DNA of 64,000 bases, taken from assembly GCA_035530615.1 (NCBI GenBank), contig DATKUL010000003.1:372001-436000 (forward strand). The letters run 5' to 3'. The notes beneath the pieces were generated by a model that was not told the DNA's origin, ran no database searches, and was given only the letters and a program-made list of their open reading frames with translations. The stretch is from Candidatus Paceibacterota bacterium. Its GTDB lineage: Bacteria; Actinomycetota; Actinomycetes; Nanopelagicales; Nanopelagicaceae. The translations under genes were made by a program, and so were the position numbers. Shown here piece by piece: positions 1 through 64,000 of this stretch; position 1 is the stretch's first letter; each line of letters begins with the position of its first letter.

Positions 1-1
1 G

Positions 2-292
2 GTTCTGCTCTTTCTTATCACCATGGAACTCGTCGCAGCCGTCAACTTCAGAAATATTGATGCCGCTTTTGCACAGAGTGAAGCTTCGGTTCGCGCAATA
101 ACCGGTTTGCTTAGCCCCAGCGATGAAGTTGTGATTTTAGGTACAAGTAGTTCAAGCAAAAGTCTACGCATGGTGATTTCACACCGTCGCCGTCCGTTGC
201 TCGGATTTAGTGGGAACTTTCCCTTGGTTTCAAACTCGGATTCCTATTCAACGGATGCTGTCGGGATAGCCGTCATGGAAGAGAATCCGTGA
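2..292 (+). CDS. TadE-like pilus protein, 5' end outside the window
   Basis: The reading frame is open from base 2, so this is the 3' part of a gene that begins left of the window. The first visible residues (VLLFLITMELVAAVN) form the end of a hydrophobic helix and are followed by a polar stretch, the layout of TadE-type minor pseudopilins: one N-terminal membrane helix with a small extracytoplasmic domain. The ATG at 23 lies inside the helix and is unlikely to be the start. The stop overlaps the GTG start of the next gene, which is also TadE-like, so these look like consecutive genes of one Tad/Flp locus. The family call rests on context and layout; no diagnostic motif is visible in this fragment. 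Confidence 0.5.
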   Translation, partial: VLLFLITMELVAAVNFRNIDAAFAQSEASVRAITGLLSPSDEVVILGTSSSSKSLRMVISHRRRPLLGFSGNFPLVSNSDSYSTDAVGIAVMEENP

Positions 293-732
293 TCCGTAAT
301 CGCGCACGAACTCTATTCCTGGCCAAATTGGGGTTTCGGAATCACTTGCAATCGGGGAGCGCGGCGGTGGAATTTGTCATTCTTGCCATCCCACTCTTCT
401 TGCCGATAATTATCTACCTTTCGCAATTTGCCGAGGTGAGCAATGCCGAGACGAATGCGAGGTCACTCGTTCGAGAGGTAGTTCGGGCTTATGTTTCGAG
501 TGAGAGTTTGAGTGAGGCGCAAGCGAATTCCAGTTTAGTTTTACATTATGGAGCAAAAAGACTTGGATTTAGCGATAACGAGATTGCCAGTATTAAGATC
601 ACGTTTTTGTGTTCCTCTTCACCATGTCTCGCACCCGGAAGTAGAGTGCGCAGCGACTTAGAGTTCGATTTATCAAAGTCTCACCGTCACGTGCGCGTCT
701 CTGCCCAGGAATATGTCTCCCCATGGCAGTAA
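289..732 (+). CDS. TadE family pilus assembly protein
   Basis: This 147-residue protein has a short basic N-terminus, then the TadE signature GSAAVEFVILAIPLFLPII at about residues 23-41, which combines the conserved Glu and a hydrophobic helix. The rest is a small domain with a Cys pair near residues 106-111 (CSSSPC). TadE-like proteins are minor pseudopilins processed or held at the membrane for assembly of Flp/Tad pili. GTG start at 289 overlaps the preceding stop by 4 bases, which suggests translational coupling. The 3' end overlaps the next gene by 10 bases. The ATPase and platform genes (tadA, tadB, tadC) expected in such a locus would lie to the left of the window. Confidence 0.8.
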   Translation: MIRNRARTLFLAKLGFRNHLQSGSAAVEFVILAIPLFLPIIIYLSQFAEVSNAETNARSLVREVVRAYVSSESLSEAQANSSLVLHYGAKRLGFSDNEIASIKITFLCSSSPCLAPGSRVRSDLEFDLSKSHRHVRVSAQEYVSPWQ

Positions 733-1187
733 AATGGCAACCAAAAGAAAAGGGCTCAATTTCAATTCTCACAATAGGTCTTTTCCTTGTGACGGTGTCA
801 ACCCTCTTTCTCATTACGGATATAGCATCGATAATCGTCGCCAAGCGGTCTTTGGTACACGTGACCGAGGCCGCTGCGATGCGAGCCACGCATCAATTAG
901 ATCTCGGTGCGTACTATCAGGGCACAGAGGCGACAACGATTCCGATCGATTGTGCCAGCGCCCTTTCTGGAGTAAGAGATGAATTGGGTGAATGGATTTC
1001 TACTCCTTCGCAATTAAGGAGGGAGGAGTTGCGTCGAGTGGAGATCGTTGGATTTTCCTGCGAAAGCAATCGCATTCTCCTCACGACATCAGCTATAGCG
1101 ACTCTTCCATTTCGACTACCCGGATCAGCCTTGTCAAACGTTGAAATTCACGCCACCGTCGCTGCGCAGAGCAATAGAAGCCAGTAG
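723..1187 (+). CDS. TadE/TadG-like pilus-associated protein
   Basis: The 154-residue product begins with a basic segment and [20 protein letters not shown], a membrane helix of the kind that opens TadG-like proteins of actinobacterial secretion/pilus loci. Downstream are [21 protein letters not shown] and two Cys residues (IDCASA, GFSCES) that could form a disulfide outside the membrane. The ATG start at 723 lies inside the end of the preceding tadE gene. It is the last gene of the pilus cluster; prfB starts 34 bases after its stop. Assignment follows from N-terminal layout and neighbours. Confidence 0.65.
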
Positions 1188-1209
1188 GACAGGGAAATCT
1201 GATTCTGGG

Positions 1210-1215
1210 TACTCT
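1210..1215 (+). promoter_or_regulatory. -10 box TACTCT, leaderless prfB start
   Basis: TACTCT is followed by 6 bases and then the GTG start of prfB at 1222. No Shine-Dalgarno sequence lies before that GTG. The same TANNNT plus 6-7 bases arrangement recurs before several other starts in this window, so transcription probably begins at or next to the start codon. Confidence 0.5.
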
Positions 1216-1221
1216 TACCCC

Positions 1222-2340
1222 GTGGCCGCGCGCGAATACGATCTTGAGATAACTGAAATAGACGCCACTCTTGTATCCATTGAGAAGGTTCTCAACCTCC
1301 CAAAACTGCGCGACGATGCCGCCAAGTTAGAAGCGGCCGCTGGAGTGCCCAATTTGTGGGATGACCCGGAGAGTGCGCAGAAGGTAACCAGCAAACTCTC
1401 CCGTGTGCAGAGCGAGATTAAGCGGCTGGTAGATCTACGCCAACGTGTTGAGGATCTTCCGATTCTGATCGAATTGGCTCAAGCTGAGTCGGACGAATCT
1501 GCACTAAAAGATGCCGAGCGTGAACTGGATTCCGCCAAGAAGGCAATTGGCGAATTGGAAGTTCAGACTCTACTCAATGGCGAGTATGACGAACGCGACG
1601 CACTCATCACGATTCGTTCCGAGGCCGGCGGGGTTGAAGCTGCGGACTGGGCAGAGAATTTGATGCGCATGTACCTGCGCTACTGCGAGCGCCATAACTA
1701 CAAGGTCGACGTACTCGAAACTTCCTACGCTGAAGAAGCAGGAATCAAGTCAACAACTTTCCGGGTGAGTACTCCGTACGCGTACGGCACACTTTCGGTT
1801 GAACAAGGGACCCATCGTCTCGTTCGCATATCGCCGTTTGATAGCCAGAGCCGTCGGCATACCTCCTTCGCTGGAGTCGAAGTTGTTCCGGTTGTCGAAC
1901 AGAGCGACCACATTGAAATTGATGAGAAAGATATCCGCGTCGATGTGTATCGCTCATCGGGTCCCGGTGGTCAGGGCGTAAACACCACCGACTCCGCGGT
2001 TCGTATTACCCACATGGCTAGCGGAATTGTGGTTTCTTGTCAGAACGAGCGTTCGCAAATTCAGAACAAGGCAACCGCAATGGCGGTTCTTCAATCTAAA
2101 TTGTTAGAACGCCGCAGACATGAAGAGCAGGCAAAGATGAATGCTCTCAAGGGTGACAACTCGGGCTCGTGGGGAAACCAGATGCGTTCCTATGTTTTAC
2201 ACCCGTATCAAATGGTGAAAGATTTGCGCACGGATTATGAGACTGGAAATACCGGCGCGGTTCTCAATGGAGAGATTGATGAATTCATCGAAGCTGGAAT
2301 CCGCTGGCGTCGAAGTACGGCCATCCAAAAAGAGGAGTAA
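1222..2340 (+). CDS. prfB: Peptide chain release factor 2 (RF2)
   Basis: RF2 recognises UGA and UAA stop codons and triggers peptidyl-tRNA hydrolysis. The RF2 discriminator SPF is present in [15 protein letters not shown], and the universal catalytic GGQ is in [14 protein letters not shown]. An open frame extends upstream to a TTG at 1141, inside the preceding gene, but the GTG at 1222 gives an N-terminus ([13 protein letters not shown]) that matches actinobacterial RF2 and has a -10 box 6 bases ahead. The product is 372 residues, normal length. The frame is uninterrupted, so the autoregulatory +1 frameshift known in many bacterial prfB genes is absent here. A likely terminator follows at 2465-2490. 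Confidence 0.95.
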
Positions 2341-2464
2341 GGCAGTCTGCGGTGGCCATTCTTGATGAATGAGGCGCTAGTCCAAAATCGGCTGGATGGC
2401 ACGACTCCTTAGCATTTCCTGATAATCGATCCCTTTCCACCTACGAATCTCGGCACCGAATGTG

Positions 2465-2490
2465 AAAACCAGGGCGAAAATGCCCGTTTT
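2465..2490 (+). terminator. Possible bidirectional terminator after prfB
   Basis: AAAAC (2465-2469), then GGGC (2472-2475), loop gaaaat, GCCC (2482-2485) and GTTTT (2486-2490). The AAAAC and GTTTT segments can also pair outside a two-base bulge. An A-tract before and a T-tract after the stem fit an intrinsic terminator usable from either side. The stem is short, so strength is uncertain. Confidence 0.4.
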
Positions 2491-2557
2491 GGGGTTATCG
2501 GCAAAAATCCATCCCTAAACTAGGGGGATTGTTCATCTCGACTAATTTGGAGTGTCC

Positions 2558-3247
2558 GTGATCCGGTTTGAGAATGTCAGCAAGCTTTACCCTGGTCAGG
2601 AGAAGGCGGCGCTGGATAGCGTCAATCTCGAAGTGCTTAAGGGCGAGTTTGTCTTTCTCGTTGGCCTGTCAGGCTCGGGCAAGTCGACCTTTCTTCGCTT
2701 GGTTCTGCGCGAAGACCGCCCCTCGACTGGGACCATCCACGTCGCCGGCAAAGACCTCGGCACTCTCTCCAACCATAAGGTTCCTGAACTTCGTCGTCAG
2801 GTGGGCACCGTTTTCCAGGATTTTCGCCTACTTCCCAATAAAACCATCTTTGAGAATGTGGCTTTCACCCTCCACGTCCTGGGTTATTCCAAGAAGGAGA
2901 TCGCGCGCGAGGTCCCTGAAGTTCTCGAACTGGTCGGCCTGGAGGACAAAGGAGATCGTCGCCCCAATGAAATCTCTGGTGGCGAGCAGCAACGTGTGGC
3001 GATTGCTCGTGCCTACGTCAGCCGACCCGCAATTCTGATTGCGGATGAGCCAACCGGAAACCTTGACCCGGCAACCAGTGTGGGAATTATGAAATTGCTG
3101 GATCGGATCAATCGTGAGGGCACGACCGTGGTGATGGCTACGCACGATTCGGGGATTGTCGACCAGATGCGAAAACGAGTCATTGAGTTGGATGCAGGCC
3201 ATGTCATTCGCGATCAGGTTCGCGGCGTTTATGGGTATACGGGTTAA
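2558..3247 (+). CDS. ftsE: Cell division ATP-binding protein FtsE
   Basis: FtsE is the ATPase of the FtsEX complex, which couples ATP binding to activation of peptidoglycan hydrolases at the septum. Walker A is GLSGSGKST, the signature motif is ISGGEQQRVAIARA, Walker B is LIADEPTGNLD, and the switch His lies in MATHDSG. Two in-frame GTG codons compete; GTG 2558 gives MIRFENVSKLYPGQ, the usual FtsE N-terminus, and GGAG at 2549-2552 stands 5 bases before it, so it is preferred over GTG 2552. ftsX follows after 12 bases. An imperfect palindrome (CCCTA aac TAGGG, 2513-2525) sits upstream and could be an operator. Confidence 0.96.
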   Translation: MIRFENVSKLYPGQEKAALDSVNLEVLKGEFVFLVGLSGSGKSTFLRLVLREDRPSTGTIHVAGKDLGTLSNHKVPELRRQVGTVFQDFRLLPNKTIFENVAFTLHVLGYSKKEIAREVPEVLELVGLEDKGDRRPNEISGGEQQRVAIARAYVSRPAILIADEPTGNLDPATSVGIMKLLDRINREGTTVVMATHDSGIVDQMRKRVIELDAGHVIRDQVRGVYGYTG

Positions 3248-3259
3248 GGGAGAGAGTTC

Positions 3260-4159
3260 ATGCGCGCACGGTTTTTGCTCAGCGAAGTTCGAATAGGACT
3301 ACGCCGTAACCTCACGATGACCTTTGCCGTTGTTATTACGGTAGCCATCTCCCTGTCACTCCTTGGCATCGGCCTGCTTTCAAATGCCCAAGTGAGTGCG
3401 ATGAAGGATTATTGGTATGACAAGATCGAAGTATCGGTCTACCTCTGCGGATCTCTCTCCGAGTCGCCTTCATGTACGGGAGTTGTCACAGCGGATCAAC
3501 GCACCCAGATTCAAGCGGACCTTGAAGCGCTTCCTGTCGTGCAGAGCGTTTACTACGAATCACAGTCAGAGGCGTTTAAGCGATTCCAAGAACGATTCAA
3601 GGACTCGGCGATTGCGCAGAATGTGACCGTGGATCAACTTCCGGAGTCTTTCCGCGTGAAATTGAAAGATCCCACGCAATTCCAAGTTGTGGTGAGCGCC
3701 TTCACTGGCCGACCCGGCGTTGATGTCGTGCAAGATCAACGAGCCATCCTAGAGAAGTTCTTTAATCTCCTTGGCGTGCTTCGAAACGGCGCGCTTTTGG
3801 TCGGCTTGGCATCGGTACTGACCGCCGCTCTGCTGATCAGCAATACCTTGCGGATCGCCGCCTTTAACCGACGACGTGAAACAGGTGTGATGAAACTCGT
3901 GGGTGCCACTTCGCTTTCGATCCAACTCCCATTCCTCATGGAGGGAATCATCTCCGCCATTCTTGGGTGGGGGATTGCGACCGGATTGTTGGCAGGATTG
4001 AAGAGTGTGATTGATTCCAAGGTCGCACCGCTACTTACCTTTACCAAGTTCTTTGGTTGGGGTGAGGTCTGGGTTGCGTCGGGCTACTTGTTGGCAACGG
4101 GCTTGGTGGTCTCGATCTTCGCATCAGTGCTGACGCTTCGTCGCTACCTCAAGGTCTAG
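3260..4159 (+). CDS. ftsX: Cell division protein FtsX
   Basis: FtsX is the membrane partner of FtsE. The 299-residue product has an N-terminal membrane helix (MTFAVVITVAISLSLLGIGL), a large extracytoplasmic domain to about residue 170, then three helices, the usual four-helix FtsX arrangement. The loop holds a Cys pair (YLCGSLSESPSCTG) that could form a disulfide. GGGAGAG lies a few bases ahead of the ATG. smpB begins 12 bases after the stop; ftsE-ftsX-smpB order is common in Actinobacteria. Confidence 0.95.
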   Translation: MRARFLLSEVRIGLRRNLTMTFAVVITVAISLSLLGIGLLSNAQVSAMKDYWYDKIEVSVYLCGSLSESPSCTGVVTADQRTQIQADLEALPVVQSVYYESQSEAFKRFQERFKDSAIAQNVTVDQLPESFRVKLKDPTQFQVVVSAFTGRPGVDVVQDQRAILEKFFNLLGVLRNGALLVGLASVLTAALLISNTLRIAAFNRRRETGVMKLVGATSLSIQLPFLMEGIISAILGWGIATGLLAGLKSVIDSKVAPLLTFTKFFGWGEVWVASGYLLATGLVVSIFASVLTLRRYLKV

Positions 4160-4171
4160 GCTGCATGTCTG

Positions 4172-4657
4172 ATGGTAAAAGAGGTCGGTCGTAAATTAAT
4201 CGCGCAGAACAAGAAAGCGCGCCACGATTACTCAATCGAAGATGTCTACGAGTGCGGGTTGGTTCTTACCGGTACGGAAGTGAAATCTCTTCGACTTGGT
4301 CGTGCGTCGCTCATCGACGGCTTTGCCATGGTCCAAGATGGCGAACTCTGGCTTAGCGGTGTCCACATTCCCGAGTACACGGAAGGAACGTGGACCAACC
4401 ATCCACCACGACGGGATCGCAAACTATTGGTCCATAAAGACGAGTTAGTTCGCTTAGTCGCCAAGACCAAAGAGGGCGGCCTCACCCTGATTCCACTCTC
4501 GCTCTATTTCAAAGATGGCAAAGCGAAGATTGAATTGGCCGTTGCCCGTGGAAAGAAGAGCCACGATAAGCGCGCGGCACTTCTCGAGCGTGAGATGGGG
4601 CGCGAGGCCGAGCGGGAAGTTTCTCGTCGGCGGTCTGGAAAGTCGGAGGGCCGCTAG
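4172..4657 (+). CDS. smpB: SsrA-binding protein SmpB
   Basis: SmpB binds tmRNA and brings it to stalled ribosomes in trans-translation. Family hallmarks are visible: an N-terminus of the form [17 protein letters not shown], the segment [19 protein letters not shown], and a basic C-terminal tail ([21 protein letters not shown], which in other SmpB proteins inserts in the mRNA channel). Length is 161 residues. The partner RNA, ssrA, lies 228 bases downstream. TAGGCT at 4157-4162 is 9 bases before the ATG and could be a -10 box for a short-leader transcript. Confidence 0.96.
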
Positions 4658-4753
4658 AAAACTCACCTCATTAATTGGGAATATCGTGAACTTTTCCAGC
4701 GTTTTACTAGTGTCTTGCTTAATAAATCGGAATATGAGTGTGAATTAATCCCG

Positions 4754-4783
4754 TTACATAATAGATGGATAGTCTCGTATAAT
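4754..4783 (+). promoter_or_regulatory. Promoter of tmRNA (TTACAT-N18-TATAAT)
   Basis: A perfect consensus -10, TATAAT (4778-4783), is preceded by TTACAT (4754-4759) at 18 bases. Transcription from here would start near 4790, about 95 bases before the mature tmRNA 5' end, so a precursor trimmed by RNase P is expected. Confidence 0.75.
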
Positions 4784-4885
4784 TAGAGGCGTGGGGGAAA
4801 TCTCACTGCAAGACAAAAACTAAACAACTAAATAGTGATGTAGTAACGCTTCAATCCACATAGTAAAACCAAACGGTAAAACCAT

Positions 4886-5255
4886 GGGGGTGAACGGTCT
4901 CGACTTTGGATGTTGAGGCAGGGGAAGCGGGCCGAGGAAGCCAGGATGATCTCGTTAACCAATACCCTGCGCAAAAATATAAAAGCCGATAACAATCGCG
5001 CTGACTTCGCTCGCGCTGCCTAAGCGCGCTCCCTAGTCCGTTAGCCTGAGTGAGCCTTCGATTCAGGGTCTAACGTCGTCAGAAGGCTTTTCATGGTGTT
5101 GGGGTTACAGACAACATCGGAGAACAGTTCTGTAACTGAGTCCGTCGAATACTTGTGTGTAAGAGATTCGGGACTGAGAAAGCGATAAGCGCACTACGCC
5201 CGTAGAAGCCCTGTTTTAGTACCGAAGGACCCGGGTTCGATTCCCGGCACCTCCA
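4886..5255 (+). ncRNA. ssrA: Transfer-messenger RNA (tmRNA)
   Basis: The RNA opens with GGGGGUG followed by the conserved AACGGUCUCGACUUUGG and ends with a T-arm (GGGUUCGAUUCCC) and CACCUCC, which closes a 7-bp acceptor stem with the 5' end (one G-U). The discriminator is A at 5255; CCA is not encoded. The tag reading frame at 4985-5023 reads ADNNRADFARAA followed by UAA. Actinobacterial tags known to me end in ALAA, so Arg in place of Leu is unusual. CGCGC (5012-5016) pairs with GCGCG (5024-5028) around the stop codon, and this change lengthens that helix. smpB lies just upstream. An antisense reading frame across the 3' part is spurious. Confidence 0.95.
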
Positions 5256-5497
5256 CTTTGACCATGCATATGCCCTTCTGGCACGCCGCAAAGTTATTTC
5301 TCTCAGGATCAAGGACCATATTCTTCGCTGGCGCCTGCGAAAACTCTGTGGCTCTTCACAATCGTGTAATGAATCCAATTTCCATAGCGTTCTATTAAGT
5401 AGGGCAGGGGAGGAGTAGTTGGAGAAGGCTTGGATCAATCTGTTGATTCGCAGGTTGGTGTGGGTCTTAGCAACTACTTTTCTCTTGTTCCAAATTT
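5256..5497. other. Intergenic stretch without recognised gene
   Basis: Between tmRNA and the first structured element no credible reading frame, RNA gene or terminator is seen. The only longer frame is antisense and runs into the tmRNA T-arm. Confidence 0.5.
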
Positions 5498-5559
5498 AGG
5501 GTTGGGCTCTCTAGGTAGAGGTGGATTCCCCAATGAAATCCATTGCGGAGCCCAACCCT
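5498..5559. repeat. Structured element, copy 1 (stem within stem)
   Basis: AGGGTTGGGCTC (5498-5509) pairs perfectly with GAGCCCAACCCT (5548-5559). The 38-base interior holds a second stem, TGGATT (5522-5527) with AATCCA (5537-5542), closed by a G-T pair (5521/5543). A second copy with the same outer arms lies at 6145-6208, beyond the small gene at 5708. The 12-base outer arms are identical between copies; the inner stem differs at one pair, changed on both sides. The element could be an RNA motif in the leader of the small gene, a paired terminator, or a mobile palindromic repeat. It is not a family I recognise. Confidence 0.75.
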
Positions 5560-5707
5560 GATTTCTTTCCAACCCTGTATTTCTTTCCATGCACCTGTCC
5601 ATAAGCCCATTTTTGGATTGCTGGCAATACCCTGAGAATTAGAGATTGCTTGTAACGACTCCCCCTTTCACTTCGTTCTACTGCATAGGACTAACGAGAG
5701 GAAAGAA

Positions 5708-6115
5708 ATGAATATCAAGACAAAGACCTTGGTGCTGGGCACCGTGGGGGCTTTTGCCCTCTCCTATGCAATTGTGGGCTCCAATGCCTTCGCTGACACG
5801 AACTCGGCGCCTGTTCCAGCCGTACCTTCGACCACGGCTACGGCTTCGGCCACTGCTTCGGCCACTGCTACACCCGCACCTTTGGTCTCTCCTATCCCAG
5901 CTCCAGCTGGTCTCACTTCCCCTTCGGCTGGAATCACTCAGGATGATGAGGGCGATGACCTAGATGATCTCATTGAAGATGGCCTCGACGTTGCCGAAGG
6001 CGAAGACGACGAAATCTCAGATGATGATTCAGATGATCAATTGATTACTGTCGACGTTAGTGGCGGTATCAATCTGAGTAGTGATACGAAAGTTGATCTG
6101 GGCGAGGACGATTAG
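5708..6115 (+). CDS. Secreted Ala/Thr/Pro-rich protein with acidic tail, function unknown
   Basis: The 135-residue product has a clear signal peptide (MNIKTKTLVLGTVGAFALSY, cleavage likely after NAFA at about residue 29). The mature part is a low-complexity Ala/Ser/Thr/Pro segment with repeated TATASA units (about 40-75) and then a strongly acidic segment rich in Asp and Glu (about 77-135). No Cys and no catalytic motif are present. A strong ribosome site, GAGGAAAG, precedes the ATG. The gene is flanked by two copies of a structured element, and the downstream copy is placed like a terminator. Acidic low-complexity exported proteins can bind cations or wall polymers, but function is not shown here. 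Confidence 0.75.
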   Translation: MNIKTKTLVLGTVGAFALSYAIVGSNAFADTNSAPVPAVPSTTATASATASATATPAPLVSPIPAPAGLTSPSAGITQDDEGDDLDDLIEDGLDVAEGEDDEISDDDSDDQLITVDVSGGINLSSDTKVDLGEDD

Positions 6116-6144
6116 TCACTCGGACTTATAGATCGTAAATAGTT

Positions 6145-6208
6145 TTAGGGTTGGGCTCTGCACGGAGGGGTGAATTTCCCTATTAATTCATCTCGAGCCC
6201 AACCCTAA
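6145..6208. repeat. Structured element, copy 2 (stem within stem)
   Basis: TTAGGGTTGGGCTC (6145-6158) pairs perfectly with GAGCCCAACCCTAA (6195-6208), 14 bp. The interior has TGAATT (6171-6176) with AATTCA (6185-6190), again closed by a G-T pair (6170/6191). Against copy 1 at 5498-5559, the third inner pair is A-T instead of G-C. It lies between convergent genes, 30 bases after the secreted-protein stop and 41 bases from the acetyltransferase stop, so it may end both transcripts. Confidence 0.75.
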
Positions 6209-6248
6209 CTTTTTGCTTTCTGTGCCGGATTAAGTTCTGGTGACATGC

Positions 6249-6806
6249 TCATGGGGTTATTCGCGAGAAGAGTGCCATATCGATCTGAGTGCCATCCTCG
6301 CGCGTGACCTTCTTGCGCATTACGCCCTCGCGCTTGTAGCCTGCGGAAATAAGTAGCGCTTGCGAGCCGATGTTGTCGGTGTTTACCAGAGCCTCAATTC
6401 TTCGAAACCCTATTGTCGAAAAACCGTATTCGCTGATTAATTTTGCTGCGGTGGTACCAATACCTTGTCCTCGTGAGGGTGCGGCGATCCAATACCCGAG
6501 TTCTGCAGTGTGATTCTGCAGACTGATGGTGTGGAAAGAAATCACCCCGCAAAATTGCTCATCCTCGGCTAGTCCCTGTGTGATCGCAAAAAGCAGTTCT
6601 TTCTTCTGTAAGAAATGGGTTGGGGCTTGCTCTCGAATAAAGGATGTTGCATGTGTCATGGTGTAAGGAGATGGCACGGTCGTGAAACGAGGAATGACCG
6701 GATCCTGGCACGCTTCGTAGATGCTCACAATGTCCTTCTCCTGGGTTGGGCGAAGCGTGATGAGTCCATATGGGAGAGTCGGAATCTCAGTGGGCCACCA
6801 GATCAT
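6249..6806 (-). CDS. GNAT acetyltransferase, RimJ/RimL-like
   Basis: This 185-residue protein has the N-acetyltransferase fold: PYGLITLRPTQEKDIVSIYEA at the N-terminus, an acetyl-CoA loop GYWIAAPSRGQGIGTTAAKL, and the C-terminal GFRRIEALVNTDNIGSQALLISAGYKREG typical of RimJ/RimL-type enzymes, which acetylate N-termini or small molecules. An upstream GTG at 6830 is in frame, but ATG 6806 has AAGGA about 10 bases ahead and gives a family-typical start (MIWWPTEIP). The gene is convergent with the secreted-protein gene and follows the DUF222 gene on the same strand. The substrate cannot be inferred. Confidence 0.85.
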   Translation of the reverse strand: MIWWPTEIPTLPYGLITLRPTQEKDIVSIYEACQDPVIPRFTTVPSPYTMTHATSFIREQAPTHFLQKKELLFAITQGLAEDEQFCGVISFHTISLQNHTAELGYWIAAPSRGQGIGTTAAKLISEYGFSTIGFRRIEALVNTDNIGSQALLISAGYKREGVMRKKVTREDGTQIDMALFSRITP

Positions 6807-6863
6807 GACTGCAGTATTCCTTAGAGTCACTGAGAAGGTGTGGAATAAATATTGGGAAAGCGG

Positions 6864-8264
6864 TCAGATCGCTTCCTGTATATCGCGAGCCGGAACCGTG
6901 TACTGCTTTCCGTGGGGTGAAGTCCACAGACAAGACCCGTCCGTCTCACTTTTCAGTTGCCAACCTCCATGTGTTTTGAGGCGATGATGGCGCCGACAGA
7001 GCGCGCCCAAATTCTGAACGGAAGTTTCGCCCCCGCTCTCCCAACTCTGCGCATGATCTAGATCTCCCGAACGCGCCGGAGCGCGACATCCGGGAAATCG
7101 ACAGGTTCGATCTCGCGCCAGCAAGAAATCGACCAGCGCCTGAGGCGGTTCGTAACTCTCTCGTCCGAAATCCAGCAGCGCACCAGTGGTTGGGTCGGTG
7201 ATAAACCGTCTCCATTTACCTTCGGCCGCAAGAGTGCGGGCAAGGGAGGCGGGGATTGCTCCATAGCCTGCGAGCTGTCCAGGGTTTTCAGTCAGACCCA
7301 TGAGTGTGGGCAGGTCGACGGTGACGTTGATGGTTATGGGACGTCGATGTTGACGCACCTCGGAGGTTTTCTCAGCAAGGACCCAAGCGGCAATAGCAGT
7401 AAGAGCATCGGCTCGCTTCATATCCATGCTTCGCCCATCGTGTTGAGATCTAGATTCATTGTCTCGGGCAATACCATCCACGCGACTTATCGTCGAACTA
7501 TTTTCATCGGATTCGAGAAGAACGAAACTCTCAATAGCCGACATCACCAACTGTGCATCCTCGGCCGGAAGTATTGCAACGATCGTAGACATTCCATCGC
7601 TCTCGCGATAGCACGATACTCGCCTGGTATCTCGTGCCGATGTGACAGCATTTTCAAAATCTTCTGGAGCAAATTTGGCAAGTGTCGAGCGAACCTTATT
7701 CGCAACCTGCGAAGGAGTGTGGAACTCGGCGTGCGAGAGGGCTTTCTCTTCGATAATGTGAATCGCCAATGGAGAAAGGCCGTCACGAATTGCAGAAGCG
7801 GTTTCACGCGCGATAACGGTAGCGTGCGACGGAGAGATTTCGCCGGTCGAAAGAGCCGAACAAGTATTTGGCAGATGATTAACGAGAGTGCGTGCGATAT
7901 CAATGCGACTTTGAGCGCTTGATCCTGAGAGTCGAAGTGCGGTTGCCACATCTTCGCGTTCTGCCTCATCCACACCGCTCCAGAGATCATCTGCTCGTGA
8001 TGGCTCGTCTCCTGCAACGGCAACGATCGCCCGTTGCATGGCCGCCTGTAACCAACTGGTCTGGCGCTCTAGTGCCGCCAAGTAATCAATCCGTTCTGAT
8101 TGAGAGAGCGTAAATGGATCGATTTCGAGAATTGCGGCCAGTACATTAATGCCGGGAGTTTGGTGGAGTAATTGGGCAATTTTCGACCATTCGTTCTCAT
8201 CAATGACAGGGCTCTTCTCCACCGAATATTTACTGGTGGTTTCTTTGAAAATCCCTGAACTCAT
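6864..8264 (-). CDS. DUF222 / HNH endonuclease-domain protein (13E12 type)
   Basis: The 466-residue protein has a long helical DUF222 region (about 30-330) and a C-terminal HNH nuclease motif: CRFPGCRAPARSGDLDHAQSW, with Cys pairs, catalytic-type His in LDHA, Asn in VQNLGALCRRHHRLK. This is the actinobacterial 13E12-repeat family, common in many copies and in some lineages linked to mobile introns or repeats; its biological role is unsettled. The HNH residues look intact. The start ATG has only a weak AGGA about 10 bases upstream. No second copy is present in this window. Confidence 0.9.
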   Translation of the reverse strand: MSSGIFKETTSKYSVEKSPVIDENEWSKIAQLLHQTPGINVLAAILEIDPFTLSQSERIDYLAALERQTSWLQAAMQRAIVAVAGDEPSRADDLWSGVDEAEREDVATALRLSGSSAQSRIDIARTLVNHLPNTCSALSTGEISPSHATVIARETASAIRDGLSPLAIHIIEEKALSHAEFHTPSQVANKVRSTLAKFAPEDFENAVTSARDTRRVSCYRESDGMSTIVAILPAEDAQLVMSAIESFVLLESDENSSTISRVDGIARDNESRSQHDGRSMDMKRADALTAIAAWVLAEKTSEVRQHRRPITINVTVDLPTLMGLTENPGQLAGYGAIPASLARTLAAEGKWRRFITDPTTGALLDFGRESYEPPQALVDFLLARDRTCRFPGCRAPARSGDLDHAQSWESGGETSVQNLGALCRRHHRLKTHGGWQLKSETDGSCLWTSPHGKQYTVPARDIQEAI

Positions 8265-8406
8265 AAGTGCAGGGTCCTAGAAGGTACCGACAAATATTCC
8301 GAGTTATCCCCAATGGTAATTGCTGTTCCGAAAGGGAATCCGCAAGCGTTCTTCGATTGCCAGAAGCGGTGGACTCCCGCGGTTATCTAGTGCATGCGGT
8401 GTTGGC

Positions 8407-9384
8407 TTAACCCTCGATTAAGCGAGTGGGAGCGTTGTGCACCGCAGGGATAGTACCGAGCTTGCCTTTTTGGAAGTCCTCAAATGCCTGCAGAACCTCA
8501 GTTCTTGTGTTCATAACAAAAGGTCCCATCCAGGCAACTGGTTCCTTAATGGGCAATCCACCCAGAATGAATAGATCCAATTCAGGCGAGCGACTTTCCT
8601 GCATGTCGGTCGCACGCATAACGATTGAATCACCCTCACTGAAAACGGTGAGTTGACCCATCTGCACAGGTCGTCCCTCTTCTCCCGCGTAGCCATGTCC
8701 GGCAAGTGTGTAGACCAGCGCGTTGTAATCCTTGCGCCATGGCAGACGGATTTCGGCACCAGGCTGCACAGTCGCGTGCACCAAAGTTATTGGCGTGTGT
8801 GTCGAACCCGGACCCTGATGTCCATCCACCTCACCGGCGATCACGCGAATCAACGCCCCACCATCGGGGGAGGAGAGCAATGCAACGTCACTGGCACGCA
8901 GATCTTGATAGGCAGGCGGTGACCACTTCTTGGCCGCTGGCAAATTCACCCAGAGTTGGAAACCGTGGAACAGCCCGCCGCTCATCACCAAACTCTCTGG
9001 TGGAGATTCGATGTGAAGAATTCCCGCACCGGCGGTCATCCATTGAGTGTCGCCGTTGGTGATTGTTCCTCCGCCACCGTTGTTATCTTTATGGTCGAAA
9101 ATTCCATCAATAATGTAGGTAACAGTTTCGAATCCCCGGTGCGGATGCCATGGAGTTCCCTTTGGCTCACCTGGCGCATACTCAACTTCGCCCATCTGAT
9201 CCAAGTGAACGAACGGATCAAGCTGCGCCATGTCAACACCGGCAAACGCACGACGAACCGGAAAGCCCTCGCCTTCATACCCGGAAGGAGCCGTGGTAAT
9301 GCTCTTTACTCGACGGGCGCGCAGCGATGTATTCGCGCTGATGCGTGGAAGGACGGTGATGTCCTTGACTGTTACGGCTGGCAT
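8407..9384 (-). CDS. Pirin family protein
   Basis: Pirins are bicupin proteins; some are quercetinase-like dioxygenases, others redox-responsive regulators. The N-terminal cupin carries the four expected metal ligands His80 and His82 (HPHRGFETVTYIIDG), His124 and Glu126 (GAGILHIESP). The C-terminal cupin follows from about residue 190. Length, 325 residues, fits the family. AAGGGAGAG stands 4 bases before the ATG. The gene is isolated, with a gene-free repeat region upstream, so the role is not suggested by neighbours. Confidence 0.92.
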   Translation of the reverse strand: MPAVTVKDITVLPRISANTSLRARRVKSITTAPSGYEGEGFPVRRAFAGVDMAQLDPFVHLDQMGEVEYAPGEPKGTPWHPHRGFETVTYIIDGIFDHKDNNGGGGTITNGDTQWMTAGAGILHIESPPESLVMSGGLFHGFQLWVNLPAAKKWSPPAYQDLRASDVALLSSPDGGALIRVIAGEVDGHQGPGSTHTPITLVHATVQPGAEIRLPWRKDYNALVYTLAGHGYAGEEGRPVQMGQLTVFSEGDSIVMRATDMQESRSPELDLFILGGLPIKEPVAWMGPFVMNTRTEVLQAFEDFQKGKLGTIPAVHNAPTRLIEG

Positions 9385-9472
9385 TTCACTCTCCCTTGAT
9401 CCGCTGCCCCAATAGTAGTTGAAAGTTCAACTATCTGCAACCCGCTTGAGGGGTCTCGCCGCGGGTGAGCGA

Positions 9473-9526
9473 CTCGAGAAGTGCACGAGCCGACGTAATC
9501 TTTTCAGTCGGCGGTGCACTTCTGAG
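9473..9526. repeat. Long covarying hairpin, copy A
   Basis: Outer stem AGAAGTGCAC (9477-9486) with GTGCACTTCT (9514-9523), flanked by CTC/GAG (9473-9475/9524-9526). Inner stem GCCGAC (9489-9494) with GTCGGC (9507-9512), loop gtaatcttttca. An asymmetric internal loop (GA against G) separates the stems. Core and internal loop recur in copies B and C, while the outer stem sequence differs and stays paired. Confidence 0.85.
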
Positions 9527-9565
9527 GAGCGATCATCGGCATCAACCAAGGCTCGAAAGGATGCA

Positions 9566-9590
9566 TCGTCGACTGAAAAGATAACTACAC
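9566..9590 (-). repeat. Degenerate reversed half copy of the hairpin
   Basis: The stretch cgactgaaaagata matches, on the opposite strand, the loop and right inner arm of the hairpins at 9473, 9644 and 9768. The matching left arm is missing, so it cannot fold the same way. It suggests past inversion or erosion within the array. Confidence 0.5.
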
Positions 9591-9595
9591 AGTCT

Positions 9596-9618
9596 CCTCA
9601 CGCATCCTGTTCTTCGCC
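9596..9618. repeat. 23-bp direct repeat, first copy
   Basis: The 23 bases are identical to 9720-9742. In both cases the next hairpin (9644 or 9768) begins 25 bases after the repeat ends, so repeat plus hairpin form a module with a 124-base period. The 25-base linkers differ in sequence. Confidence 0.85.
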
Positions 9619-9643
9619 CCCAGGCACGGTGACAGATGAGCGA

Positions 9644-9697
9644 CTCAAGAAGGACTAAAGCCGACGTAATCTTTTCAGTCGGCGTAGTCCTTTTGAG
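9644..9697. repeat. Long covarying hairpin, copy B
   Basis: Outer stem CTCAAGAAGGACTA (9644-9657) with TAGTCCTTTTGAG (9685-9697), one bulged G. Inner stem GCCGAC (9660-9665) with GTCGGC (9678-9683), loop gtaatcttttca as in copy A. The outer stem sequence is unlike A and C yet fully paired. Confidence 0.85.
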
Positions 9698-9719
9698 GAG
9701 CGAGCAGGGTCTTCATCGC

Positions 9720-9742
9720 CCTCACGCATCCTGTTCTTCGCC
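9720..9742. repeat. 23-bp direct repeat, second copy
   Basis: Identical to 9596-9618 and placed 25 bases before hairpin C. It begins CCTCACGCATCC and ends TTCTTCGCC. Confidence 0.85.
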
Positions 9743-9767
9743 GGTTGACGTCGACTGGTGGAGCAAA

Positions 9768-9819
9768 GCAGAAGGTGCACGAGCCGACGTAGTCTTTTCA
9801 GTCGGCGGTGCACCTTTGC
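9768..9819. repeat. Long covarying hairpin, copy C, next to pntB stop
   Basis: Outer stem GCA-g-AAGGTGCAC (9768-9780) with GTGCACCTTTGC (9808-9819). Inner stem GCCGAC (9783-9788) with GTCGGC (9801-9806), loop gtagtcttttca (one base differs from A and B). It lies 26 bases past the pntB stop on the minus strand and could help end that transcript, though only a short T-run follows. Confidence 0.85.
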
Positions 9820-9845
9820 GTAGCGACCTTGCGATCGCGGGGGAG

Positions 9846-11252
9846 TTACAGGTTCTTGAGGGCGCTGACGACCTTAGTCAGCGTCTCTTTGGCATCTCCG
9901 AAGAGGAGAGTGGTCTTGGGATCGTAGAGAAGCTCGTTCTCGATACCGGCGAATCCTGGGCGCATGGAGCGCTTGAGGAAGACGACGTTTGCCGCATCGG
10001 CAACTTCGAGAATTGGCATTCCGTAGATCGGGCAACCGGGTGAGTTCTTCGCAGCCGGGTTTACGACGTCGTTGGCGCCGATGACGAGTGCAACATCGGT
10101 CTGGGCGAAGGTCGGGTTGACCTCATCCATCTCCTGAAGTTGCTCGTAAGGCACGTTGGCCTCGGCGAGAAGAACGTTCATGTGGCCAGGCATACGACCT
10201 GCAACGGCGTGAATTCCGTAGGCAACATCAATGCCCTTTGCGGTCAAGAGATCCGCAAGTTCGCGGACAGTGTGCTGTGCCTGTGCAACGGCCAGACCGA
10301 AGCCAGGAACAAAGACAACGCGACGTGCGTAGTTGAGAAGAATTGCAATATCTTCTGGAGACCCTGACTTAACCGAACGAGTCTCTGCTTCGTCGGATGC
10401 CGCTTGTGGTTTGGCCGTGAATGCGCCGAAGAGGGTCTTGAAGAGCGAACGTCCCATCGCCTCTGCCATCTTGCGAGTCAGGATCGTTCCACTTGCGCCA
10501 ACGAGTGTTCCAGCAACGATCAAGAGGGTTGTCTGTAGAACATATCCACTCGCCGCAACAGTAAGACCGGTGAATGCGTTTAAGAGTGAGATAACGATCG
10601 GCACATCCGCGCCACCAACTGGTAGAACGAAGAGAATACCGAAGAGAAGTGAGAGTCCGGCAAGCACGATGAGAGGAGTGTTTCCTCCCGAGTTGATTAC
10701 CCAGGCGCCGGCTGCAAAGACTCCAGCGACGTTTGCTGCAATGAGGAAACGTCCACCAGGGAATACGACTGGACGCGTCGTCATCAACTCTTGAAGTTTG
10801 GCGAAGGTGATGCACGATCCGGAGAATGAAACGCTACCGACGATGACTGTAAAGACGGTGGCGATAACAACTGCAGGACTCGCTTCGTCTCCAAGTTTCA
10901 AATACTCAACGATTGCGACGAGTGCCGCGGCACCACCACCAACACCGTTAAATAGCGCAACAAGTTGTGGCATCTGAGTCATCTGCACCTTACGTGCGGC
11001 AGGGACTCCGACAAGAAGGCCGATGAGGACCGCAACTAGAATCAATGGCAAGTTATGAAGCGGCAGTTTGTGATACTCAGGATCGCTTGAATTGCCAGTG
11101 AAGAAGAAGACGAGAAGCGTTGCAATCGTGGCACCGGCGGCACCAATCAAGTTACCGCGACGAGCCGTCTTTGGATGCGATAGACCCTTCAGGGCGAGAA
11201 TGAAGCAGACGGCGGCAATCAGGCCGATGAGGTCGTATAAGTTGCGGCTCAT
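9846..11252 (-). CDS. pntB: NAD(P) transhydrogenase subunit beta
   Basis: PntB is the membrane and NADP(H)-binding subunit of the proton-translocating transhydrogenase, which uses the proton gradient to drive hydride transfer from NADH to NADP+. The 468 residues comprise several membrane helices up to about residue 270 and a C-terminal NADP domain with GFGLAVAQAQHTVRELADLL, HAVAGRMPGHMNVLLAEANV, and DVALVIGANDVVNPAA. The start overlaps the pntAB stop by 4 bases, so the three pnt genes form one coupled operon. A long hairpin (9768-9819) lies just beyond the stop. Confidence 0.96.
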   Translation of the reverse strand: MSRNLYDLIGLIAAVCFILALKGLSHPKTARRGNLIGAAGATIATLLVFFFTGNSSDPEYHKLPLHNLPLILVAVLIGLLVGVPAARKVQMTQMPQLVALFNGVGGGAAALVAIVEYLKLGDEASPAVVIATVFTVIVGSVSFSGSCITFAKLQELMTTRPVVFPGGRFLIAANVAGVFAAGAWVINSGGNTPLIVLAGLSLLFGILFVLPVGGADVPIVISLLNAFTGLTVAASGYVLQTTLLIVAGTLVGASGTILTRKMAEAMGRSLFKTLFGAFTAKPQAASDEAETRSVKSGSPEDIAILLNYARRVVFVPGFGLAVAQAQHTVRELADLLTAKGIDVAYGIHAVAGRMPGHMNVLLAEANVPYEQLQEMDEVNPTFAQTDVALVIGANDVVNPAAKNSPGCPIYGMPILEVADAANVVFLKRSMRPGFAGIENELLYDPKTTLLFGDAKETLTKVVSALKNL

Positions 11253-11536
11253 TTTTTCTTCGCCTTAAACATCTCGAGCATTCGGTCAGTGACTACGAAA
11301 CCGCCGACCATATTGATGGTGGCGAGGACAATTGCGATTAATGCAAGTGTTAGTTCCAGATTGTTGGATGCGTGGTCCGCGACGACAATCGCACCGACCA
11401 GGATCACACCGTGGATTGCATTCGCACCGCTCATCAATGGGGTGTGAAGGGTCGAACTTACTTTCGAGACCACTTCAAAACCGACAAAGATTGAGAGGGT
11501 GAAAATGCTGAGTAGCGCTAAGCCATTACTCATCAT
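11249..11536 (-). CDS. pntAB: NAD(P) transhydrogenase alpha-2 (membrane) subunit
   Basis: A 95-residue hydrophobic protein equal to the C-terminal membrane part of single-chain PntA. It has about three helices, including HTPLMSGANAIHGVILVGAI, the conserved membrane motif of this subunit. Split alpha subunits (PntAA and PntAB) are common in Actinobacteria. It overlaps both neighbours by 4 bases (11533-11536 and 11249-11252). Confidence 0.94.
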   Translation of the reverse strand: MMSNGLALLSIFTLSIFVGFEVVSKVSSTLHTPLMSGANAIHGVILVGAIVVADHASNNLELTLALIAIVLATINMVGGFVVTDRMLEMFKAKKK

Positions 11537-12678
11537 TTCTTGATGGCCTCTTTCCGTTCTCCGTTGTGTGCGACGACCGAGCCGATGATGATTTCATCAT
11601 CGAAATCTGGAGTGACCACTCCCTCTTTTGTCATGAGAGTAAGTAGGTTCACGACGTTTCGTGAGAAGAGCATGGATGCGTGGAAGGGGAGCTGGCTTGG
11701 GACATCTCTGCCACCCCAGATCACGACACCATTTGAATTGGTGATGATTTCACCGGGCTTTGAGCCTTCGACGTTGCCGCCGGTCTCGGAGGCAAGGTCC
11801 ACGATTACCGCACCTGGCGACATTGAGTCGACCATTGCCTGAGTCACCAACCGTGGAGCTGCGCGACCTGGAACAGCCGCAGTAGTAATAAGGACATGTG
11901 ATTTCGCGATGTAGGGGGTGAGTAGTTCGCGCTGCTTTGCGGCGCGCTCCTCAGTCATTTCGCGGGCATATCCGCCAGTGCCTTCAAGGGACTCGAGTTC
12001 GAGGTTGATGAAGGTGGCACCCATTGACTTCACCTCGTCGGCCGAAGATGGTCGTACGTCATAAGCCGAAACCACTGCTCCGAGCCGACGGGCGGTTGCG
12101 ATGGCTTGCAGACCAGCGACACCTGCGCCCAGGACGAGGACCTGCGCCGGGGTTACCGTTCCGGCCGCTGTCATTAAGAGTGGAAAGAAGCGCGGCGAGA
12201 GTTCGGCGCCGACGATGACCGCTCGGTACCCCGCGCAGAGTGCCTGCGAGGTAAGCGCGTCCATCGACTGGGCCCGTGAAATACGGGGCACCAGTTCTAG
12301 GGAGAAGGCGGTGACGCCTGCCGCAAGGGCCGCTTCGATGGAATCTGTTGCCGTGGTTGGCGAGAGGAAGGAGATGGTGATCGCACCCTTCTTCAGGGTT
12401 CCGATCTGTGCGGGGGTGAGTGGCGAAACAGAAAGCACCACATCTGCGCCCTTGAGCACGTCTCCTTTAACGACCGTTGCACCAGCGGCTTCGTAATCCG
12501 CATCCGATGCTTGGGCGTTAAGTCCCGCGCCGGATTGAATAGAAACTTCAAGTCCGAGGCGAGTTAATTTGTTAATGATGTCTGGAACGAGAGCAACCCG
12601 CTTCTCGCCAGTTCTTATCTCCGTTGGAACAGCTACACGCATGGGCTTAACCGTAGTGCTTGAATTTTTTATTGTCAT
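11533..12678 (-). CDS. pntAA: NAD(P) transhydrogenase alpha-1 (NAD-binding) subunit
   Basis: The 381-residue soluble subunit binds NAD(H). It has the alanine dehydrogenase/PntA N-domain (MRVAVPTEIRTGEKRVALVPD), the loop RISRAQSMDALTSQA, the Rossmann motif VLVLGAGVAGLQAIATARRLGA and an ITTAAVPGRAAPRLV segment. ATG 12678 adds 12 residues before MRVAVP; the ATG at 12642 is an alternative. No good ribosome site precedes either one. argF ends 70 bases upstream on the same strand. Confidence 0.95.
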   Translation of the reverse strand: MTIKNSSTTVKPMRVAVPTEIRTGEKRVALVPDIINKLTRLGLEVSIQSGAGLNAQASDADYEAAGATVVKGDVLKGADVVLSVSPLTPAQIGTLKKGAITISFLSPTTATDSIEAALAAGVTAFSLELVPRISRAQSMDALTSQALCAGYRAVIVGAELSPRFFPLLMTAAGTVTPAQVLVLGAGVAGLQAIATARRLGAVVSAYDVRPSSADEVKSMGATFINLELESLEGTGGYAREMTEERAAKQRELLTPYIAKSHVLITTAAVPGRAAPRLVTQAMVDSMSPGAVIVDLASETGGNVEGSKPGEIITNSNGVVIWGGRDVPSQLPFHASMLFSRNVVNLLTLMTKEGVVTPDFDDEIIIGSVVAHNGERKEAIKK

Positions 12679-12748
12679 GCATTTTCATGTCTAGCCCGTC
12701 ACACTAGGAAGCGCTCCTTGCTCACTAAATGGCTTTAAATATGGCTTT

Positions 12749-13687
12749 TTATCGTCCTTGGAGATCGCCCCGCACCAAATGAAAGAGAAGTGCCTGGATT
12801 GTAGTTCGGCGGTGAAGTGCCTCTCGCCAAATCACTGATTGAGGTCCGTCAATCACGCTAGCACTCACTTCTTCGCCACGGTGGGCAGGCAGGCAGTGCA
12901 TGAATATTGCGTCTTTTGTGCCCAGACTCATCAGCTCTGCGGTGACCGAAAATGGGGCTAGCACTCGCGTCTTCTCAGCCCGCTCCGATTCCGGGTCGCC
13001 CATGGACATCCAGACATCGGTGTAGAGCACGCTGGCCCCTTGCGCCGCCGCTCGAGCGTCGTGCGCTACTTCGATCGTTCCACCAGTCTCCCTGGCGATT
13101 TCCTGTGCAGTCTTTACGACTTCGGCATCTGGCGCCCAGGCGCCTGCTGGCGTGGCTGCGACAACGTGAGCGCCCATGATTGCGCCCATGATCAGCCAGG
13201 CGTGCGACATATTGTTGCCATCGCCAAAGTAGGAGAATTTTCGACCTGAAATATCTGCACCAAAGGTTTCGCGGATGGTCAGCCAGTCGGCCAACAATTG
13301 CGTTGGATGATCGTCATCAGTGAGCGCATTTATTACCGGGATTGAAGCAGCCCTTCCCAATTCATCCACATCTGATTGCTTATATGTGCGAACAATCAGA
13401 GCGCTGGCAAATTGGCTTATTACTTTGGCAGTATCTGAAATTGTCTCGCCGCGACCCAACTGAAGATCATCTCCACGGATGAATATTGGCGTGCCACCAA
13501 GGTGTGCGACGGCAGTCTCGGATGCAAGGCGTGTACGGGTAGAAGGTTTGGTCATATAAATGGCAACCGTGCGATTTGCTAAAGCAGTACTTGCCTTGAG
13601 CGGATCTTTCGCAAAATCGGCCGCGCTCGACAGAAGAAGTTCAACATCTGCGCGACTCAGGTCGGCGGTGCGAAGGAGATCTTTCAT
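12749..13687 (-). CDS. argF: Ornithine carbamoyltransferase
   Basis: It joins carbamoyl phosphate and ornithine to make citrulline in arginine synthesis. Carbamoyl-phosphate binding STRTR is near residue 51, HPTQ near residue 125, and the ornithine-site HCLPAHRGEEV near residue 268; the Cys-Leu-Pro signature separates it from aspartate transcarbamylase. Length is 312 residues. No other arginine-synthesis enzyme is adjacent (argS lies 38 kb away). TAGGAT is 6 bases before the ATG, and AAGGAA in the same spacer could act as a ribosome site, so the transcript may be leaderless. It is divergent from the DUF3039 gene with only 35 bases between the starts. Confidence 0.95.
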   Translation of the reverse strand: MKDLLRTADLSRADVELLLSSAADFAKDPLKASTALANRTVAIYMTKPSTRTRLASETAVAHLGGTPIFIRGDDLQLGRGETISDTAKVISQFASALIVRTYKQSDVDELGRAASIPVINALTDDDHPTQLLADWLTIRETFGADISGRKFSYFGDGNNMSHAWLIMGAIMGAHVVAATPAGAWAPDAEVVKTAQEIARETGGTIEVAHDARAAAQGASVLYTDVWMSMGDPESERAEKTRVLAPFSVTAELMSLGTKDAIFMHCLPAHRGEEVSASVIDGPQSVIWREALHRRTTIQALLFHLVRGDLQGR

Positions 13688-13693
13688 TTCCTT

Positions 13694-13699
13694 ATCCTA
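13694..13699 (-). promoter_or_regulatory. -10 box TAGGAT of argF
   Basis: Read on the minus strand, TAGGAT is followed by 6 bases and the argF ATG. It lies 10 bases from the divergent -10 box at 13710-13715. Confidence 0.5.
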
Positions 13700-13709
13700 G
13701 CCAAGCAAG

Positions 13710-13715
13710 TATTCT
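13710..13715 (+). promoter_or_regulatory. -10 box TATTCT of the DUF3039 gene
   Basis: TATTCT is followed by 7 bases and the ATG at 13723, with no ribosome site between; a leaderless transcript is likely. Its -35 region would fall within the argF 5' end. Confidence 0.55.
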
Positions 13716-13722
13716 TCCTGTC

Positions 13723-13986
13723 ATGGGAATCTTTCGCCGGTCGCAGCCAGAGAGTGATACCGACCTCTTAATCAGACCCGCAGAGCAGATCGATGAGGGT
13801 GATCACGATCGTTTCGCGCATTACGTCAAAAAGGGGCAGATCCTCGAATCCGCAGTCAGCGGGAAGGCGGTAACAGCTCTCTGCGGAAAGAAGTGGGTCC
13901 CATCAAGGGACCCCGAGAAATTTCCGATCTGTCCGATCTGCAAGGAAATCTACTCCGGCTTTCGACCCGCGCCAGACGACAAATAA
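13723..13986 (+). CDS. DUF3039 family protein
   Basis: An 87-residue soluble protein of an actinobacterial family without known function. Its conserved features are visible: DHDRFAHYVKKGQILESAVSG, ALCGKKWVPSRDPEKFPICP and a final CPICKEI. Three Cys residues (one in ALCGKKW, two in CPIC) with nearby His suggest a small metal-binding fold. It stands alone, divergent from argF and convergent with the arsenite exporter. Confidence 0.85.
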   Translation: MGIFRRSQPESDTDLLIRPAEQIDEGDHDRFAHYVKKGQILESAVSGKAVTALCGKKWVPSRDPEKFPICPICKEIYSGFRPAPDDK

Positions 13987-14007
13987 CCTTTCCGACATTC
14001 GGGCTAC

Positions 14008-15078
14008 TCAGGATGTCTGGGCGAATCTCTTTCTCAGCCAGAGAGAGACGTAAACCAGTCCCACTAATGCGGGAACTTCAATCAATGGTCCAATTACGCC
14101 CGTCAGTGCTTGCCCAGAGGTGACTCCCCAGACTCCAATCGATACCGCAATGGCCAATTCAAAATTATTTCCGGCTGCCGTAAAAGCCAGTGTTGCCGAC
14201 TTTGCATATTTCAAACCAATCCATGCGCCGCAGGCAAATGAGAACGTCCACATAATTGCGAAATAGATAAGTAGTGGAACCGCAATTTTTGCGACCGAGA
14301 TTGGATCATCCGCGATGGTTCGGCCTTGCAGTGCAAACATGATGGTGATGGTGAAAAGCAGGCCATAAAGGGCAAAGGGTGAGATACGAGGGATGAAGCG
14401 TGATTGGTACCAGTTCTCACCCTTGACGCGAAGACCAACTTTTCGGGTGACGAAACCAGCGACTAAAGGGATGCCGAGAAAGATCAGAACTGCCTTCGTT
14501 ATTTCCAAAGTGGAGAAGCTAACGTCTTGAACATTGAGTCCCAACCAGCCAGGAAGAATCCGAAGATAGAAAGTTCCCAGAAGTGCGTAAGCGAGAATTT
14601 GAAAAATTGAATTTATCGCAACCAACAGTGCCGCCGCTTCTCTATCACCGCAGGCAAGTTGGTTCCAGATTAGGACCATTGCGATGCAACGAGCTAGACC
14701 AATCACGATCAGTCCGGTACGCAATTCCGGTTGGTGTGGCAGGAATATCCAAGCGAGCGCAAACATAAGTGCCGGACCAACTATCCAATTGAGGAGAAGT
14801 GAGGACCATAAGAGTTTTCGATCACCAGTCACCGAACCCATCTCCTCGTAGCGGACCTTTGCAAGAACTGGATACATCATGAGAAGAAGTCCGAGAGCGA
14901 TTGGGAGCGAAGTGCCTCCGATTTTTATTGAATCCAAAGATCCTTGAATTCCCGGAATGAACTTTCCAAGGATCAATCCCGCAGCCATAGCCAACAGAAT
15001 CCAAACGGGCAGAAAACGATCTAATCCTGATAATTTTGTGAGCAATGCAGGAGAATCCGAGGGTTCATCCCTTTTCAC
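14008..15078 (-). CDS. ACR3 family arsenite efflux transporter
   Basis: The 356-residue protein has about ten membrane helices and ACR3 features: GLILGKFIPGIQG near the N-terminus, GLARCIAMVLIWNQLACGDREAAA with the conserved functional Cys, and a late segment AAGNNFELAIAVSIGVWG. It would export arsenite or a related oxyanion using the proton gradient. The frame extends to 15183, but the GTG at 15078 has AGGAG 5 bases ahead and removes a non-homologous 35-residue lead. No arsR or arsC lies next to it. Confidence 0.92.
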   Translation of the reverse strand: MKRDEPSDSPALLTKLSGLDRFLPVWILLAMAAGLILGKFIPGIQGSLDSIKIGGTSLPIALGLLLMMYPVLAKVRYEEMGSVTGDRKLLWSSLLLNWIVGPALMFALAWIFLPHQPELRTGLIVIGLARCIAMVLIWNQLACGDREAAALLVAINSIFQILAYALLGTFYLRILPGWLGLNVQDVSFSTLEITKAVLIFLGIPLVAGFVTRKVGLRVKGENWYQSRFIPRISPFALYGLLFTITIMFALQGRTIADDPISVAKIAVPLLIYFAIMWTFSFACGAWIGLKYAKSATLAFTAAGNNFELAIAVSIGVWGVTSGQALTGVIGPLIEVPALVGLVYVSLWLRKRFAQTS

Positions 15079-15235
15079 AGAAACTCCTAAAATAAGAGGT
15101 ACACGAATGGCACGCTGGATTGATGAGCGTACCCGATACCCTAAAAACCCTCTGTAAACTATCGGTGAACTATGACTGAACAATTGAACTAACTAACTGG
15201 AGCCACTTCCGAGTGAGCATGAGTGAGGAGGCGCC

Positions 15236-17032
15236 GTGATTCGTTTACCAACGGCTCATCGACACTTCCCATCTCATTTCTTTACTCGCCGAGGTACTGC
15301 CATTTTCATTTCTGTTGCACTACTTTTCTCGGCCGCTAGCACTCTTGCTGCCCCAGGTAATGCGCAGTCGCCACCGCGGAAAATTCTGACGGGCTGGATT
15401 CCTTATTACTCGATGAAGACATCACTTCCAGCGGCCATCGCGAATGGTGACTTAATAAGGGAGGTGATGCCTTTCTGGTTCACGCTTAAGAGTGAAACAA
15501 AAATACTAGATCTTTATACGCCGGCTAACCCAAGTACCCCGATGTCGGTGCCTCTGACATCCATGCGCGATTCGGGTTTTTTGATACTTCCAACCATTAC
15601 TGATGGAACTGGAAAATTGGTCCTTGCCAAACTGATCGCCGATCCAAAAATGCGAACAAAAATTGTCTCGACCATTACAAATTTCGTGCTGACCAACAAT
15701 TTCGATGGCATCGATCTAGATTTTGAGGGTTTCGCATTTACCGATGGCACCTCATCCTGGCCAGCAACTCGAGTCAATTGGGTCGCCTTCATTAACGAAC
15801 TTAGTCTGTCATTGCACTCATTTGATAAATTGCTTTCGGTCACAACTCCAGTTCTCTTCAATCCCACGTCGGGAAAGAGAGGCTACTATGTCTATGACTG
15901 GGCATCGATTTCACCAATGATTGATCGCTTAAGAATCATGACATATGACTATTCAACGAGTTCACCCGGTCCCATCGGTCCGACTTCATGGGCGGACCTG
16001 GCGGTTCAATACGCTGTCTCTGTCGTTCCGGCATCGAAGGTTTACGTTGGCATCGCCGGGTATGGTCGTGATTGGGTGACGAAAGTGGTCGGTGTCTGCC
16101 CCAGCAACGTGGCTTCCGCTGTATCCACTTCTTCGCGGGCGGCGACATTTCTTATGAAAGACGCCGCTAATTTGGCCGCTAGTTACGGTGCAACACTTGT
16201 CTATAACACTGCCTATAACGAGGCGACTTTTTCATATACCAAGGTCTATTCAGGCACAGCCAGTTCTGGATTAGCGACAACCTGTACTGCCTCGCGAACG
16301 GCTTGGTACCAAGACGCACGCGGGTACGCGGCGAGAGCGCAACTTGTTGTGAAGTATCACCTCGGCGGAATAACGGCGTGGACTCTGGGAATGGAAGATC
16401 CCACTGCAACTGCGGCGGTGAGACTAGTGGCGCAGTCCATTGCACCTGACGCGGTTGTCAGTGAATTAAGTTCAGATAAGTCCTCTACGGCGTATGGAAG
16501 TCCAGTTCTCATTACTGGGCAACTTCTACTACCCGATAAGACGCCAGTGGCTGGAGTGACGGTCCACGTGCTACTTCTTCCAACAGGTGAGACGCAGTGG
16601 CGCGAAATACTTGAAACGACGACTGGCTCTGATGGGATGATCTCTGTCCCAATCCTCTTAGCCAAAACCAGCGCGCTACGGATCACCACCGACGCAAGTT
16701 GGGAGAGACTGGCATCCCAAAGTGCCGACCTCCCCATAGCAATTGCGCGGCTACTCTCTATCTGGTCACCAGATTCAGCCTTAGCCAAATCTCCGATCGC
16801 AATAACTGGAACGATCCAACCGCATGAGGCTGGTGTCGCGGTGACACTTGAAAGACTTACTGCCAGACGATGGCGCACAATTGGTAAGCCAACACTCACT
16901 TTAGAAGACGGCACATTTGCCTTCGCGACCACAGAGAGTGCGCGCGGAATCGCGCAATACCGCGTGAAGGTTGCAGGAAATCCAAACGTGGATGGCGCCA
17001 CTAGTTCTATATTCTCTGTTGTGATTTATTAG
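15236..17032 (+). CDS. Secreted glycoside hydrolase family 18 protein
   Basis: A 598-residue exported protein. A signal peptide covers about residues 1-40 (FISVALLFSAASTLAAPG). The GH18 domain (about 50-400) carries the active-site signature FDGIDLDFEGF near residue 160, with the catalytic Glu at its end, and ends with LGGITAWTLGMEDP. Two beta-rich segments follow: about 405-500 (VLITGQLLLPDKTPVAGVTV) and 505-598, resembling Ig-like or carbohydrate-associated modules. GH18 includes chitinases and YaaH-type peptidoglycan hydrolases; the latter fits better with GWIPYYSMKTS, but the substrate is open. GAGGAGG lies 5-6 bases before the GTG start. Confidence 0.88.
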   Translation: MIRLPTAHRHFPSHFFTRRGTAIFISVALLFSAASTLAAPGNAQSPPRKILTGWIPYYSMKTSLPAAIANGDLIREVMPFWFTLKSETKILDLYTPANPSTPMSVPLTSMRDSGFLILPTITDGTGKLVLAKLIADPKMRTKIVSTITNFVLTNNFDGIDLDFEGFAFTDGTSSWPATRVNWVAFINELSLSLHSFDKLLSVTTPVLFNPTSGKRGYYVYDWASISPMIDRLRIMTYDYSTSSPGPIGPTSWADLAVQYAVSVVPASKVYVGIAGYGRDWVTKVVGVCPSNVASAVSTSSRAATFLMKDAANLAASYGATLVYNTAYNEATFSYTKVYSGTASSGLATTCTASRTAWYQDARGYAARAQLVVKYHLGGITAWTLGMEDPTATAAVRLVAQSIAPDAVVSELSSDKSSTAYGSPVLITGQLLLPDKTPVAGVTVHVLLLPTGETQWREILETTTGSDGMISVPILLAKTSALRITTDASWERLASQSADLPIAIARLLSIWSPDSALAKSPIAITGTIQPHEAGVAVTLERLTARRWRTIGKPTLTLEDGTFAFATTESARGIAQYRVKVAGNPNVDGATSSIFSVVIY

Positions 17033-17055
17033 AACGCGGTTAGGTGAGGAGTCAG

Positions 17056-17358
17056 ATGCTGAGCACTGAAGCAGCGGTTGAGGAGGCGATTGATGAGTTC
17101 ACTGATGCATCTTTATTTGTGGATCGCCCATGGATAACCATTGTGTGGGACGATCCGGTCAACCTCATGAGTTATGTGACCTATGTATTTATGACCCTCT
17201 TCAGTTATTCAAAGGAGCGAGCCACCCAATTGATGCTTCAGGTTCACAATGAGGGCCGAGCGGTTGTTTCTAGTGGTCGGCGTGAAGAAATGGAGCGCGA
17301 TGTTGCCAGGCTTCATGAATTCGGGCTTTGGGCGACTCTGGCACGCGATGACAAGTGA
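17056..17358 (+). CDS. clpS: ATP-dependent Clp protease adaptor ClpS
   Basis: ClpS delivers N-degron substrates to ClpAP/ClpCP. The 100-residue protein shows [20 protein letters not shown] (the substrate-pocket Asp-Asp and Met region) and [25 protein letters not shown] at 17044 is also in frame, but ATG 17056 has GAGGAG 4 bases ahead. It opens the conserved actinobacterial run clpS-DUF2017-mec-cysO-murI-rph-rdgB. Confidence 0.95.
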
Positions 17359-17372
17359 GTTGATGAGTCACG

Positions 17373-17951
17373 ATGGGCGCTAGACCTTCCAAGTCTTCCA
17401 GGCCCTCCAAAGGTTTCAAAAGAGTAGACGGCGACACTTTTATTGTCGCATTTTCACCCTCCGAGCGAGAAGTTCTTCTCAATCTATCGGGTCAACTTAT
17501 TGAAATTCTCGCCGAACGAGTTGATGTTGTAGATGAGGATCCACTTGCCGAGATGGTGGGTATCACCGGACATGACTCGCCACCGGATGATGCCGTCTTG
17601 CTCCGATTACTCCCTAATGCCTATGCGGATCCGGTGGAGTCAGCAGAATTTCGCCGATATACGGAATCAACCCTTCGTAGCAAAAAGCGAGAGCACGCAA
17701 TGAATATGCGGACACTTCTTCTAGAGGACGATTCCAATATCTCTCTCAATGGGCAGGGCGCACAAGCGTGGCTCGGAGCAATTAATGACATCCGCTTAGC
17801 ATTGGGTGTTCGGTTGAATGTTGAAGACAATTCGTACCAACGTTTTGAGCTTCTCTCACCTGAGGATCCAATGCAGGCAGTCTTTGCGGTTTACTCGTGG
17901 CTCGGATGGCTGCAGGAGAGTTTGATAAATTCTTTGATGGTTTCTGAGTAG
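17373..17951 (+). CDS. DUF2017 family protein
   Basis: The 192-residue protein matches the actinobacterial family found directly after clpS (as in the Mycobacterium clpS locus). It is mainly helical, with LLNLSGQLIEILAERV, RLLPNAYADPVESAEFRRYTE and NDIRLALGVRLNVE. No catalytic motif is visible; function is unknown. The constant position beside clpS hints at a link to proteolysis, which is inference only. A basic, Ser/Pro-rich lead of 14 residues precedes the conserved part. Confidence 0.88.
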   Translation: MGARPSKSSRPSKGFKRVDGDTFIVAFSPSEREVLLNLSGQLIEILAERVDVVDEDPLAEMVGITGHDSPPDDAVLLRLLPNAYADPVESAEFRRYTESTLRSKKREHAMNMRTLLLEDDSNISLNGQGAQAWLGAINDIRLALGVRLNVEDNSYQRFELLSPEDPMQAVFAVYSWLGWLQESLINSLMVSE

Positions 17952-17963
17952 GGGTTGACGGAG

Positions 17964-18380
17964 ATGACATTGGAAATATCGCGTGAATTTGTCGAGTTGA
18001 TTTTGGAACAATCCCGAGCCGAATATCCAGATGAAGCATGCGGAGTGATTTTAGGACCGCTTGGCTCTGGCCGCACCACGCGGATTAAGCCAATGATCAA
18101 TGCAGCACATTCCCCAACATTTTATGAATTCGATCCCAAAGACTTGCTAGCGCTCTACCGAGAGGTCGATGACATGGATGAAGAGATCGTCGTCATTTAT
18201 CACTCACATACGGATACCGTGGCATTTCCCTCTCGCACTGATATTGCCTACGCCGGCGAACCAGGGGCGCACTATGTCCTGGTTTCTACTCGCCAGGAGA
18301 TTGCGCCAGATACTGAATTTCGCTCTTTTCGCATTATCGACGGCCAGGTGACCGAGGAAGAAGTCTCGATTACCGATTAG
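17964..18380 (+). CDS. mec: JAMM metallopeptidase, Mec-type CysO-cysteine hydrolase
   Basis: Mec releases cysteine from the CysO sulfur-carrier adduct. The zinc site of the JAMM fold is complete: Glu in YPDEACGVILG, then HSHTDTVAFPSRTD (His-x-His-x7-Ser-x2-Asp). The product is 138 residues. ATG 17964 with AGGGG 9 bases upstream is preferred to the in-frame TTG at 17955, which directly abuts that sequence. The cognate carrier gene cysO follows. The usual third partner, cysM, is not next to them. Confidence 0.9.
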   Translation: MTLEISREFVELILEQSRAEYPDEACGVILGPLGSGRTTRIKPMINAAHSPTFYEFDPKDLLALYREVDDMDEEIVVIYHSHTDTVAFPSRTDIAYAGEPGAHYVLVSTRQEIAPDTEFRSFRIIDGQVTEEEVSITD

Positions 18381-18406
18381 GGCAATAGATGCGGAATAAT
18401 TCCACC

Positions 18407-18679
18407 ATGTCAATCGAAGTCCGCATCCCCACCATCCTGCGCCCATTTACGAAGGATCAGAAGAAAGTCGAAGCCGCGGGGTCAACTCTCTCTGGCGTAA
18501 TTAACGACCTTGATGTCCAGTACCCAGGTATTGCAGAGCGCTTGCTCGAAAACGGAGCTCTGCGTCGATTCATCAATATCTACGTCAATGATGAAGATGT
18601 CCGATACATGGGTGGATTGGAAGCTCCGACAAAGGCGGGCGACTCGATCACGATTCTTCCTGCAGTCGCGGGTGGTTAA
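18407..18679 (+). CDS. cysO: Sulfur-carrier protein CysO (MoaD/ThiS family)
   Basis: A 90-residue ubiquitin-fold carrier ending in Gly-Gly (ILPAVAGG), where sulfur is held as a thiocarboxylate. The sequence VRIPTILRPFTKDQKKVEAAG and FINIYVNDEDVRYMGGL match CysO of Mycobacterium closely, rather than MoaD. The ATG at 18407 gives the family-typical start MSIEVRIPTIL; an in-frame ATG at 18389 is an alternative. AATAAT ends 6 bases before 18407 and there is no ribosome site, so a leaderless start is possible. In Mycobacterium the carrier serves CysM, which uses O-phosphoserine; no cysM is seen here. Confidence 0.9.
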   Translation: MSIEVRIPTILRPFTKDQKKVEAAGSTLSGVINDLDVQYPGIAERLLENGALRRFINIYVNDEDVRYMGGLEAPTKAGDSITILPAVAGG

Positions 18680-18690
18680 TTCTGCAAGTG

Positions 18691-18696
18691 TAGGCT
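18691..18696 (+). promoter_or_regulatory. -10 box TAGGCT of murI
   Basis: TAGGCT is followed by 7 bases and the GTG start of murI, with no ribosome site. The identical hexamer and spacing precede glyA at 62850. Confidence 0.55.
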
Positions 18697-18703
18697 TGCC
18701 ATC

Positions 18704-19501
18704 GTGAGCGAGTCCCCAATTGGAGTATTTGATTCTGGTGTTGGTGGTTTAACCGTTGCACGTTCCATTCTGGACCAGCTTCCCAACGAACCCATTCTCT
18801 ATTTAGGCGATACTGCTCGTGGACCGTATGGACCGCGCCCGCTTGCAGAAGTGCGGACCTTTGCACTTGAGGCCCTTGATTTCCTCGTCGATCAAGGCGT
18901 GAAAGTTTTAGTGATCGCATGCAATACCGCGAGTGCCGCGATGTTGCGCGATGCCAGAGAGCGTTATTCAGTTCCTGTAGTAGAAGTTATTCAACCTGCG
19001 GTCCGTCGCGCGGTTGCCGCCACACGTACCGGAAGAATTGGCGTAATCGGAACGAAGGCGACGATTGATTCGCAAGCGTATCTTGATGCTTTCGCAGCCG
19101 CGCCGCACTTGAAAATAACTTCCGTTGCATGTCCGCTTTTCGTTGAGTATGTCGAGCGTGGCGAGACTTCCGGAAGCGCCATCACTGAGATTGCGCGCGA
19201 CTACCTTGCTCCTGTGATGGCGCAAGACATCGACACCCTGGTTCTTGGCTGCACGCACTACCCATTGCTTACTGGAGTCATTTCGTACGTGATGGGTAAT
19301 GACGTCACTCTTGTATCCAGTGCAGAGGAAACCGCAAAAGATTTGTACAGAGTCCTTCTGGAAAACTCATTGATGCGATCCACTCACGAAAAGCCGCCAA
19401 CGCACAAGTTCCTAGCAACGGGCGATGCAGCGTCCTTTGAAAAGTTGGCAAGACGGTTCTTAGGCCCAGAAGTGGGTGGAGTCGAACACCAAGAGCTCTA
19501 A
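18704..19501 (+). CDS. murI: Glutamate racemase
   Basis: MurI converts L- to D-glutamate for peptidoglycan. Both catalytic Cys residues are present ([10 protein letters not shown] and [10 protein letters not shown]), as are the N-terminal [13 protein letters not shown] and [13 protein letters not shown]. Length is 265 residues. The GTG start has no Shine-Dalgarno but a -10 box 7 bases upstream. In Mycobacterium a cysM, a rhomboid gene and murI follow cysO; here murI follows cysO directly. Confidence 0.96.
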
Positions 19502-19548
19502 GTTCAATTTCAGATCAAGTAATTCCAATCAGAACGGAAGAGGGAGCG

Positions 19549-20274
19549 ATGACTCGAAAAGACGGTAGAAGTAATGCAGACTTGCGCCAGATCACGATCA
19601 CACGGAACTGGCTCGATCATGCAGAGGGTTCAGTTCTGGTTGAGTTCGGCAAGACTCGCGTACTTTGCGTCGCCTCATTTACTCCAGGAGTACCCCGTTG
19701 GCTGAAGGATTCTGGCAAGGGGTGGGTTACTTCTGAATATGCAATGCTGCCACGAGCCACTCATACTCGGTCGGATCGAGAGAGTGTCAAAGGAAAACTC
19801 GGCGGTCGTACGCAAGAGATTTCCCGCCTCGTTGGTCGCTCCCTGCGCTCCATTGTGAACATGAAAGAACTAGGCGAGAACACCATCGTTATCGATTGCG
19901 ATGTTCTGCAAGCCGATGGCGGAACTCGAACAGCCGCGATCACTGGAGCATACGTTGCACTTGCCGATGCCATTGCTTGGGCTAAGGAGAAGGGTCATAT
20001 TCCTGCTAAGGCCGAACCTTTCTCTGACTCGGTTGCTGCGATTAGCGTTGGAATTATCGATGGCGTGCCAATGCTTGACCTCTGTTATGAGGAGGATGTG
20101 CGAGCGGATACTGACATGAACGTGGTCTGCAGTGGAGACGGTCGATTCATCGAGGTTCAGGGAACAGCTGAAGGCCAACCTTTTGATCGAGCGCTACTTG
20201 ACTCTCTCTTGGATCTGGCGGTTGCGGGATGCGCGGAGCTTCGCTCACTTCAACGTGCAGCGCTCGCGCAGTAG
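19549..20274 (+). CDS. rph: Ribonuclease PH
   Basis: RNase PH is a phosphorolytic 3'-5' exonuclease that trims tRNA 3' ends. The 241 residues include [24 protein letters not shown], the [17 protein letters not shown] loop, [17 protein letters not shown] with phosphate-site Arg residues, and [20 protein letters not shown] good ribosome site, AGAGGGAG, precedes the ATG. rdgB starts 10 bases after the stop. Confidence 0.96.
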
Positions 20275-20284
20275 AGGTCTCACT

Positions 20285-20905
20285 TTGCCTGCACATCGAA
20301 TCGTTCTTGCCACCCGCAATGCGGGGAAAATAAAGGAGTTCAGGAGAATTCTCGATGAGATTCACTCGGAATCTATTGATCTCGTAGGTCTTGCGCATTT
20401 TCCAGAACTAGAGGACGTGGAAGAGTCAGGAGAGACCTTCCTAGAGAACGCCCTCTTGAAAGCGCGGACCGTATGTGCGCAGACGGGGCTTCCTGCAATC
20501 GCAGATGACAGCGGCTTATGCGTAGATGCCCTGAACGGATCCCCTGGAATCTTCTCGGCTCGGTGGTCGGGTGTTCATGGCAATGACCAGGCAAATATCG
20601 CGAAAGTACTCAGGCAACTTGATTCGGTACAGGGTCGCGACCGGAGTGCACACTTCACTTGCGTCAGCGCTTTTGTTATGCCCGACGGCTCAGAGACTAC
20701 GGCGGAGGGCATCCTCGAAGGCCACATACTGGCTGCCCCAATTGGCGATCATGGTTTTGGATACGACCCTATTTTCCTACCACTCGGAAGCACGCTTTCT
20801 CTCGCACAACTTGATGCAAGGCAGAAGGACGAGATTAGCCATAGGGGTCAGTCTCTTCGCGCAATTGCGCCACGGGTAGCGGCAATGCTGGGCACCCTGG
20901 GGTAG
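20285..20905 (+). CDS. rdgB: RdgB/HAM1 family dITP/XTP pyrophosphatase
   Basis: It removes non-canonical purine triphosphates such as dITP and XTP. Motifs: VLATRNAGKIKEFRRIL (substrate loop), LPAIADDSGLCVDALNGSPGIFSARW (catalytic Asp pair) and GFGYDPIFLP. The frame is open further upstream into rph, but TTG 20285 directly precedes PAHRIVLATRN, and AGAGGT lies 6 bases before it, so a TTG start and a 206-residue product are chosen. It ends the murI-rph-rdgB set. Confidence 0.94.
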   Translation: MPAHRIVLATRNAGKIKEFRRILDEIHSESIDLVGLAHFPELEDVEESGETFLENALLKARTVCAQTGLPAIADDSGLCVDALNGSPGIFSARWSGVHGNDQANIAKVLRQLDSVQGRDRSAHFTCVSAFVMPDGSETTAEGILEGHILAAPIGDHGFGYDPIFLPLGSTLSLAQLDARQKDEISHRGQSLRAIAPRVAAMLGTLG

Positions 20906-20961
20906 CCTTCTCTCATAAGTGTGCGTGTTCTGAAGTACGTACTACTACCCAAGGAGTAACT

Positions 20962-21828
20962 GTGGCTGTAAAGAAAGTAACCGCTAAGAAGTCGGTCGCA
21001 AAAAAGGCGACGGCTAAGAAATCCATAGCGAAGAAGACTCCCGCCAAGAGGTCGGTAGCAAAGAAAACCGCCGCGAAGAAGAGCGCTGTCAAAAAGTCCA
21101 CTGCTAAAAAGTCTGCCGCAAAGAAGAGCGCCGTAAAGAAAACCGCCGCGAAGAAGAGCGCTGTCAAGAAGTCCACTGCTAAAAAGTCTGCCGCAAAGAA
21201 AAGTTCGGTCGAGAGAATTGTTATCCCTGAGGCACCCATTACTGCTCGAACATCACGTGTCGAAATAGTCTCAACACCATCCCCACTGACAGCACCAACT
21301 CCAGTGGCAGTTCCAGCGCCCGTGCAGCCACCGACTCCGGTCAAGAAAGAGAGCGCATCTGGGAGAGTCATATTTGCGGTTGTAGTAGGGATTATTGTCT
21401 TGGGGCTGATCGTCTGGGGACAATCAAATGGTTCAAATAAAGACGATGCAGCCAAGCCAACTCCAACCCCATCTGTATCCTCCACTCCAACGTCAACACC
21501 AGAAGTAACAGCGACTCCAACACCTACGGCTGTCGTTATTTCTACACATGAAGCTCCCCAAGGAGTTGTTGCACACTACACACCAACTGGTGCGACAATT
21601 TTTTGGCGGGTTCCAAATGCATCTGATGGGTTGACCGGATATAACATCGAGATTTCGTTGAGCAACGGACCATGGAAATTGATTTCAACCGTCCCAGCCA
21701 CTCAGTTTTACTTGGATGTTACAAAGGAGAGCGGCACCGGATGGACATCATTTAGAGTTTCGAGTGTCTACTCAGATGGCGAGGCAACTCCCGCAAAGGC
21801 GTTCGGTCTTCCTGGCACTTACTCTTAA
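20962..21828 (+). CDS. Lys-rich histone-like domain fused to membrane anchor and FN3-like domain
   Basis: The 288-residue product has four parts. Residues 1-83 are almost wholly AKKS/AKKT-type repeats like histone H1 tails. A Pro-rich linker follows, then one membrane helix at about 133-151 (VIFAVVVGIIVLGLIVWG). Next is a Pro/Thr-rich stretch (about 160-185) and a beta-rich C-terminal domain (about 190-285) resembling fibronectin type III. The positive-inside rule places the Lys-rich part in the cytoplasm and the C-terminus outside. The repeat is also seen in DNA: a segment of about 62 bases at 21064 recurs 75 bases later. The Lys-rich part could bind DNA, RNA or acidic lipid. Start GTG at 20962. 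No homologue with known role is recognised. Confidence 0.8.
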   Translation: MAVKKVTAKKSVAKKATAKKSIAKKTPAKRSVAKKTAAKKSAVKKSTAKKSAAKKSAVKKTAAKKSAVKKSTAKKSAAKKSSVERIVIPEAPITARTSRVEIVSTPSPLTAPTPVAVPAPVQPPTPVKKESASGRVIFAVVVGIIVLGLIVWGQSNGSNKDDAAKPTPTPSVSSTPTSTPEVTATPTPTAVVISTHEAPQGVVAHYTPTGATIFWRVPNASDGLTGYNIEISLSNGPWKLISTVPATQFYLDVTKESGTGWTSFRVSSVYSDGEATPAKAFGLPGTYS

Positions 21829-23591
21829 TAAATTGGGGCAAGCACCTGCATGATTGCGCCAACGTAGGCATTGATACCTGCAGGAAGAAGATGGACTCCA
21901 TCGGGGCCAAAATACTCTGGGTGACCCTTGGATATGGCGTTCCAATTTACAATCGATGCATTTGGATACTTTTTTGCAAATTCATCAATGAGGGCGTTGT
22001 TTGCCGCACGCCATGAACGAGGAACCGCAGTATTCACCATGATGATTTGAGGTTGATCTTTCACCTCTTCAAAGACAGTGCTTACTTCTTCACGGGTAAG
22101 GCGGTTGTTATTTCCCAAATCAAGAATGACTGGCGAGTCCCGCATCGTCGATTTGTCGTGTCGGAGTACCTTGATTAATTCCGCGGCCTGCCGTCCTACG
22201 CGGGCGTTGATGAGACCAATGGCAGAGTTCTGATCCAGCGTGTTCCTAATTCCAAGGATCACTGAATCTCCCGCAACCCAGAGTTTCGGTTTAGTGGCGA
22301 CAGTGGACGTAAGGGTTGGAGTAGGTGCGGGCTGTTCCAACGATGTTTTCAACGCTTCCTGCAAGCGTGCACTTTGCATCAGCGCATTCGCACTCACGAG
22401 TGAGGTTGCGACGATGAGAATGAGCAAACCAGCCAGCACCGAGCTCTTCTGTCGGACACGGACCTTTTTTGTTCGGTACTTCATCCCGCGGAACCAGGAT
22501 TCAATCGCTCCACTTCGAACGGGCAGTTCTACCCATCGGAGGGAGATGTCTGCAAGTGCAAAGACAATGAGAATTCGCAATGCATACAGGGCCCATGTGG
22601 CACCTGCGAGATCATAGGTGGGGCGGGTTACTTGGAAAATGATCCAATGCCAAAGATAAATCGCGTAGGAGCGCTCGCCTATCCAGAGAATTGGTTTGCT
22701 GCTGAGGAGAGGTGCAAATCGAGATGCAGGATGAACGAGAGAAGTAATCATTGCGCAGCCGAAAATTCCCGCCAGGGGAAAGGCGATTTGGTAAAGGGTT
22801 GCATCTGATTCTTTAATGAAGAGAAAACAGGCAAGAATGCCTAGCAACCCGATGACACCAATGCCATCAACAAAATCTTGGGCACGTTTTGTGATCTTAG
22901 TGCTTAAGTTTTGCGGAATCCAACTGACTGCAAGCGCTGCGCCCAAGAAGAGACCGATGCTATGAGTATCGGTACCAAAATATACGTGACTGACTCTTTG
23001 AGCACTCGACGCATCAAGTCGCAACGAGAGCGTAAAAAGAACGGTTCCCGAAATTGCGGCGATCGCGAGTGCAGCACTCGGAATCATCTTCTTTCCAAAT
23101 CTCTTCAGAACCAGAAGCAAGATGAGTGGCCAGACCAAATAAAATTGACTTTCAACCGCCAAAGACCAAGCGTGCTGCAGCAAAGGAGGCCGGCCTATAG
23201 CTTCAAAATAATCTTGATGACGGTATACAAGTGCCCAATTCATCGAGCCGGTCAAGACAAATGGAATGTCGGTCAGAAACCTCTTAATCGTTTCAGGCGC
23301 CCAAACACCTACAAAGAGAGCGGTAGATACCATCAAGAAAATTAAGGCGGGAAACAATCTGCGAAATCTCGCTGCGTAGAATCCTCGAAGGTCTAATCCA
23401 CCACTTCTTTGAATTGAATCAAGTAGAAGTCGCGTGATCACGTAGCCAGAGATTACAAAGAAAAGGTCTACGCCGAGAAAACCGCCAGGTATCCATGAAA
23501 AGCCCAGGTGATAAAGCAGAACCGCGATAACCGCAACTGCGCGCATTCCATCAATTGCCGCAATGTGCCGGATACTTTGCTTTGCTGCCAC
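21825..23591 (-). CDS. Membrane acyltransferase (OafA-like) with C-terminal SGNH domain
   Basis: The 588-residue protein has an acyltransferase-3 membrane domain (about 1-390): IAAIDGMRAVAVIAVLLYHLG, GGFLGVDLFFVISGYVITRLL, the Arg-rich FYAARFRRLFPAL and QHAWSLAVESQFYLVWP. The C-terminal part (about 425-588) is SGNH-like, with WVAGDSVILGIR (Ser), VILDLGNNNRL (Asn) and GPDGVHLLPAG (Asp-x-x-His). Such fusions O-acetylate surface glycans or peptidoglycan. The 3' end overlaps the Lys-rich membrane protein gene by 4 bases, tail to tail. It starts 5 bases after the coiled-coil gene on the same strand, so the two are probably co-transcribed. Confidence 0.9.
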   Translation of the reverse strand: MAAKQSIRHIAAIDGMRAVAVIAVLLYHLGFSWIPGGFLGVDLFFVISGYVITRLLLDSIQRSGGLDLRGFYAARFRRLFPALIFLMVSTALFVGVWAPETIKRFLTDIPFVLTGSMNWALVYRHQDYFEAIGRPPLLQHAWSLAVESQFYLVWPLILLLVLKRFGKKMIPSAALAIAAISGTVLFTLSLRLDASSAQRVSHVYFGTDTHSIGLFLGAALAVSWIPQNLSTKITKRAQDFVDGIGVIGLLGILACFLFIKESDATLYQIAFPLAGIFGCAMITSLVHPASRFAPLLSSKPILWIGERSYAIYLWHWIIFQVTRPTYDLAGATWALYALRILIVFALADISLRWVELPVRSGAIESWFRGMKYRTKKVRVRQKSSVLAGLLILIVATSLVSANALMQSARLQEALKTSLEQPAPTPTLTSTVATKPKLWVAGDSVILGIRNTLDQNSAIGLINARVGRQAAELIKVLRHDKSTMRDSPVILDLGNNNRLTREEVSTVFEEVKDQPQIIMVNTAVPRSWRAANNALIDEFAKKYPNASIVNWNAISKGHPEYFGPDGVHLLPAGINAYVGAIMQVLAPIY

Positions 23592-23596
23592 GAAAA

Positions 23597-24391
23597 CTAT
23601 TTCCGATGTGCGGTGGTTTTCTTCACCACTTTCTTTGTGGTCTTCTTTGGCGCATCCAATGCAGGCTTTGTTCGTTCACTCGCAACGGTGATGGGTGTGT
23701 TCTTCACAACGGTGTCATCGCTATTGAGACTGCTAAGCACATTCTTCTGTAAATTGGCTAAGTGAAGAAACGCTGCTTCTAAGCGAGAACGGGACTGGTG
23801 AATGGCACTTTCGGCTGCATCAAGTGATTGCACCTGAACTTTGTAGAGGCGCTCGGCTTCGGTAATGACTCCTGAAAGCCACTGGCGATATTCACGGACA
23901 TCGTGAGTGGCTTCATTGACAATTCGCTCACCTTCGCGCCGAGCCGTGGTGGTGAGATGGGTTGCCTCGCGTTTTTTATTCTCGAGGAGTGTTTCGGCCT
24001 CGAGCTCTACCTTTTCCAAGAGTTCTTGTGCTTCGGTCTCGGCGGCGCTGAGGTACTTTCGTCCGCGGGATTCGGCGACCGCGAGAAGTGATTTGGCTTT
24101 CTGTTCGGCACCCTCAATCGCTTCTTTTGCTTGTCGGGAAACATCGGTAATCACTCGGTCCGCAGTTGCCTGAGCTTTTGCTTCGCGTAACTGTGCAGAT
24201 TTGATGATTGTCATGGCAGTCTCGGTGGCCAAGATTTCGAATTCTTCTTTTGAGAGCGCAGTTATGTCTCGACGCGAACGCAGATCGGCTAGTTGAGCCT
24301 CAAGTTCTCGGATTCGTTCTACCGAGCCTGGAGCGTTGCTCTCCTCGCCCTTAAACCCGACCCAGTTAAGGAAGGAACTCTTCTCACTCAT
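23597..24391 (-). CDS. Coiled-coil protein with basic tail, DivIVA-like in layout
   Basis: The 264-residue protein is predicted mostly coiled coil (about 20-215), rich in Ala, Glu, Lys and Arg, with heptad-like stretches such as AEQKAKSLLAVAESRGRKYL and VELEAETLLENKKREA. The last 20 residues are strongly basic (KKTTKKVVKKTTAHRK) and resemble the Lys-rich repeats of the protein encoded at 20962. DivIVA/Wag31-type proteins that organise polar growth have similar long coiled coils, but the DivIVA N-terminal membrane motif is not evident. AGGAG lies 9 bases before the ATG. It appears to form an operon with the acyltransferase. Confidence 0.65.
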   Translation of the reverse strand: MSEKSSFLNWVGFKGEESNAPGSVERIRELEAQLADLRSRRDITALSKEEFEILATETAMTIIKSAQLREAKAQATADRVITDVSRQAKEAIEGAEQKAKSLLAVAESRGRKYLSAAETEAQELLEKVELEAETLLENKKREATHLTTTARREGERIVNEATHDVREYRQWLSGVITEAERLYKVQVQSLDAAESAIHQSRSRLEAAFLHLANLQKNVLSSLNSDDTVVKNTPITVASERTKPALDAPKKTTKKVVKKTTAHRK

Positions 24392-24506
24392 TGCTTCTGG
24401 CTCCTAGTCTGCTCGGTCTTCTGGCTACCTCTAGAGGGACAGGTTAGAGCACAGTAGGGGCTCCTCAAAAGCGGTCCAAAATGACCAACCAGTGAGGCGC
24501 CAGAAT

Positions 24507-25163
24507 CTACTTTCGGTAGATGGCTATAGAGACACCGATGTACTGAGAGACCCAGGCGGCGATTACAAAGATATGAAATAACTCGTGAAAGCCAAAATAT
24601 CTAGCATTTCTCCCGGGGCGTTTGAGTGCATAGAAGATCGCACCCACCGAATAGAGAAGGCCTCCAATGAGAATGGGGAGGAGAACCCAGAGTCCGCCGG
24701 CTCGATACATGGCCGGTGCATAGAAGATGGCCCCCCACCCAAGGACCAGGTAGTTGGCGACATATAACCAGCGTGGAGCACCAATCCAGAAAATTCGCAC
24801 CAGTACACCGATGATTGCGCCAATCCACATTACGGACAGAAGAATCGTACGATCGCGCCCGGTCAGCAGAGTCACTGCATACGGGGTTACCGAACCCGCA
24901 ATGAGCAAATTGATATTGGCGTGATCCCAACGCCGCCAGAATCTTTTCTTTGAGGGAGACCAAGGAACGCGATGGTAAATCGCTGAAACAGTGAAAAGGG
25001 TTATGGCCGTAAGGGAGTACAAGGCCACGGCAAACTTGAACGGTTCCTTGCTCAGGATAAATAGGACAAGTGAGGCAACAAAGACAACCGGTGCGGCCCC
25101 TAGATGAAACCAGCCTCTAAGTTTTGGAGGAGCTACTGGTGCCTCATCCTCTACAGGGTTCAT
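24507..25163 (-). CDS. Hemolysin III / PAQR family membrane protein
   Basis: A 218-residue protein with seven membrane helices and the conserved PAQR polar motifs: SAIYHR in helix 2-3, the WDHANINLLIAGS region, and HELFHIFVIAAW in the last helices. The three His-containing motifs form a zinc site in this superfamily. Named after Bacillus hemolysin III, but the physiological role in bacteria is uncertain. TACAGT lies 8 bases before the ATG and may be a -10 box. The gene is monocistronic by spacing. Confidence 0.9.
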   Translation of the reverse strand: MNPVEDEAPVAPPKLRGWFHLGAAPVVFVASLVLFILSKEPFKFAVALYSLTAITLFTVSAIYHRVPWSPSKKRFWRRWDHANINLLIAGSVTPYAVTLLTGRDRTILLSVMWIGAIIGVLVRIFWIGAPRWLYVANYLVLGWGAIFYAPAMYRAGGLWVLLPILIGGLLYSVGAIFYALKRPGRNARYFGFHELFHIFVIAAWVSQYIGVSIAIYRK

Positions 25164-25206
25164 GAAAGATAACTGTACGCCCCTAAGGTGGATGGCGAGA
25201 GACCGG

Positions 25207-26532
25207 TCACAAACGAGAAGCCTTAAATCCGGCTTCTAAATCAGCCTTAATGTCCCTGATATTTTCCAGGCCAATGCTCAGTCGGACCAAGCCCGGAGTG
25301 ACCCCTGCATCTAATTGCTCTTGAGAGCTCAACTGGGAGTGGGTCGTAGTCGCAGGATGAATGACCAGGGATCGGACGTCACCAATATTTGCAACGTGGC
25401 TAAAGAGTTTGAGGGATTCAACAAATCGCTTACCCGCTTGCACTCCACCCTTAAGCTCAAATGAAACGACCGATCCTGATCCCTTAGGAGTGTATTTCTT
25501 TGCGAGGGCATGCCATGGTGAGGATGCAAGAGAGGCATAGCTCACTGCGTCTACGTCGTCATGCATTTCTAGCCATTGTGCAATCGCGTTGGCATTTTCT
25601 AGATGGCGTTCTATTCGAAGACTGAGAGTCTCCAAGCCTTGAGCCAGCAACCATGCATTAAATGGGCTGACTGCAGCTCCAATATCTCGGAGAAGTTGTA
25701 GTCGAATCTTGAAGATGTAAGAGAGATTGGCTCCGAATGCCGAACTCACTCCGAGTGCTTGTGCGTAAACGAGACCGTGGTAACTCTCATCGGGTTCATT
25801 GAAACCTTTGAATCGATCGGGATATTTTGCATAGTCGAATTTTCCGGCATCAATGATTGCCCCGACTACGGTATTGCCATGGCCAGATAGGAACTTGGTG
25901 GCCGAGTGAACGACAACATCTGCTCCATACTCGATTGGGCGAAGAATATACGGCGTCGCAACTGTGTTATCGACGATGAGGGGTACTCCAAAGTCGTGCG
26001 CCACCTTAGCGACACCTTCAATATCTAGTATTTCGTTCTTCGGGTTCGCGATAGTTTCGCCAAAGAGTGCTTTGGTATTTGGTCGTATTGCGCTCTTCCA
26101 TGCATCAAGGTCATTTGGGTCTGTGACGAAGGTGACTTCAATACCGAATTTTGGAAGTGTGTAATGAAAGAGATTGTATGTCCCCCCGTAAAGACTTGGA
26201 CTAGAAACTATATGGTCACCAGATTCTGCGACATTAAGAATCGCAAAAGTTGTAGCAGCCGATCCAGAAGACAGAAGTAGCGCGGCAACACCACCCTCTA
26301 AAGCGGCGAGCCTCTGTTCAACAGCATCTTGCGTTGGATTGTTGATACGGGTGTATATATTTCCAAGTTCAGCCAATCCGAAAAGATTTGCAGCATGTTC
26401 TGTGTCGCGGAATTGATAGGCAGTCGTTTGATAGAGAGGTAGCGCCCTGGCACCAGTTGTTGGGTCCGGAACTTGGCCGGCGTGAATTTGTAGGGTTTCG
26501 AAGGACCATTCGTTAGTGGCTGACATTGTCAT
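25207..26532 (-). CDS. metY: O-acetylhomoserine sulfhydrylase, first copy
   Basis: A PLP enzyme of the Cys/Met metabolism family that makes homocysteine from O-acetylhomoserine and sulfide. Visible: WSFETLQIHAGQVPDPTTGARALPLYQ, YTRINNPTQDAVEQRLAALEGG, the PLP Lys in HSATKFLSGHG, and the C-terminal SLVIHPATTTHSQL. Starts at ATG 26532 or 26526; the frame extends further up to 26628 but that lead is not family-like. TAGATT is 5 bases before 26532 and there is no clear ribosome site. A paralogue lies 4 kb away at 30678. Three inverted repeats stand upstream (26647-26695). Confidence 0.93.
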   Translation of the reverse strand: MTMSATNEWSFETLQIHAGQVPDPTTGARALPLYQTTAYQFRDTEHAANLFGLAELGNIYTRINNPTQDAVEQRLAALEGGVAALLLSSGSAATTFAILNVAESGDHIVSSPSLYGGTYNLFHYTLPKFGIEVTFVTDPNDLDAWKSAIRPNTKALFGETIANPKNEILDIEGVAKVAHDFGVPLIVDNTVATPYILRPIEYGADVVVHSATKFLSGHGNTVVGAIIDAGKFDYAKYPDRFKGFNEPDESYHGLVYAQALGVSSAFGANLSYIFKIRLQLLRDIGAAVSPFNAWLLAQGLETLSLRIERHLENANAIAQWLEMHDDVDAVSYASLASSPWHALAKKYTPKGSGSVVSFELKGGVQAGKRFVESLKLFSHVANIGDVRSLVIHPATTTHSQLSSQEQLDAGVTPGLVRLSIGLENIRDIKADLEAGFKASRL

Positions 26533-26646
26533 CTCGCAATCTAAGTTGGCGCATCTTGGAGGTGCCGACCTTAGCGATGAATAGCAAAAAGTTCTCACAA
26601 GGCCTATGTATATGCGAATGCCGCGCACATGCGTCTTTCAATTAAA

Positions 26647-26695
26647 TACAACGGTTGTAGAAGCGGATGGGCTTCACGACCTCGAGATCTGGTCG
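26647..26695. promoter_or_regulatory. Three adjacent inverted repeats upstream of metY
   Basis: In order: TACAAC-G-GTTGTA (26647-26659), GAAGC-ggatgg-GCTTC (26660-26675) and CGACC-tcgagatct-GGTCG (26677-26695). They lie between the MFS transporter gene and metY, which share a strand. They could be an operator, a leader structure or a weak terminator of the transporter transcript. No known SAM riboswitch pattern is recognised. Confidence 0.4.
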
Positions 26696-26734
26696 CACCT
26701 TGCTGAATAGTTGGTGAAGTAAGAAGCGAGTGAG

Positions 26735-27979
26735 TTAGAAAATTTCCTCAGCAAGTGGCTGCTCCTTGATGTTGCTCCTAAGATTTCGTACCGACCTCAG
26801 CATGAGTGGTAGGAGCGATGCGACCAGAGTAATCAGGGCACATCCATAGAGTGTTGTTGAAATTCCGAGCCACTCTGCAAAAGGACCAGCGAAAGCGATA
26901 CCGATAGGTGCCAATGCATACGAGCCGAGCGCGTCGTAAGAAACCACGCGCGAGTACGACTCTTTGGGAATATTTGCTTGCATTGATGATCCCCAAGCAA
27001 CCCCGAATATTTCTATAGCAATTCCGGCGATAAATGCGCTTACAAGTACGACTGGCAAGGCGACACCCATTGCGAGGGTTAAATTCCATCCTGATGTAAA
27101 TGCGATTGCGATCATCCCAAGAACAAGAGGACGCGGGAAATGTATTTTCAGTGCGACCACACTTCCGATCAACATGCCCGCAGTGATTGCGGCCAAGTTG
27201 AAGGACCAGTCGCGTGGACCATGCCCACCTGAATTAAATGAGAGTGGCCCAAGCACTGAAATAGTGGCTTCAAAGCAGAGATTGATGAATGTGAATCCGA
27301 TGACTACTGACACGACCCATGAGCGGGAAATGAATTCGCGCCACCCAATCTTTAGGTCATGGAGCATGGATGATTTTTCTTTTACTTCGATGGAGGGCAA
27401 ATTGATAAACCAGACCAGGATTCCCGCCACCAGGAAAGTAAGTGAATCAACGAGAAGTGCCCATCCGGATCCAAAGAGAGTAACCACGGTTCCGCCAATG
27501 AGTGCTCCAATGATGAATCCGAAGTTGCTCACAAAGGAGATGATTGCATTTGCCTTCTGTAGAGACTCTTTGGGCATTATTTCCGGAAGCACTCCAGACA
27601 TTGCGGGCCACCAGAGAGCATTCAAGACTCCAAATAATCCACCCATCAGGCAGAGAAGCGGTACCGAGGCGAAACCGAAAATAAAGGAAATCGCGCTAAC
27701 GGATGCAATGAAACTTCCGATTATGTCTGCTCCACCGACAATTCGATTGCGTTTGAATCGATCCCCAATTACCCCACCGAACAACATAAAGAGAATCATC
27801 GGAGCAAATCGCGCTGCCATAACCAGGCTTAAGTCGGTTCCCTTAGCTCCGGGCAAACTCAAGACACCATAAGCCAGCGCGACTGGCGAGAGACCATTTC
27901 CCAGGTTGGAAATAAAGCGCGCCGCGATTAGCGGTGTGTATCCCTTGTGGCTGGCTAGGTGGCGGACATCTTTTATCAT
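26735..27979 (-). CDS. MFS transporter
   Basis: The 414-residue protein has about twelve membrane helices and the loop motif GGVIGDRFKRNRIVGGADI between helices 2 and 3, typical of MFS exporters of the EntS/MFS_3 type. Its start overlaps the stop of the upstream GNAT acetyltransferase gene by 4 bases, so the two form a transporter-acetyltransferase pair. That pairing suggests export and chemical modification of one compound class, such as an antibiotic or toxic metabolite; the substrate is not known. Confidence 0.88.
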   Translation of the reverse strand: MIKDVRHLASHKGYTPLIAARFISNLGNGLSPVALAYGVLSLPGAKGTDLSLVMAARFAPMILFMLFGGVIGDRFKRNRIVGGADIIGSFIASVSAISFIFGFASVPLLCLMGGLFGVLNALWWPAMSGVLPEIMPKESLQKANAIISFVSNFGFIIGALIGGTVVTLFGSGWALLVDSLTFLVAGILVWFINLPSIEVKEKSSMLHDLKIGWREFISRSWVVSVVIGFTFINLCFEATISVLGPLSFNSGGHGPRDWSFNLAAITAGMLIGSVVALKIHFPRPLVLGMIAIAFTSGWNLTLAMGVALPVVLVSAFIAGIAIEIFGVAWGSSMQANIPKESYSRVVSYDALGSYALAPIGIAFAGPFAEWLGISTTLYGCALITLVASLLPLMLRSVRNLRSNIKEQPLAEEIF

Positions 27980-28836
27980 TCCGGCTCAACAAACTTGAAC
28001 CTTCTATTTTCATCCAATAACTCGTACCCAATTCTTTGGTAAACACCATTACTTGTCAGATTTTTCGCGTCAGTGAAAAGCATGACACGAGCCCCTTGTT
28101 CCACCAGAGTTTGCGAAAGGGTGGCAGTAAGGACGCCTGCATAACCATGACGGCGGTGGGTTGGAGGCGTGTACACAGGACCAATCCTCCCTACCGTTCC
28201 ACTGGGTGTTTCAACCAAACGTGCATGCCCGGCCATGGAAACAAGTTCATTTTCCACTCGCCAGAATTTCAATGAACCTCGGTTGAGGCCATCTTCAATT
28301 GACTCCTCGAGGTTGGGCATTAGGAGGCCAGCCTCATTCCCAAATTCGATATACCAAGCATAGATTTTCTGGTAGTCATCCCGGGTGGCATTTTCCATTT
28401 TGCCGGGAACCGACGGAATGTTTAGTTCATTTAACGTGTACAGGAGTTCGTGCCCCGACTCCTCGACCGGGCGTTTGCTCTGACTCGTGCCCGTATTTTG
28501 ATAGGCCTTTAAGAATTCAGAGACCACCGCGGAGGAGCCGCCAATTTCCGGCAATTCAGGATCGTATAGGGAAACCTCTTGCGCCAACTCTCGCAACGCT
28601 TCTTTGGGCATCGGAGTAAAGAGCATTCCATGGGGGGTAGTTCGCATTGCCGCCCCAATGACCTCGCCAGAATCACTGGAGATAATCCACCAGAAGCATT
28701 TCTCGTACGTGCGAGATCCGTCTGCGACGGATAAAGCTACGCTTCCAATGATGTTGGTGCGGAAGGGATCCGCCGCTCTGATTGCCTGCGTCTGCCCGAG
28801 AAATTCGCGTGCGGATTGAAGAAGGCTGACTTTCAT
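27976..28836 (-). CDS. GNAT family acetyltransferase
   Basis: The 286-residue protein has a divergent N-terminal half (about 1-130) and a C-terminal GNAT domain: VSMAGHARLVETPSGTVGRIGPVYTPP, the acetyl-CoA loop HRRHGYAGVLTATLSQ and DAKNLTSNGVYQRIGYELLDENRRF. GATAAT ends 6 bases before the ATG, suggesting a leaderless transcript for this two-gene unit with the MFS transporter. The acceptor substrate cannot be read from sequence. Confidence 0.87.
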   Translation of the reverse strand: MKVSLLQSAREFLGQTQAIRAADPFRTNIIGSVALSVADGSRTYEKCFWWIISSDSGEVIGAAMRTTPHGMLFTPMPKEALRELAQEVSLYDPELPEIGGSSAVVSEFLKAYQNTGTSQSKRPVEESGHELLYTLNELNIPSVPGKMENATRDDYQKIYAWYIEFGNEAGLLMPNLEESIEDGLNRGSLKFWRVENELVSMAGHARLVETPSGTVGRIGPVYTPPTHRRHGYAGVLTATLSQTLVEQGARVMLFTDAKNLTSNGVYQRIGYELLDENRRFKFVEPE

Positions 28837-28898
28837 GTGGTAATTATCCGCGAAATATCAATCCCTGTCAGTAGTCTCGTCAAGTTTCAAACGTGTGG

Positions 28899-29294
28899 TC
28901 ATCTTCGAGGTTTGAATCGCATTTCTGCCAGGGAGAAGAATCCATATGCAATGATTGCCGCGGCAATCGCATTCCATTTTTCATCAGGGCTACGTGAGGC
29001 GAAGTTAACGAAGGCGCTGATAGTGGCGAGGATAAGGAAGATTCTGGAGAGCAAATAACTGTTTTTTGACCAGGCCCCTGCATGTTGGTATAGCGCAACA
29101 ATAAAGATCAATTCAAAAACGACAACTACTGTTTGGATTCCGTAAGCAAAGCGAAGGCCAATCGGAAGAGAGTCGTAGCCTCCTCCGGCAACTCGTGTCA
29201 TCAAGGAGGAAACATTAAGGGTCGCACCGACGACGAGATAGAGATTCCAGGCAAGCGCAATAAGTGACGCTCCGAGAATTACCTGTTTTTTCAT
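28899..29294 (-). CDS. Small four-helix membrane protein, unknown function
   Basis: A 131-residue hydrophobic protein with four predicted helices: about 5-25 (VILGASLIALAWNLYLVVGA), 47-70, 80-97 and 105-122, then a basic C-terminus (MRFKPRR). An upstream in-frame ATG at 29306 exists, but GGAG lies 6 bases before ATG 29294, which is preferred. No family is recognised. It is divergent from gdhA and follows no obvious operon. Confidence 0.7.
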   Translation of the reverse strand: MKKQVILGASLIALAWNLYLVVGATLNVSSLMTRVAGGGYDSLPIGLRFAYGIQTVVVVFELIFIVALYQHAGAWSKNSYLLSRIFLILATISAFVNFASRSPDEKWNAIAAAIIAYGFFSLAEMRFKPRR

Positions 29295-29404
29295 ATTTTT
29301 CTCCATTCGCGCAGAACTTACCTCATGAACTCCATGAAAGTGTCATTCGAGCCACTCAAACCTCGCCCCACCCTACGTGACTTCATTTTTTGTCGTTCGT
29401 GGGC

Positions 29405-29410
29405 TACCGT
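29405..29410 (+). promoter_or_regulatory. -10 box TACCGT of gdhA
   Basis: TACCGT is followed by 6 bases and ATG 29417. No ribosome site precedes that ATG, which fits a leaderless start. Confidence 0.45.
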
Positions 29411-29416
29411 GAAGTT

Positions 29417-30658
29417 ATGACAATGGAGTCACCAATGGCAACCGCCCTTGCCCAATTACGACGGGCAGTAGATCAACTTAAACTCTCTGAAAATGATTGG
29501 AACACCCTTTCAACACCGAGGCGTGTCCTAGAAGTAGCAGTCCCACTTCGACGCGATGACGGCCGCGTGGAGATGTATAAGGGATACCGAGTCCAATACT
29601 CAACAACAAGAGGTCCTTCTAAGGGTGGAGTCCGCTTCCACCAAGATATTGATCTGGAAGAAACCATTGCACTGGCCATGCTGATGACATGGAAATGCGC
29701 GCTCACCAATCTCCCGTACGGGGGAGCGAAGGGTGGGGTGGCCGTTGATGTACACAATCTTTCATTGGCTGAGAATGAACGACTCACCCGGCGATATACC
29801 TCTGAAATTCTTCCGATCATCGGACCAGAGCGGGATATTCCTGCGCCAGATGTCGGAACCGATGAACGGAACATGGCCTGGATGATGGATACGTATTCCG
29901 TGAATGCAGGATTCTCGGTCCCTGGTGTTGTGACAGGAAAGCCCATTGTTCTGGGTGGATCCCTAGGACGTGCGTCTGCGACCGGTGACGGAGTTGCGAT
30001 CTCGACTCGTGAAGCATTGAGAGTTCGCGGGATTGATCCTCAGAAGGCAACAGTTGCAATCCAAGGTTTTGGCAAAGTTGGATATTGGACAGCGATTGCT
30101 TTGGAGAAAATGGGCTTAAGAGTCCTTGCTGTAAGTGATGTGAATGGCGGCGTAACGGGTTTCTCATCGGTTGCAGATGTATTTGAATATTCGAAGGAAC
30201 ACGGAACTTTGGTGGGAATGCCTGGAACTGATTTCATTACAAATGAAGAGCTGCTGGGCTTGGATGTTGATGTTCTCATCCCCGCCGCACTAGCCGATTC
30301 AATTACAGAAGCTACCGCGCCAAGGATCAGAGCTCGAGTGGTTGTGGAAGGAGCGAATGCTCCAACTACGCCTGAAGGTGATGCGATTATGAATTCAAAT
30401 GGGATTCTCGTCGTGCCGGACATTCTCGCCAACTCAGGCGGTGTCATTGTCTCTTACTTTGAGTGGGTTCAAGATAATCAGAATTACTTCTGGAGCGCCG
30501 ATGATGTGCACCAGAATCTCAACAAAATTCTGATGCGAGCGATTGTTGAAGTTGAGGCAATGGCATCTACACAGAATGTGACGTGGCGAGAAGCGGCACA
30601 CATGTTGGGAGTCAGCCGGGTGGCCGAAGCCCATGCACTTCGAGGTCTTTATCCATGA
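29417..30658 (+). CDS. gdhA: Glutamate dehydrogenase
   Basis: It interconverts glutamate and 2-oxoglutarate plus ammonia. Visible: YRVQYSTTRGPSKGGVRFHQD, the catalytic Lys in LPYGGAKGGV, the DVGTDERNMAWMMDTYS region, and the Rossmann motif VAIQGFGKVGYWTA. The 413-residue length fits hexameric NAD-type enzymes of this group. ATG 29417 with a -10 box 6 bases ahead is chosen. ATG 29435 is the main alternative because GGAG lies 6 bases before it; both leave the core intact. metY copy 2 starts 20 bases after the stop. Confidence 0.94.
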   Translation: MTMESPMATALAQLRRAVDQLKLSENDWNTLSTPRRVLEVAVPLRRDDGRVEMYKGYRVQYSTTRGPSKGGVRFHQDIDLEETIALAMLMTWKCALTNLPYGGAKGGVAVDVHNLSLAENERLTRRYTSEILPIIGPERDIPAPDVGTDERNMAWMMDTYSVNAGFSVPGVVTGKPIVLGGSLGRASATGDGVAISTREALRVRGIDPQKATVAIQGFGKVGYWTAIALEKMGLRVLAVSDVNGGVTGFSSVADVFEYSKEHGTLVGMPGTDFITNEELLGLDVDVLIPAALADSITEATAPRIRARVVVEGANAPTTPEGDAIMNSNGILVVPDILANSGGVIVSYFEWVQDNQNYFWSADDVHQNLNKILMRAIVEVEAMASTQNVTWREAAHMLGVSRVAEAHALRGLYP

Positions 30659-30677
30659 TGGGAAAGCGGTCGAGAGC

Positions 30678-31991
30678 ATGAAGAAAGAATGGTCTTTCGA
30701 GACACTTCAGATTCACGCGGGTCAAGTACCCGATCCAGTAACAGGATCCAGGGCCCTCCCTATTTATCAAACGACAGCGTATCAATTTCGTGATACGCAA
30801 CATGCGGCTGATGTATTTGGCATCGCAGAAGCGGGATACGTCTATACCCGCATAAACAATCCCACCCAGGATGTAGTCGAACAGCGTATTGCCGCACTCG
30901 AAGGCGGAGTCGGTGCACTTCTTCTGGCATCTGGAATGGCAGCGACCGCCATTGCGATTATGAACGTCGCACAAGCCGGGGACCATATTGTCGCCAGCCC
31001 ACATGTCTATGGTGGTACATACAACTTATTCAATTTCACTCTTCCAAAGTACGGAATTGATGTCACTTTCGTCGACGATGCGCAAGACATGGATGCTTGG
31101 CGTAGGGCGGTTCGGCCAAATACGAAGGCATTTTTTGGTGAAGGCATCTCCAATCCTCAAGCCATCATGATTGACATCGAGGCGATCGCCAAAGTTGCCC
31201 ATGATGCAGGCGTTCCGTTGATGATAGATAACACGATCGCCACGCCATATATGACGAAGCCAATTGAGTACGGAGCGGATGTTGTCACCCACGCGGCAAC
31301 AAAATTCCTGTCGGGTCACGGCACGGCAATGGTCGGTGCCATTGTCGATTCGGGGAATTTTGACTACGGCAAATACCCGGAGAGATTTCCCGGCTTTAAT
31401 AATCCAGATGAGAGTTACAACGGTCTGGTTTATGCGAAGACGCTTGGTGTTGGCTCTGCCTTCGGTGCAAACCTGGCATTTATTTACAAAGCACGTCTCC
31501 AATTACTAAGGGATATTGGGGCATCTGTCTCGCCGTTCAATGCTTGGTTATTGGCGCAGGGTTTGGAGACTCTCAGTTTTCGGATGGACCGCCATGTCGA
31601 GAATTCACAGGCGGTGGCAGAGTGGCTTGAGAGGCACCCCCAGGTTGAGCGTGTGAGTTATCCAGGGCTGAAGTCATCACCATTGCATCACCTTGCTAAG
31701 AAATATACGCCTAAAGGCCCAGGTGCTGTGATGTCATTTGAACTCAAAGGCGGCCTCGACGCAGGACGCAAGTTCGTCGAAGGACTCGAGATGTTTAGTC
31801 ACGTGGCAAATATTGGTGATGTCCGTTCGCTGGTGATTCATCCAGCATCGACCACTCATTCGCAATTGAGCCCTGACGAGCAACTGCGCGCCGGGATTAC
31901 CCCCGGGATGGTGCGCTTGAGCATTGGTCTTGAAAACATCGTCGACATCAAAGCCGATCTCGAATTGGGATTCGCCGCCGTTCTTATTTAA
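30678..31991 (+). CDS. metY: O-acetylhomoserine sulfhydrylase, second copy
   Basis: This 437-residue PLP enzyme is a clear paralogue of the one at 25207: the same WSFETLQIHAGQVPDP start, YTRINNPTQD, PLP Lys in HAATKFLSGHG and SLVIHPASTTHSQL end. By eye the two share roughly two thirds of residues. The frame opens inside gdhA, but ATG 30678 gives the family start MKKEWSFE with a weak GAGAG ahead. Co-transcription with gdhA is likely from the 19-base gap. One copy might act mainly on O-acetylhomoserine and the other on O-acetylserine or another acceptor; sequence does not say which. Confidence 0.92.
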   Translation: MKKEWSFETLQIHAGQVPDPVTGSRALPIYQTTAYQFRDTQHAADVFGIAEAGYVYTRINNPTQDVVEQRIAALEGGVGALLLASGMAATAIAIMNVAQAGDHIVASPHVYGGTYNLFNFTLPKYGIDVTFVDDAQDMDAWRRAVRPNTKAFFGEGISNPQAIMIDIEAIAKVAHDAGVPLMIDNTIATPYMTKPIEYGADVVTHAATKFLSGHGTAMVGAIVDSGNFDYGKYPERFPGFNNPDESYNGLVYAKTLGVGSAFGANLAFIYKARLQLLRDIGASVSPFNAWLLAQGLETLSFRMDRHVENSQAVAEWLERHPQVERVSYPGLKSSPLHHLAKKYTPKGPGAVMSFELKGGLDAGRKFVEGLEMFSHVANIGDVRSLVIHPASTTHSQLSPDEQLRAGITPGMVRLSIGLENIVDIKADLELGFAAVLI

Positions 31992-32003
31992 GCGAACGAA
32001 GTC

Positions 32004-32312
32004 CTAGGAGCGAGGAAGTTCCCATAATGGAGTCCAATGTTCGACGGTGGGTGGGCTTACAAAGAATGGTCCAATGATTGCGCGCCACTCAGCAAAGAGT
32101 GAGGATTCTCTGAATCCGATTGTGTGGTCTTCAAGCGTTTCCCAATGAAGAGTGAAAATGTAAACATTGGAACGTTCTATTCCGCGATGTATTTGAAAGT
32201 CTATAAAGCCCTTGGCTCTCGGAAGCACTGTGCTGGCCGCAACCTTGATTGCCGCTTCAAATTCTGGTTCGCGACCCTCAAGAACTTCAACTAAACCAAT
32301 TTCCCGAATCAT
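32004..32312 (-). CDS. ABM-domain (antibiotic biosynthesis monooxygenase-like) protein
   Basis: A 102-residue dimeric alpha-beta barrel type protein: IGLVEVLEGREPEFEAAI, GFIDFQIHRGIERSNVYIFTLHWETLEDHTIGFRESSLFAEW. This domain occurs in small monooxygenases and stress proteins; the family is broad and function here is open. AGGGG lies 7 bases before the ATG. It is convergent with metY copy 2. Confidence 0.85.
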   Translation of the reverse strand: MIREIGLVEVLEGREPEFEAAIKVAASTVLPRAKGFIDFQIHRGIERSNVYIFTLHWETLEDHTIGFRESSLFAEWRAIIGPFFVSPPTVEHWTPLWELPRS

Positions 32313-32338
32313 CTCAAACCCCTTTAGTTATTTATGTG

Positions 32339-32815
32339 TCATAAGGATAGATATAAAAGCCCGACAATAACGACAAGAATGCCAATCCAGCCACGGCCAT
32401 TAATAGTTTCTTCGAGTACAACAGCAGCCAAGATGGTCGCGGTAGCAGGCTCTGCCAAGATCAGAGTTGAGGCAGTGCTCGCCCGCACCTTCTCTAACCC
32501 ATATGCATAAGCTATGTAGGCAAAGGCGGTTGGCACGAGTCCCAACCAGAGAATCATGGCAGAGCCTTTTGCGCTAACGATCCAATTAAGATCTCCCACA
32601 AATAACAACGGAAATGAGAGAACGGCCGCAAGGGCGAATATGCGAAACATCGCCTCGGTTATTTTCACACCGCTGGCAAGTGCGCGTTTACTCACCACCG
32701 CAAGTGGTGAGACGCCCTTCGGACCCAATGCTTGGGCAGTTCCGGTCGTGCCGAAGCAAACACCAGCGAGAACTAGAGCGGCGTTGCGCGCTCGTAGATT
32801 GGAAACGGCTGAAGT
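32339..32815 (-). pseudogene. DMT (EamA) transporter with internal deletion, no usable start
   Basis: The frame is open from 32815 to the stop at 32339. Its N-terminal part (ALVLAGVCFGTTGTAQALGP, then KGVSPLAV) is the first helix region of an EamA transporter. It continues directly into VSKRALASGVKITEAMFRIF and LILAEPATATILAAVVLEE, which belong to the second EamA repeat. About 130 residues that should lie between are missing, in frame. There is no ATG, GTG or TTG before the first helix; the first usable codon (TTG 32728) lies after it. Normal family members have about ten helices and 280-300 residues; this has about five. It is most likely a remnant, though a short half-transporter cannot be ruled out. 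Confidence 0.7.
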
Positions 32816-32939
32816 CTATGGGCGCTGCTTGTAGAGACTTCCTAGGTGAGTGGTTTGAGAGTGAGACGCGCGAGCAAGTGATAGGGTCTTTTGAAAATTA
32901 CCCGATACGTGTAATTGGTGCGACTAATGGGGACTACGA

Positions 32940-33860
32940 ATGACGAAATCGACGAAGCGGCTTCTCCTTGGTCTCGATCTTGGTGGAAGCTCGATCAAGA
33001 TTGCCGTTATCGCAGTTGGTGTAGATGGTAAACCAACGGTCCTGGCGCAAGAAAGCAGGGATACGCACCCCTCTAGGGCATTGTCCAAAGTCCTGGATGA
33101 CCTTCTTCTCATAACCAATGAATTTCGCGAGAAGTACGGCGCCTGCGATTCCATCGGCGTGGGACTACCAGGCATTCACGATGAAATCAGTGGAGTGACA
33201 TCACACTTGACAAATTTTTCCGCGGAATGGGAAGGGTCCCAATTTCGAAGTAAGTTAAGTAATCGACTGGGCCGACCGATAACCGTTGCAAACGACGGGC
33301 GTGCCTTTAGCCTGGCCGAGTCAGTGCTCGGCGCGGGCGCTGGATTCGAGACGGTTGTGTGTGTAGTTCTTGGTACTGGAATCGGTGGAGGCGTGGTGAT
33401 TGATGGAAAACTGTGGAAAGGGAGATCGAGCGTAGGTGAACTTGGGCATCAGAGTGTTCAATTTGACGGACCGCTCTGTGGATGTGGGAATCGAGGTTGT
33501 GTCGAGTTATTTGCCGGCGCAGCAGCGATTACAGAGGCGGGTGGAAGGGAAACCGTTCGCGAAGTTTTTGAGGCCGCAGCAAGTGGAGATGCCTTGGCAC
33601 AGGGCGCGGTTGATCAAGCGATTTCTGCGCTGGCAGCGGGTTTAGCCAATACGTATGTGATGCTGGCGCCTGACCTGATTGTCGTTGGGGGAGGCGTCGC
33701 CAAAGCTGGAGCTCAGCTACTTGATCCGCTTACCGCGCAAATTCGTGAGCGCGCCAATTTGGTTTCGTCTGCGCAAATTCGAGTTGTTCCAGCAGAATTA
33801 GGTTATTTTGCAGGTGCGATTGGCGCGGCATTAATGGGGGCTGAGCAGTTCGCGCTCTAG
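32940..33860 (+). CDS. ROK family sugar kinase (glucokinase-like)
   Basis: The 306-residue protein has the ASKHA phosphate-1 motif GLDLGGSSIKIAV, GVGLPGIHD, the ANDGRAFSLAES and GTGIGGGVVIDGKLW segments, ELGHQS, and the ROK zinc motif CGCGNRGCVE. It would phosphorylate glucose or a related hexose with ATP. It lies 3.9 kb from an alpha-glucoside operon that would deliver free glucose, but is not in that operon. No DNA-binding domain is present, so it is a kinase rather than a ROK repressor. No clear ribosome site precedes the ATG. Confidence 0.9.
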   Translation: MTKSTKRLLLGLDLGGSSIKIAVIAVGVDGKPTVLAQESRDTHPSRALSKVLDDLLLITNEFREKYGACDSIGVGLPGIHDEISGVTSHLTNFSAEWEGSQFRSKLSNRLGRPITVANDGRAFSLAESVLGAGAGFETVVCVVLGTGIGGGVVIDGKLWKGRSSVGELGHQSVQFDGPLCGCGNRGCVELFAGAAAITEAGGRETVREVFEAAASGDALAQGAVDQAISALAAGLANTYVMLAPDLIVVGGGVAKAGAQLLDPLTAQIRERANLVSSAQIRVVPAELGYFAGAIGAALMGAEQFAL

Positions 33861-33932
33861 CGTCCCCGCAGGAGATAATCGATGTGAGGTATTAAGGTTC
33901 TGACTGACCAATATTGATTTTAGGAGGATTCT

Positions 33933-34352
33933 GTGGCAACAACACGCAAAGCATCAGCGGTATGGAATGGAACGCTTTTAGAAGGTCAAGGCGTAGTGAG
34001 CCTGGATTCTTCTAACATTGGAAAGTTTCCCGTCTCGTGGCCAGCACGAAGTGCCGAGCCAAATGGCGTCACGAGCCCTGAAGAACTTATTGCCGCTGCA
34101 CATTCCACATGTTTTTCGATGGCCCTCTCCAATGCATTGGCTAAAGCAGGAACTCCAGCCGTGGAACTGCGTACTTCAGCCGAAGTTGATTTTCAACCTG
34201 GCGTTGGCATTACAGAAATTCGCCTCCATGTAAGTGGAGATGTGCCTGGTCTTGATGCTGCGGGATTTGCAGCCGCAGCCCAGGGAGCAAAAGAAGGATG
34301 TCCGGTGAGCAAGGCACTGAGCGCGGTACCGATCACACTTACGGTTGGCTAA
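33933..34352 (+). CDS. osmC: OsmC family peroxiredoxin
   Basis: OsmC reduces organic hydroperoxides through two Cys residues. Both are visible: AAAHSTCFSMALSNALAKAG (about residue 60) and AKEGCPVSKAL (about residue 124). Length 139 residues. A near-perfect ribosome site AGGAGG precedes the GTG start by 5 bases. The following cysteine hydrolase gene begins 59 bases after the stop and may be co-transcribed. Confidence 0.93.
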   Translation: MATTRKASAVWNGTLLEGQGVVSLDSSNIGKFPVSWPARSAEPNGVTSPEELIAAAHSTCFSMALSNALAKAGTPAVELRTSAEVDFQPGVGITEIRLHVSGDVPGLDAAGFAAAAQGAKEGCPVSKALSAVPITLTVG

Positions 34353-34411
34353 TTTCGAACTGTCGGGGCAGGGTCAGAATATGCTTTGAGTCGAAAGTAA
34401 GAGGTGAAGAG

Positions 34412-34963
34412 ATGAGCAAATTTCCAGACCGTAGTGGCGCAGCGCTTCTTGTCATCGATGTACAAAATAATGTTGTTAAAGACGCGTGGCATCGAGATGA
34501 AATCGTGAAGAACATAAACACAGCAGTCGAGAAAGCCCGTGCTGGAAATACAAAAGTAATCTGGATTCAGCACTCCTCTAAGGATCTTCCCGTCGGAAGC
34601 GAAGGATGGGAATTTGTTCCAGAATTGAAGCCTCTCGATTCAGAACCCATGGTTCGCAAGATTTACCGAAGTTCATTTGAAGATACCGAATTGGAATCCC
34701 TGCTAAAAGAAATGGGAGTGTGTCGTCTCTTCATCACTGGAGCTCAGACAAATAACTGCGTCCGCCATACGACTCACGCTGCCCTTGAGCGTGGGTATGA
34801 CGTAACTCTTATTAAGGATGCTCACACAACGTCTGACGTTAAGTGGAAGACATTCGATGTTCACGCCGCCGACATTATTGACGATCTCAATCTTTCTTTC
34901 TGGGACTACAAATTGCCGGGGCGCTCGGCGAACACCGCATCAACATCGGAAGTGGTTCTTTAG
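34412..34963 (+). CDS. Isochorismatase-like cysteine hydrolase
   Basis: A 183-residue alpha/beta hydrolase of the isochorismatase superfamily. The catalytic Asp is in ALLVIDVQNNVV and the nucleophilic Cys in ITGAQTNNCVRHTTHAALERG; a Lys in the middle (PMVRKIYRSSF) is placed like the third residue. The family includes nicotinamidases and carbamoylases; the acceptor is not identifiable. The frame opens earlier at 34298, but GAGGTGAAG stands just ahead of ATG 34412, giving the family start. Confidence 0.9.
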   Translation: MSKFPDRSGAALLVIDVQNNVVKDAWHRDEIVKNINTAVEKARAGNTKVIWIQHSSKDLPVGSEGWEFVPELKPLDSEPMVRKIYRSSFEDTELESLLKEMGVCRLFITGAQTNNCVRHTTHAALERGYDVTLIKDAHTTSDVKWKTFDVHAADIIDDLNLSFWDYKLPGRSANTASTSEVVL

Positions 34964-35037
34964 GAGTTGCGCCGAATGGTTCCTTGACTGCTCGGAATAT
35001 CCTGACCGCTCGGAATATATGGAGGGAGGATCGCTAG

Positions 35038-35703
35038 GTGCTTAAAATTTCCAACTTCAGGCAGCGTGTAGTTCTCGTTTCGGTATTCGCATTTGCAATG
35101 GCTTATTTTGAATCGGCAGCTGTTGTGTATCTACAACGTGCACTAGATATGACACCTCAAAGCATCTTCCCTTTGCGCGATCAAAATTCTCTTGGTGGTC
35201 TGGGAGGTGTTGAAATCGGTCGTGAGGCTGCAACCCTGGTGATGCTTGCAACGGTTGGTTGGATAACCGGAAAGCGCGGTCTAGAACGCTTGGCGTGGAC
35301 AGCCGTGGCATTCGGCGTTTGGGATATCGGTTATTACTTCTGGCTCTGGATCTTCATCGGATGGCCAACAAGTCTGGATACTTTTGATTTACTTTTCTTG
35401 CTCCCGGTACCTTGGGTCGGACCCGTCTGGGCTCCTATGGTGGTCAGTTTGGCACTGATCACCTTTGGCTTGATCGTTGCGAAGAGGATGAGAAGTAATG
35501 AAATCGTCATCGCTAAACCCAGAGATCTTGCCCTCCTTATTGGAGGCGGGCTTGTGGTCATGTTAAGTTTTACGATTGATGCGGCGGACACATTGCATGG
35601 TGCGATTCCAACGACTTTTGCTTGGCCAATTTTTATTGCGGGGATCTCTTTGGCGCTAGCAGGGATCTTGCCGTTGTGTAAGACGTCGTCAAAAGAACTT
35701 TGA
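35038..35703 (+). CDS. Six-helix membrane protein, unknown function
   Basis: A 221-residue integral membrane protein with about six helices. Notable segments: AYFESAAVVYLQRALD in the first helix-loop, EIGREAATLVMLATVGWI, and FGVWDIGYYFWLWIFIGWPTSLDTFDLLFLLPVPWVGP, rich in aromatic residues. GGAGG lies about 10 bases ahead of the GTG start. Charged residues in helix 1 and EIGREA are conserved-looking, but I do not recognise the family. Convergent with the lacI-type regulator. Confidence 0.7.
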   Translation: MLKISNFRQRVVLVSVFAFAMAYFESAAVVYLQRALDMTPQSIFPLRDQNSLGGLGGVEIGREAATLVMLATVGWITGKRGLERLAWTAVAFGVWDIGYYFWLWIFIGWPTSLDTFDLLFLLPVPWVGPVWAPMVVSLALITFGLIVAKRMRSNEIVIAKPRDLALLIGGGLVVMLSFTIDAADTLHGAIPTTFAWPIFIAGISLALAGILPLCKTSSKEL

Positions 35704-35741
35704 TTTAAGAATTTCGGCTCGATCTTTTTTGGTTCTGCCTC

Positions 35742-36755
35742 TCACCTTTTCTCTCTTGCTTTACCTGTGCTATTGCGCGCAATGAGCGTTGGTCTGAAGG
35801 CGATATCGGGAGTCGACGTAGTGGAATTCTGAACTGATTCCTCTGCATTGAGCCATCCAGCGACGTAGTCAGAAATCGCATCGATGGGTTGTGCAACGGT
35901 TGAGAGTGAAGGGAATACCCAACGCCCCATTTCGATTCCATCCGAACCGAGAATTGATACATCATCGGGAACTGAAACCCCCATTGATTGACAGTAATTC
36001 ATGGCTCCGATGGCGGTTAGATCGCTTGCGCAGATGAGAGCGGTTATATCGGGATGCGATTCAAGCAATTTGCGCGCACCGATTACTCCACCTTCAACTC
36101 CCCAGTCGCTGTGGATGGGATGAATGACGGCATTGGGAACTCCCGCAATCATTTCCTTTATTCCAGATAGGCGAAGGTGGGATCGGCTTGAAGTTGTTTC
36201 AACGCCAGTTATAAAACCTATTGAGCGATGACCAAGTTCGAGAATATGTTGCGCAGAAATTCTGCCGGCGGCCCACTCGTCATCTCCGATGGCAGGTGCA
36301 GCGAGATCATTGGGCGCGCCGTTCACAAAAAGCAATCGAGCGCCGTGTTCGAGCAACGCTTGATAATGCGGTAAATGTTCCGCGGTATTTGCTGCGACGG
36401 AAGAAACGAAAATCAGGTTTGTGATTTGACGGGTGTAGAACCCTTGAGCATGCTCTCGCTCTGCACTTGCCAAGTCGCCTGTAGTGCAGAGGACAATTGC
36501 CCATCCGGCGTCTCGAGCCTTCATCTCTATTGCCTGAGTTATTTGGGTAAAAATTGGGTTCAAAATATCTGGCACGAAGAGACCAGCAAGTTTCTCGGGC
36601 TGCGATGGCACCGGAATGGAGAAGAGCAACTCCTTCATGGCTCTCTCAACTCGCTCGCGTGTCTTCGGACTCACGATTTCTGAGTTATTGAGGACGCGGG
36701 AGGCGGTAGCTACGCTCACGCCAGCGTGGGCTGCTACATCTCTCAAGCTTGCCAT
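35742..36755 (-). CDS. LacI family transcriptional regulator of the alpha-glucoside operon
   Basis: A 337-residue repressor: helix-turn-helix SLRDVAAHAGVSVATASRVLNN at residues 3-24 followed by the hinge helix, then a periplasmic-binding-like effector domain (LAGLFVPDILNPIFTQITQAI to the end). It is divergent from the sugar-binding protein gene, and two ATGTTTCA boxes 20 bp apart lie between them. TACATT is 6 bases before its ATG, next to one of the boxes, so it probably represses itself as well as the operon until the sugar binds. Confidence 0.93.
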   Translation of the reverse strand: MASLRDVAAHAGVSVATASRVLNNSEIVSPKTRERVERAMKELLFSIPVPSQPEKLAGLFVPDILNPIFTQITQAIEMKARDAGWAIVLCTTGDLASAEREHAQGFYTRQITNLIFVSSVAANTAEHLPHYQALLEHGARLLFVNGAPNDLAAPAIGDDEWAAGRISAQHILELGHRSIGFITGVETTSSRSHLRLSGIKEMIAGVPNAVIHPIHSDWGVEGGVIGARKLLESHPDITALICASDLTAIGAMNYCQSMGVSVPDDVSILGSDGIEMGRWVFPSLSTVAQPIDAISDYVAGWLNAEESVQNSTTSTPDIAFRPTLIARNSTGKAREKR

Positions 36756-36761
36756 GGCGAA

Positions 36762-36811
36762 AATGTATCATGTTTCAGACTCTTGACATATGTTTCATAC
36801 GGGCTTACTTT
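36762..36811. promoter_or_regulatory. Divergent promoters with two LacI-type operator boxes
   Basis: Rightward promoter: TTGACA (36783-36788), 17 bases, TACTTT (36806-36811). The spacer contains TATG-ttt-CATA (36789-36799), an inverted repeat. Leftward: TACATT (36762-36767 on the minus strand), 6 bases before the repressor ATG. ATGTTTCA occurs at 36770-36777 and 36790-36797, starts 20 bp apart, so two dimers would bind the same face of the helix and block both promoters. Confidence 0.75.
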
Positions 36812-36849
36812 TCCACCACTAGCAAATCCACCTTCAAGAAGGGAAGCCC

Positions 36850-38130
36850 GTGGTGAAACGAACTCATCGCAGCCTCGCCTCGATCCTAAGCTTGGCCGTT
36901 CTCGCTACGGTCTCCCTAGGCACTGGGTCAGCGATCGCCGCAAGTAAGGCAACAAAGCCAGTAACAATTCAATTCTGGAACTACTGGGATGGCGGAAACG
37001 GACAAGCACTGAGCAAGCTTGTCGCTGAATTCAACAAGAAGAACCCAGGGGTCATCGTTAAGCCAGTGACATTCCCTTGGGGTGATTTACTTCCCAAGCT
37101 CCAAGCATCTATCGCAAGCGGAACAACCCCTGCCCTTGCTGCAACGGATATCGCATGGATGGCCAACATGAATCGATCAGGCAAGTTGGTTGATTTGGGT
37201 GCTGCACTCGGTGGCATTAAGAAAGCAACGAATGGCATCTACCCGCAATTGCTCACCTACGGTCTATACAAAGGCAAATTGCAATCATTGCCGGCTAGCA
37301 CAAACAATCTTTCGCTCTTCTACAACAAGGACCTGTTCCGCAAGGCTGGTCTAAATCCCAATAAGCCACCGAAGACATGGTCTGAAATGCGCGCGGCCGC
37401 GATCGCAATCAGCAATCTTGGCAACGGTATCCAAGGGATGGAAATCTATGTACAGCCAGGTGAAGGACTTACCTGGCAGTTCCAGCCATACCTTTGGCAA
37501 TCTGGTGCCGGTTTCTTGAATAAAGCGAACACGGCACCCACATTCAATTCGGCAGCTGGAAGATCAGCCCTCCAATTCCTTGTAGATCTCATCAATGTTG
37601 ACCACGCAGCAACTGCTGGTCAATGGGGCGCCTTCGATAAGGGTCAGGCTGGCATGAGAATCGACGGCTCTTGGATGGTTGGCGGATACCGTGAAAACGC
37701 TCCATTCGAATTCGGAACTGCGATGTTGCCGATTCCAGATGGTGGCGTACATGCAACCAATATGGGCGGCGAGCAAATTATGGCCTTCAAGGGCAAGGCG
37801 GCTTCCCAATCCGCAGCCGTGAAGTTCATTCGTTGGTTCACCAGTGCCCCTATCCAAGCTCGCTGGGATGTTGCGACAAACTTCATGCCAATCAGCGACG
37901 CTGTCGCCAATAGCAAAGTGATTTTGAAGCACATTGCCGATGAGCCTGCTCTCAAGGCTTTTATCAACCAGCAGAAATACGCCAAGGCACGTCCTGCTAT
38001 CGCCACCTACCCGGCCGTATCAGATGCCTTCTCAAAGGCACTTGAGCCTGCGTTCTATGGGACGGTAAGCGTGGCCGAGGCTATGGCCAATGCCGATGCT
38101 GCAGTACGCAAAGCACTGAAAAGTAATTAA
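36850..38130 (+). CDS. ABC transporter sugar-binding protein
   Basis: The 426-residue exported lipid-free or secreted binding protein has a signal peptide (LASILSLAVLATVSLGTGSA, cleavage about residue 35) and the family-1 solute-binding fold: TIQFWNYWDGGNGQALSKLV, NLSLFYNKDLFRKAGLNPNKPP, GKAGMRI-like GQAGMRIDGSWM and FIRWFTSAP. It would capture an oligosaccharide for the two permeases downstream. No lipobox Cys is seen after the signal peptide, which is unusual for a monoderm binding protein. GAAGGGAAG precedes the GTG pair; 36850 or 36853 may be used. A terminator-like hairpin separates it from the permeases. Confidence 0.93.
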   Translation: MVKRTHRSLASILSLAVLATVSLGTGSAIAASKATKPVTIQFWNYWDGGNGQALSKLVAEFNKKNPGVIVKPVTFPWGDLLPKLQASIASGTTPALAATDIAWMANMNRSGKLVDLGAALGGIKKATNGIYPQLLTYGLYKGKLQSLPASTNNLSLFYNKDLFRKAGLNPNKPPKTWSEMRAAAIAISNLGNGIQGMEIYVQPGEGLTWQFQPYLWQSGAGFLNKANTAPTFNSAAGRSALQFLVDLINVDHAATAGQWGAFDKGQAGMRIDGSWMVGGYRENAPFEFGTAMLPIPDGGVHATNMGGEQIMAFKGKAASQSAAVKFIRWFTSAPIQARWDVATNFMPISDAVANSKVILKHIADEPALKAFINQQKYAKARPAIATYPAVSDAFSKALEPAFYGTVSVAEAMANADAAVRKALKSN

Positions 38131-38137
38131 GTAAAAA

Positions 38138-38183
38138 TAGAACTGCCCTGGGCATAATGAGGTCTGGGGCAGTTCTATTCTTT
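38138..38183 (+). terminator. Intrinsic terminator / attenuator between binding protein and permeases
   Basis: TAGAACTGCCC (38138-38148) pairs with GGGCAGTTCTA (38167-38177) over 11 bp, followed by ttctttt. No separate promoter is obvious in the 40 bases before the permease, so it likely lets only part of transcription pass, giving more binding protein than permease. Confidence 0.75.
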
Positions 38184-38220
38184 TGTAACAATCCACTCTG
38201 ACCTTATTAGGGAGTTGAAA

Positions 38221-39087
38221 ATGCAGACTCGCCAGACGAGAACTGCTTATCTCCTAATTGCGCCAGCCCTCCTGCTCTTTGTCGTATTTACCGCGTACCC
38301 CTTCATCTGGAGTGCTCAAATCAGTTTGACGAGTTGGGATGGTCTAAACGCAGTCAAAAAATTCGTTGGATTCCAAAACTACATTCAACTTTTCCAGGAT
38401 GCGGAGTTCAGGCAATCCATTTCTGTCACAACCATCTACACAATCTCTGTCACTCTCATAAGTACGGTCCTTGGCTTTGTAATTGCGTTGATGTTGCAAC
38501 GAAGAAGGAGATCATCAGCTATCTATCGGACTATTTTCTTCTCACCCGTTGTGACAGCCACGGTCGCTGCTGCCGTTGTGTGGCAACTCCTTTTTGACCC
38601 CTATGTTGGTGTCATCGACATCGGTCTAAGGGCGCTTCACCTCCCGGCGCCAAATTGGCTCAGTGACACTAACTGGGCTTTACCAGCGGTGATAATTGTT
38701 GGAATATGGAAGAGGCTCGGTTTCGCAGTAATTGTTTACGCGGCAGGGATGAGCAGTCTTCCGGTCTCGTGTTTTGAAGCAGCAGATCTTGATGGTGTCT
38801 CCGGATGGCAGAAGATTCGCTACATGACCATTCCTCTGATGCGACCAGTTACGACCTTGGTACTTATCACGGGCTTTATCGACGCAATTCAAGTATTTGA
38901 CCACATCTTTTTACTTACTTCGGGCGGTCCAATGGGATCGACAAATGTTATGTCGCTATTTTTGTATAACCAAGGTTTCAGAATCTTCCATCTGGGCTAC
39001 GCATCGGCAATCGGATGGACTCTCTTTACGGTGATTCTTGGCCTCACCGTCTTGCAGTGGCAATTGAGACGTAGGGGCGAGTCGTGA
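38221..39087 (+). CDS. ABC sugar transporter permease (MalF type)
   Basis: The 288-residue permease has six helices and the coupling loop EAADLDGVSGWQKIRYMTIPLMRP (EAA motif), where the ATPase docks. AGGGAG lies 6 bases before ATG 38221; an in-frame TTG at 38215 is less likely. It overlaps the second permease gene by 4 bases. No ATPase gene follows, which in Actinobacteria often means a shared MsiK-type ATPase. Confidence 0.94.
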   Translation: MQTRQTRTAYLLIAPALLLFVVFTAYPFIWSAQISLTSWDGLNAVKKFVGFQNYIQLFQDAEFRQSISVTTIYTISVTLISTVLGFVIALMLQRRRRSSAIYRTIFFSPVVTATVAAAVVWQLLFDPYVGVIDIGLRALHLPAPNWLSDTNWALPAVIIVGIWKRLGFAVIVYAAGMSSLPVSCFEAADLDGVSGWQKIRYMTIPLMRPVTTLVLITGFIDAIQVFDHIFLLTSGGPMGSTNVMSLFLYNQGFRIFHLGYASAIGWTLFTVILGLTVLQWQLRRRGES

Positions 39088-39911
39088 GATCTACGAAGAC
39101 GCTGTTGATCAAGGTCGCAGATCACATGACTCTCATTGTGATCTCTAGCATCGTGATTCTGCCATTTCTTTGGATGATTACAACATCGCTGAAGCCACCT
39201 AAATTGGCCTTTAGTTCGCCATATTTGATTCCCACTCATTTCTATTGGCAGAACTTTGTTAACGCATGGCAAGAAGCACCCTTTGCTCGCTACTACCTCA
39301 ATTCCATAATTGTTGCTGTTTGCGTCACGTTCGGCCAAGTATTTACGAGTGCCTTAGCGGCGTACGCTTTCGATAGATTTGAATTTCCATTTAAACGAAC
39401 TTTGTGGTTTACCTTGCTGGCATCAATGATGGTTCCGCTGCCATTGCTTGTCATTCCTTCATTCCAGATAATTCAGAATTTGCATTGGGCAGATAATTTG
39501 GCTGCGCTGATCATTCCTCGATGCTGGTCGGCTTTTGGAATACTTCTGCTTCGTCAGTTCATACATTCGATTCCGCGCGACTTTGATGACGCGGCAAGGA
39601 TGGATGGAGCAAACACATTGAGAGTCATATGGAGTGTGATCCTGCCAATAGCGCGCCCCGCAGTCGCCACATTGGCTTTGTTTGCCTTCCTTTTCGCTTG
39701 GAACGATTTCCTCTGGCCCCTGATTGTTCTAAATACCCCTGAGCACTTCACGGTGCCGCTGGGAATCGCCAATTTTTCAGGAAAATACGGAACACGGTGG
39801 ACGTTATTGATGGCGGCCACGGTGTCAGCGACAATCCCCGCCGTGATTGCGTTCTTGGCGATGCAGAAATCCCTTATTAGAGGTTTAGCGTCGGGAGGAG
39901 TCAACGAATGA
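39084..39911 (+). CDS. ABC sugar transporter permease (MalG type)
   Basis: The 275-residue permease has six helices, the EAA loop DDAARMDGANTLRVIWSVILPIARP, and the family N-terminal VILPFLWMITTSLKPP. The GTG start overlaps the upstream stop (GTGA), and the 3' end overlaps the first GH13 gene (ATGA), so translation is coupled through the operon. Confidence 0.94.
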   Translation: MRSTKTLLIKVADHMTLIVISSIVILPFLWMITTSLKPPKLAFSSPYLIPTHFYWQNFVNAWQEAPFARYYLNSIIVAVCVTFGQVFTSALAAYAFDRFEFPFKRTLWFTLLASMMVPLPLLVIPSFQIIQNLHWADNLAALIIPRCWSAFGILLLRQFIHSIPRDFDDAARMDGANTLRVIWSVILPIARPAVATLALFAFLFAWNDFLWPLIVLNTPEHFTVPLGIANFSGKYGTRWTLLMAATVSATIPAVIAFLAMQKSLIRGLASGGVNE

Positions 39912-41266
39912 GCCAGGAGATTGTGCCGTCAGCGAATCCAGATCGGCTGGACTGGTTCCGTAAAGGAACCCTCTACCAAATTTTTCCGGATCGCTTTGCC
40001 CGAGTTGAAGAAGACGCTTCCAGCTCATCCACTCTCGTGCCTTGGGATAGTGCGCCAACGAGAGAAAACTTCTTCGGCGGCAATCTTGCAGGAATCTCGT
40101 CAAAGCTTCCGTATCTTCAGCGGATTGGAATCGCAAATCTATACTTGAATCCAATTTTCTCTTCTCCCTCAAACCATCGCTACGACACGCAAAGTTACTT
40201 TCAAATTGATCCACTTCTGGGGGATGAGAGAAGTTTGGCCAAACTGGTTCTGTCAGCAAATGACTCTCAGGTAGGGATTCTGCTGGATGGAGTCTTCAAT
40301 CATGTCGGGGATCAATTCCACAGTTTTACGCGTGCACTCAATGGCGTGACGGAAGATCGCGAGCTCTTCACGTTTATATCGAATTCATCTGAGTATCAAA
40401 CCTGTGGGGGAGCTGACTTTCTCCCCAAACTTAATCACGGTAATCCACAAGTACTAGAAATGATTTCCCAAGTCATGTCTTATTGGGATCAATTCGGAAT
40501 TAGTGGTTGGCGCCTCGATGTGCCCTGGAAGGTCTCGCCCGAATTTTGGCAACAACTGCGACTTTCAACGAGAGATCTCATCTCTTCGCAGTTATGGCTG
40601 GCTGAGGCTTGGCAACAGTGGGGGTTCGCCTCTGAATTTGAGTCCGTGACCAATTATTTTGCCCGTACACGTCTTCTCGATTTCGTTGTGCGTCACGATG
40701 CGGATGCAGAGGATCTTGCTGTCGATATAGAGCTTTGGTGCCGCCTTCGCTCTGATCCATCGCTGATTACCAATTTTGTCGGGAGTCATGACACATCACG
40801 ACTGATAAATGAATGTCGGGGCTCGCACCGAGATGCCTTGATAGTACTGATTCTCAACCAATTCTTACCTGGCGTTCCTGCTCTCTACTACGGTGATGAA
40901 ATAGCCCTTGAAGGTGGCAATGATCCTGACTGCCGCCGCACCTTTCCTCAGAAGTTTACGAGTCAGCAAGATCGCTTCTTGGCAACACTTGAGCCGATTC
41001 TGGCATTGCGTAGAGAACATCGGTGCTTGAGCCATGGCAATTTCTCCATCGTGGAAAGTATAAATCGAACAATTGTCATCAAGCGTGAGTATGAAGATTG
41101 TGAGTTTACTATCGTCGTCAATTCCGGCGATCGAGCACAACTTGTTTCTACCAACCTGTTCGGAAATTTCCAATCGATCGTCGGTGAACAGGTGAGTGGA
41201 AACTCCGTGCCGGGCCATTCACTTCTTATTGAAGGAGGAACGAAATGCTCGTGCCCGAAACGATAA
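39908..41266 (+). CDS. GH13 alpha-glycosidase, neopullulanase/cyclomaltodextrinase-like
   Basis: The 452-residue enzyme has a GH13 (beta/alpha)8 barrel. Conserved regions: DGVFNHVG, nucleophile Asp in GWRLDVPWK (about residue 202), acid/base Glu in LAEAWQQWG (about 233), and the third Asp in VGSHDTSRL (about 294). It lacks a signal peptide and so acts in the cytoplasm on imported alpha-1,4/1,6 glucosides. The entry YQIFPDRFARV is typical of cyclomaltodextrinase and neopullulanase groups, but this protein lacks their N-terminal domain. It overlaps both neighbours. Confidence 0.9.
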   Translation: MSQEIVPSANPDRLDWFRKGTLYQIFPDRFARVEEDASSSSTLVPWDSAPTRENFFGGNLAGISSKLPYLQRIGIANLYLNPIFSSPSNHRYDTQSYFQIDPLLGDERSLAKLVLSANDSQVGILLDGVFNHVGDQFHSFTRALNGVTEDRELFTFISNSSEYQTCGGADFLPKLNHGNPQVLEMISQVMSYWDQFGISGWRLDVPWKVSPEFWQQLRLSTRDLISSQLWLAEAWQQWGFASEFESVTNYFARTRLLDFVVRHDADAEDLAVDIELWCRLRSDPSLITNFVGSHDTSRLINECRGSHRDALIVLILNQFLPGVPALYYGDEIALEGGNDPDCRRTFPQKFTSQQDRFLATLEPILALRREHRCLSHGNFSIVESINRTIVIKREYEDCEFTIVVNSGDRAQLVSTNLFGNFQSIVGEQVSGNSVPGHSLLIEGGTKCSCPKR

Positions 41267-42954
41267 GAAATGTGGTTGCGCCGAAGTCGTCAGAGAAACA
41301 ATGGTGGCGAGATGCAGTGACTTACCAGATCTATATTCGCTCCTTCGCTGACGAAAACGGAGACGGGGTAGGCGATATCCAAGGAATTATCAGTCGCATT
41401 GATTATTTGAAGAAACTTGGCCTCGATGCCATATGGATAACTCCGTGGTATCCATCACCACAACACGATAATGGTTACGACGTCGCTGATTTCATGGATA
41501 TTCATCATGAATATGGAACTTTGGATATCGCCCAAGATTTGATCAACAAAGTGCACCAGGCGGGACTTCGAATTATCATTGATATCGTTCCAAACCATTC
41601 AAGTAATGAGCACCAGTGGTTTAAAGAGGCTCTCGATTCTGAGCCGGGTTCGCTTGCTCGCGATCGCTATCTCTTCCGCGATGGAAAGGGGGAGACTGGG
41701 GAACTGCCGCCTAATAATTGGCAATCTGTTTTCGGTGGCCCAGCGTGGACTCAGATCCGGGAAAAGAATGGCGAATTTGGCCAGTGGTACTGCCATATTT
41801 TTGCTCCAGAGCAACCTGACTTCAATTGGGAGAATCTCGAAGTGAGAGATCACTTCATCCAAGTCCTGCGTTTCTGGCTTGATCGAGAGATCGATGGATT
41901 TCGAGTTGACGTCGCACATGGGCTCATTAAGGCAGAGGGGCTACCGGACGCGCCTATTCAAGAATATTTCGGCCAGTTAGATTCGCGCGACTTCCCTTTC
42001 TGGGATCAAGATGGCGTTCACGAAATCTACCGCGAGTGGCGCAAACTACTCGACTCATATCCTGGTCAGCGGATGGCTGTCTCGGAAGCGTGGGTCAATC
42101 CGCCATCTCGTTCTGCGCTCTATGTAAGGCCAGACGAATTGGCTAATACTTTCAATTTCGATTTTTTAACGCTGAAATGGGAGATTGAGTCGGTTAGATC
42201 AAGTATCGATCGCTCTATTGAGAGTATGGAAGAAGTCGGTGCTCCTGTGACTTGGGTGCTTAGCAATCATGATGTGGTACGTGCTGTTGACAGGCTCGAT
42301 ATGAATCTCACTGCAGGTACGAGACAGACTGTTGAAGAACAACGGAACGAGAGCAGGCTTTTTGATCTCGAACGGGGTAGAAGGCGCGCTCGCGCTTCCG
42401 CGATGTTGATGCTGGCACTTCCCGGAGCCGTTTACCTCTATCAAGGAGAGGAGCTCGGACTCCCCGAGGTCTTTGATATTCCACTGGAGAGCCTTCAAGA
42501 CCCGATTTGGCGAATGAGCGGCAACACCGATCGTGGTCGGGACGGATGCAGAGTGCCCCTCCCATGGAAAGCATCCCAGAGTGGCGCCTTCGGTTTTTCA
42601 AATAATGAATCACTTGCGCCAGATCAGTCTTGGTTGCCTCAACCTCTGAACTGGGGTCGTTTTTCGGCGGAGGAGCAGGAAGTCGATGAGAGTTCCATGC
42701 TCAATCTTTACCGACGGGCTCTTAGTATTCGAAAGACAAATTTTCACTTGCGTGACTCATTCTTCTGCTGGATCGAGTCAGGCGAAGGGCGATTTATGTT
42801 TGCCCGAAAAGATGATGATTCTTTTCTTTGCATCGTCACATTTGAAAAAGGTGAATCTATTCCACCGAATTATGACATTCTGCTCAGTAGTCAAAAAATT
42901 GTATTAGGTCAGATCCCACCGGATACGGCCGTGTGGCTACAGAGAATAATTTAA
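41245..42954 (+). CDS. GH13 alpha-glucosidase
   Basis: The 569-residue cytoplasmic enzyme resembles actinobacterial alpha-glucosidases and oligo-1,6-glucosidases: WWRDAVTYQIYIRSFADENGDG at the N-terminus, DIVPNHSS, nucleophile Asp in GFRVDVAHGL (about residue 219), acid/base Glu in AVSEAWV (about 282), Asp in VLSNHDVVR (about 342), and QPDFNWEN. It likely completes breakdown of imported alpha-glucosides to glucose. It overlaps the upstream GH13 gene by 22 bases, with GGAGG before the ATG. It is the last gene of the operon. Confidence 0.93.
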   Translation: MLVPETIRNVVAPKSSEKQWWRDAVTYQIYIRSFADENGDGVGDIQGIISRIDYLKKLGLDAIWITPWYPSPQHDNGYDVADFMDIHHEYGTLDIAQDLINKVHQAGLRIIIDIVPNHSSNEHQWFKEALDSEPGSLARDRYLFRDGKGETGELPPNNWQSVFGGPAWTQIREKNGEFGQWYCHIFAPEQPDFNWENLEVRDHFIQVLRFWLDREIDGFRVDVAHGLIKAEGLPDAPIQEYFGQLDSRDFPFWDQDGVHEIYREWRKLLDSYPGQRMAVSEAWVNPPSRSALYVRPDELANTFNFDFLTLKWEIESVRSSIDRSIESMEEVGAPVTWVLSNHDVVRAVDRLDMNLTAGTRQTVEEQRNESRLFDLERGRRRARASAMLMLALPGAVYLYQGEELGLPEVFDIPLESLQDPIWRMSGNTDRGRDGCRVPLPWKASQSGAFGFSNNESLAPDQSWLPQPLNWGRFSAEEQEVDESSMLNLYRRALSIRKTNFHLRDSFFCWIESGEGRFMFARKDDDSFLCIVTFEKGESIPPNYDILLSSQKIVLGQIPPDTAVWLQRII

Positions 42955-42993
42955 AGCCAATTAAACTGGGCAATTGAAGAGAAATCGATCTGT

Positions 42994-42999
42994 TACTCT
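42994..42999 (+). promoter_or_regulatory. -10 box TACTCT of the MFS gene
   Basis: TACTCT is followed by 7 bases and ATG 43007, with no ribosome site, matching the leaderless pattern seen elsewhere in the window. Confidence 0.5.
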
Positions 43000-43006
43000 C
43001 ACAGCC

Positions 43007-44170
43007 ATGTGGTTGGAAGAGCTTCGGCGAGCAAAGCTCGCGGTAACTCTCACTTTCATTACAAACGGGTTGGTAATTGGATCCTTCATCGCGCGCATTC
43101 CTGATATCAAAGCTCATCTCGATATTTCCAATTCAACACTCGGCCTTGCTCTGCTCTCATCATCTATTGGTGTTTTCTTGGCTCTTGGGCCATCAGGAAA
43201 GTTCTCCGCAAAGTACGGAAGCGCCCCGATTGCTTTTCGATCATCACTCGCCCTCGCCACCACAACCGCGCTCCTTGGATTTATTTTCAATCTTGCGTGG
43301 TTCTGTTTTTCCCTCTTTCTCTTTGGTTTTTCTCTCGCGTTCCAAGATGTGGCTATGAATTCTCATGCCGTGGCTCTTGAACACAAATCTGGCAATCGAA
43401 TGATGAGCGTCTTTCATGGAATGTTCTCTCTGGGAGGGCTCATTGGAGGCGCGATTGGTGGAGTGTTTTCACAGACCAAAACGTCCTTCTTACTACAAAC
43501 ATTGATTGTCGGCGCTTTTGTAATCTTTGTCGCCTTCTATGTAAAGCCGCGTTGGCTTCCCGCTGATGCAGACAAGCATGAATTCATCAAGGAAGAGAAG
43601 ACAGAAAAACGTCCAACACTTCTCTGGATCCTTGGATTCTTTGGTTTCTGTGGCGCTCTCTCCGAAGGCGCTGCAGGGGACTGGGGTGGGGTTCTTTCGC
43701 GTGAAACTTTTCACACATCAAACTTTGTCTCGGCTCTTCCCTACATCGCCTTCTCTGCCACGATGGTGATTGGTCGATTCTCTGGAGATCGCCTGGCACA
43801 CAGGTTTGGCGCACCGAAGATTCTCTCTGCTGGCGGCGCGGTTGCAAGTTCTGGGTTGGCAGTTGGATTAATCATTGGGGGAAGTTTTGGAGTTGTTCTG
43901 GGCTGGTTCTTCCTCGGTTTGGGACTCTCAGTAGTTATTCCACTTCTCTTCAGCGCTGCCGGAACTATTGCAGCAACGCGCTTTAAAGGGCAGGTCGCTC
44001 CTTCGCAAGCAGTGGCAATTGTCTCGGGAATTTCCTACTTCGGATTCATAGTAGGGCCACCAACGATGGGCTTTTTAGCTGACATTTTCCAACTTAGGTG
44101 GGCAATGTTTGTTCCGGTAGTCCTCATCACTTTCTTGATTGCTAGCGCGAGGTATGCCAAGACTGATTGA
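43007..44170 (+). CDS. MFS transporter, YbjJ-like
   Basis: A 387-residue protein with about twelve helices. The N-terminal segment FITNGLVIGSFIARIPDIKAHLDIS and SGKFSAKYGSAPIAF match the YbjJ-like MFS group. The helix 8 region has GALSEGAAGDWGGVLSRE, a pattern also seen in fucose/galactose-permease relatives. The frame opens at 42974, but ATG 43007 with the -10 box 7 bases ahead is the likely start. It follows the sugar operon by 52 bases but has its own promoter. The substrate is unknown. Confidence 0.87.
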   Translation: MWLEELRRAKLAVTLTFITNGLVIGSFIARIPDIKAHLDISNSTLGLALLSSSIGVFLALGPSGKFSAKYGSAPIAFRSSLALATTTALLGFIFNLAWFCFSLFLFGFSLAFQDVAMNSHAVALEHKSGNRMMSVFHGMFSLGGLIGGAIGGVFSQTKTSFLLQTLIVGAFVIFVAFYVKPRWLPADADKHEFIKEEKTEKRPTLLWILGFFGFCGALSEGAAGDWGGVLSRETFHTSNFVSALPYIAFSATMVIGRFSGDRLAHRFGAPKILSAGGAVASSGLAVGLIIGGSFGVVLGWFFLGLGLSVVIPLLFSAAGTIAATRFKGQVAPSQAVAIVSGISYFGFIVGPPTMGFLADIFQLRWAMFVPVVLITFLIASARYAKTD

Positions 44171-44266
44171 TAAAGATGAAGTTATTAGGAGTAAATTGTA
44201 ATCATGACAATTCAAAGCCACGAACGATGGCACAAGCTACTCAGCGAGCAGAGTTAAGAATTCGCC

Positions 44267-44719
44267 ATGTGCTCTCATTGTGGGTGTCAGTCGATATTAG
44301 TAATAAGACGCTTAACTCTTCAGCATGAGGAAATCATCAATAAAGTGGGAGCGATACGTCGTGCTCTCAAAAAGTCGGATCTTCCGACGGCGCAACTTTT
44401 AGCTTCCGAATTGGGGCATCTCATGAATACTCACACAGTATTTGAGGAGGATGGATTATTTGCGGCACTCATGTCGGATCTTGAATTCAGGGAATCTCTT
44501 GTGAAGCTCATGCTTGAGCATACGGAAATCGACAGATTAATCGGTCGCTTGATCGAAGGCGATATCTCGATAGTAGAAGACCTCGATAGGCTGCTTCGAA
44601 ACCATATTGGTAATGAAGAAAATGGAATTTTTCCTGCTTCGGCAGTGACACTTGATGGCAGCATCTGGGATCAAATCGAAAGAGATCATGACATTGATAG
44701 TCACTTCGATTCAAAATAA
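44267..44719 (+). CDS. Hemerythrin-like (HHE domain) protein
   Basis: The 150-residue protein holds the metal-binding pattern of a hemerythrin-like four-helix bundle: LQHEEIINKVG, LMNTHTVFEEDGLF, LMLEHTEIDRLIG and LLRNHIGNEENGIFP, which supply five His and acidic ligands for a di-iron site. The first residues, MCSHCGC, add a Cys-x2-Cys-x-Cys cluster that could bind metal or act in redox. The role could be oxygen, NO or iron sensing or binding. It stands alone upstream of the thiamine operon. Confidence 0.85.
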   Translation: MCSHCGCQSILVIRRLTLQHEEIINKVGAIRRALKKSDLPTAQLLASELGHLMNTHTVFEEDGLFAALMSDLEFRESLVKLMLEHTEIDRLIGRLIEGDISIVEDLDRLLRNHIGNEENGIFPASAVTLDGSIWDQIERDHDIDSHFDSK

Positions 44720-44824
44720 GTACAACCATGAGTTCAAAGCGCAGGACGTCAGGTTTTCTTCGATTCGATTGAGCCAGCGGAGTCAACTAAACCTTCAGTA
44801 GTCCCAACAGTGTGAAGTCTCATA

Positions 44825-44851
44825 TTGCAAAAACAATTCGCGTGCTATACG
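44825..44851 (+). promoter_or_regulatory. Probable promoter of the thi operon
   Basis: TTGCAA (44825-44830) and an extended -10, TGC-TATACG (-10 at 44846-44851), 15 bases apart. Transcription would start about 15 bases before the TPP aptamer. Confidence 0.45.
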
Positions 44852-44870
44852 TTGTCAGAGTTAGCCAATA

Positions 44871-46616
<1,746 letters not shown>

Positions 46617-46635
46617 GACTGTCCAGGTCGCTTAA

Positions 46636-47457
46636 GTGGAAAGATCACTAGTTGCTCCTGCAACTGCGCAAGACGCGATCCGCGTTCTTACGGCTCTTCG
46701 TACTATCAATCCGCTCGTACACTGCATGACAAATATTGTCGTGGCAGGATTTACCGCAAATGTTCTTCTGGCAATCGGTGCCTCACCGGCGATGGTAGAG
46801 AATGCTGAAGAATCAGCCGAATTCGCAAAAATTGCTGATGCCTTGCTGATAAATCTTGGCACCCTGTCTCCAGATAAAGTTTCCGCGATGCGATTGGCCG
46901 TACATGCCGCAAAGATCGAGGGAACTCCATGGGTGTTAGATCCAGTAGCAGTTGGAGCTCTTGGCTATCGCACTCGGTTCGCTGCCTCCCTACTAGCCGA
47001 GGGTCCATGTGTTATCCGAGGCAACCCATCAGAGATTCTTAGCCTTGCTGGTGTAGCAGATTCAGCGGGCCGAGGAGTCGATTCCACGATCGATTCACGC
47101 AACGCCTTTGAAGCAGCCTCAGGCTTTGCTCGCAAAGAGCAGACCGTTGTTGCTATGAGTGGTGCTGTTGATTACATCACCGATGGAGTTTCCACCGTTG
47201 AAGTGAGAACTGGTCACGAAATGATGACGCGAGTTACCGGAGTTGGGTGCGCACTTGGCGCGCTTGTAGCAGCATGTTCTGCAGTAGAACCTTCGCCGCT
47301 CATCGCCGCAAGCGCTGCCACAACAATCCTTACTGTCGCTGCAGAAGTTGCGGTAAAAGAAAGTCAGGGACCAGGTAGTTTTGCAGTCGCGTTGCTCGAC
47401 TCTCTTTACAGGCTAGATGAATCCACTCTTCGCAACCATCTCATCGCTAAGTTATGA
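46636..47457 (+). CDS. thiM: Hydroxyethylthiazole kinase
   Basis: ThiM phosphorylates salvaged thiazole alcohol. The 273-residue product shows NPLVHCMTNIVVAGFTANVLLAIGASPAM, PWVLDPVAVGALGYRT, VIRGNPSEILSL and the ribokinase-type anion hole GVGCALGALVAA. GTG start at 46636. It overlaps thiE by 4 bases. No thiazole synthesis genes (thiG, thiS, thiH/O) are in this window, so the operon itself depends on salvage or on genes elsewhere. Confidence 0.95.
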   Translation: MERSLVAPATAQDAIRVLTALRTINPLVHCMTNIVVAGFTANVLLAIGASPAMVENAEESAEFAKIADALLINLGTLSPDKVSAMRLAVHAAKIEGTPWVLDPVAVGALGYRTRFAASLLAEGPCVIRGNPSEILSLAGVADSAGRGVDSTIDSRNAFEAASGFARKEQTVVAMSGAVDYITDGVSTVEVRTGHEMMTRVTGVGCALGALVAACSAVEPSPLIAASAATTILTVAAEVAVKESQGPGSFAVALLDSLYRLDESTLRNHLIAKL

Positions 47458-48083
47458 AAAATAATCTCTCCCTGTATCTGGTTACGGATCCGCAACTCTG
47501 CGGCGAACGTGGAGTAGTCGCCACAGTTGAAGCAGCCGTGCGCGGTGGGGTAACCGCCGTGCAATTGAGAGATAAGGGAGCTCCTGCTCGCGAACTCGTC
47601 CAAGTAGCCACTGCGCTTCTGGATCTTCTTAAAAAAACCGGTATCCCACTTCTGATTAATGACCGGCTTGATGTAGCCCTGGCAGTCGGTGCGGACGGCG
47701 TACACCTGGGTCAATTGGATTTGGATGTGCGAGCGGCGCGTAACCTCGCTGGAGCGGACTTTCTTATAGGCCTCACGGTCTCACGATCGGAGGAAATTGC
47801 AGCGGTACATGCTCTTCCAGTTGGAACCGTGGATTACTTCGGAATTGGTCCAGTTTTTGTGACATCAACTAAGGCAAATGCGCTAGATCCACTAGGGCTT
47901 GATGCAGTAGCGCAGTTACGTCGATCCACTGATGTGCCGTGCATTGGAATTGGCGGCATCACCTTGAAAAATGCCTCGTCGGCATGGTCCACTGGTCTGG
48001 ACGGCCTTGCGGTTGTCTCCGCGATCTGCGCTTCTGATGATCCTAGGTCTGCGGCAGAAGCCTTCCGAAATAGCCGACCATGA
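47454..48083 (+). CDS. thiE: Thiamine-phosphate synthase
   Basis: ThiE joins HMP-PP and thiazole phosphate. The 209-residue TIM barrel shows VQLRDKGAPARELV, LLINDRLDVALAVGADGVHLGQ, YFGIGPVFVTSTK and CIGIGGIT. Both ends overlap neighbours by 4 bases (ATGA), giving tight translational coupling with thiM and thiD. Confidence 0.96.
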   Translation: MKNNLSLYLVTDPQLCGERGVVATVEAAVRGGVTAVQLRDKGAPARELVQVATALLDLLKKTGIPLLINDRLDVALAVGADGVHLGQLDLDVRAARNLAGADFLIGLTVSRSEEIAAVHALPVGTVDYFGIGPVFVTSTKANALDPLGLDAVAQLRRSTDVPCIGIGGITLKNASSAWSTGLDGLAVVSAICASDDPRSAAEAFRNSRP

Positions 48084-48880
48084 TTTTTAATACGGTCAGT
48101 ATCGCCGGCACTGATCCCAGCGGTGGTGCTGGGATGTCGGCTGATCTGAAAACTTTCTCTGCACTTGGCACCTACGGGATGAGCATCATCACAGCCGTTG
48201 TCGCGCAGAGTACGCAAGGAGTCGCGGCGGTCCATCAGATTTCTGGAGACTTTGTCACTCGTCAATTGGATGTCTTGTTCGATGATGTTCGGGTTGATTC
48301 AGTGAAGATAGGCATGCTTGGAAATACAGAAGTCATTCGAGCAGTTGCAAGTGCCTTAGAGCGCTATCGCCCTCCGTATGTCGTATTGGACCCTGTCATG
48401 GTTGCCACCAGCGGTGATCGACTACTTGCCCCTGACGCTGTCGTGGCACTTCGAGACGAATTGCTACCTCTTGTTGATCTTATAACGCCAAACATTCCGG
48501 AGGCAGCCCAACTTCTTGGTCGGGGTGAGGCAACAAACGAGGAGGAGATGTTGGATCAACTGGAAAGGCTAGGTCGGTTCAGTGCTGGTGTTCTTATTAA
48601 GGGCGGACATCTACATGGTAATGAAAGCGTGGACCTATTAATGATTGACGGAACAACTACTCGTCTTGAGGCACCGAGAGTAAAAACGAAGAATTCCCAC
48701 GGTACTGGTTGCACTCTCTCTGCGGGGATTGCTGCACTCCGTCCCCAGCGATCAGATTGGATTAGCGCGGTATCTGATGCTAAAAACTATCTCACGACTG
48801 CATTGCGAGCATCGGAGATGCTTACAGTGGGTCACGGCAGTGGTCCTGTGCATCATTTTCATGAACTTTGGTCGTCATGA
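48080..48880 (+). CDS. thiD: Hydroxymethylpyrimidine/phosphomethylpyrimidine kinase
   Basis: ThiD phosphorylates HMP and HMP-P. The 266-residue protein has SIAGTDPSGGAGMSADLKTF, GTYGMSIITAVVAQ, VVLDPVMVATSGDRLL and the anion hole HGTGCTLSAGIAA. It is the last biosynthetic gene of the operon; the transporter gene starts within its stop codon. Confidence 0.96.
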   Translation: MIFNTVSIAGTDPSGGAGMSADLKTFSALGTYGMSIITAVVAQSTQGVAAVHQISGDFVTRQLDVLFDDVRVDSVKIGMLGNTEVIRAVASALERYRPPYVVLDPVMVATSGDRLLAPDAVVALRDELLPLVDLITPNIPEAAQLLGRGEATNEEEMLDQLERLGRFSAGVLIKGGHLHGNESVDLLMIDGTTTRLEAPRVKTKNSHGTGCTLSAGIAALRPQRSDWISAVSDAKNYLTTALRASEMLTVGHGSGPVHHFHELWSS

Positions 48881-50199
48881 GGAAGTCTCTACATAACGAT
48901 GCTCTGACGGGTCTGACGGAGACCGCAATGCCACTCAATGCCAGACGTGCGGTGCGCGGTGGAATACTCGGCAACTATGTCGACCAATTCGACATTTTTC
49001 TTCCCATCATTGCGCTTGCCCCAGCCGCGGCACATCTTTACGGGACTGAGAACATGGCAAGAAATGCCGGCCTTATTTTCATTGCGACACTTATCGGACG
49101 TCCCCTTGGATCCGCATTTTTTGGTTCGATAGCTGATCGAATCGGTCGAACGACCACAACAAAAATCACCATCCTTGGCGTTGCTATTACCACCCTTCTC
49201 ATTGCACTGGTACCTGGGTCACTTGGCAGCGGAACGCTCTTCTGCATCCTCGCTCTGCGATTCATCGGCGGTATTTTCATCGGCGGTGAGTACACATCTG
49301 CCATACCACTAGCGATGGAATGGACGCACGAACGACGACGCGGTCTCGTTAGCGGTCTGATCATGTGGATGTCACCGTGGGCTAACGCCTCAATTGCCGC
49401 CCTGGTCTTTATATTACTTAGCGTTTTAGGCCCGGATCAGTACAGTGAATGGGGTTGGCGCATACCGTTTATTCTCGGTGCATTGATGGCCTTTGCCATG
49501 CTGATCTACTACCGTGCATATGTTTTGGACTCTCCACTCTGGCAAGAGAGCAGAAAAACATCAAGCCCACTTAGGGATATTTTTACCGGGGCGAATCGTC
49601 GCGCACTCTTGCAAGTTTTTGTATTGATGAGTGGGATGTGGCTTTTTACTTACATGGCGATTGCTGTTCTCACTGGTCAATTGAAAGACAGTGGACACCT
49701 TAGTTATCAAGGCGTCTCTTTTACGATGATGTGTGCGACAGCACTCTCTGCCATCGCCATGGCGACCTGCGGCCATCTCTCTACCTATATCGGCCGACGT
49801 AACTTTTTTATTCTTTTTGGCGCTCTCTCAACAATTCTTGCGCCGATTGCGTACTTACAAATTTTTCAACAGAAATCACTGATGCTGCTGGCCTTCTTTG
49901 TGGTTCTACTGCAAGTTGTCACAGTCTCCGTCTACGGACCAATCGCTGCCTATCTCACAGAGCGTTTCCCAACTGTTGTGCGTTCAAGCGGATACGGAGT
50001 GGCGTACAGCATGTCTATCGTTCTGCCTGCTCTCTACCCCTACTACCTACCGCCATTGCAACGGGCATTCGGTGAGCATCTAGCAGTGGCACTGTTGCTT
50101 GGATTGGCAGGAGTCCTTGTGGCAACTGGCGCGGGCATCGGTCCGGAAACATTCAAGAGAGTTCAGAAGATTGAGAGCACTCAGAGTAGATTGCGATGA
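48877..50199 (+). CDS. MHS-type MFS transporter in the thi operon
   Basis: A 440-residue protein with twelve helices and metabolite:H+ symporter features: YVDQFDIFLPIIALAPAAAH, GSIADRIGRTTTTKITI, GGIFIGGEYTSAIPLAMEWTHERRRG. ATG 48877 overlaps the thiD stop (ATGA) like every other junction of the operon; ATG 48928 with GGAG 6 bases ahead is a good alternative. Its place suggests uptake of a thiamine precursor such as HMP or thiazole, which is inference from context. Confidence 0.85.
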   Translation: MRKSLHNDALTGLTETAMPLNARRAVRGGILGNYVDQFDIFLPIIALAPAAAHLYGTENMARNAGLIFIATLIGRPLGSAFFGSIADRIGRTTTTKITILGVAITTLLIALVPGSLGSGTLFCILALRFIGGIFIGGEYTSAIPLAMEWTHERRRGLVSGLIMWMSPWANASIAALVFILLSVLGPDQYSEWGWRIPFILGALMAFAMLIYYRAYVLDSPLWQESRKTSSPLRDIFTGANRRALLQVFVLMSGMWLFTYMAIAVLTGQLKDSGHLSYQGVSFTMMCATALSAIAMATCGHLSTYIGRRNFFILFGALSTILAPIAYLQIFQQKSLMLLAFFVVLLQVVTVSVYGPIAAYLTERFPTVVRSSGYGVAYSMSIVLPALYPYYLPPLQRAFGEHLAVALLLGLAGVLVATGAGIGPETFKRVQKIESTQSRLR

Positions 50200-50227
50200 A
50201 TTGTGTGAGTTCTGGACATCACAAGAG

Positions 50228-50308
50228 TGCGGGAGGCGGGACTTGAACCCGCACGTCCGAAGACACAGGTTCCTAAGACCTGCGTGTCTGCCATTTCACC
50301 ACTCCCGC
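50228..50308 (-). tRNA. tRNA-Leu (anticodon UAG)
   Basis: Read on the minus strand: acceptor stem GCGGGAG/CTCCCGC, discriminator A, D-arm GTGGTGAAATGGCAGAC, anticodon stem CAGGT/ACCTG around loop CTTAGGA (anticodon TAG), a long variable arm, and T-arm GCGGGTTCAAGTCCCGC. The long variable arm and anticodon identify leucine. CCA is not encoded. A plus-strand frame across it is spurious. Confidence 0.95.
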
Positions 50309-50388
50309 AAGAGCGTAGATCCCCAAGAAGAACAAGAAGGATCGGCAGGGGCAAGGTTATGGCCTTTTCGGCCAACTTCCAAAACAGG

Positions 50389-51453
50389 TCAGATTCGGTG
50401 CTTTTTGCAGAGCGCTTCAAGGCCTTTGCAGATGTCGGCCCGCTTTTGGTAGCCATCTGCGATCACTATTTTTACCCGCTCTTTTGTTATGCCAACGGGG
50501 GCCACCAAGACTGAAGGCACATTGATTAGATCGTTACTAGTTTTGTGGGTGGCATTGGTGATCGTTTTGCCAAGCAGAAGCGCCACTGCCAAACTTGCCG
50601 CAGCGTTCGCCTCCGTCTTAATTGGCCTATAGGTAGTGATTGCAAGATCGCCCGTGAGGATAGCGCGGAGTCCATCTGCTGTGGCATCTTGTCCGGAGAC
50701 ACAGATCTTGCCGTTGAGTTTGTTCTTTTTGAGAATATTAATAATCGCCAACCCAAAAGCATCATTGGGTGCGACGACGGCATCTAAATTGCCGCCCGAT
50801 TTTGAAAGCTGTTGCTCAAAAATTATGCCTGCACTATTTGGATCCCAACTTGGAACTGCGGTGTCGTCAACAAGTGCGTACGCCTTAGATTTAACCAGCG
50901 GTCCAAGAATCGAGTCGTAGCCCTGTTTGTAAAGCACGGCATTGCTATCGTTACTCGGGCCATTGAGATAAGCAATGCGGGCGGTCTTTTTTCGAGCTCG
51001 GTTGAGACAAGACTTAATTCCTTGTCCTATCGAACGTCCAATTGCAATGTTGTCGAAGGAAACGAAATAAGAGGCAGAACCTTTGGAAGTAAGGCGGTCA
51101 TAGTCGATGGTAGGAACGCCATATTTTTTTGCTCGCTCCTGCACCGCTCTGGCAGATGGTGAATCAATTCCGGCGAGAACTAGGACTTTCGCACCCCTGG
51201 AAAGCATCTGGTCGGCAATATTTTGAAAGGTATCAACGTCACCGCCGGCGCTTTCAATGTCATAGCCAACACCCGCGGCCTTGAATGCTGCGTTGAAGTA
51301 TGGCCGGTCGAAAGTTTCCCAGCGACTTGAGTCGCCGCTATCGGGGAGTATGACCCCAATAAATCCCGTGGCAGCAGTCGAGGAGGTCGTGACGAGCCCA
51401 CTTATCGTGAGCGCGGCTACTGCAAGTGCAGAAATTGCTCTACGTAGGGTCAA
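50389..51453 (-). CDS. Sugar ABC substrate-binding protein, XylF-like
   Basis: A 354-residue exported protein of the ribose/xylose-binding type. Signal peptide TLRRAISALAVAALTISGLV; mature part with GFIGVILPDSGDSSRWETFDRPYF, AKVLVLAGIDSPSA, VPTIDYDRLT, AYLNGPSNDSNAVLYKQGYDS and CVSGQDATADGLRAI, which match the D-xylose-binding group. The frame extends upstream, but TTG 51453 with GAAAGG 8-9 bases ahead starts the signal peptide. No permease or ATPase gene is adjacent, so it is an orphan or works with a distant system. A short hairpin (TGGCC/GGCCA, 50360-50374) follows the stop. Confidence 0.9.
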   Translation of the reverse strand: MTLRRAISALAVAALTISGLVTTSSTAATGFIGVILPDSGDSSRWETFDRPYFNAAFKAAGVGYDIESAGGDVDTFQNIADQMLSRGAKVLVLAGIDSPSARAVQERAKKYGVPTIDYDRLTSKGSASYFVSFDNIAIGRSIGQGIKSCLNRARKKTARIAYLNGPSNDSNAVLYKQGYDSILGPLVKSKAYALVDDTAVPSWDPNSAGIIFEQQLSKSGGNLDAVVAPNDAFGLAIINILKKNKLNGKICVSGQDATADGLRAILTGDLAITTYRPIKTEANAAASLAVALLLGKTITNATHKTSNDLINVPSVLVAPVGITKERVKIVIADGYQKRADICKGLEALCKKHRI

Positions 51454-51682
51454 AAGAATGTACCTTTCGCGGGGGAATTCAGGCTCGGCAGAAAACTCGT
51501 TTTCACGCTCAGGGTTGGCGCGAACTATCTGGAAATCTACTGCCCACCTTTGAATAAGGCACGGCTTAGAAACGGACAAATCGGATATTTAATCTAACGA
51601 TTCCGTAACACCGTCTCACTATTTGATGAAAAATGCAGAACTGCAACGCAAAATCAGGTGACCTCCGCGCTCCCGTCAACGG

Positions 51683-51688
51683 TAGCCT
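51683..51688 (+). promoter_or_regulatory. -10 box TAGCCT of argS
   Basis: TAGCCT is followed by 7 bases and GTG 51696. With this box the GTG is the natural leaderless start, 63 bases inside the longest open frame. Confidence 0.5.
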
Positions 51689-51695
51689 TGCGCAG

Positions 51696-53360
51696 GTGTC
51701 CTCTCATGGTGAATTACTAGCAGCCAAAATCAAGGCTGCCCTCGAAACCCTGGTCCAACAAGGCGAGTTTGAGTGTGTGATTCCTGACCATATCCCGCTG
51801 GAGAGGCCGAAAAATCGCGATCATGGCGATTACGCCTCATCCATCGCCCTGCAGGTGTCAAAGGGCGCCGGCAAGTCCGCGCGAGAAATCGCCGAATTGT
51901 TGAAGCGCAGCCTCGAAGGGCTAGATGAGGTATCCCTCGTTGAAATCGCTGGCCCAGGATTCATCAATATCACTCTCAATGCCGCAAGCGCTGCCGATGT
52001 CGTTCGCCAGATCCTTGAAAAAGGTACTGATTTTGGAACCGGCACCGCTCTATCTGGTGTCAACGTCAACCTCGAGTTTATTAGCGCGAACCCAACTGGT
52101 CCGCTTCACTTAGGTCACACGCGGTGGGCGGCGGTGGGCGATTCCCTTGGTCGAGTTCTCACAGCATCGGGTGCGAAAGTAACGCGCGAGTTTTACATCA
52201 ATGACCGCGGCAACCAGATGGATCTTTTTGGCGCCTCTGTTCGGGCGGCAGCAGTAGGTGAGCCAATTCCGGAAAATGGTTATCAAGGTGCATACATCAA
52301 TGATTTGGCCAGCGCTGTTGTCGCGGAGTACCCAGAAATTTTGTCACTACCTAAAGCTGAGCAACTGATTGAATTTCGCGAACGCGCATACAAAGCGCAG
52401 TTGACTGATCAGCAGCGAGTTCTCGAACTCTTTCGAACTCATTTCGATGTCTGGTTTTCGGAGCGAAGCCTTCACGAGAGCGGCGCGGTTGAGCACGGCC
52501 TCGACAAGTTGCGCAAGCAAGGTCATATTTTTGAGAAAGATGGCGCAACGTGGATGCGCACGACCGACTTTGGGGATGACAAGGATCGCGTCCTTGTTAA
52601 GAGTGAGGGGACATTGACGTACTTTTCCACGGATACTGCCTATTACATAAATAAGCGCGAACGCGGTTTTGACATCTGCATATACATGCTCGGAGCAGAT
52701 CACCATGGGTACGTCAATCGTTTGAAGGCATGTGCCGCGTGTGCAGGGGATAATCCTGAGTACAACATCCACGTTCTAATCGGACAACTCGTGAAGATCA
52801 TGGAAGGTGGGGAGGAAGTAAAACTCTCCAAGCGAGCCGGCACGATTATCACCCTTGAGGATCTTGTCGAAAAAGTCGGCGTAGACGCTGCCAGGTATGC
52901 ATTAATTCGCTACCCAGTCGATACGCCTATGGTTCTTGATGTTGATGTATTGAAGAAGCGCACCAATGAAAATCCCGTGTATTACGTTCAGTACGCCCAC
53001 GCGCGTATCGCTGGCGTTCTTCGCAATGCGGTGGAATTGAATGTGCCTGGCACGCTCAATGACTTCGATCCGGCCATGTTGACACACGAACGCGAGAGCG
53101 AATTATTAGGAACTCTCGCGCAATTCCCACGTGTGATACAAGGTGCCGCTGAACTTCGCGAGCCGCATCGAGTGGCGCGTTACCTTGAGGAATTGGCCGG
53201 TGTTTATCACCGCTTTTACGCAGATTGCAGGGTCTTGCCGATGGGGGACGAGTCAGTTTCATCGATTCACTCTGCTCGTGTGAATCTTTGCGCAGCTACT
53301 CGGCAGGTGCTGGAGAACGGACTTCAACTTCTCGGTGTAACCGCACCAGAACGGATGTAA
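51696..53360 (+). CDS. argS: Arginine-tRNA ligase
   Basis: A class I synthetase of 554 residues. The HIGH motif is in ISANPTGPLHLGHTRWAAVGD, the KMSKS region reads VKLSKRAG, and the N-terminal Arg-specific domain begins GELLAAKIKAALE. The ORF is open from ATG 51633, but the added 21 residues look non-homologous and GTG 51696 has a -10 box 7 bases ahead. lysA follows with a 5-base gap, the conserved actinobacterial order. Confidence 0.95.
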   Translation: MSSHGELLAAKIKAALETLVQQGEFECVIPDHIPLERPKNRDHGDYASSIALQVSKGAGKSAREIAELLKRSLEGLDEVSLVEIAGPGFINITLNAASAADVVRQILEKGTDFGTGTALSGVNVNLEFISANPTGPLHLGHTRWAAVGDSLGRVLTASGAKVTREFYINDRGNQMDLFGASVRAAAVGEPIPENGYQGAYINDLASAVVAEYPEILSLPKAEQLIEFRERAYKAQLTDQQRVLELFRTHFDVWFSERSLHESGAVEHGLDKLRKQGHIFEKDGATWMRTTDFGDDKDRVLVKSEGTLTYFSTDTAYYINKRERGFDICIYMLGADHHGYVNRLKACAACAGDNPEYNIHVLIGQLVKIMEGGEEVKLSKRAGTIITLEDLVEKVGVDAARYALIRYPVDTPMVLDVDVLKKRTNENPVYYVQYAHARIAGVLRNAVELNVPGTLNDFDPAMLTHERESELLGTLAQFPRVIQGAAELREPHRVARYLEELAGVYHRFYADCRVLPMGDESVSSIHSARVNLCAATRQVLENGLQLLGVTAPERM

Positions 53361-53365
53361 GTGTC

Positions 53366-54685
53366 ATGAGCAACATCTGGTCTTTGAAGGTTTCTTTTCC
53401 TAATGGATTACTCCACTTGGATGGCATACCTGCAACTGACCTCGCTCGCGATTTTGGAACACCGACCTTTTTCCTAGATGAATTTGATTTCCGCAATCGC
53501 GCTTCTTCTTGGAAGTCTTCCCTTGAGAAATCATTTGGCACCAACGCAGGCACTGTCTATTACGCGGGCAAAGCATTCCTCTGCGTTGAAGTTGCGCGAT
53601 GGGTTGAGCAGTCCGGTATCGGCCTTGATGTGTGCACGGGTGGCGAACTAGCCGTTGCACTTGCGGCAAATTTCCCGCCTAAGAAGATACAAATGCATGG
53701 AAATAACAAATCGGTCGAAGAGATAGACCGTGCGGTCGAAGTGGGAGTCGGGACCATAGTCATCGATTCACTGATCGAAATCGAACGAGTTGCAACCGCT
53801 GCTAAAAAATGTGGCATGCGTCAGCCAGTACTCCTTCGGCTTACTCCTGGCATTGAAGCGCACACTCATGAATCCATAGCCACTGCGCATGAGGACGTGA
53901 AATTTGGATTCTCGATTGCCAGCGGTGCTGCTTGGCAGGCGATTGTTGCAGCCCGTAGACACCCAGAAATCGAGCTCCGCGGATTTCATAGCCATATTGG
54001 CTCGCAGATACTTTCGCATGACGCTTTTGGTATAGCGGCGGAGCGGCTCATCACTCTCCTTGCGAAATATCGTGATGAGTTTGGGCAAGAGTTGCCAGAA
54101 CTTGATCTAGGTGGGGGTTATGGAATTGCCTACCTTCCAGAGGATGAGGAATTGGCACCTAACGATGTTCTCCCTTGGCTCTTTGAGGCAGTAGAGCGCG
54201 CCTGCAAGAAATCAAATCTCGCGATTCCTAAGGTTTCCATTGAACCCGGTCGCTCGATTGTCGGACCAGCAATGTTCACCCTGTACGAAGTCGGAACCAC
54301 CAAAGATGTCATTCTCGAATCAGAGGAGACCAGGCGGTATATCTCAGTCGATGGTGGAATGAGTGACAACATCCGCACGGCTTTATACGGAGCTGAATAC
54401 ACCGCCGTCATTGCCAATCGGGTTTCGAGTGCTGAGATTGTCCTGTCACGGGTGGTTGGAAAACATTGCGAAACTGGGGATATTGTCATTAGAGATATCC
54501 AATTGGCCAGCGATCTTCAACCCGGTGATCTGCTCGCGATACCCGCAACTGGAGCTTATGGACGCAGTATGGCGAGCAATTACAACCATGTTCCCAGGCC
54601 ACCAGTTGTGGCGGTTGTCGACGGTAAGGCGCGAGTGATCGTGCGGCGCGAAACCTTTGCCGATCTGCTCAATCTAGATGTGTGA
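53366..54685 (+). CDS. lysA: Diaminopimelate decarboxylase
   Basis: The PLP enzyme makes lysine from meso-diaminopimelate. Visible in the 439 residues: PLP Lys in VYYAGKAFLCVEVARW, GFHSHIGSQIL, ELDLGGGYGIAY, EPGRSIVGPA and YNHVPRPPVVAV. The frame is open back to 53225 within argS; ATG 53366 is the family-like start. It lacks a ribosome site and probably relies on coupling to argS. hom follows after 12 bases. Confidence 0.95.
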   Translation: MSNIWSLKVSFPNGLLHLDGIPATDLARDFGTPTFFLDEFDFRNRASSWKSSLEKSFGTNAGTVYYAGKAFLCVEVARWVEQSGIGLDVCTGGELAVALAANFPPKKIQMHGNNKSVEEIDRAVEVGVGTIVIDSLIEIERVATAAKKCGMRQPVLLRLTPGIEAHTHESIATAHEDVKFGFSIASGAAWQAIVAARRHPEIELRGFHSHIGSQILSHDAFGIAAERLITLLAKYRDEFGQELPELDLGGGYGIAYLPEDEELAPNDVLPWLFEAVERACKKSNLAIPKVSIEPGRSIVGPAMFTLYEVGTTKDVILESEETRRYISVDGGMSDNIRTALYGAEYTAVIANRVSSAEIVLSRVVGKHCETGDIVIRDIQLASDLQPGDLLAIPATGAYGRSMASNYNHVPRPPVVAVVDGKARVIVRRETFADLLNLDV

Positions 54686-54697
54686 AAGAGTAAGCAC

Positions 54698-55993
54698 ATG
54701 AACTCAGCATTGCCCGTACTCAAGATAGGGATGCTGGGCTGTGGAGTAGTAGGCACTCAGGTCGCACGACTTCTGGCCCGTCATCAACAAGAACTTTCGA
54801 CGCGTTCAGGTGCGCGACTGGTTCTTTCCAAAATTGTCGTGAGAGGCCTCAGTATTCCTCGTGACGGGGTTGATACCTCTTTATTAACAACGGATGCGAA
54901 CTCTGTGGTCTCTGATCCAGAGATCGACCTCATCATTGAAGTAATGGGCGGAATCGAACCCGCCCGCGAATTGATTCTGGCTGCAATTTCCCATGGGAAG
55001 TCCGTCGTCACTGCTAATAAGGCTCTGCTCGCAACCCATGGCGCAGATCTTTATAGTGCAGCGGATAAACAAGGCGTAGACCTTTACTACGAAGCTGCCG
55101 TCGCTGGTGCGATTCCGATTCTTCGCCCACTTCGCGAATCTCTGGTTGGCGACCACGTCACTCGGATTATTGGAATTGTCAACGGCACGACAAACTACAT
55201 TCTTACCAAGATGGACGAAGAGGGCTTGGCGTTTGGAGAAGCACTCGCACAGGCTCAGAGTCTGGGCTATGCCGAGGCTGATCCGACTGCAGATATTGAA
55301 GGGTTCGATGCGGCTGCAAAGGCCGCGATTCTTGCTGGTCTTGCATTCCATACCCGCGTCACCTCCAATGATGTTTATCACGAAGGAATAACCGCAATCA
55401 CCGCCATGGACGTCGCCGTGGCAAAATCAATGAACCACGTCATTAAATTACTGGCGATTGCTGAGCTCACCGCCGAGGATCACATCTCCGTCCGTGTTCA
55501 TCCAACGCTCATTCCACGAACGCACCCTCTGGCATCTGTACGTGAGGCTTACAACGCCGTCTTTGTCGAAGCAGCGTCTGCTGGCGAGTTAATGTTTTAT
55601 GGGCGCGGTGCTGGTGGAGAACCTACCGCCAGTGCGATTCTGGGAGATGTAGTTGCGGTTGCACGCAATAAGACAACTGGAGCAACCGGACCTCGTGAGA
55701 GCGATTATGCAGATCGCGCCATAGCATCCATAAGTGAAGTGCGCACCCAGTACCTCATCCGTTTAGATGTTGCCGATAAATCAGGTGTTCTGGCATCAGT
55801 TGCACAAGCTTTCGCCAGTGAAGGTGTTTCCATTCAGACCGTCCGACAGACAGGTCGCGGAATTGATGCAGAACTGATCGTGGTAACGCATGGTGCGACA
55901 GAGTTGGCTCTGGCATCCACAGTTAAGAGGCTTACACAGATGGATATGGTGCGGAGTGTTGAAAGCGTTATTCGAGTTGAGGGAGTTGCTTAG
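54698..55993 (+). CDS. hom: Homoserine dehydrogenase
   Basis: It reduces aspartate semialdehyde to homoserine, the branch point to threonine and methionine. The 431 residues have the Rossmann motif [42 protein letters not shown], the catalytic region [19 protein letters not shown] and a C-terminal ACT domain ([21 protein letters not shown]), which suggests feedback inhibition. The stop is 2 bases from the thrC ATG. Confidence 0.96.
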
Positions 55994-55995
55994 AA

Positions 55996-57054
55996 ATGTC
56001 ACACCAATGGCGTGGAGTAATTGAGGAATACCGTTCGCGACTTCCAGTAGATGCAAACACTCCTGTTATTACACTTCGGGAAGGCGGAACTCCACTCGTT
56101 CACGCGCAGAATCTTTCCAAGTTGCTCCACAATGACATTTGGTTGAAATTTGAAGGTGTTAACCCCACGGGGTCTTTTAAAGACCGCGGAATGACGATGG
56201 CTATTTCCAAAGCCGCTCAAGATGGAGCAAAAGCTGTCATCTGTGCATCCACAGGAAACACAAGTGCGAGCGCTTCCGCCTACGCCGCGAAAGCCGGCAT
56301 GGTGTCAGCCGTACTTGTCCCACAGGGAAAAATTGCCATGGGAAAGATGGCGCAGGCGATTATTCATGGATCGAAACTTCTCCAGGTCGAAGGGAATTTT
56401 GATGATTGTCTGACTCTTGCTCGCGAGCTTTCCGAAAAGTATCCCGTTGCACTCGTTAACTCAGTCAATCCATACCGAATTGAAGGACAGAAGACTGCGG
56501 CATTTGAAGTGATTGATTTCCTCGGGGACGCACCTGATATCCACGCGCTTCCGGTGGGCAACGCAGGCAATATCACCGCATACTGGAAAGGCTATGGCGA
56601 GTATCGACTTGATGAAATCTCCTCACATCTTCCTGCCATGTGGGGTTTCCAAGCTGAAGGCTCAGCGCCAATCGTGCGCAACGAGATAGTTGCTAATCCC
56701 GAGACGATTGCGACTGCTATTCGAATCGGCAATCCCGCTTCATGGAAGCAAGCAGTTGCGGCACGCGATGAATCAGGTGGTCTTATTGACTCAGTTACTG
56801 ATGATGAAATCTTGAGTGCTTATCGTCTCATTGCGCGCGCTGAAGGCGTCTTCGTCGAGCCATCAAGCGCGGCTGGACTTGCCGGGCTCATTAAGTATGA
56901 AGCTATGGGTAAGTTGCCGCACGGAAAGAGGATTGTCATTACGGTCACTGGGCATGGTCTAAAAGATGTTCAGTGGGCACTAGAAGACGCTCAAGATCCG
57001 ATTGTGATTGCCCCTATTGCTGAAGTTGCTGCATCCGCTCTAGGTTTGAGTTAA
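55996..57054 (+). CDS. thrC: Threonine synthase
   Basis: The PLP enzyme turns O-phosphohomoserine into threonine. In the 352 residues: PLP Lys in [37 protein letters not shown], the phosphate loop [15 protein letters not shown] and VTGHGLKDV. Length fits the short bacterial class. Part of hom-thrC-thrB. Confidence 0.96.
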
Positions 57055-57076
57055 GTCAAGGTTAAGGGGCGCCACA

Positions 57077-58009
57077 ATGGCAAGACCGACTTTCCGAGCC
57101 AACCCAATACAGGTACAAGTTCCAGCGACGAGTGCCAATATTGGACCTGGTTTTGATTCTTTCGGCCTGGCCCTCGGGTTGTACGATCGTTACGTCGCGC
57201 AAATTATGGACGACCCGGGCCTTGATATTGACGTAACCGGTGAAGGCGCCGAGACCGTGAGACGCGATGAGAAGAACTTGCTTGTGCGGGCGATGTACCA
57301 AGGATTCGAATTCATGGGTGGCAAGCCGCGCGGACTCGCAGTTCGCGCGCTTAACGTCATTCCACATGGTCGAGGGCTTGGGTCATCGGCAAGTGCGATT
57401 GTTGGCGGCTTAGTTCTGGCACGTGCACTTGTTCTTTCTGGTGATGCGCGAATGAATGATGAAGCCTTGCTCACCATCGCGGCAAAGATGGAAGGACACC
57501 CCGATAACGTCGCTGCTGCGCTCACCGGTGGTGCGACTATCGCTTGGCAAGAAGTTCGACATGGGCAATCGGTCTCGCGATGCGTTGGATCAACGGTTGA
57601 TCCACGGATCAAAGTGCTCGCGTTCATTCCTTCCAATTCAGTTGCGACTATGAAGGCGCGAAAACTTCTTCCTGATATGGTGCCGCATGCGGATGCAGTA
57701 ACGAATTCCACTCGTTGCGCGTTGTTGGTGCATGCATTGTCGAACCGACCTGATCTACTTTTCATAGCAACAGAGGATTTTTTGCACCAAAAATATAGAG
57801 AAGAAGTGATGCCTAAGTCTTTTGCCCTGGTACATAAGTTGCGGGCTGCAGGGGTCGCGGCCTTCATCTCTGGCGCTGGTCCGACCGTTTTAGTATTGCA
57901 CACAGGCGACCCAAGTGAAGTCGCCGAGCTTCAAAGAACAGCGGGGGATACCTTCGCCCTTCATGCACTTGAAATATCGGCGGTGGGCGCTGGAGTAGTT
58001 CCTAGTTAG
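57077..58009 (+). CDS. thrB: Homoserine kinase
   Basis: A GHMP kinase of 310 residues: VPATSANIGPGFDSFGLALGLYD, the ATP loop PHGRGLGSSASAIVGGLVLA, GHPDNVAAALTGG and AAFISGAGPTVLVL. AAGGGGCG precedes the ATG. A terminator lies just downstream and a new promoter drives rho. Confidence 0.96.
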   Translation: MARPTFRANPIQVQVPATSANIGPGFDSFGLALGLYDRYVAQIMDDPGLDIDVTGEGAETVRRDEKNLLVRAMYQGFEFMGGKPRGLAVRALNVIPHGRGLGSSASAIVGGLVLARALVLSGDARMNDEALLTIAAKMEGHPDNVAAALTGGATIAWQEVRHGQSVSRCVGSTVDPRIKVLAFIPSNSVATMKARKLLPDMVPHADAVTNSTRCALLVHALSNRPDLLFIATEDFLHQKYREEVMPKSFALVHKLRAAGVAAFISGAGPTVLVLHTGDPSEVAELQRTAGDTFALHALEISAVGAGVVPS

Positions 58010-58025
58010 CCCCCGATGTCGGTAT

Positions 58026-58050
58026 CCCCACTCGCCATCGAGGGGTTTTT
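58026..58050 (+). terminator. Intrinsic terminator after thrB
   Basis: CCCC (58026-58029) pairs with GGGG (58042-58045); inside, TCG pairs with CGA; TTTTT follows (58046-58050). Short but well placed, 17 bases past the thrB stop. Confidence 0.65.
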
Positions 58051-58077
58051 GCAGTTGACCATCTCTGGTGCTATGGT
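58049..58077 (+). promoter_or_regulatory. Promoter of rho (TTGCAG-N17-TATGGT)
   Basis: TTGCAG (58049-58054) and TATGGT (58072-58077) are 17 bases apart, directly after the thrB terminator. A leader of about 85 bases would precede the rho ATG, room for the autogenous control known for rho in other bacteria. Confidence 0.6.
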
Positions 58078-58167
58078 TTTGGTATCTGATCGGCCTTAAG
58101 GCGTTTTACATTCAGATAATTAGCAAAAATAATCACGGGATTTTTCCCATAACTGAAATGAAGCTCA

Positions 58168-59757
58168 ATGACTGAAAAAGGTACCGTCCGTTCAAATAGC
58201 CCTGAACTATCCTCCATGCTCCTTCCGCAACTCCAAGGAGTTGCTGGGCAACTAGGGATCGAAGGCGCTAATAAGTTGAAGAAGGCCGCACTCGTGCAAG
58301 CGATTAGCGATTTGCAGGCCGCCAACCGAGAAGCAGCCAAACTTGAGCGAGAAGCTCGACGCGCGGAGCGCAATAACAACCGTAATAAGAAACGTGAAGC
58401 CGCTGAGGAGAGCGAAGAATCTCCGCAATCCAGCAACGAAGAACGCGCTCCAGAGTCCAACTCTGATCGAGGCAATTTTGACAGCGCAGATCGCGACGGC
58501 GGGTCCCGCCGCGACCGCGACCGTGGGCGCGACCGTGGGCGTGGGCGTGACGGCGGGCGTGATCGAATGAGAGAGCGTGCTCCACGCGAAGAGCGCGAGC
58601 CAGTGATCTCCGAAGACGACGTGCTCGTCCCCGTCGGTGGACTTATCGATATTATGGAAAGTTATGCATTTATTCGTACCGGCGGCTACCTACCAGGGCC
58701 GAATGATGTTTATGTCTCACTCCAGCAAGTTCGTCGCTTTGCTCTGCGCAAGGGCGATGTGGTCACTGGCGCAGTGCGTCAACCACACGAGGGGGAGCGC
58801 CGCGAGAAATTTAATGCTCTGATCCGTCTGGACACGATCAACGGGATGCAACCTGAAGAGGCGCGCAACCGGGTTGAATTTTCCAAATTGGTTCCGCTCT
58901 ATCCTCAGGAGCGGTTGCGCCTTGAGACCGAGCCCAACATTCTCACCACGCGCGTGATTGATCTGATTTCACCAATTGGTAAGGGACAGCGCGGTCTTAT
59001 CGTTTCGCCTCCAAAAGCTGGCAAGACCATGGTGCTACAAGCGATCGCAAATGCGATCACGACAAATAACCCTGAATGTCACCTCATGGTTGTTCTCGTC
59101 GATGAACGTCCCGAAGAAGTTACAGATATGCAGCGGTCTATCAAAGGTGAAGTTATTGCTTCGACATTTGATCGTCCTGCAGATGACCATACAACGGTCG
59201 CCGAACTTGCGATTGAACGAGCAAAGCGTCTGGTAGAACTTGGGCACGACGTCGTAGTCTTGCTCGACTCGATCACGCGCTTGGGCCGTGCCTACAACAT
59301 CGCAGCCCCTGCAAGCGGTCGAATCCTTTCGGGTGGTGTTGATTCTGCCGCCCTATACCCACCGAAGAAATTCTTTGGAGCGGCGCGAAACATTGAAGAT
59401 GGTGGCTCGCTTACCATTTTGGCAACGGCTCTTGTCGATACTGGTTCACGAATGGATGAAGTTATCTTCGAAGAGTTCAAGGGCACGGGCAACATGGAAC
59501 TCATCCTGGATCGCCGTATGGCAGATAAGCGAATCTTCCCGGCGGTAAATGTGGATCTGTCGAGTACTCGTAAGGAAGAAATCCTTATGGGTTCAGAGGA
59601 ACTCAATATTGTTTGGAAATTGCGTCGCGTGCTCCATGCACTTGATGCCCAGCAGGCACTCGAACTTCTCCTTGAGAGAATGAAGGGCACCAAATCCAAC
59701 GCCGAATTCCTTATGCAGGTTCAAAAGACCACCTTGGCCAACGGCAACGAGGGCTGA
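58168..59757 (+). CDS. rho: Transcription termination factor Rho
   Basis: The hexameric RNA helicase ends transcription. In order: an N-terminal helical domain (about 10-60), a disordered insertion rich in Arg, Asp and Gly (about 60-145) typical of Actinobacteria, the RNA-binding cold-shock domain (GGLIDIMESYAFIRTGGYLPGP), Walker A SPPKAGKTMV (about residue 281), Walker B VVVLLDSITRLGRAYN and the R-loop DGGSLTILATALVDTGSRMD. The length, 529 residues, is normal for this group. Confidence 0.97.
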   Translation: MTEKGTVRSNSPELSSMLLPQLQGVAGQLGIEGANKLKKAALVQAISDLQAANREAAKLEREARRAERNNNRNKKREAAEESEESPQSSNEERAPESNSDRGNFDSADRDGGSRRDRDRGRDRGRGRDGGRDRMRERAPREEREPVISEDDVLVPVGGLIDIMESYAFIRTGGYLPGPNDVYVSLQQVRRFALRKGDVVTGAVRQPHEGERREKFNALIRLDTINGMQPEEARNRVEFSKLVPLYPQERLRLETEPNILTTRVIDLISPIGKGQRGLIVSPPKAGKTMVLQAIANAITTNNPECHLMVVLVDERPEEVTDMQRSIKGEVIASTFDRPADDHTTVAELAIERAKRLVELGHDVVVLLDSITRLGRAYNIAAPASGRILSGGVDSAALYPPKKFFGAARNIEDGGSLTILATALVDTGSRMDEVIFEEFKGTGNMELILDRRMADKRIFPAVNVDLSSTRKEEILMGSEELNIVWKLRRVLHALDAQQALELLLERMKGTKSNAEFLMQVQKTTLANGNEG

Positions 59758-59897
59758 GTTACTCATTAATTGAGCGGTAGATCCATGTGAAATTGCTGGA
59801 TTTCCTTAAGAGGGCGCTTCGGGGATACCCTTACGCCCATAACGAGCTGGTTCACGACCGGTAAATACGGCGACCCAGCCCAACCGAGAGGGAAAAA

Positions 59898-60113
59898 ATG
59901 AAGAAGGAAATTCATCCGCAATACGGTGAAACCAAAGTCACCTGCGGTTGTGGCGAATCATTTGTCACTCGCTCAACCGTTCCAAGCGGTGCCATTCACG
60001 TTGAAGTTTGCTCAGCATGCCATCCGTTCTACACCGGCAAGCAGCGCATTCTTGATACTGGTGGACGCGTTGCGAAGTTCGAAGAGCGTTTCGGAAAAGC
60101 AGGCGCTAAGTAG
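59898..60113 (+). CDS. rpmE: Ribosomal protein L31
   Basis: A 71-residue zinc-binding (C+) form: CGCG near residue 17-19 and [13 protein letters not shown] near 37-49 supply the four Cys ligands region. GAGAGGG lies before the ATG. It lies between rho and prfA as in other Actinobacteria and ends at a strong terminator, so it is probably expressed on its own. Confidence 0.96.
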
Positions 60114-60123
60114 CTTTCTAAAT

Positions 60124-60167
60124 AGACCGCTTCCGTTACCTTCGTAACGGTTGCGGTCTTTTTATTT
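60124..60167 (+). terminator. Strong intrinsic terminator after rpmE
   Basis: AGACCGC (60124-60130) pairs with GCGGTCT (60153-60159) and CCGTTAC (60133-60139) with GTAACGG (60144-60150) around a cttc tetraloop. TTTTTATTT follows. Confidence 0.92.
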
Positions 60168-60227
60168 CTCGAAATGAACCATTTTAAGACACTACTAAGG
60201 ACCTATTAAGAAAATGAGGGGGCGAAT

Positions 60228-61316
60228 ATGAACAAGAATGATCGTTTTGCCTCTGCTCATAATCTTGTCGACGAGTATGCCGAACTTGAAGCACAGATGG
60301 CCGATCCTGGAATCCATAATGACCAAGGCAAAGCCCGGCTACTCGGACGCCGTTACGCTCAACTTGGCCCGGTAGTTGCAGGTTACCGAGAATGGCGAAG
60401 CGCTGAAGACGACCTGGCCGCGGCGAGGGAACTTGCGCAGTCCGATCCTGATTTTGAATCAGAAATTCCAGTTCTTCAGGAGGCTTGTATCGCGGCCGCA
60501 ACCAAGTTGGAAGAACTTCTTCTGCCCCGCGACCCCAATGACGACCGTGACGTCATTATGGAAATCAAAGCAGGTGCCGGCGGAGATGAGTCCGCCCTCT
60601 TTGCGGGTGACTTACTTCGCATGTATTTGAGGTACGCAGAGAAACACGGCTGGAAGACCGAAGTGCTCGACGCGACCGAAAGTGATCTGGGCGGTTACAA
60701 GGACGTCTCCATCGCAATTAAATCGCGGGGAGTGCCCGAGCCTGGAAAGTCGCCTTACGCACGATTGAAATTCGAAGGTGGAGTACACCGAGTCCAACGT
60801 GTTCCAGAAACAGAGTCACAGGGGCGAATTCATACTTCCGCCGCTGGTGTGCTCGTTCTTCCTGAAGCCGAAGAAGTCGAAGTTGAAATCAATATGAATG
60901 ATCTGCGTATCGATGTTTTTCGGTCAAGTGGCCCTGGTGGACAGAGCGTAAATACGACCGACTCGGCAGTGAGAATCACGCACATTCCTACTGGAATTGT
61001 TGTCTCTTGTCAGAACGAAAAGAGTCAATTGCAAAATAGAGAGTCTGCGCTACGTATTTTGCGCGCTCGTATGCTGGCAGCGGCGCAAGAGGCAGCGGAC
61101 GAAATTGCATCGGCGGAGCGCAAGAGTCAGGTGCGAACCGTAGATCGGAGTGAGCGAATCCGTACGTACAACTATCCGGAGAACCGGATCAGCGATCATC
61201 GCGTGAATTTCAAGGCAAATAACCTCGATGCTGTCCTTGGGGGCGAATTAGATCCCATGATTCAGGCCTTGCTTGATGCAGATAAAGCCGCCAAATTGGC
61301 TGCCACGGGCAAGTAA
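60228..61316 (+). CDS. prfA: Peptide chain release factor 1 (RF1)
   Basis: RF1 reads UAA and UAG. The 362-residue protein has the GGQ motif in [14 protein letters not shown] and the anticodon-like tripeptide region [18 protein letters not shown]; here the tripeptide reads Pro-Glu-Thr where Pro-Ala-Thr or Pro-Val-Thr is usual. AGGGGGCG precedes the ATG. Its methyltransferase prmC follows 9 bases downstream. Confidence 0.96.
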
Positions 61317-61325
61317 GAACGGTTA

Positions 61326-62189
61326 GTGATGGAAGTGAGGGATCAACTCAAAAAGGCGAAGGGCAATTTTCGCGCTTTAGGTATAAGTGAAGTTGATGCC
61401 GAGCATCTCTTTGCACACATTCTAGGTATTTCTCGGATGGATCTGCATAACAGCATCAAGGTTGATCAAGCACTCTCGGAATTTGAAGATCTAATGGATG
61501 TTGAGGAGAACTTCTCTGCGCTCTGCCGTAGACGAGAGACTGGTGAGCCACTTCAGTACATCACCGGAATTGCATACTTCTATAATCTGGAATTGGAAGT
61601 GGGACCTGGAGTATTGGTGCCTAGACCTGAAACGGAGCAACTCGTCGAGAGTATTTTGCTTTACCTCAAATCGTCGAAGAAGCCCACAAGTGTGATTGAT
61701 TTAGGAGCAGGATCGGGAGCGATCGCTCTTGCTATTGCTACGCAGGTGCCAACTGCTCATGTCATCGCAGTTGAGAATAATCCCGGCGCCCTCGTTTGGC
61801 TGCGTAGGAATTGTGAGAGTGCCGATGCGGAAGTCCGTATCGTTGCGCAGGATGTTGCAACGGCTTTGATGGGCGTTAAAGCCGATTTGGTTGTCGCAAA
61901 TCCGCCTTATATTCCCAACGGTCAAAAATTGCCAAACGACGTTTTAACTCACGAACCGCACGTCGCACTCTTTGGTGGCGGAGACGATGGGATGGAAATT
62001 CCCAGGATCTTCATCGACGCAGCTGCACGATTGCTCAAGACTGGTGGGCTTTTTGTCATGGAGCATGGAGAAGAGCAAGCGGATGCGGTCAACATTAAAT
62101 TGTCCGAAGATTTTGTAGAAATCAAGACTCATGTGGACCTCAACCAGCGACCGCGGTGGAGCAGTGCCTTGCGGAAAAATCATGACTGA
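61326..62189 (+). CDS. prmC: Release factor glutamine methyltransferase
   Basis: PrmC methylates the Gln of the GGQ motif in RF1 and RF2. The 287-residue protein has a helical N-terminal domain, YITGIAYFYNLELEVGPGVLVPRPETE, the SAM-binding VIDLGAGSGAIALAIA and the catalytic NPPYIP. GTG 61326 and ATG 61329 are adjacent possible starts. It overlaps the Sua5-like gene by 8 bases. Confidence 0.95.
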   Translation: MMEVRDQLKKAKGNFRALGISEVDAEHLFAHILGISRMDLHNSIKVDQALSEFEDLMDVEENFSALCRRRETGEPLQYITGIAYFYNLELEVGPGVLVPRPETEQLVESILLYLKSSKKPTSVIDLGAGSGAIALAIATQVPTAHVIAVENNPGALVWLRRNCESADAEVRIVAQDVATALMGVKADLVVANPPYIPNGQKLPNDVLTHEPHVALFGGGDDGMEIPRIFIDAAARLLKTGGLFVMEHGEEQADAVNIKLSEDFVEIKTHVDLNQRPRWSSALRKNHD

Positions 62190-62838
62190 AAGAATTCAAA
62201 TAGATCCTGCAGATCAAGAGGCGCAGATATTGCAGGCGCTGAGTTGGATCCATTCAGGATTTGTCATCGCCGCCCCGCTGGAAAGCGGATACGTTTATTT
62301 AGCAGACGCATTTACCCACGATGCGGTCCGTTCTATGCATGTGCTGCGCGGAGATGATCTAGGCGTTGCCGCGCAGGTATTGATCGCCGGCATTGAAGTC
62401 CTCCACGGTATCGCGAGAGACGTCTCTCCAAGTGCGAGAGTGCTCATGAGCAATTTCTGGCCAGGTTCACTTTCGTTTTACTTACGACCCCAACAGGCGC
62501 TCTCGTGGGATCTTGGTGATGGGGGAAGGTTGGATCAGATCTGTGTGCGTGTTCCGAAATCGAGTTTTGTCCTCTCACTTCTTCGCAAGAGCGGACCTCT
62601 TGCAGTTGTAAGTGCCGCGAATGCTGGTAGACCCCCCCTCTTGAATACTGATCTCGTCGCAACTGGAAGTCCGGCGTTAGCCGCAATATTTGATGGGGGC
62701 CAACTGGCGGCATCGTTGGCAAGCACGATCGTGTCAGATATCGAGACTGCGCCGACTCTGGTTAGGGAAGGGTTGATTACTCTGGCAGAACTCAAGGGAC
62801 ATCTGCCTAACATAGAGGGCGAAGATTCTGTAAATTGA
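62182..62838 (+). CDS. Divergent Sua5/YciO-like protein
   Basis: Sua5/TsaC makes threonylcarbamoyl-adenylate for tRNA t6A, and its gene follows prmC in many Actinobacteria. The 218-residue product keeps the fold landmarks NFWPGSLSFYLRP, CVRVPKSSFVLSLL and VVSAANAGRPPLL. The N-terminal motif PTDTVYGL is replaced by PLESGYVYLADAF, and the Lys/Arg-bearing KxRP motif by LRGDDLG. These substitutions hit the substrate site, so it may have lost or changed activity. Start ATG 62182 lies inside the prmC end. A normal copy may exist elsewhere. Confidence 0.7.
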   Translation: MTERIQIDPADQEAQILQALSWIHSGFVIAAPLESGYVYLADAFTHDAVRSMHVLRGDDLGVAAQVLIAGIEVLHGIARDVSPSARVLMSNFWPGSLSFYLRPQQALSWDLGDGGRLDQICVRVPKSSFVLSLLRKSGPLAVVSAANAGRPPLLNTDLVATGSPALAAIFDGGQLAASLASTIVSDIETAPTLVREGLITLAELKGHLPNIEGEDSVN

Positions 62839-62849
62839 AAAGTAACGCC

Positions 62850-62855
62850 TAGGCT
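62850..62855 (+). promoter_or_regulatory. -10 box TAGGCT of glyA
   Basis: TAGGCT followed by 7 bases and ATG 62863, the same hexamer and spacing as murI; no ribosome site is present. Confidence 0.55.
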
Positions 62856-62862
62856 AGGCCGT

Positions 62863-64000
62863 ATGGCTGATACCCCTTTCTACGGTCCTGATTTTGACCT
62901 CCTTTCTAAGCAAGACCCCGATATAGCATCGATTCTCATCTCTGAATTGCACCGACAACAGAACGACTTGCAACTCATTGCCAGCGAGAATTTCACTTCG
63001 CGCGCCGTTCTTGCCGCTCTCGGATCGACGCTTTCCAATAAGTATGCTGAGGGGTACCCAGGTAAGAGGTATTACGGTGGCTGTGAAGAAGTGGATAAGG
63101 CTGAAGTTCTAGCCATCGAACGAGCCAAATCCCTTTTCGGTGCAGAGCATGCAAATGTTCAACCACACTCGGGCGCAAGTGCCAATATTGCGGTTTACGC
63201 CGCCTTCACTAAACCGGGCGACACCATTCTTGCGATGTCGCTCCCACACGGCGGCCACCTGACACATGGATCCAAAGTTAATTTTTCTGGCAAATGGTTC
63301 AATGTCGTTTCATACGGCGTCCGTCCAGATACCGAATTAATTGATTACGATGAATTGCGCGATCTGGCAATAAAAAATAAGCCAAAGATGATTTGTACGG
63401 GTGCTACCGCCTATCCAAGTTTGATCGATTTTGAGACAGTCCGAAAGATTTGCGATGAAGTTGGGGCAATTATGTGGGTTGATGCAGCCCACTTCATTGG
63501 TTTGGTCGCTGGAAAGGCGATCCCGTCGCCGGTTCCGTACGCGGATGTAGTTTCATTCACAACACACAAAGTTCTTAGGGGCCCTCGTGGAGGAATGATT
63601 CTTTGCAAAGCGCAGCACGCGGGCGCCATTGATAAGGCAGTCTTTCCAGGAACGCAGGGCGGTCCAATAATGTCGGCCGTGGCCGGAAAGGCAGTTGCTC
63701 TTAAAGAATGCGCGCAACCCGTTTACCAAGAGTATGCACGGAATGTGATTTCCAATTGCCAAGTACTTGCCAAATCTTTGGAAGAAGAGGGCATGCGGGC
63801 CGTGTCTGGCGGAACTCAGACCCACCTGGCCCTTATCGATATTCGCAACACTAGAGTCAATGGCAAAGTTGCCGATCAACGCTGTGGTCAAGCAGGCATT
63901 GTTCTCAACAAGAACTCGATTCCCTTCGATCCAGAATCTCCCATGGTTACCAGTGGTATTCGAGTTGGGTCGGCTGCTACGACAACTCAAGGCATGGGTT
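62863..64000 (+). CDS. glyA: Serine hydroxymethyltransferase, 3' end outside the window
   Basis: The frame is open to the window end (about 379 residues of a usual 420-430). GlyA interconverts serine and glycine with tetrahydrofolate. Visible: [72 protein letters not shown] and the PLP Lys in [18 protein letters not shown] (usually THKTLRGPRGG). The ATG is chosen for the family-like start and the -10 box 7 bases ahead. The N-terminus [20 protein letters not shown] is complete. Confidence 0.96.

What the first reader, a model, noticed from the sequence alone, without database searches (positions are those of the whole stretch)
9473..9819. Array of three long hairpins whose outer stems covary
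Three hairpins (9473-9526, 9644-9697, 9768-9819) share inner stem GCCGAC/GTCGGC, a 12-base loop (gtaatcttttca, one change in C) and an asymmetric internal loop. The outer stems differ in sequence (AAGTGCAC, AAGGACTA, AAGGTGCAC) yet stay paired, each time with changes on both sides. Coordinated change means that the folded form, as RNA or single-stranded DNA, is under selection or is copied as a unit. No gene in the stretch explains it, and I do not recognise the family.
Basis: partly seen in the sequence, partly recalled or inferred. Interest (0 to 1): 0.7.

Follow-up and report, generated by a model that had tools for sequence, protein, structure and literature searches.

The report
Conserved-core hairpins with freely changing arms

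Summary
Hairpins A (9473-9526), B (9644-9697) and C (9768-9819) are there as described. A fourth, longer-looped relative, D (9551-9614, minus strand), and a half copy share the pntB-pirin gap. They belong to a wider family. In this genome (2.16 Mb, all searched) a covariance model finds seven copies at three loci: pntB-pirin, a permease-LysE gap, and the gap before tadA. Sister species carry copies before a cold-shock gene, between panB and nadE, between dedA and hppA, after pirin and after metX. Hits cover 41 of 296 Nanopelagicaceae genomes, in 3 of 17 genera. The core (pyrimidine-rich 12-14-nt loop, inner stem, small purine internal loop) is copied: 98.8% identity across dispersed loci. Distal arms are about 32% identical, near chance, yet pair. 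16 of 18 pairs change on both sides. Sites without the element exist; the core occurs in both orientations. Best reading: REP-like palindromic repeats, usually directly after a stop codon in place of an ordinary terminator hairpin, with arms kept paired by template switching, selection on the stem, or both. Termination, mobility and what reads the core are inferred, not shown. Not in Rfam; no REP tag; no RAYT transposase seen.

The parts
9473..9526 (+). Hairpin A (type-1 core GCCGAC-GTAATCTTTTCA-GTCGGC; arms AGAAGTGCAC/GTGCACTTCT)
   Evidence: found by model R2, which was built without it, E 2.9e-6
9551..9614 (-).
   Evidence: the 24-nt core is identical in nine other genomes, in genus g16
9644..9697 (+). 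Hairpin B (type-1 core; arms AGAAGGACTA/TAGTCCTTTT)
   Evidence: R2 E 2.3e-5
9720..9742 (-). Half copy: 5' arm of D duplicated without its core (23/23 identical to 9596-9618)
   Evidence: repeat family D2
9768..9819 (+). Hairpin C (type-1 core, loop GTAGTCTTTTCA), the first hairpin after the pntB stop; same position in sister species G013, G018 and G005
   Evidence: R2 E 4e-8
9846..11252 (-). pntB, NAD(P) transhydrogenase beta subunit; upstream neighbour (its stop is 29 nt from the arm of C)
   Evidence: PF02233
8407..9384 (-). pirin-family gene, downstream neighbour in the same direction
   Evidence: PF02678, PF05726

Best explanation
The hairpins are copies of a lineage-restricted, REP-like palindromic repeat family of Nanopelagicaceae. 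Each copy has a conserved core (a pyrimidine-rich 12-14-nt loop, a 6-8-bp inner stem and a small purine internal loop) on two arms that are free in sequence but stay paired. Shown: copies lie at a few unrelated intergenic loci, duplicate locally, occur in both orientations and are missing at the same sites in sister species. Inferred: at gene ends they replace the ordinary terminator hairpin and serve as 3'-end or termination hairpins in the RNA. Inferred: the arms stay complementary because template switching copies one arm onto the other, probably with selection for a stable stem, and the core is conserved because it is needed for spreading or is bound by something.
For: Seven copies at three loci in the fully searched own genome. 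Further loci in sister species were found by models that had not seen them. Core identity is 98.8% against 31.5% for distal arms over 28 pairs of copies from five loci. Covariation: 16 of 18 pairs change on both sides, score 0.69 against at most 0.19 for slid controls. Sites without the element: before tadA, none of 19 sister loci has the core; 18 show no comparable hairpin and the closest relative G017 has a core-less one; the G000 panB-nadE gap has no palindrome where G013 and G015 carry two copies. Gene-end position: 5-29 nt after the stop and nearer to the stop than to the next start in 6 of 7 loci measured. At the permease, sister species have ordinary perfect hairpins with unrelated stems. 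The core lies in opposite orientations at the same place after pirin in different species. A-B differences are mirrored. Template switching homogenises arms and inverts spacers (PMC8794818, PMC8604942).
Against: No transposase or RAYT was seen (partial motif screen). Copy number is very low for a REP. Two loci lie between divergent genes (panB/nadE, dedA/hppA), where no terminator is expected, and one weaker hit lies inside dnaX. The consensus terminator scan finds nothing at 9300-9900. No expression data. The element has stayed at pntB-pirin across two genera, which fits a resident functional element as well as a mobile one.
Confidence: 0.5

Rival explanations
1. A structured RNA (3'-UTR regulator, protein-binding site or small RNA) under direct selection: the loop and the RUGA/GA-type internal loop are recognised, the arms only hold the fold, and covariation is ordinary compensatory evolution.
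For: Extreme conservation of the core: 30/30 nt in species whose pirin genes are 81-93% identical, and 24/24 at about 75% identity. Conserved purine internal loop and inner-stem covariation. Stable folds.
Against: The core occurs in either orientation relative to the same gene in different species, in divergent intergenic regions and is missing in many sister species. Not in Rfam. No common function among the neighbouring genes.
Confidence: 0.22
2. Ordinary intrinsic terminators, multiplied at pntB-pirin by tandem duplication; the shared core is only common descent.
For: Placed just after stop codons. Arms often start with an A-run and end with a T-run. A and B share flanks (80% over 79 nt). 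Coreless terminator-like hairpins fill the same places in sister species.
Against: Does not explain the same 20-nt core at non-homologous loci, copies between divergent genes, or a core conserved more strongly than coding sequence. The consensus terminator scan is negative.
Confidence: 0.15
3. A DNA-level site: single-strand hairpin or cruciform bound by a recombinase or other DNA protein (attC-like or replication-related).
For: Indifferent to orientation, folds as ssDNA on either strand, duplicated in arrays.
Against: No integron core sites GTTRRRY/RYYYAAC in the hairpins. The conserved part is the tip, not the foot as in attC. No recombinase gene recognised next to it in the window.
Confidence: 0.08

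Closest known systems
REP (repetitive extragenic palindromic) sequences, GTAG and CGTC super-families, and their dimers (PMC3733652)
   Same: Short palindromes outside genes, mostly downstream of coding regions, often near each other in opposite orientation, able to fold as RNA; CGTC REPs also lack a known transposase.
   Different: REPs are 20-40 bp and recognised by a conserved unpaired terminal tag. Here the tip is conserved, the arms are unrelated between copies, there is no tag, and only seven copies exist in this genome.
Rho-independent terminators
   Same: Position just after stop codons, long stable stem, A-run/T-run at the foot of several copies.
   Different: Conserved 12-14-nt loop and internal loop shared between unrelated loci; some copies lie between divergent genes; weak or interrupted U-tract in this window.
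Inverted repeats remodelled by template-switch mutation (PMC8794818, PMC8604942)
   Same: Arms change together while pairing stays perfect; the spacer can be inverted in place.
   Different: That process explains arms and orientation, not how one 20-nt core came to lie at several unrelated loci.
Integron attC sites
   Same: Imperfect hairpins whose arms vary but stay paired, in arrays (general knowledge).
   Different: attC conserves the foot (core sites GTTRRRY/RYYYAAC), which is absent here; this family conserves the tip.

Membership tests
REP (GTAG/CGTC-tagged) | Unpaired GTAG or CGTC motif at one end of the palindrome (PMC3733652) | tested here: not met
   Ends of the arms differ between copies; no shared end motif in alignment A6 or the arm comparison
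REP (GTAG/CGTC-tagged) | Many copies per genome, stem conserved between copies | tested here: not met
   Seven copies at three loci in 2.16 Mb; distal arms 31.5% identical
REP (GTAG/CGTC-tagged) | RAYT tyrosine transposase in the genome (GTAG class) | tested here: inconclusive
   HUH-motif screen of ORFs of 80 aa or more; the candidates inspected look like other proteins, not all were inspected; no HMM search of the genome for PF01797 was made
REP (GTAG/CGTC-tagged) | Extragenic, mostly downstream of genes | tested here: met
   Intergenic at all own-genome loci; directly after stop codons at most codirectional loci
Rho-independent terminator | GC-rich stem followed by a run of U | tested here: inconclusive
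   Consensus scan negative at 9300-9900; clear T-runs in several relatives, e.g. L274, L287
Rho-independent terminator | Ends transcripts in vivo | not testable with these tools
   No RNA-seq data available
Integron attC | Core sites RYYYAAC and GTTRRRY at the foot | tested here: not met
   No GTT in hairpins A, B or C by inspection of the sequence
Known Rfam family | Match at the gathering score | tested here: not met
   None here over the window; only a sub-threshold mir-7883 match, taken as chance

The most novel reading that the evidence does not exclude
A new kind of mobile palindrome in which only the roughly 20-30-nt core moves and the long arms are made afresh at each site, either by insertion into the loop of an existing terminator hairpin or by fold-back copying of the local flank, so that copies share a tip but no arm sequence.
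Probability: 0.22. Interest if true: 0.75.

Novelty: new variant of a known kind. Interest (0 to 1): 0.47.

Why it matters
The family gives a natural test of how long hairpins arise and stay paired: conserved tips at non-homologous loci, with arms that are unrelated yet complementary, could separate copying (template switching) from selection. It also warns that covariation, usually taken as proof of a functional RNA, can come from a mutational process. And it is a repeat family in streamlined freshwater bacteria that are thought to carry few repeats (general knowledge, not tested here).

Tried and rejected
Rfam at gathering and E-value thresholds: nothing. Exact core patterns in viral contigs: none, so no sign of phage origin. 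First model R1 and the literal loop pattern suggested one locus only in this genome; this was misleading, because copies elsewhere have a variant loop (GTGCTCTTTCTTTT), seen only after reading the permease locus. CRISPR-like array: rejected, because spacing is irregular and the arms are not repeated. Integron attC: rejected, no core sites. Insertion of the core into existing terminators as the general rule: not supported at panB-nadE, where the sister site has no palindrome, but a 14-nt arm (GCAAAAAGCGCATC) shared between a coreless hairpin in G002 and a core-bearing one in G005 keeps it open. Kink-turn or bulged-G reading of the RUGA/GA internal loop: only by eye, not tested. Cold-shock-protein binding of the T-rich loop: considered because some copies lie before a cold-shock gene; no supporting data found.

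Full report
CHECK. The three hairpins are present at the given coordinates with the features described. They fold better than every shuffle on both strands, as RNA and as DNA. The gap they occupy lies between pntB and a pirin gene that run in the same direction on the minus strand. A fourth relative, D, lies on the opposite strand at 9551-9614, and part of its 5' arm is repeated at 9720-9742. D has a 14-nt loop (TGTAGTTATCTTTT); A-C look like D with TGTGTA removed (GAC[TGTGTA]GTTATCTTTTCAGTC against GACGTAATCTTTTCAGTC, one further change).

A WIDER FAMILY. The literal A-C core occurs nowhere else in this genome. In the same gap of sister species the same hairpins recur with other arms. The D core is identical over 24 nt in nine genomes of another genus (g16), next to pirin, sometimes twice 75 nt apart and in either orientation; reversed-pattern controls gave zero. 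Reading the permease-LysE gap in sister genomes showed copies with a variant loop, GTGCTCTTTCTTTT. With those added, model R2 finds seven copies at three loci in the whole own genome. A, B and C were not in R2's training set and still score E 4e-8 to 2e-5; D, the permease and the tadA copies were in it. R2 then found loci it had not seen in sister species: before a cold-shock gene (three species), between panB and nadE (two species, tandem) and between dedA and hppA. Model R3 finds hits in 41 of 296 genomes of the family, in 3 of 17 genera, among them new pntB-pirin hairpins with E as low as 1e-15. An exact scan of about 85,000 genomes for the D core gave ten loci; apart from one Bacillota hit without these neighbours, the records are from this lineage or carry closely similar pntB or pirin neighbours, which suggests that labels such as 'Streptomycetaceae' and 'Bifidobacterium breve' on two MAGs are wrong. 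Record titles name the lineage Candidatus Nanopelagicaceae.

ANATOMY. All copies fit one plan: outer arms, a 2x1 purine internal loop (GA or AA against G; RUGA against GAN in many), an inner stem of 6-8 bp and a loop of 12-14 nt rich in pyrimidines. On 21 copies, 16 of 18 pairs change on both sides and the covariation score is 0.69, against at most 0.19 when partners are slid; an earlier 17-sequence set gave 11 of 17. Caveat: the alignments were anchored on the core and the structure was derived from these sequences.

CORE AND ARMS EVOLVE DIFFERENTLY. Over eight copies from five loci and four species the 20-nt core is 98.8% identical, the distal arms 31.5%, while arms pair over about 8-21 bp. 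Among g16 species whose pirin genes are 81-93% identical the 30-nt core is unchanged in almost all copies. A and B differ inside the palindrome at 11 places, eight of them four mirrored compensated pairs in one 5-bp block; 0 of 200,000 random placements matched. In sister species G013, G015 and G018, after the permease, the outer part of the stem is wholly different and still perfectly paired. After the pirin stop codon the core lies in opposite orientation in different species. Arm homogenisation and spacer inversion are the two outcomes reported for template switching between inverted-repeat arms (PMC8604942), and template switching is proposed to create and maintain RNA stems (PMC8794818). 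Selection on pairing is not excluded, and both may act.

GAIN AND LOSS. Before tadA only this genome has the core; the closest relative has a core-less hairpin, and the other 18 loci read show no comparable hairpin, most with a short gap. The panB-nadE gap in this genome is 81 nt without a palindrome, where G013 and G015 carry two copies. So copies, arms included, come and go.

WHAT IT DOES. Six of seven codirectional loci have the first arm 5-29 nt after the stop codon and nearer to that stop than to the next start. Sister species without the element have ordinary hairpins at the same places. This supports a 3'-end or terminator role there, but the consensus scan finds no standard terminator in the window stretch, two loci lie between divergent genes, and nothing here measures RNA. 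I commit to a REP-like repeat that serves as a 3'-end hairpin, at 0.5. Steps shown: family, core and arms, dispersal, presence and absence. Steps inferred: termination, template switching, mobility mechanism, reader of the core.

KNOWN KINDS. REPs are the closest (PMC3733652): extragenic palindromes, downstream of genes, pairs in opposite orientation. Two defining features were tested and not met (terminal tag; many copies with a conserved stem), and the RAYT test is inconclusive, so it works like a REP but is not filed as one. attC is excluded by missing core sites; no Rfam family matches. Literature searches for this lineage found no description of such repeats, within the held library only.

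Noticed in passing
window 5495-5567 and 6144-6214: A second pair of long hairpins flanking the ORF at 5708-6115. Here the outer stem (AGGGTTGGGCTC/GAGCCCAACCCT) is shared and the tips differ, the reverse of the hairpins in the finding.
   Followed up: partly
window 9416-9433: Palindrome TAGTTGAAAGTTCAACTA in front of the pirin gene, present in nearly every sister species read: a likely operator. The D loop region (TAGTTATCTTTTCA) resembles part of it.
   Followed up: no
L300 1337-1395: A model hit (E 1.8e-7) inside the dnaX coding sequence of a g16 genome, in frame in the variable linker. REPs inside replication genes are reported in PMC3733652.
   Followed up: partly
L162 11575-11792 (C1 end) and L167 18-123 (C3 start): Near-identical palindromic repeats TTAATTCGGCGCCGTTAATTAATAGGRG at the end of contig C1 and the start of C3: probably one array that broke the assembly.
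   Followed up: no
L117, L118, L121, L125, L126, L127, L131, L132 after the permease gene: Ordinary terminator-like hairpins at one orthologous position, with long, near-perfectly paired stems that are mostly unrelated between species: fast, concerted arm turnover may be general in this genus.
   Followed up: partly
window 44864-44971; 4886-5258: TPP riboswitch and tmRNA, both above the Rfam gathering score.
   Followed up: no
L101, L105: Public MAG contigs labelled Streptomycetaceae and Bifidobacterium breve carry pntB or pirin genes close to those of Nanopelagicaceae: the labels look wrong.
   Followed up: no
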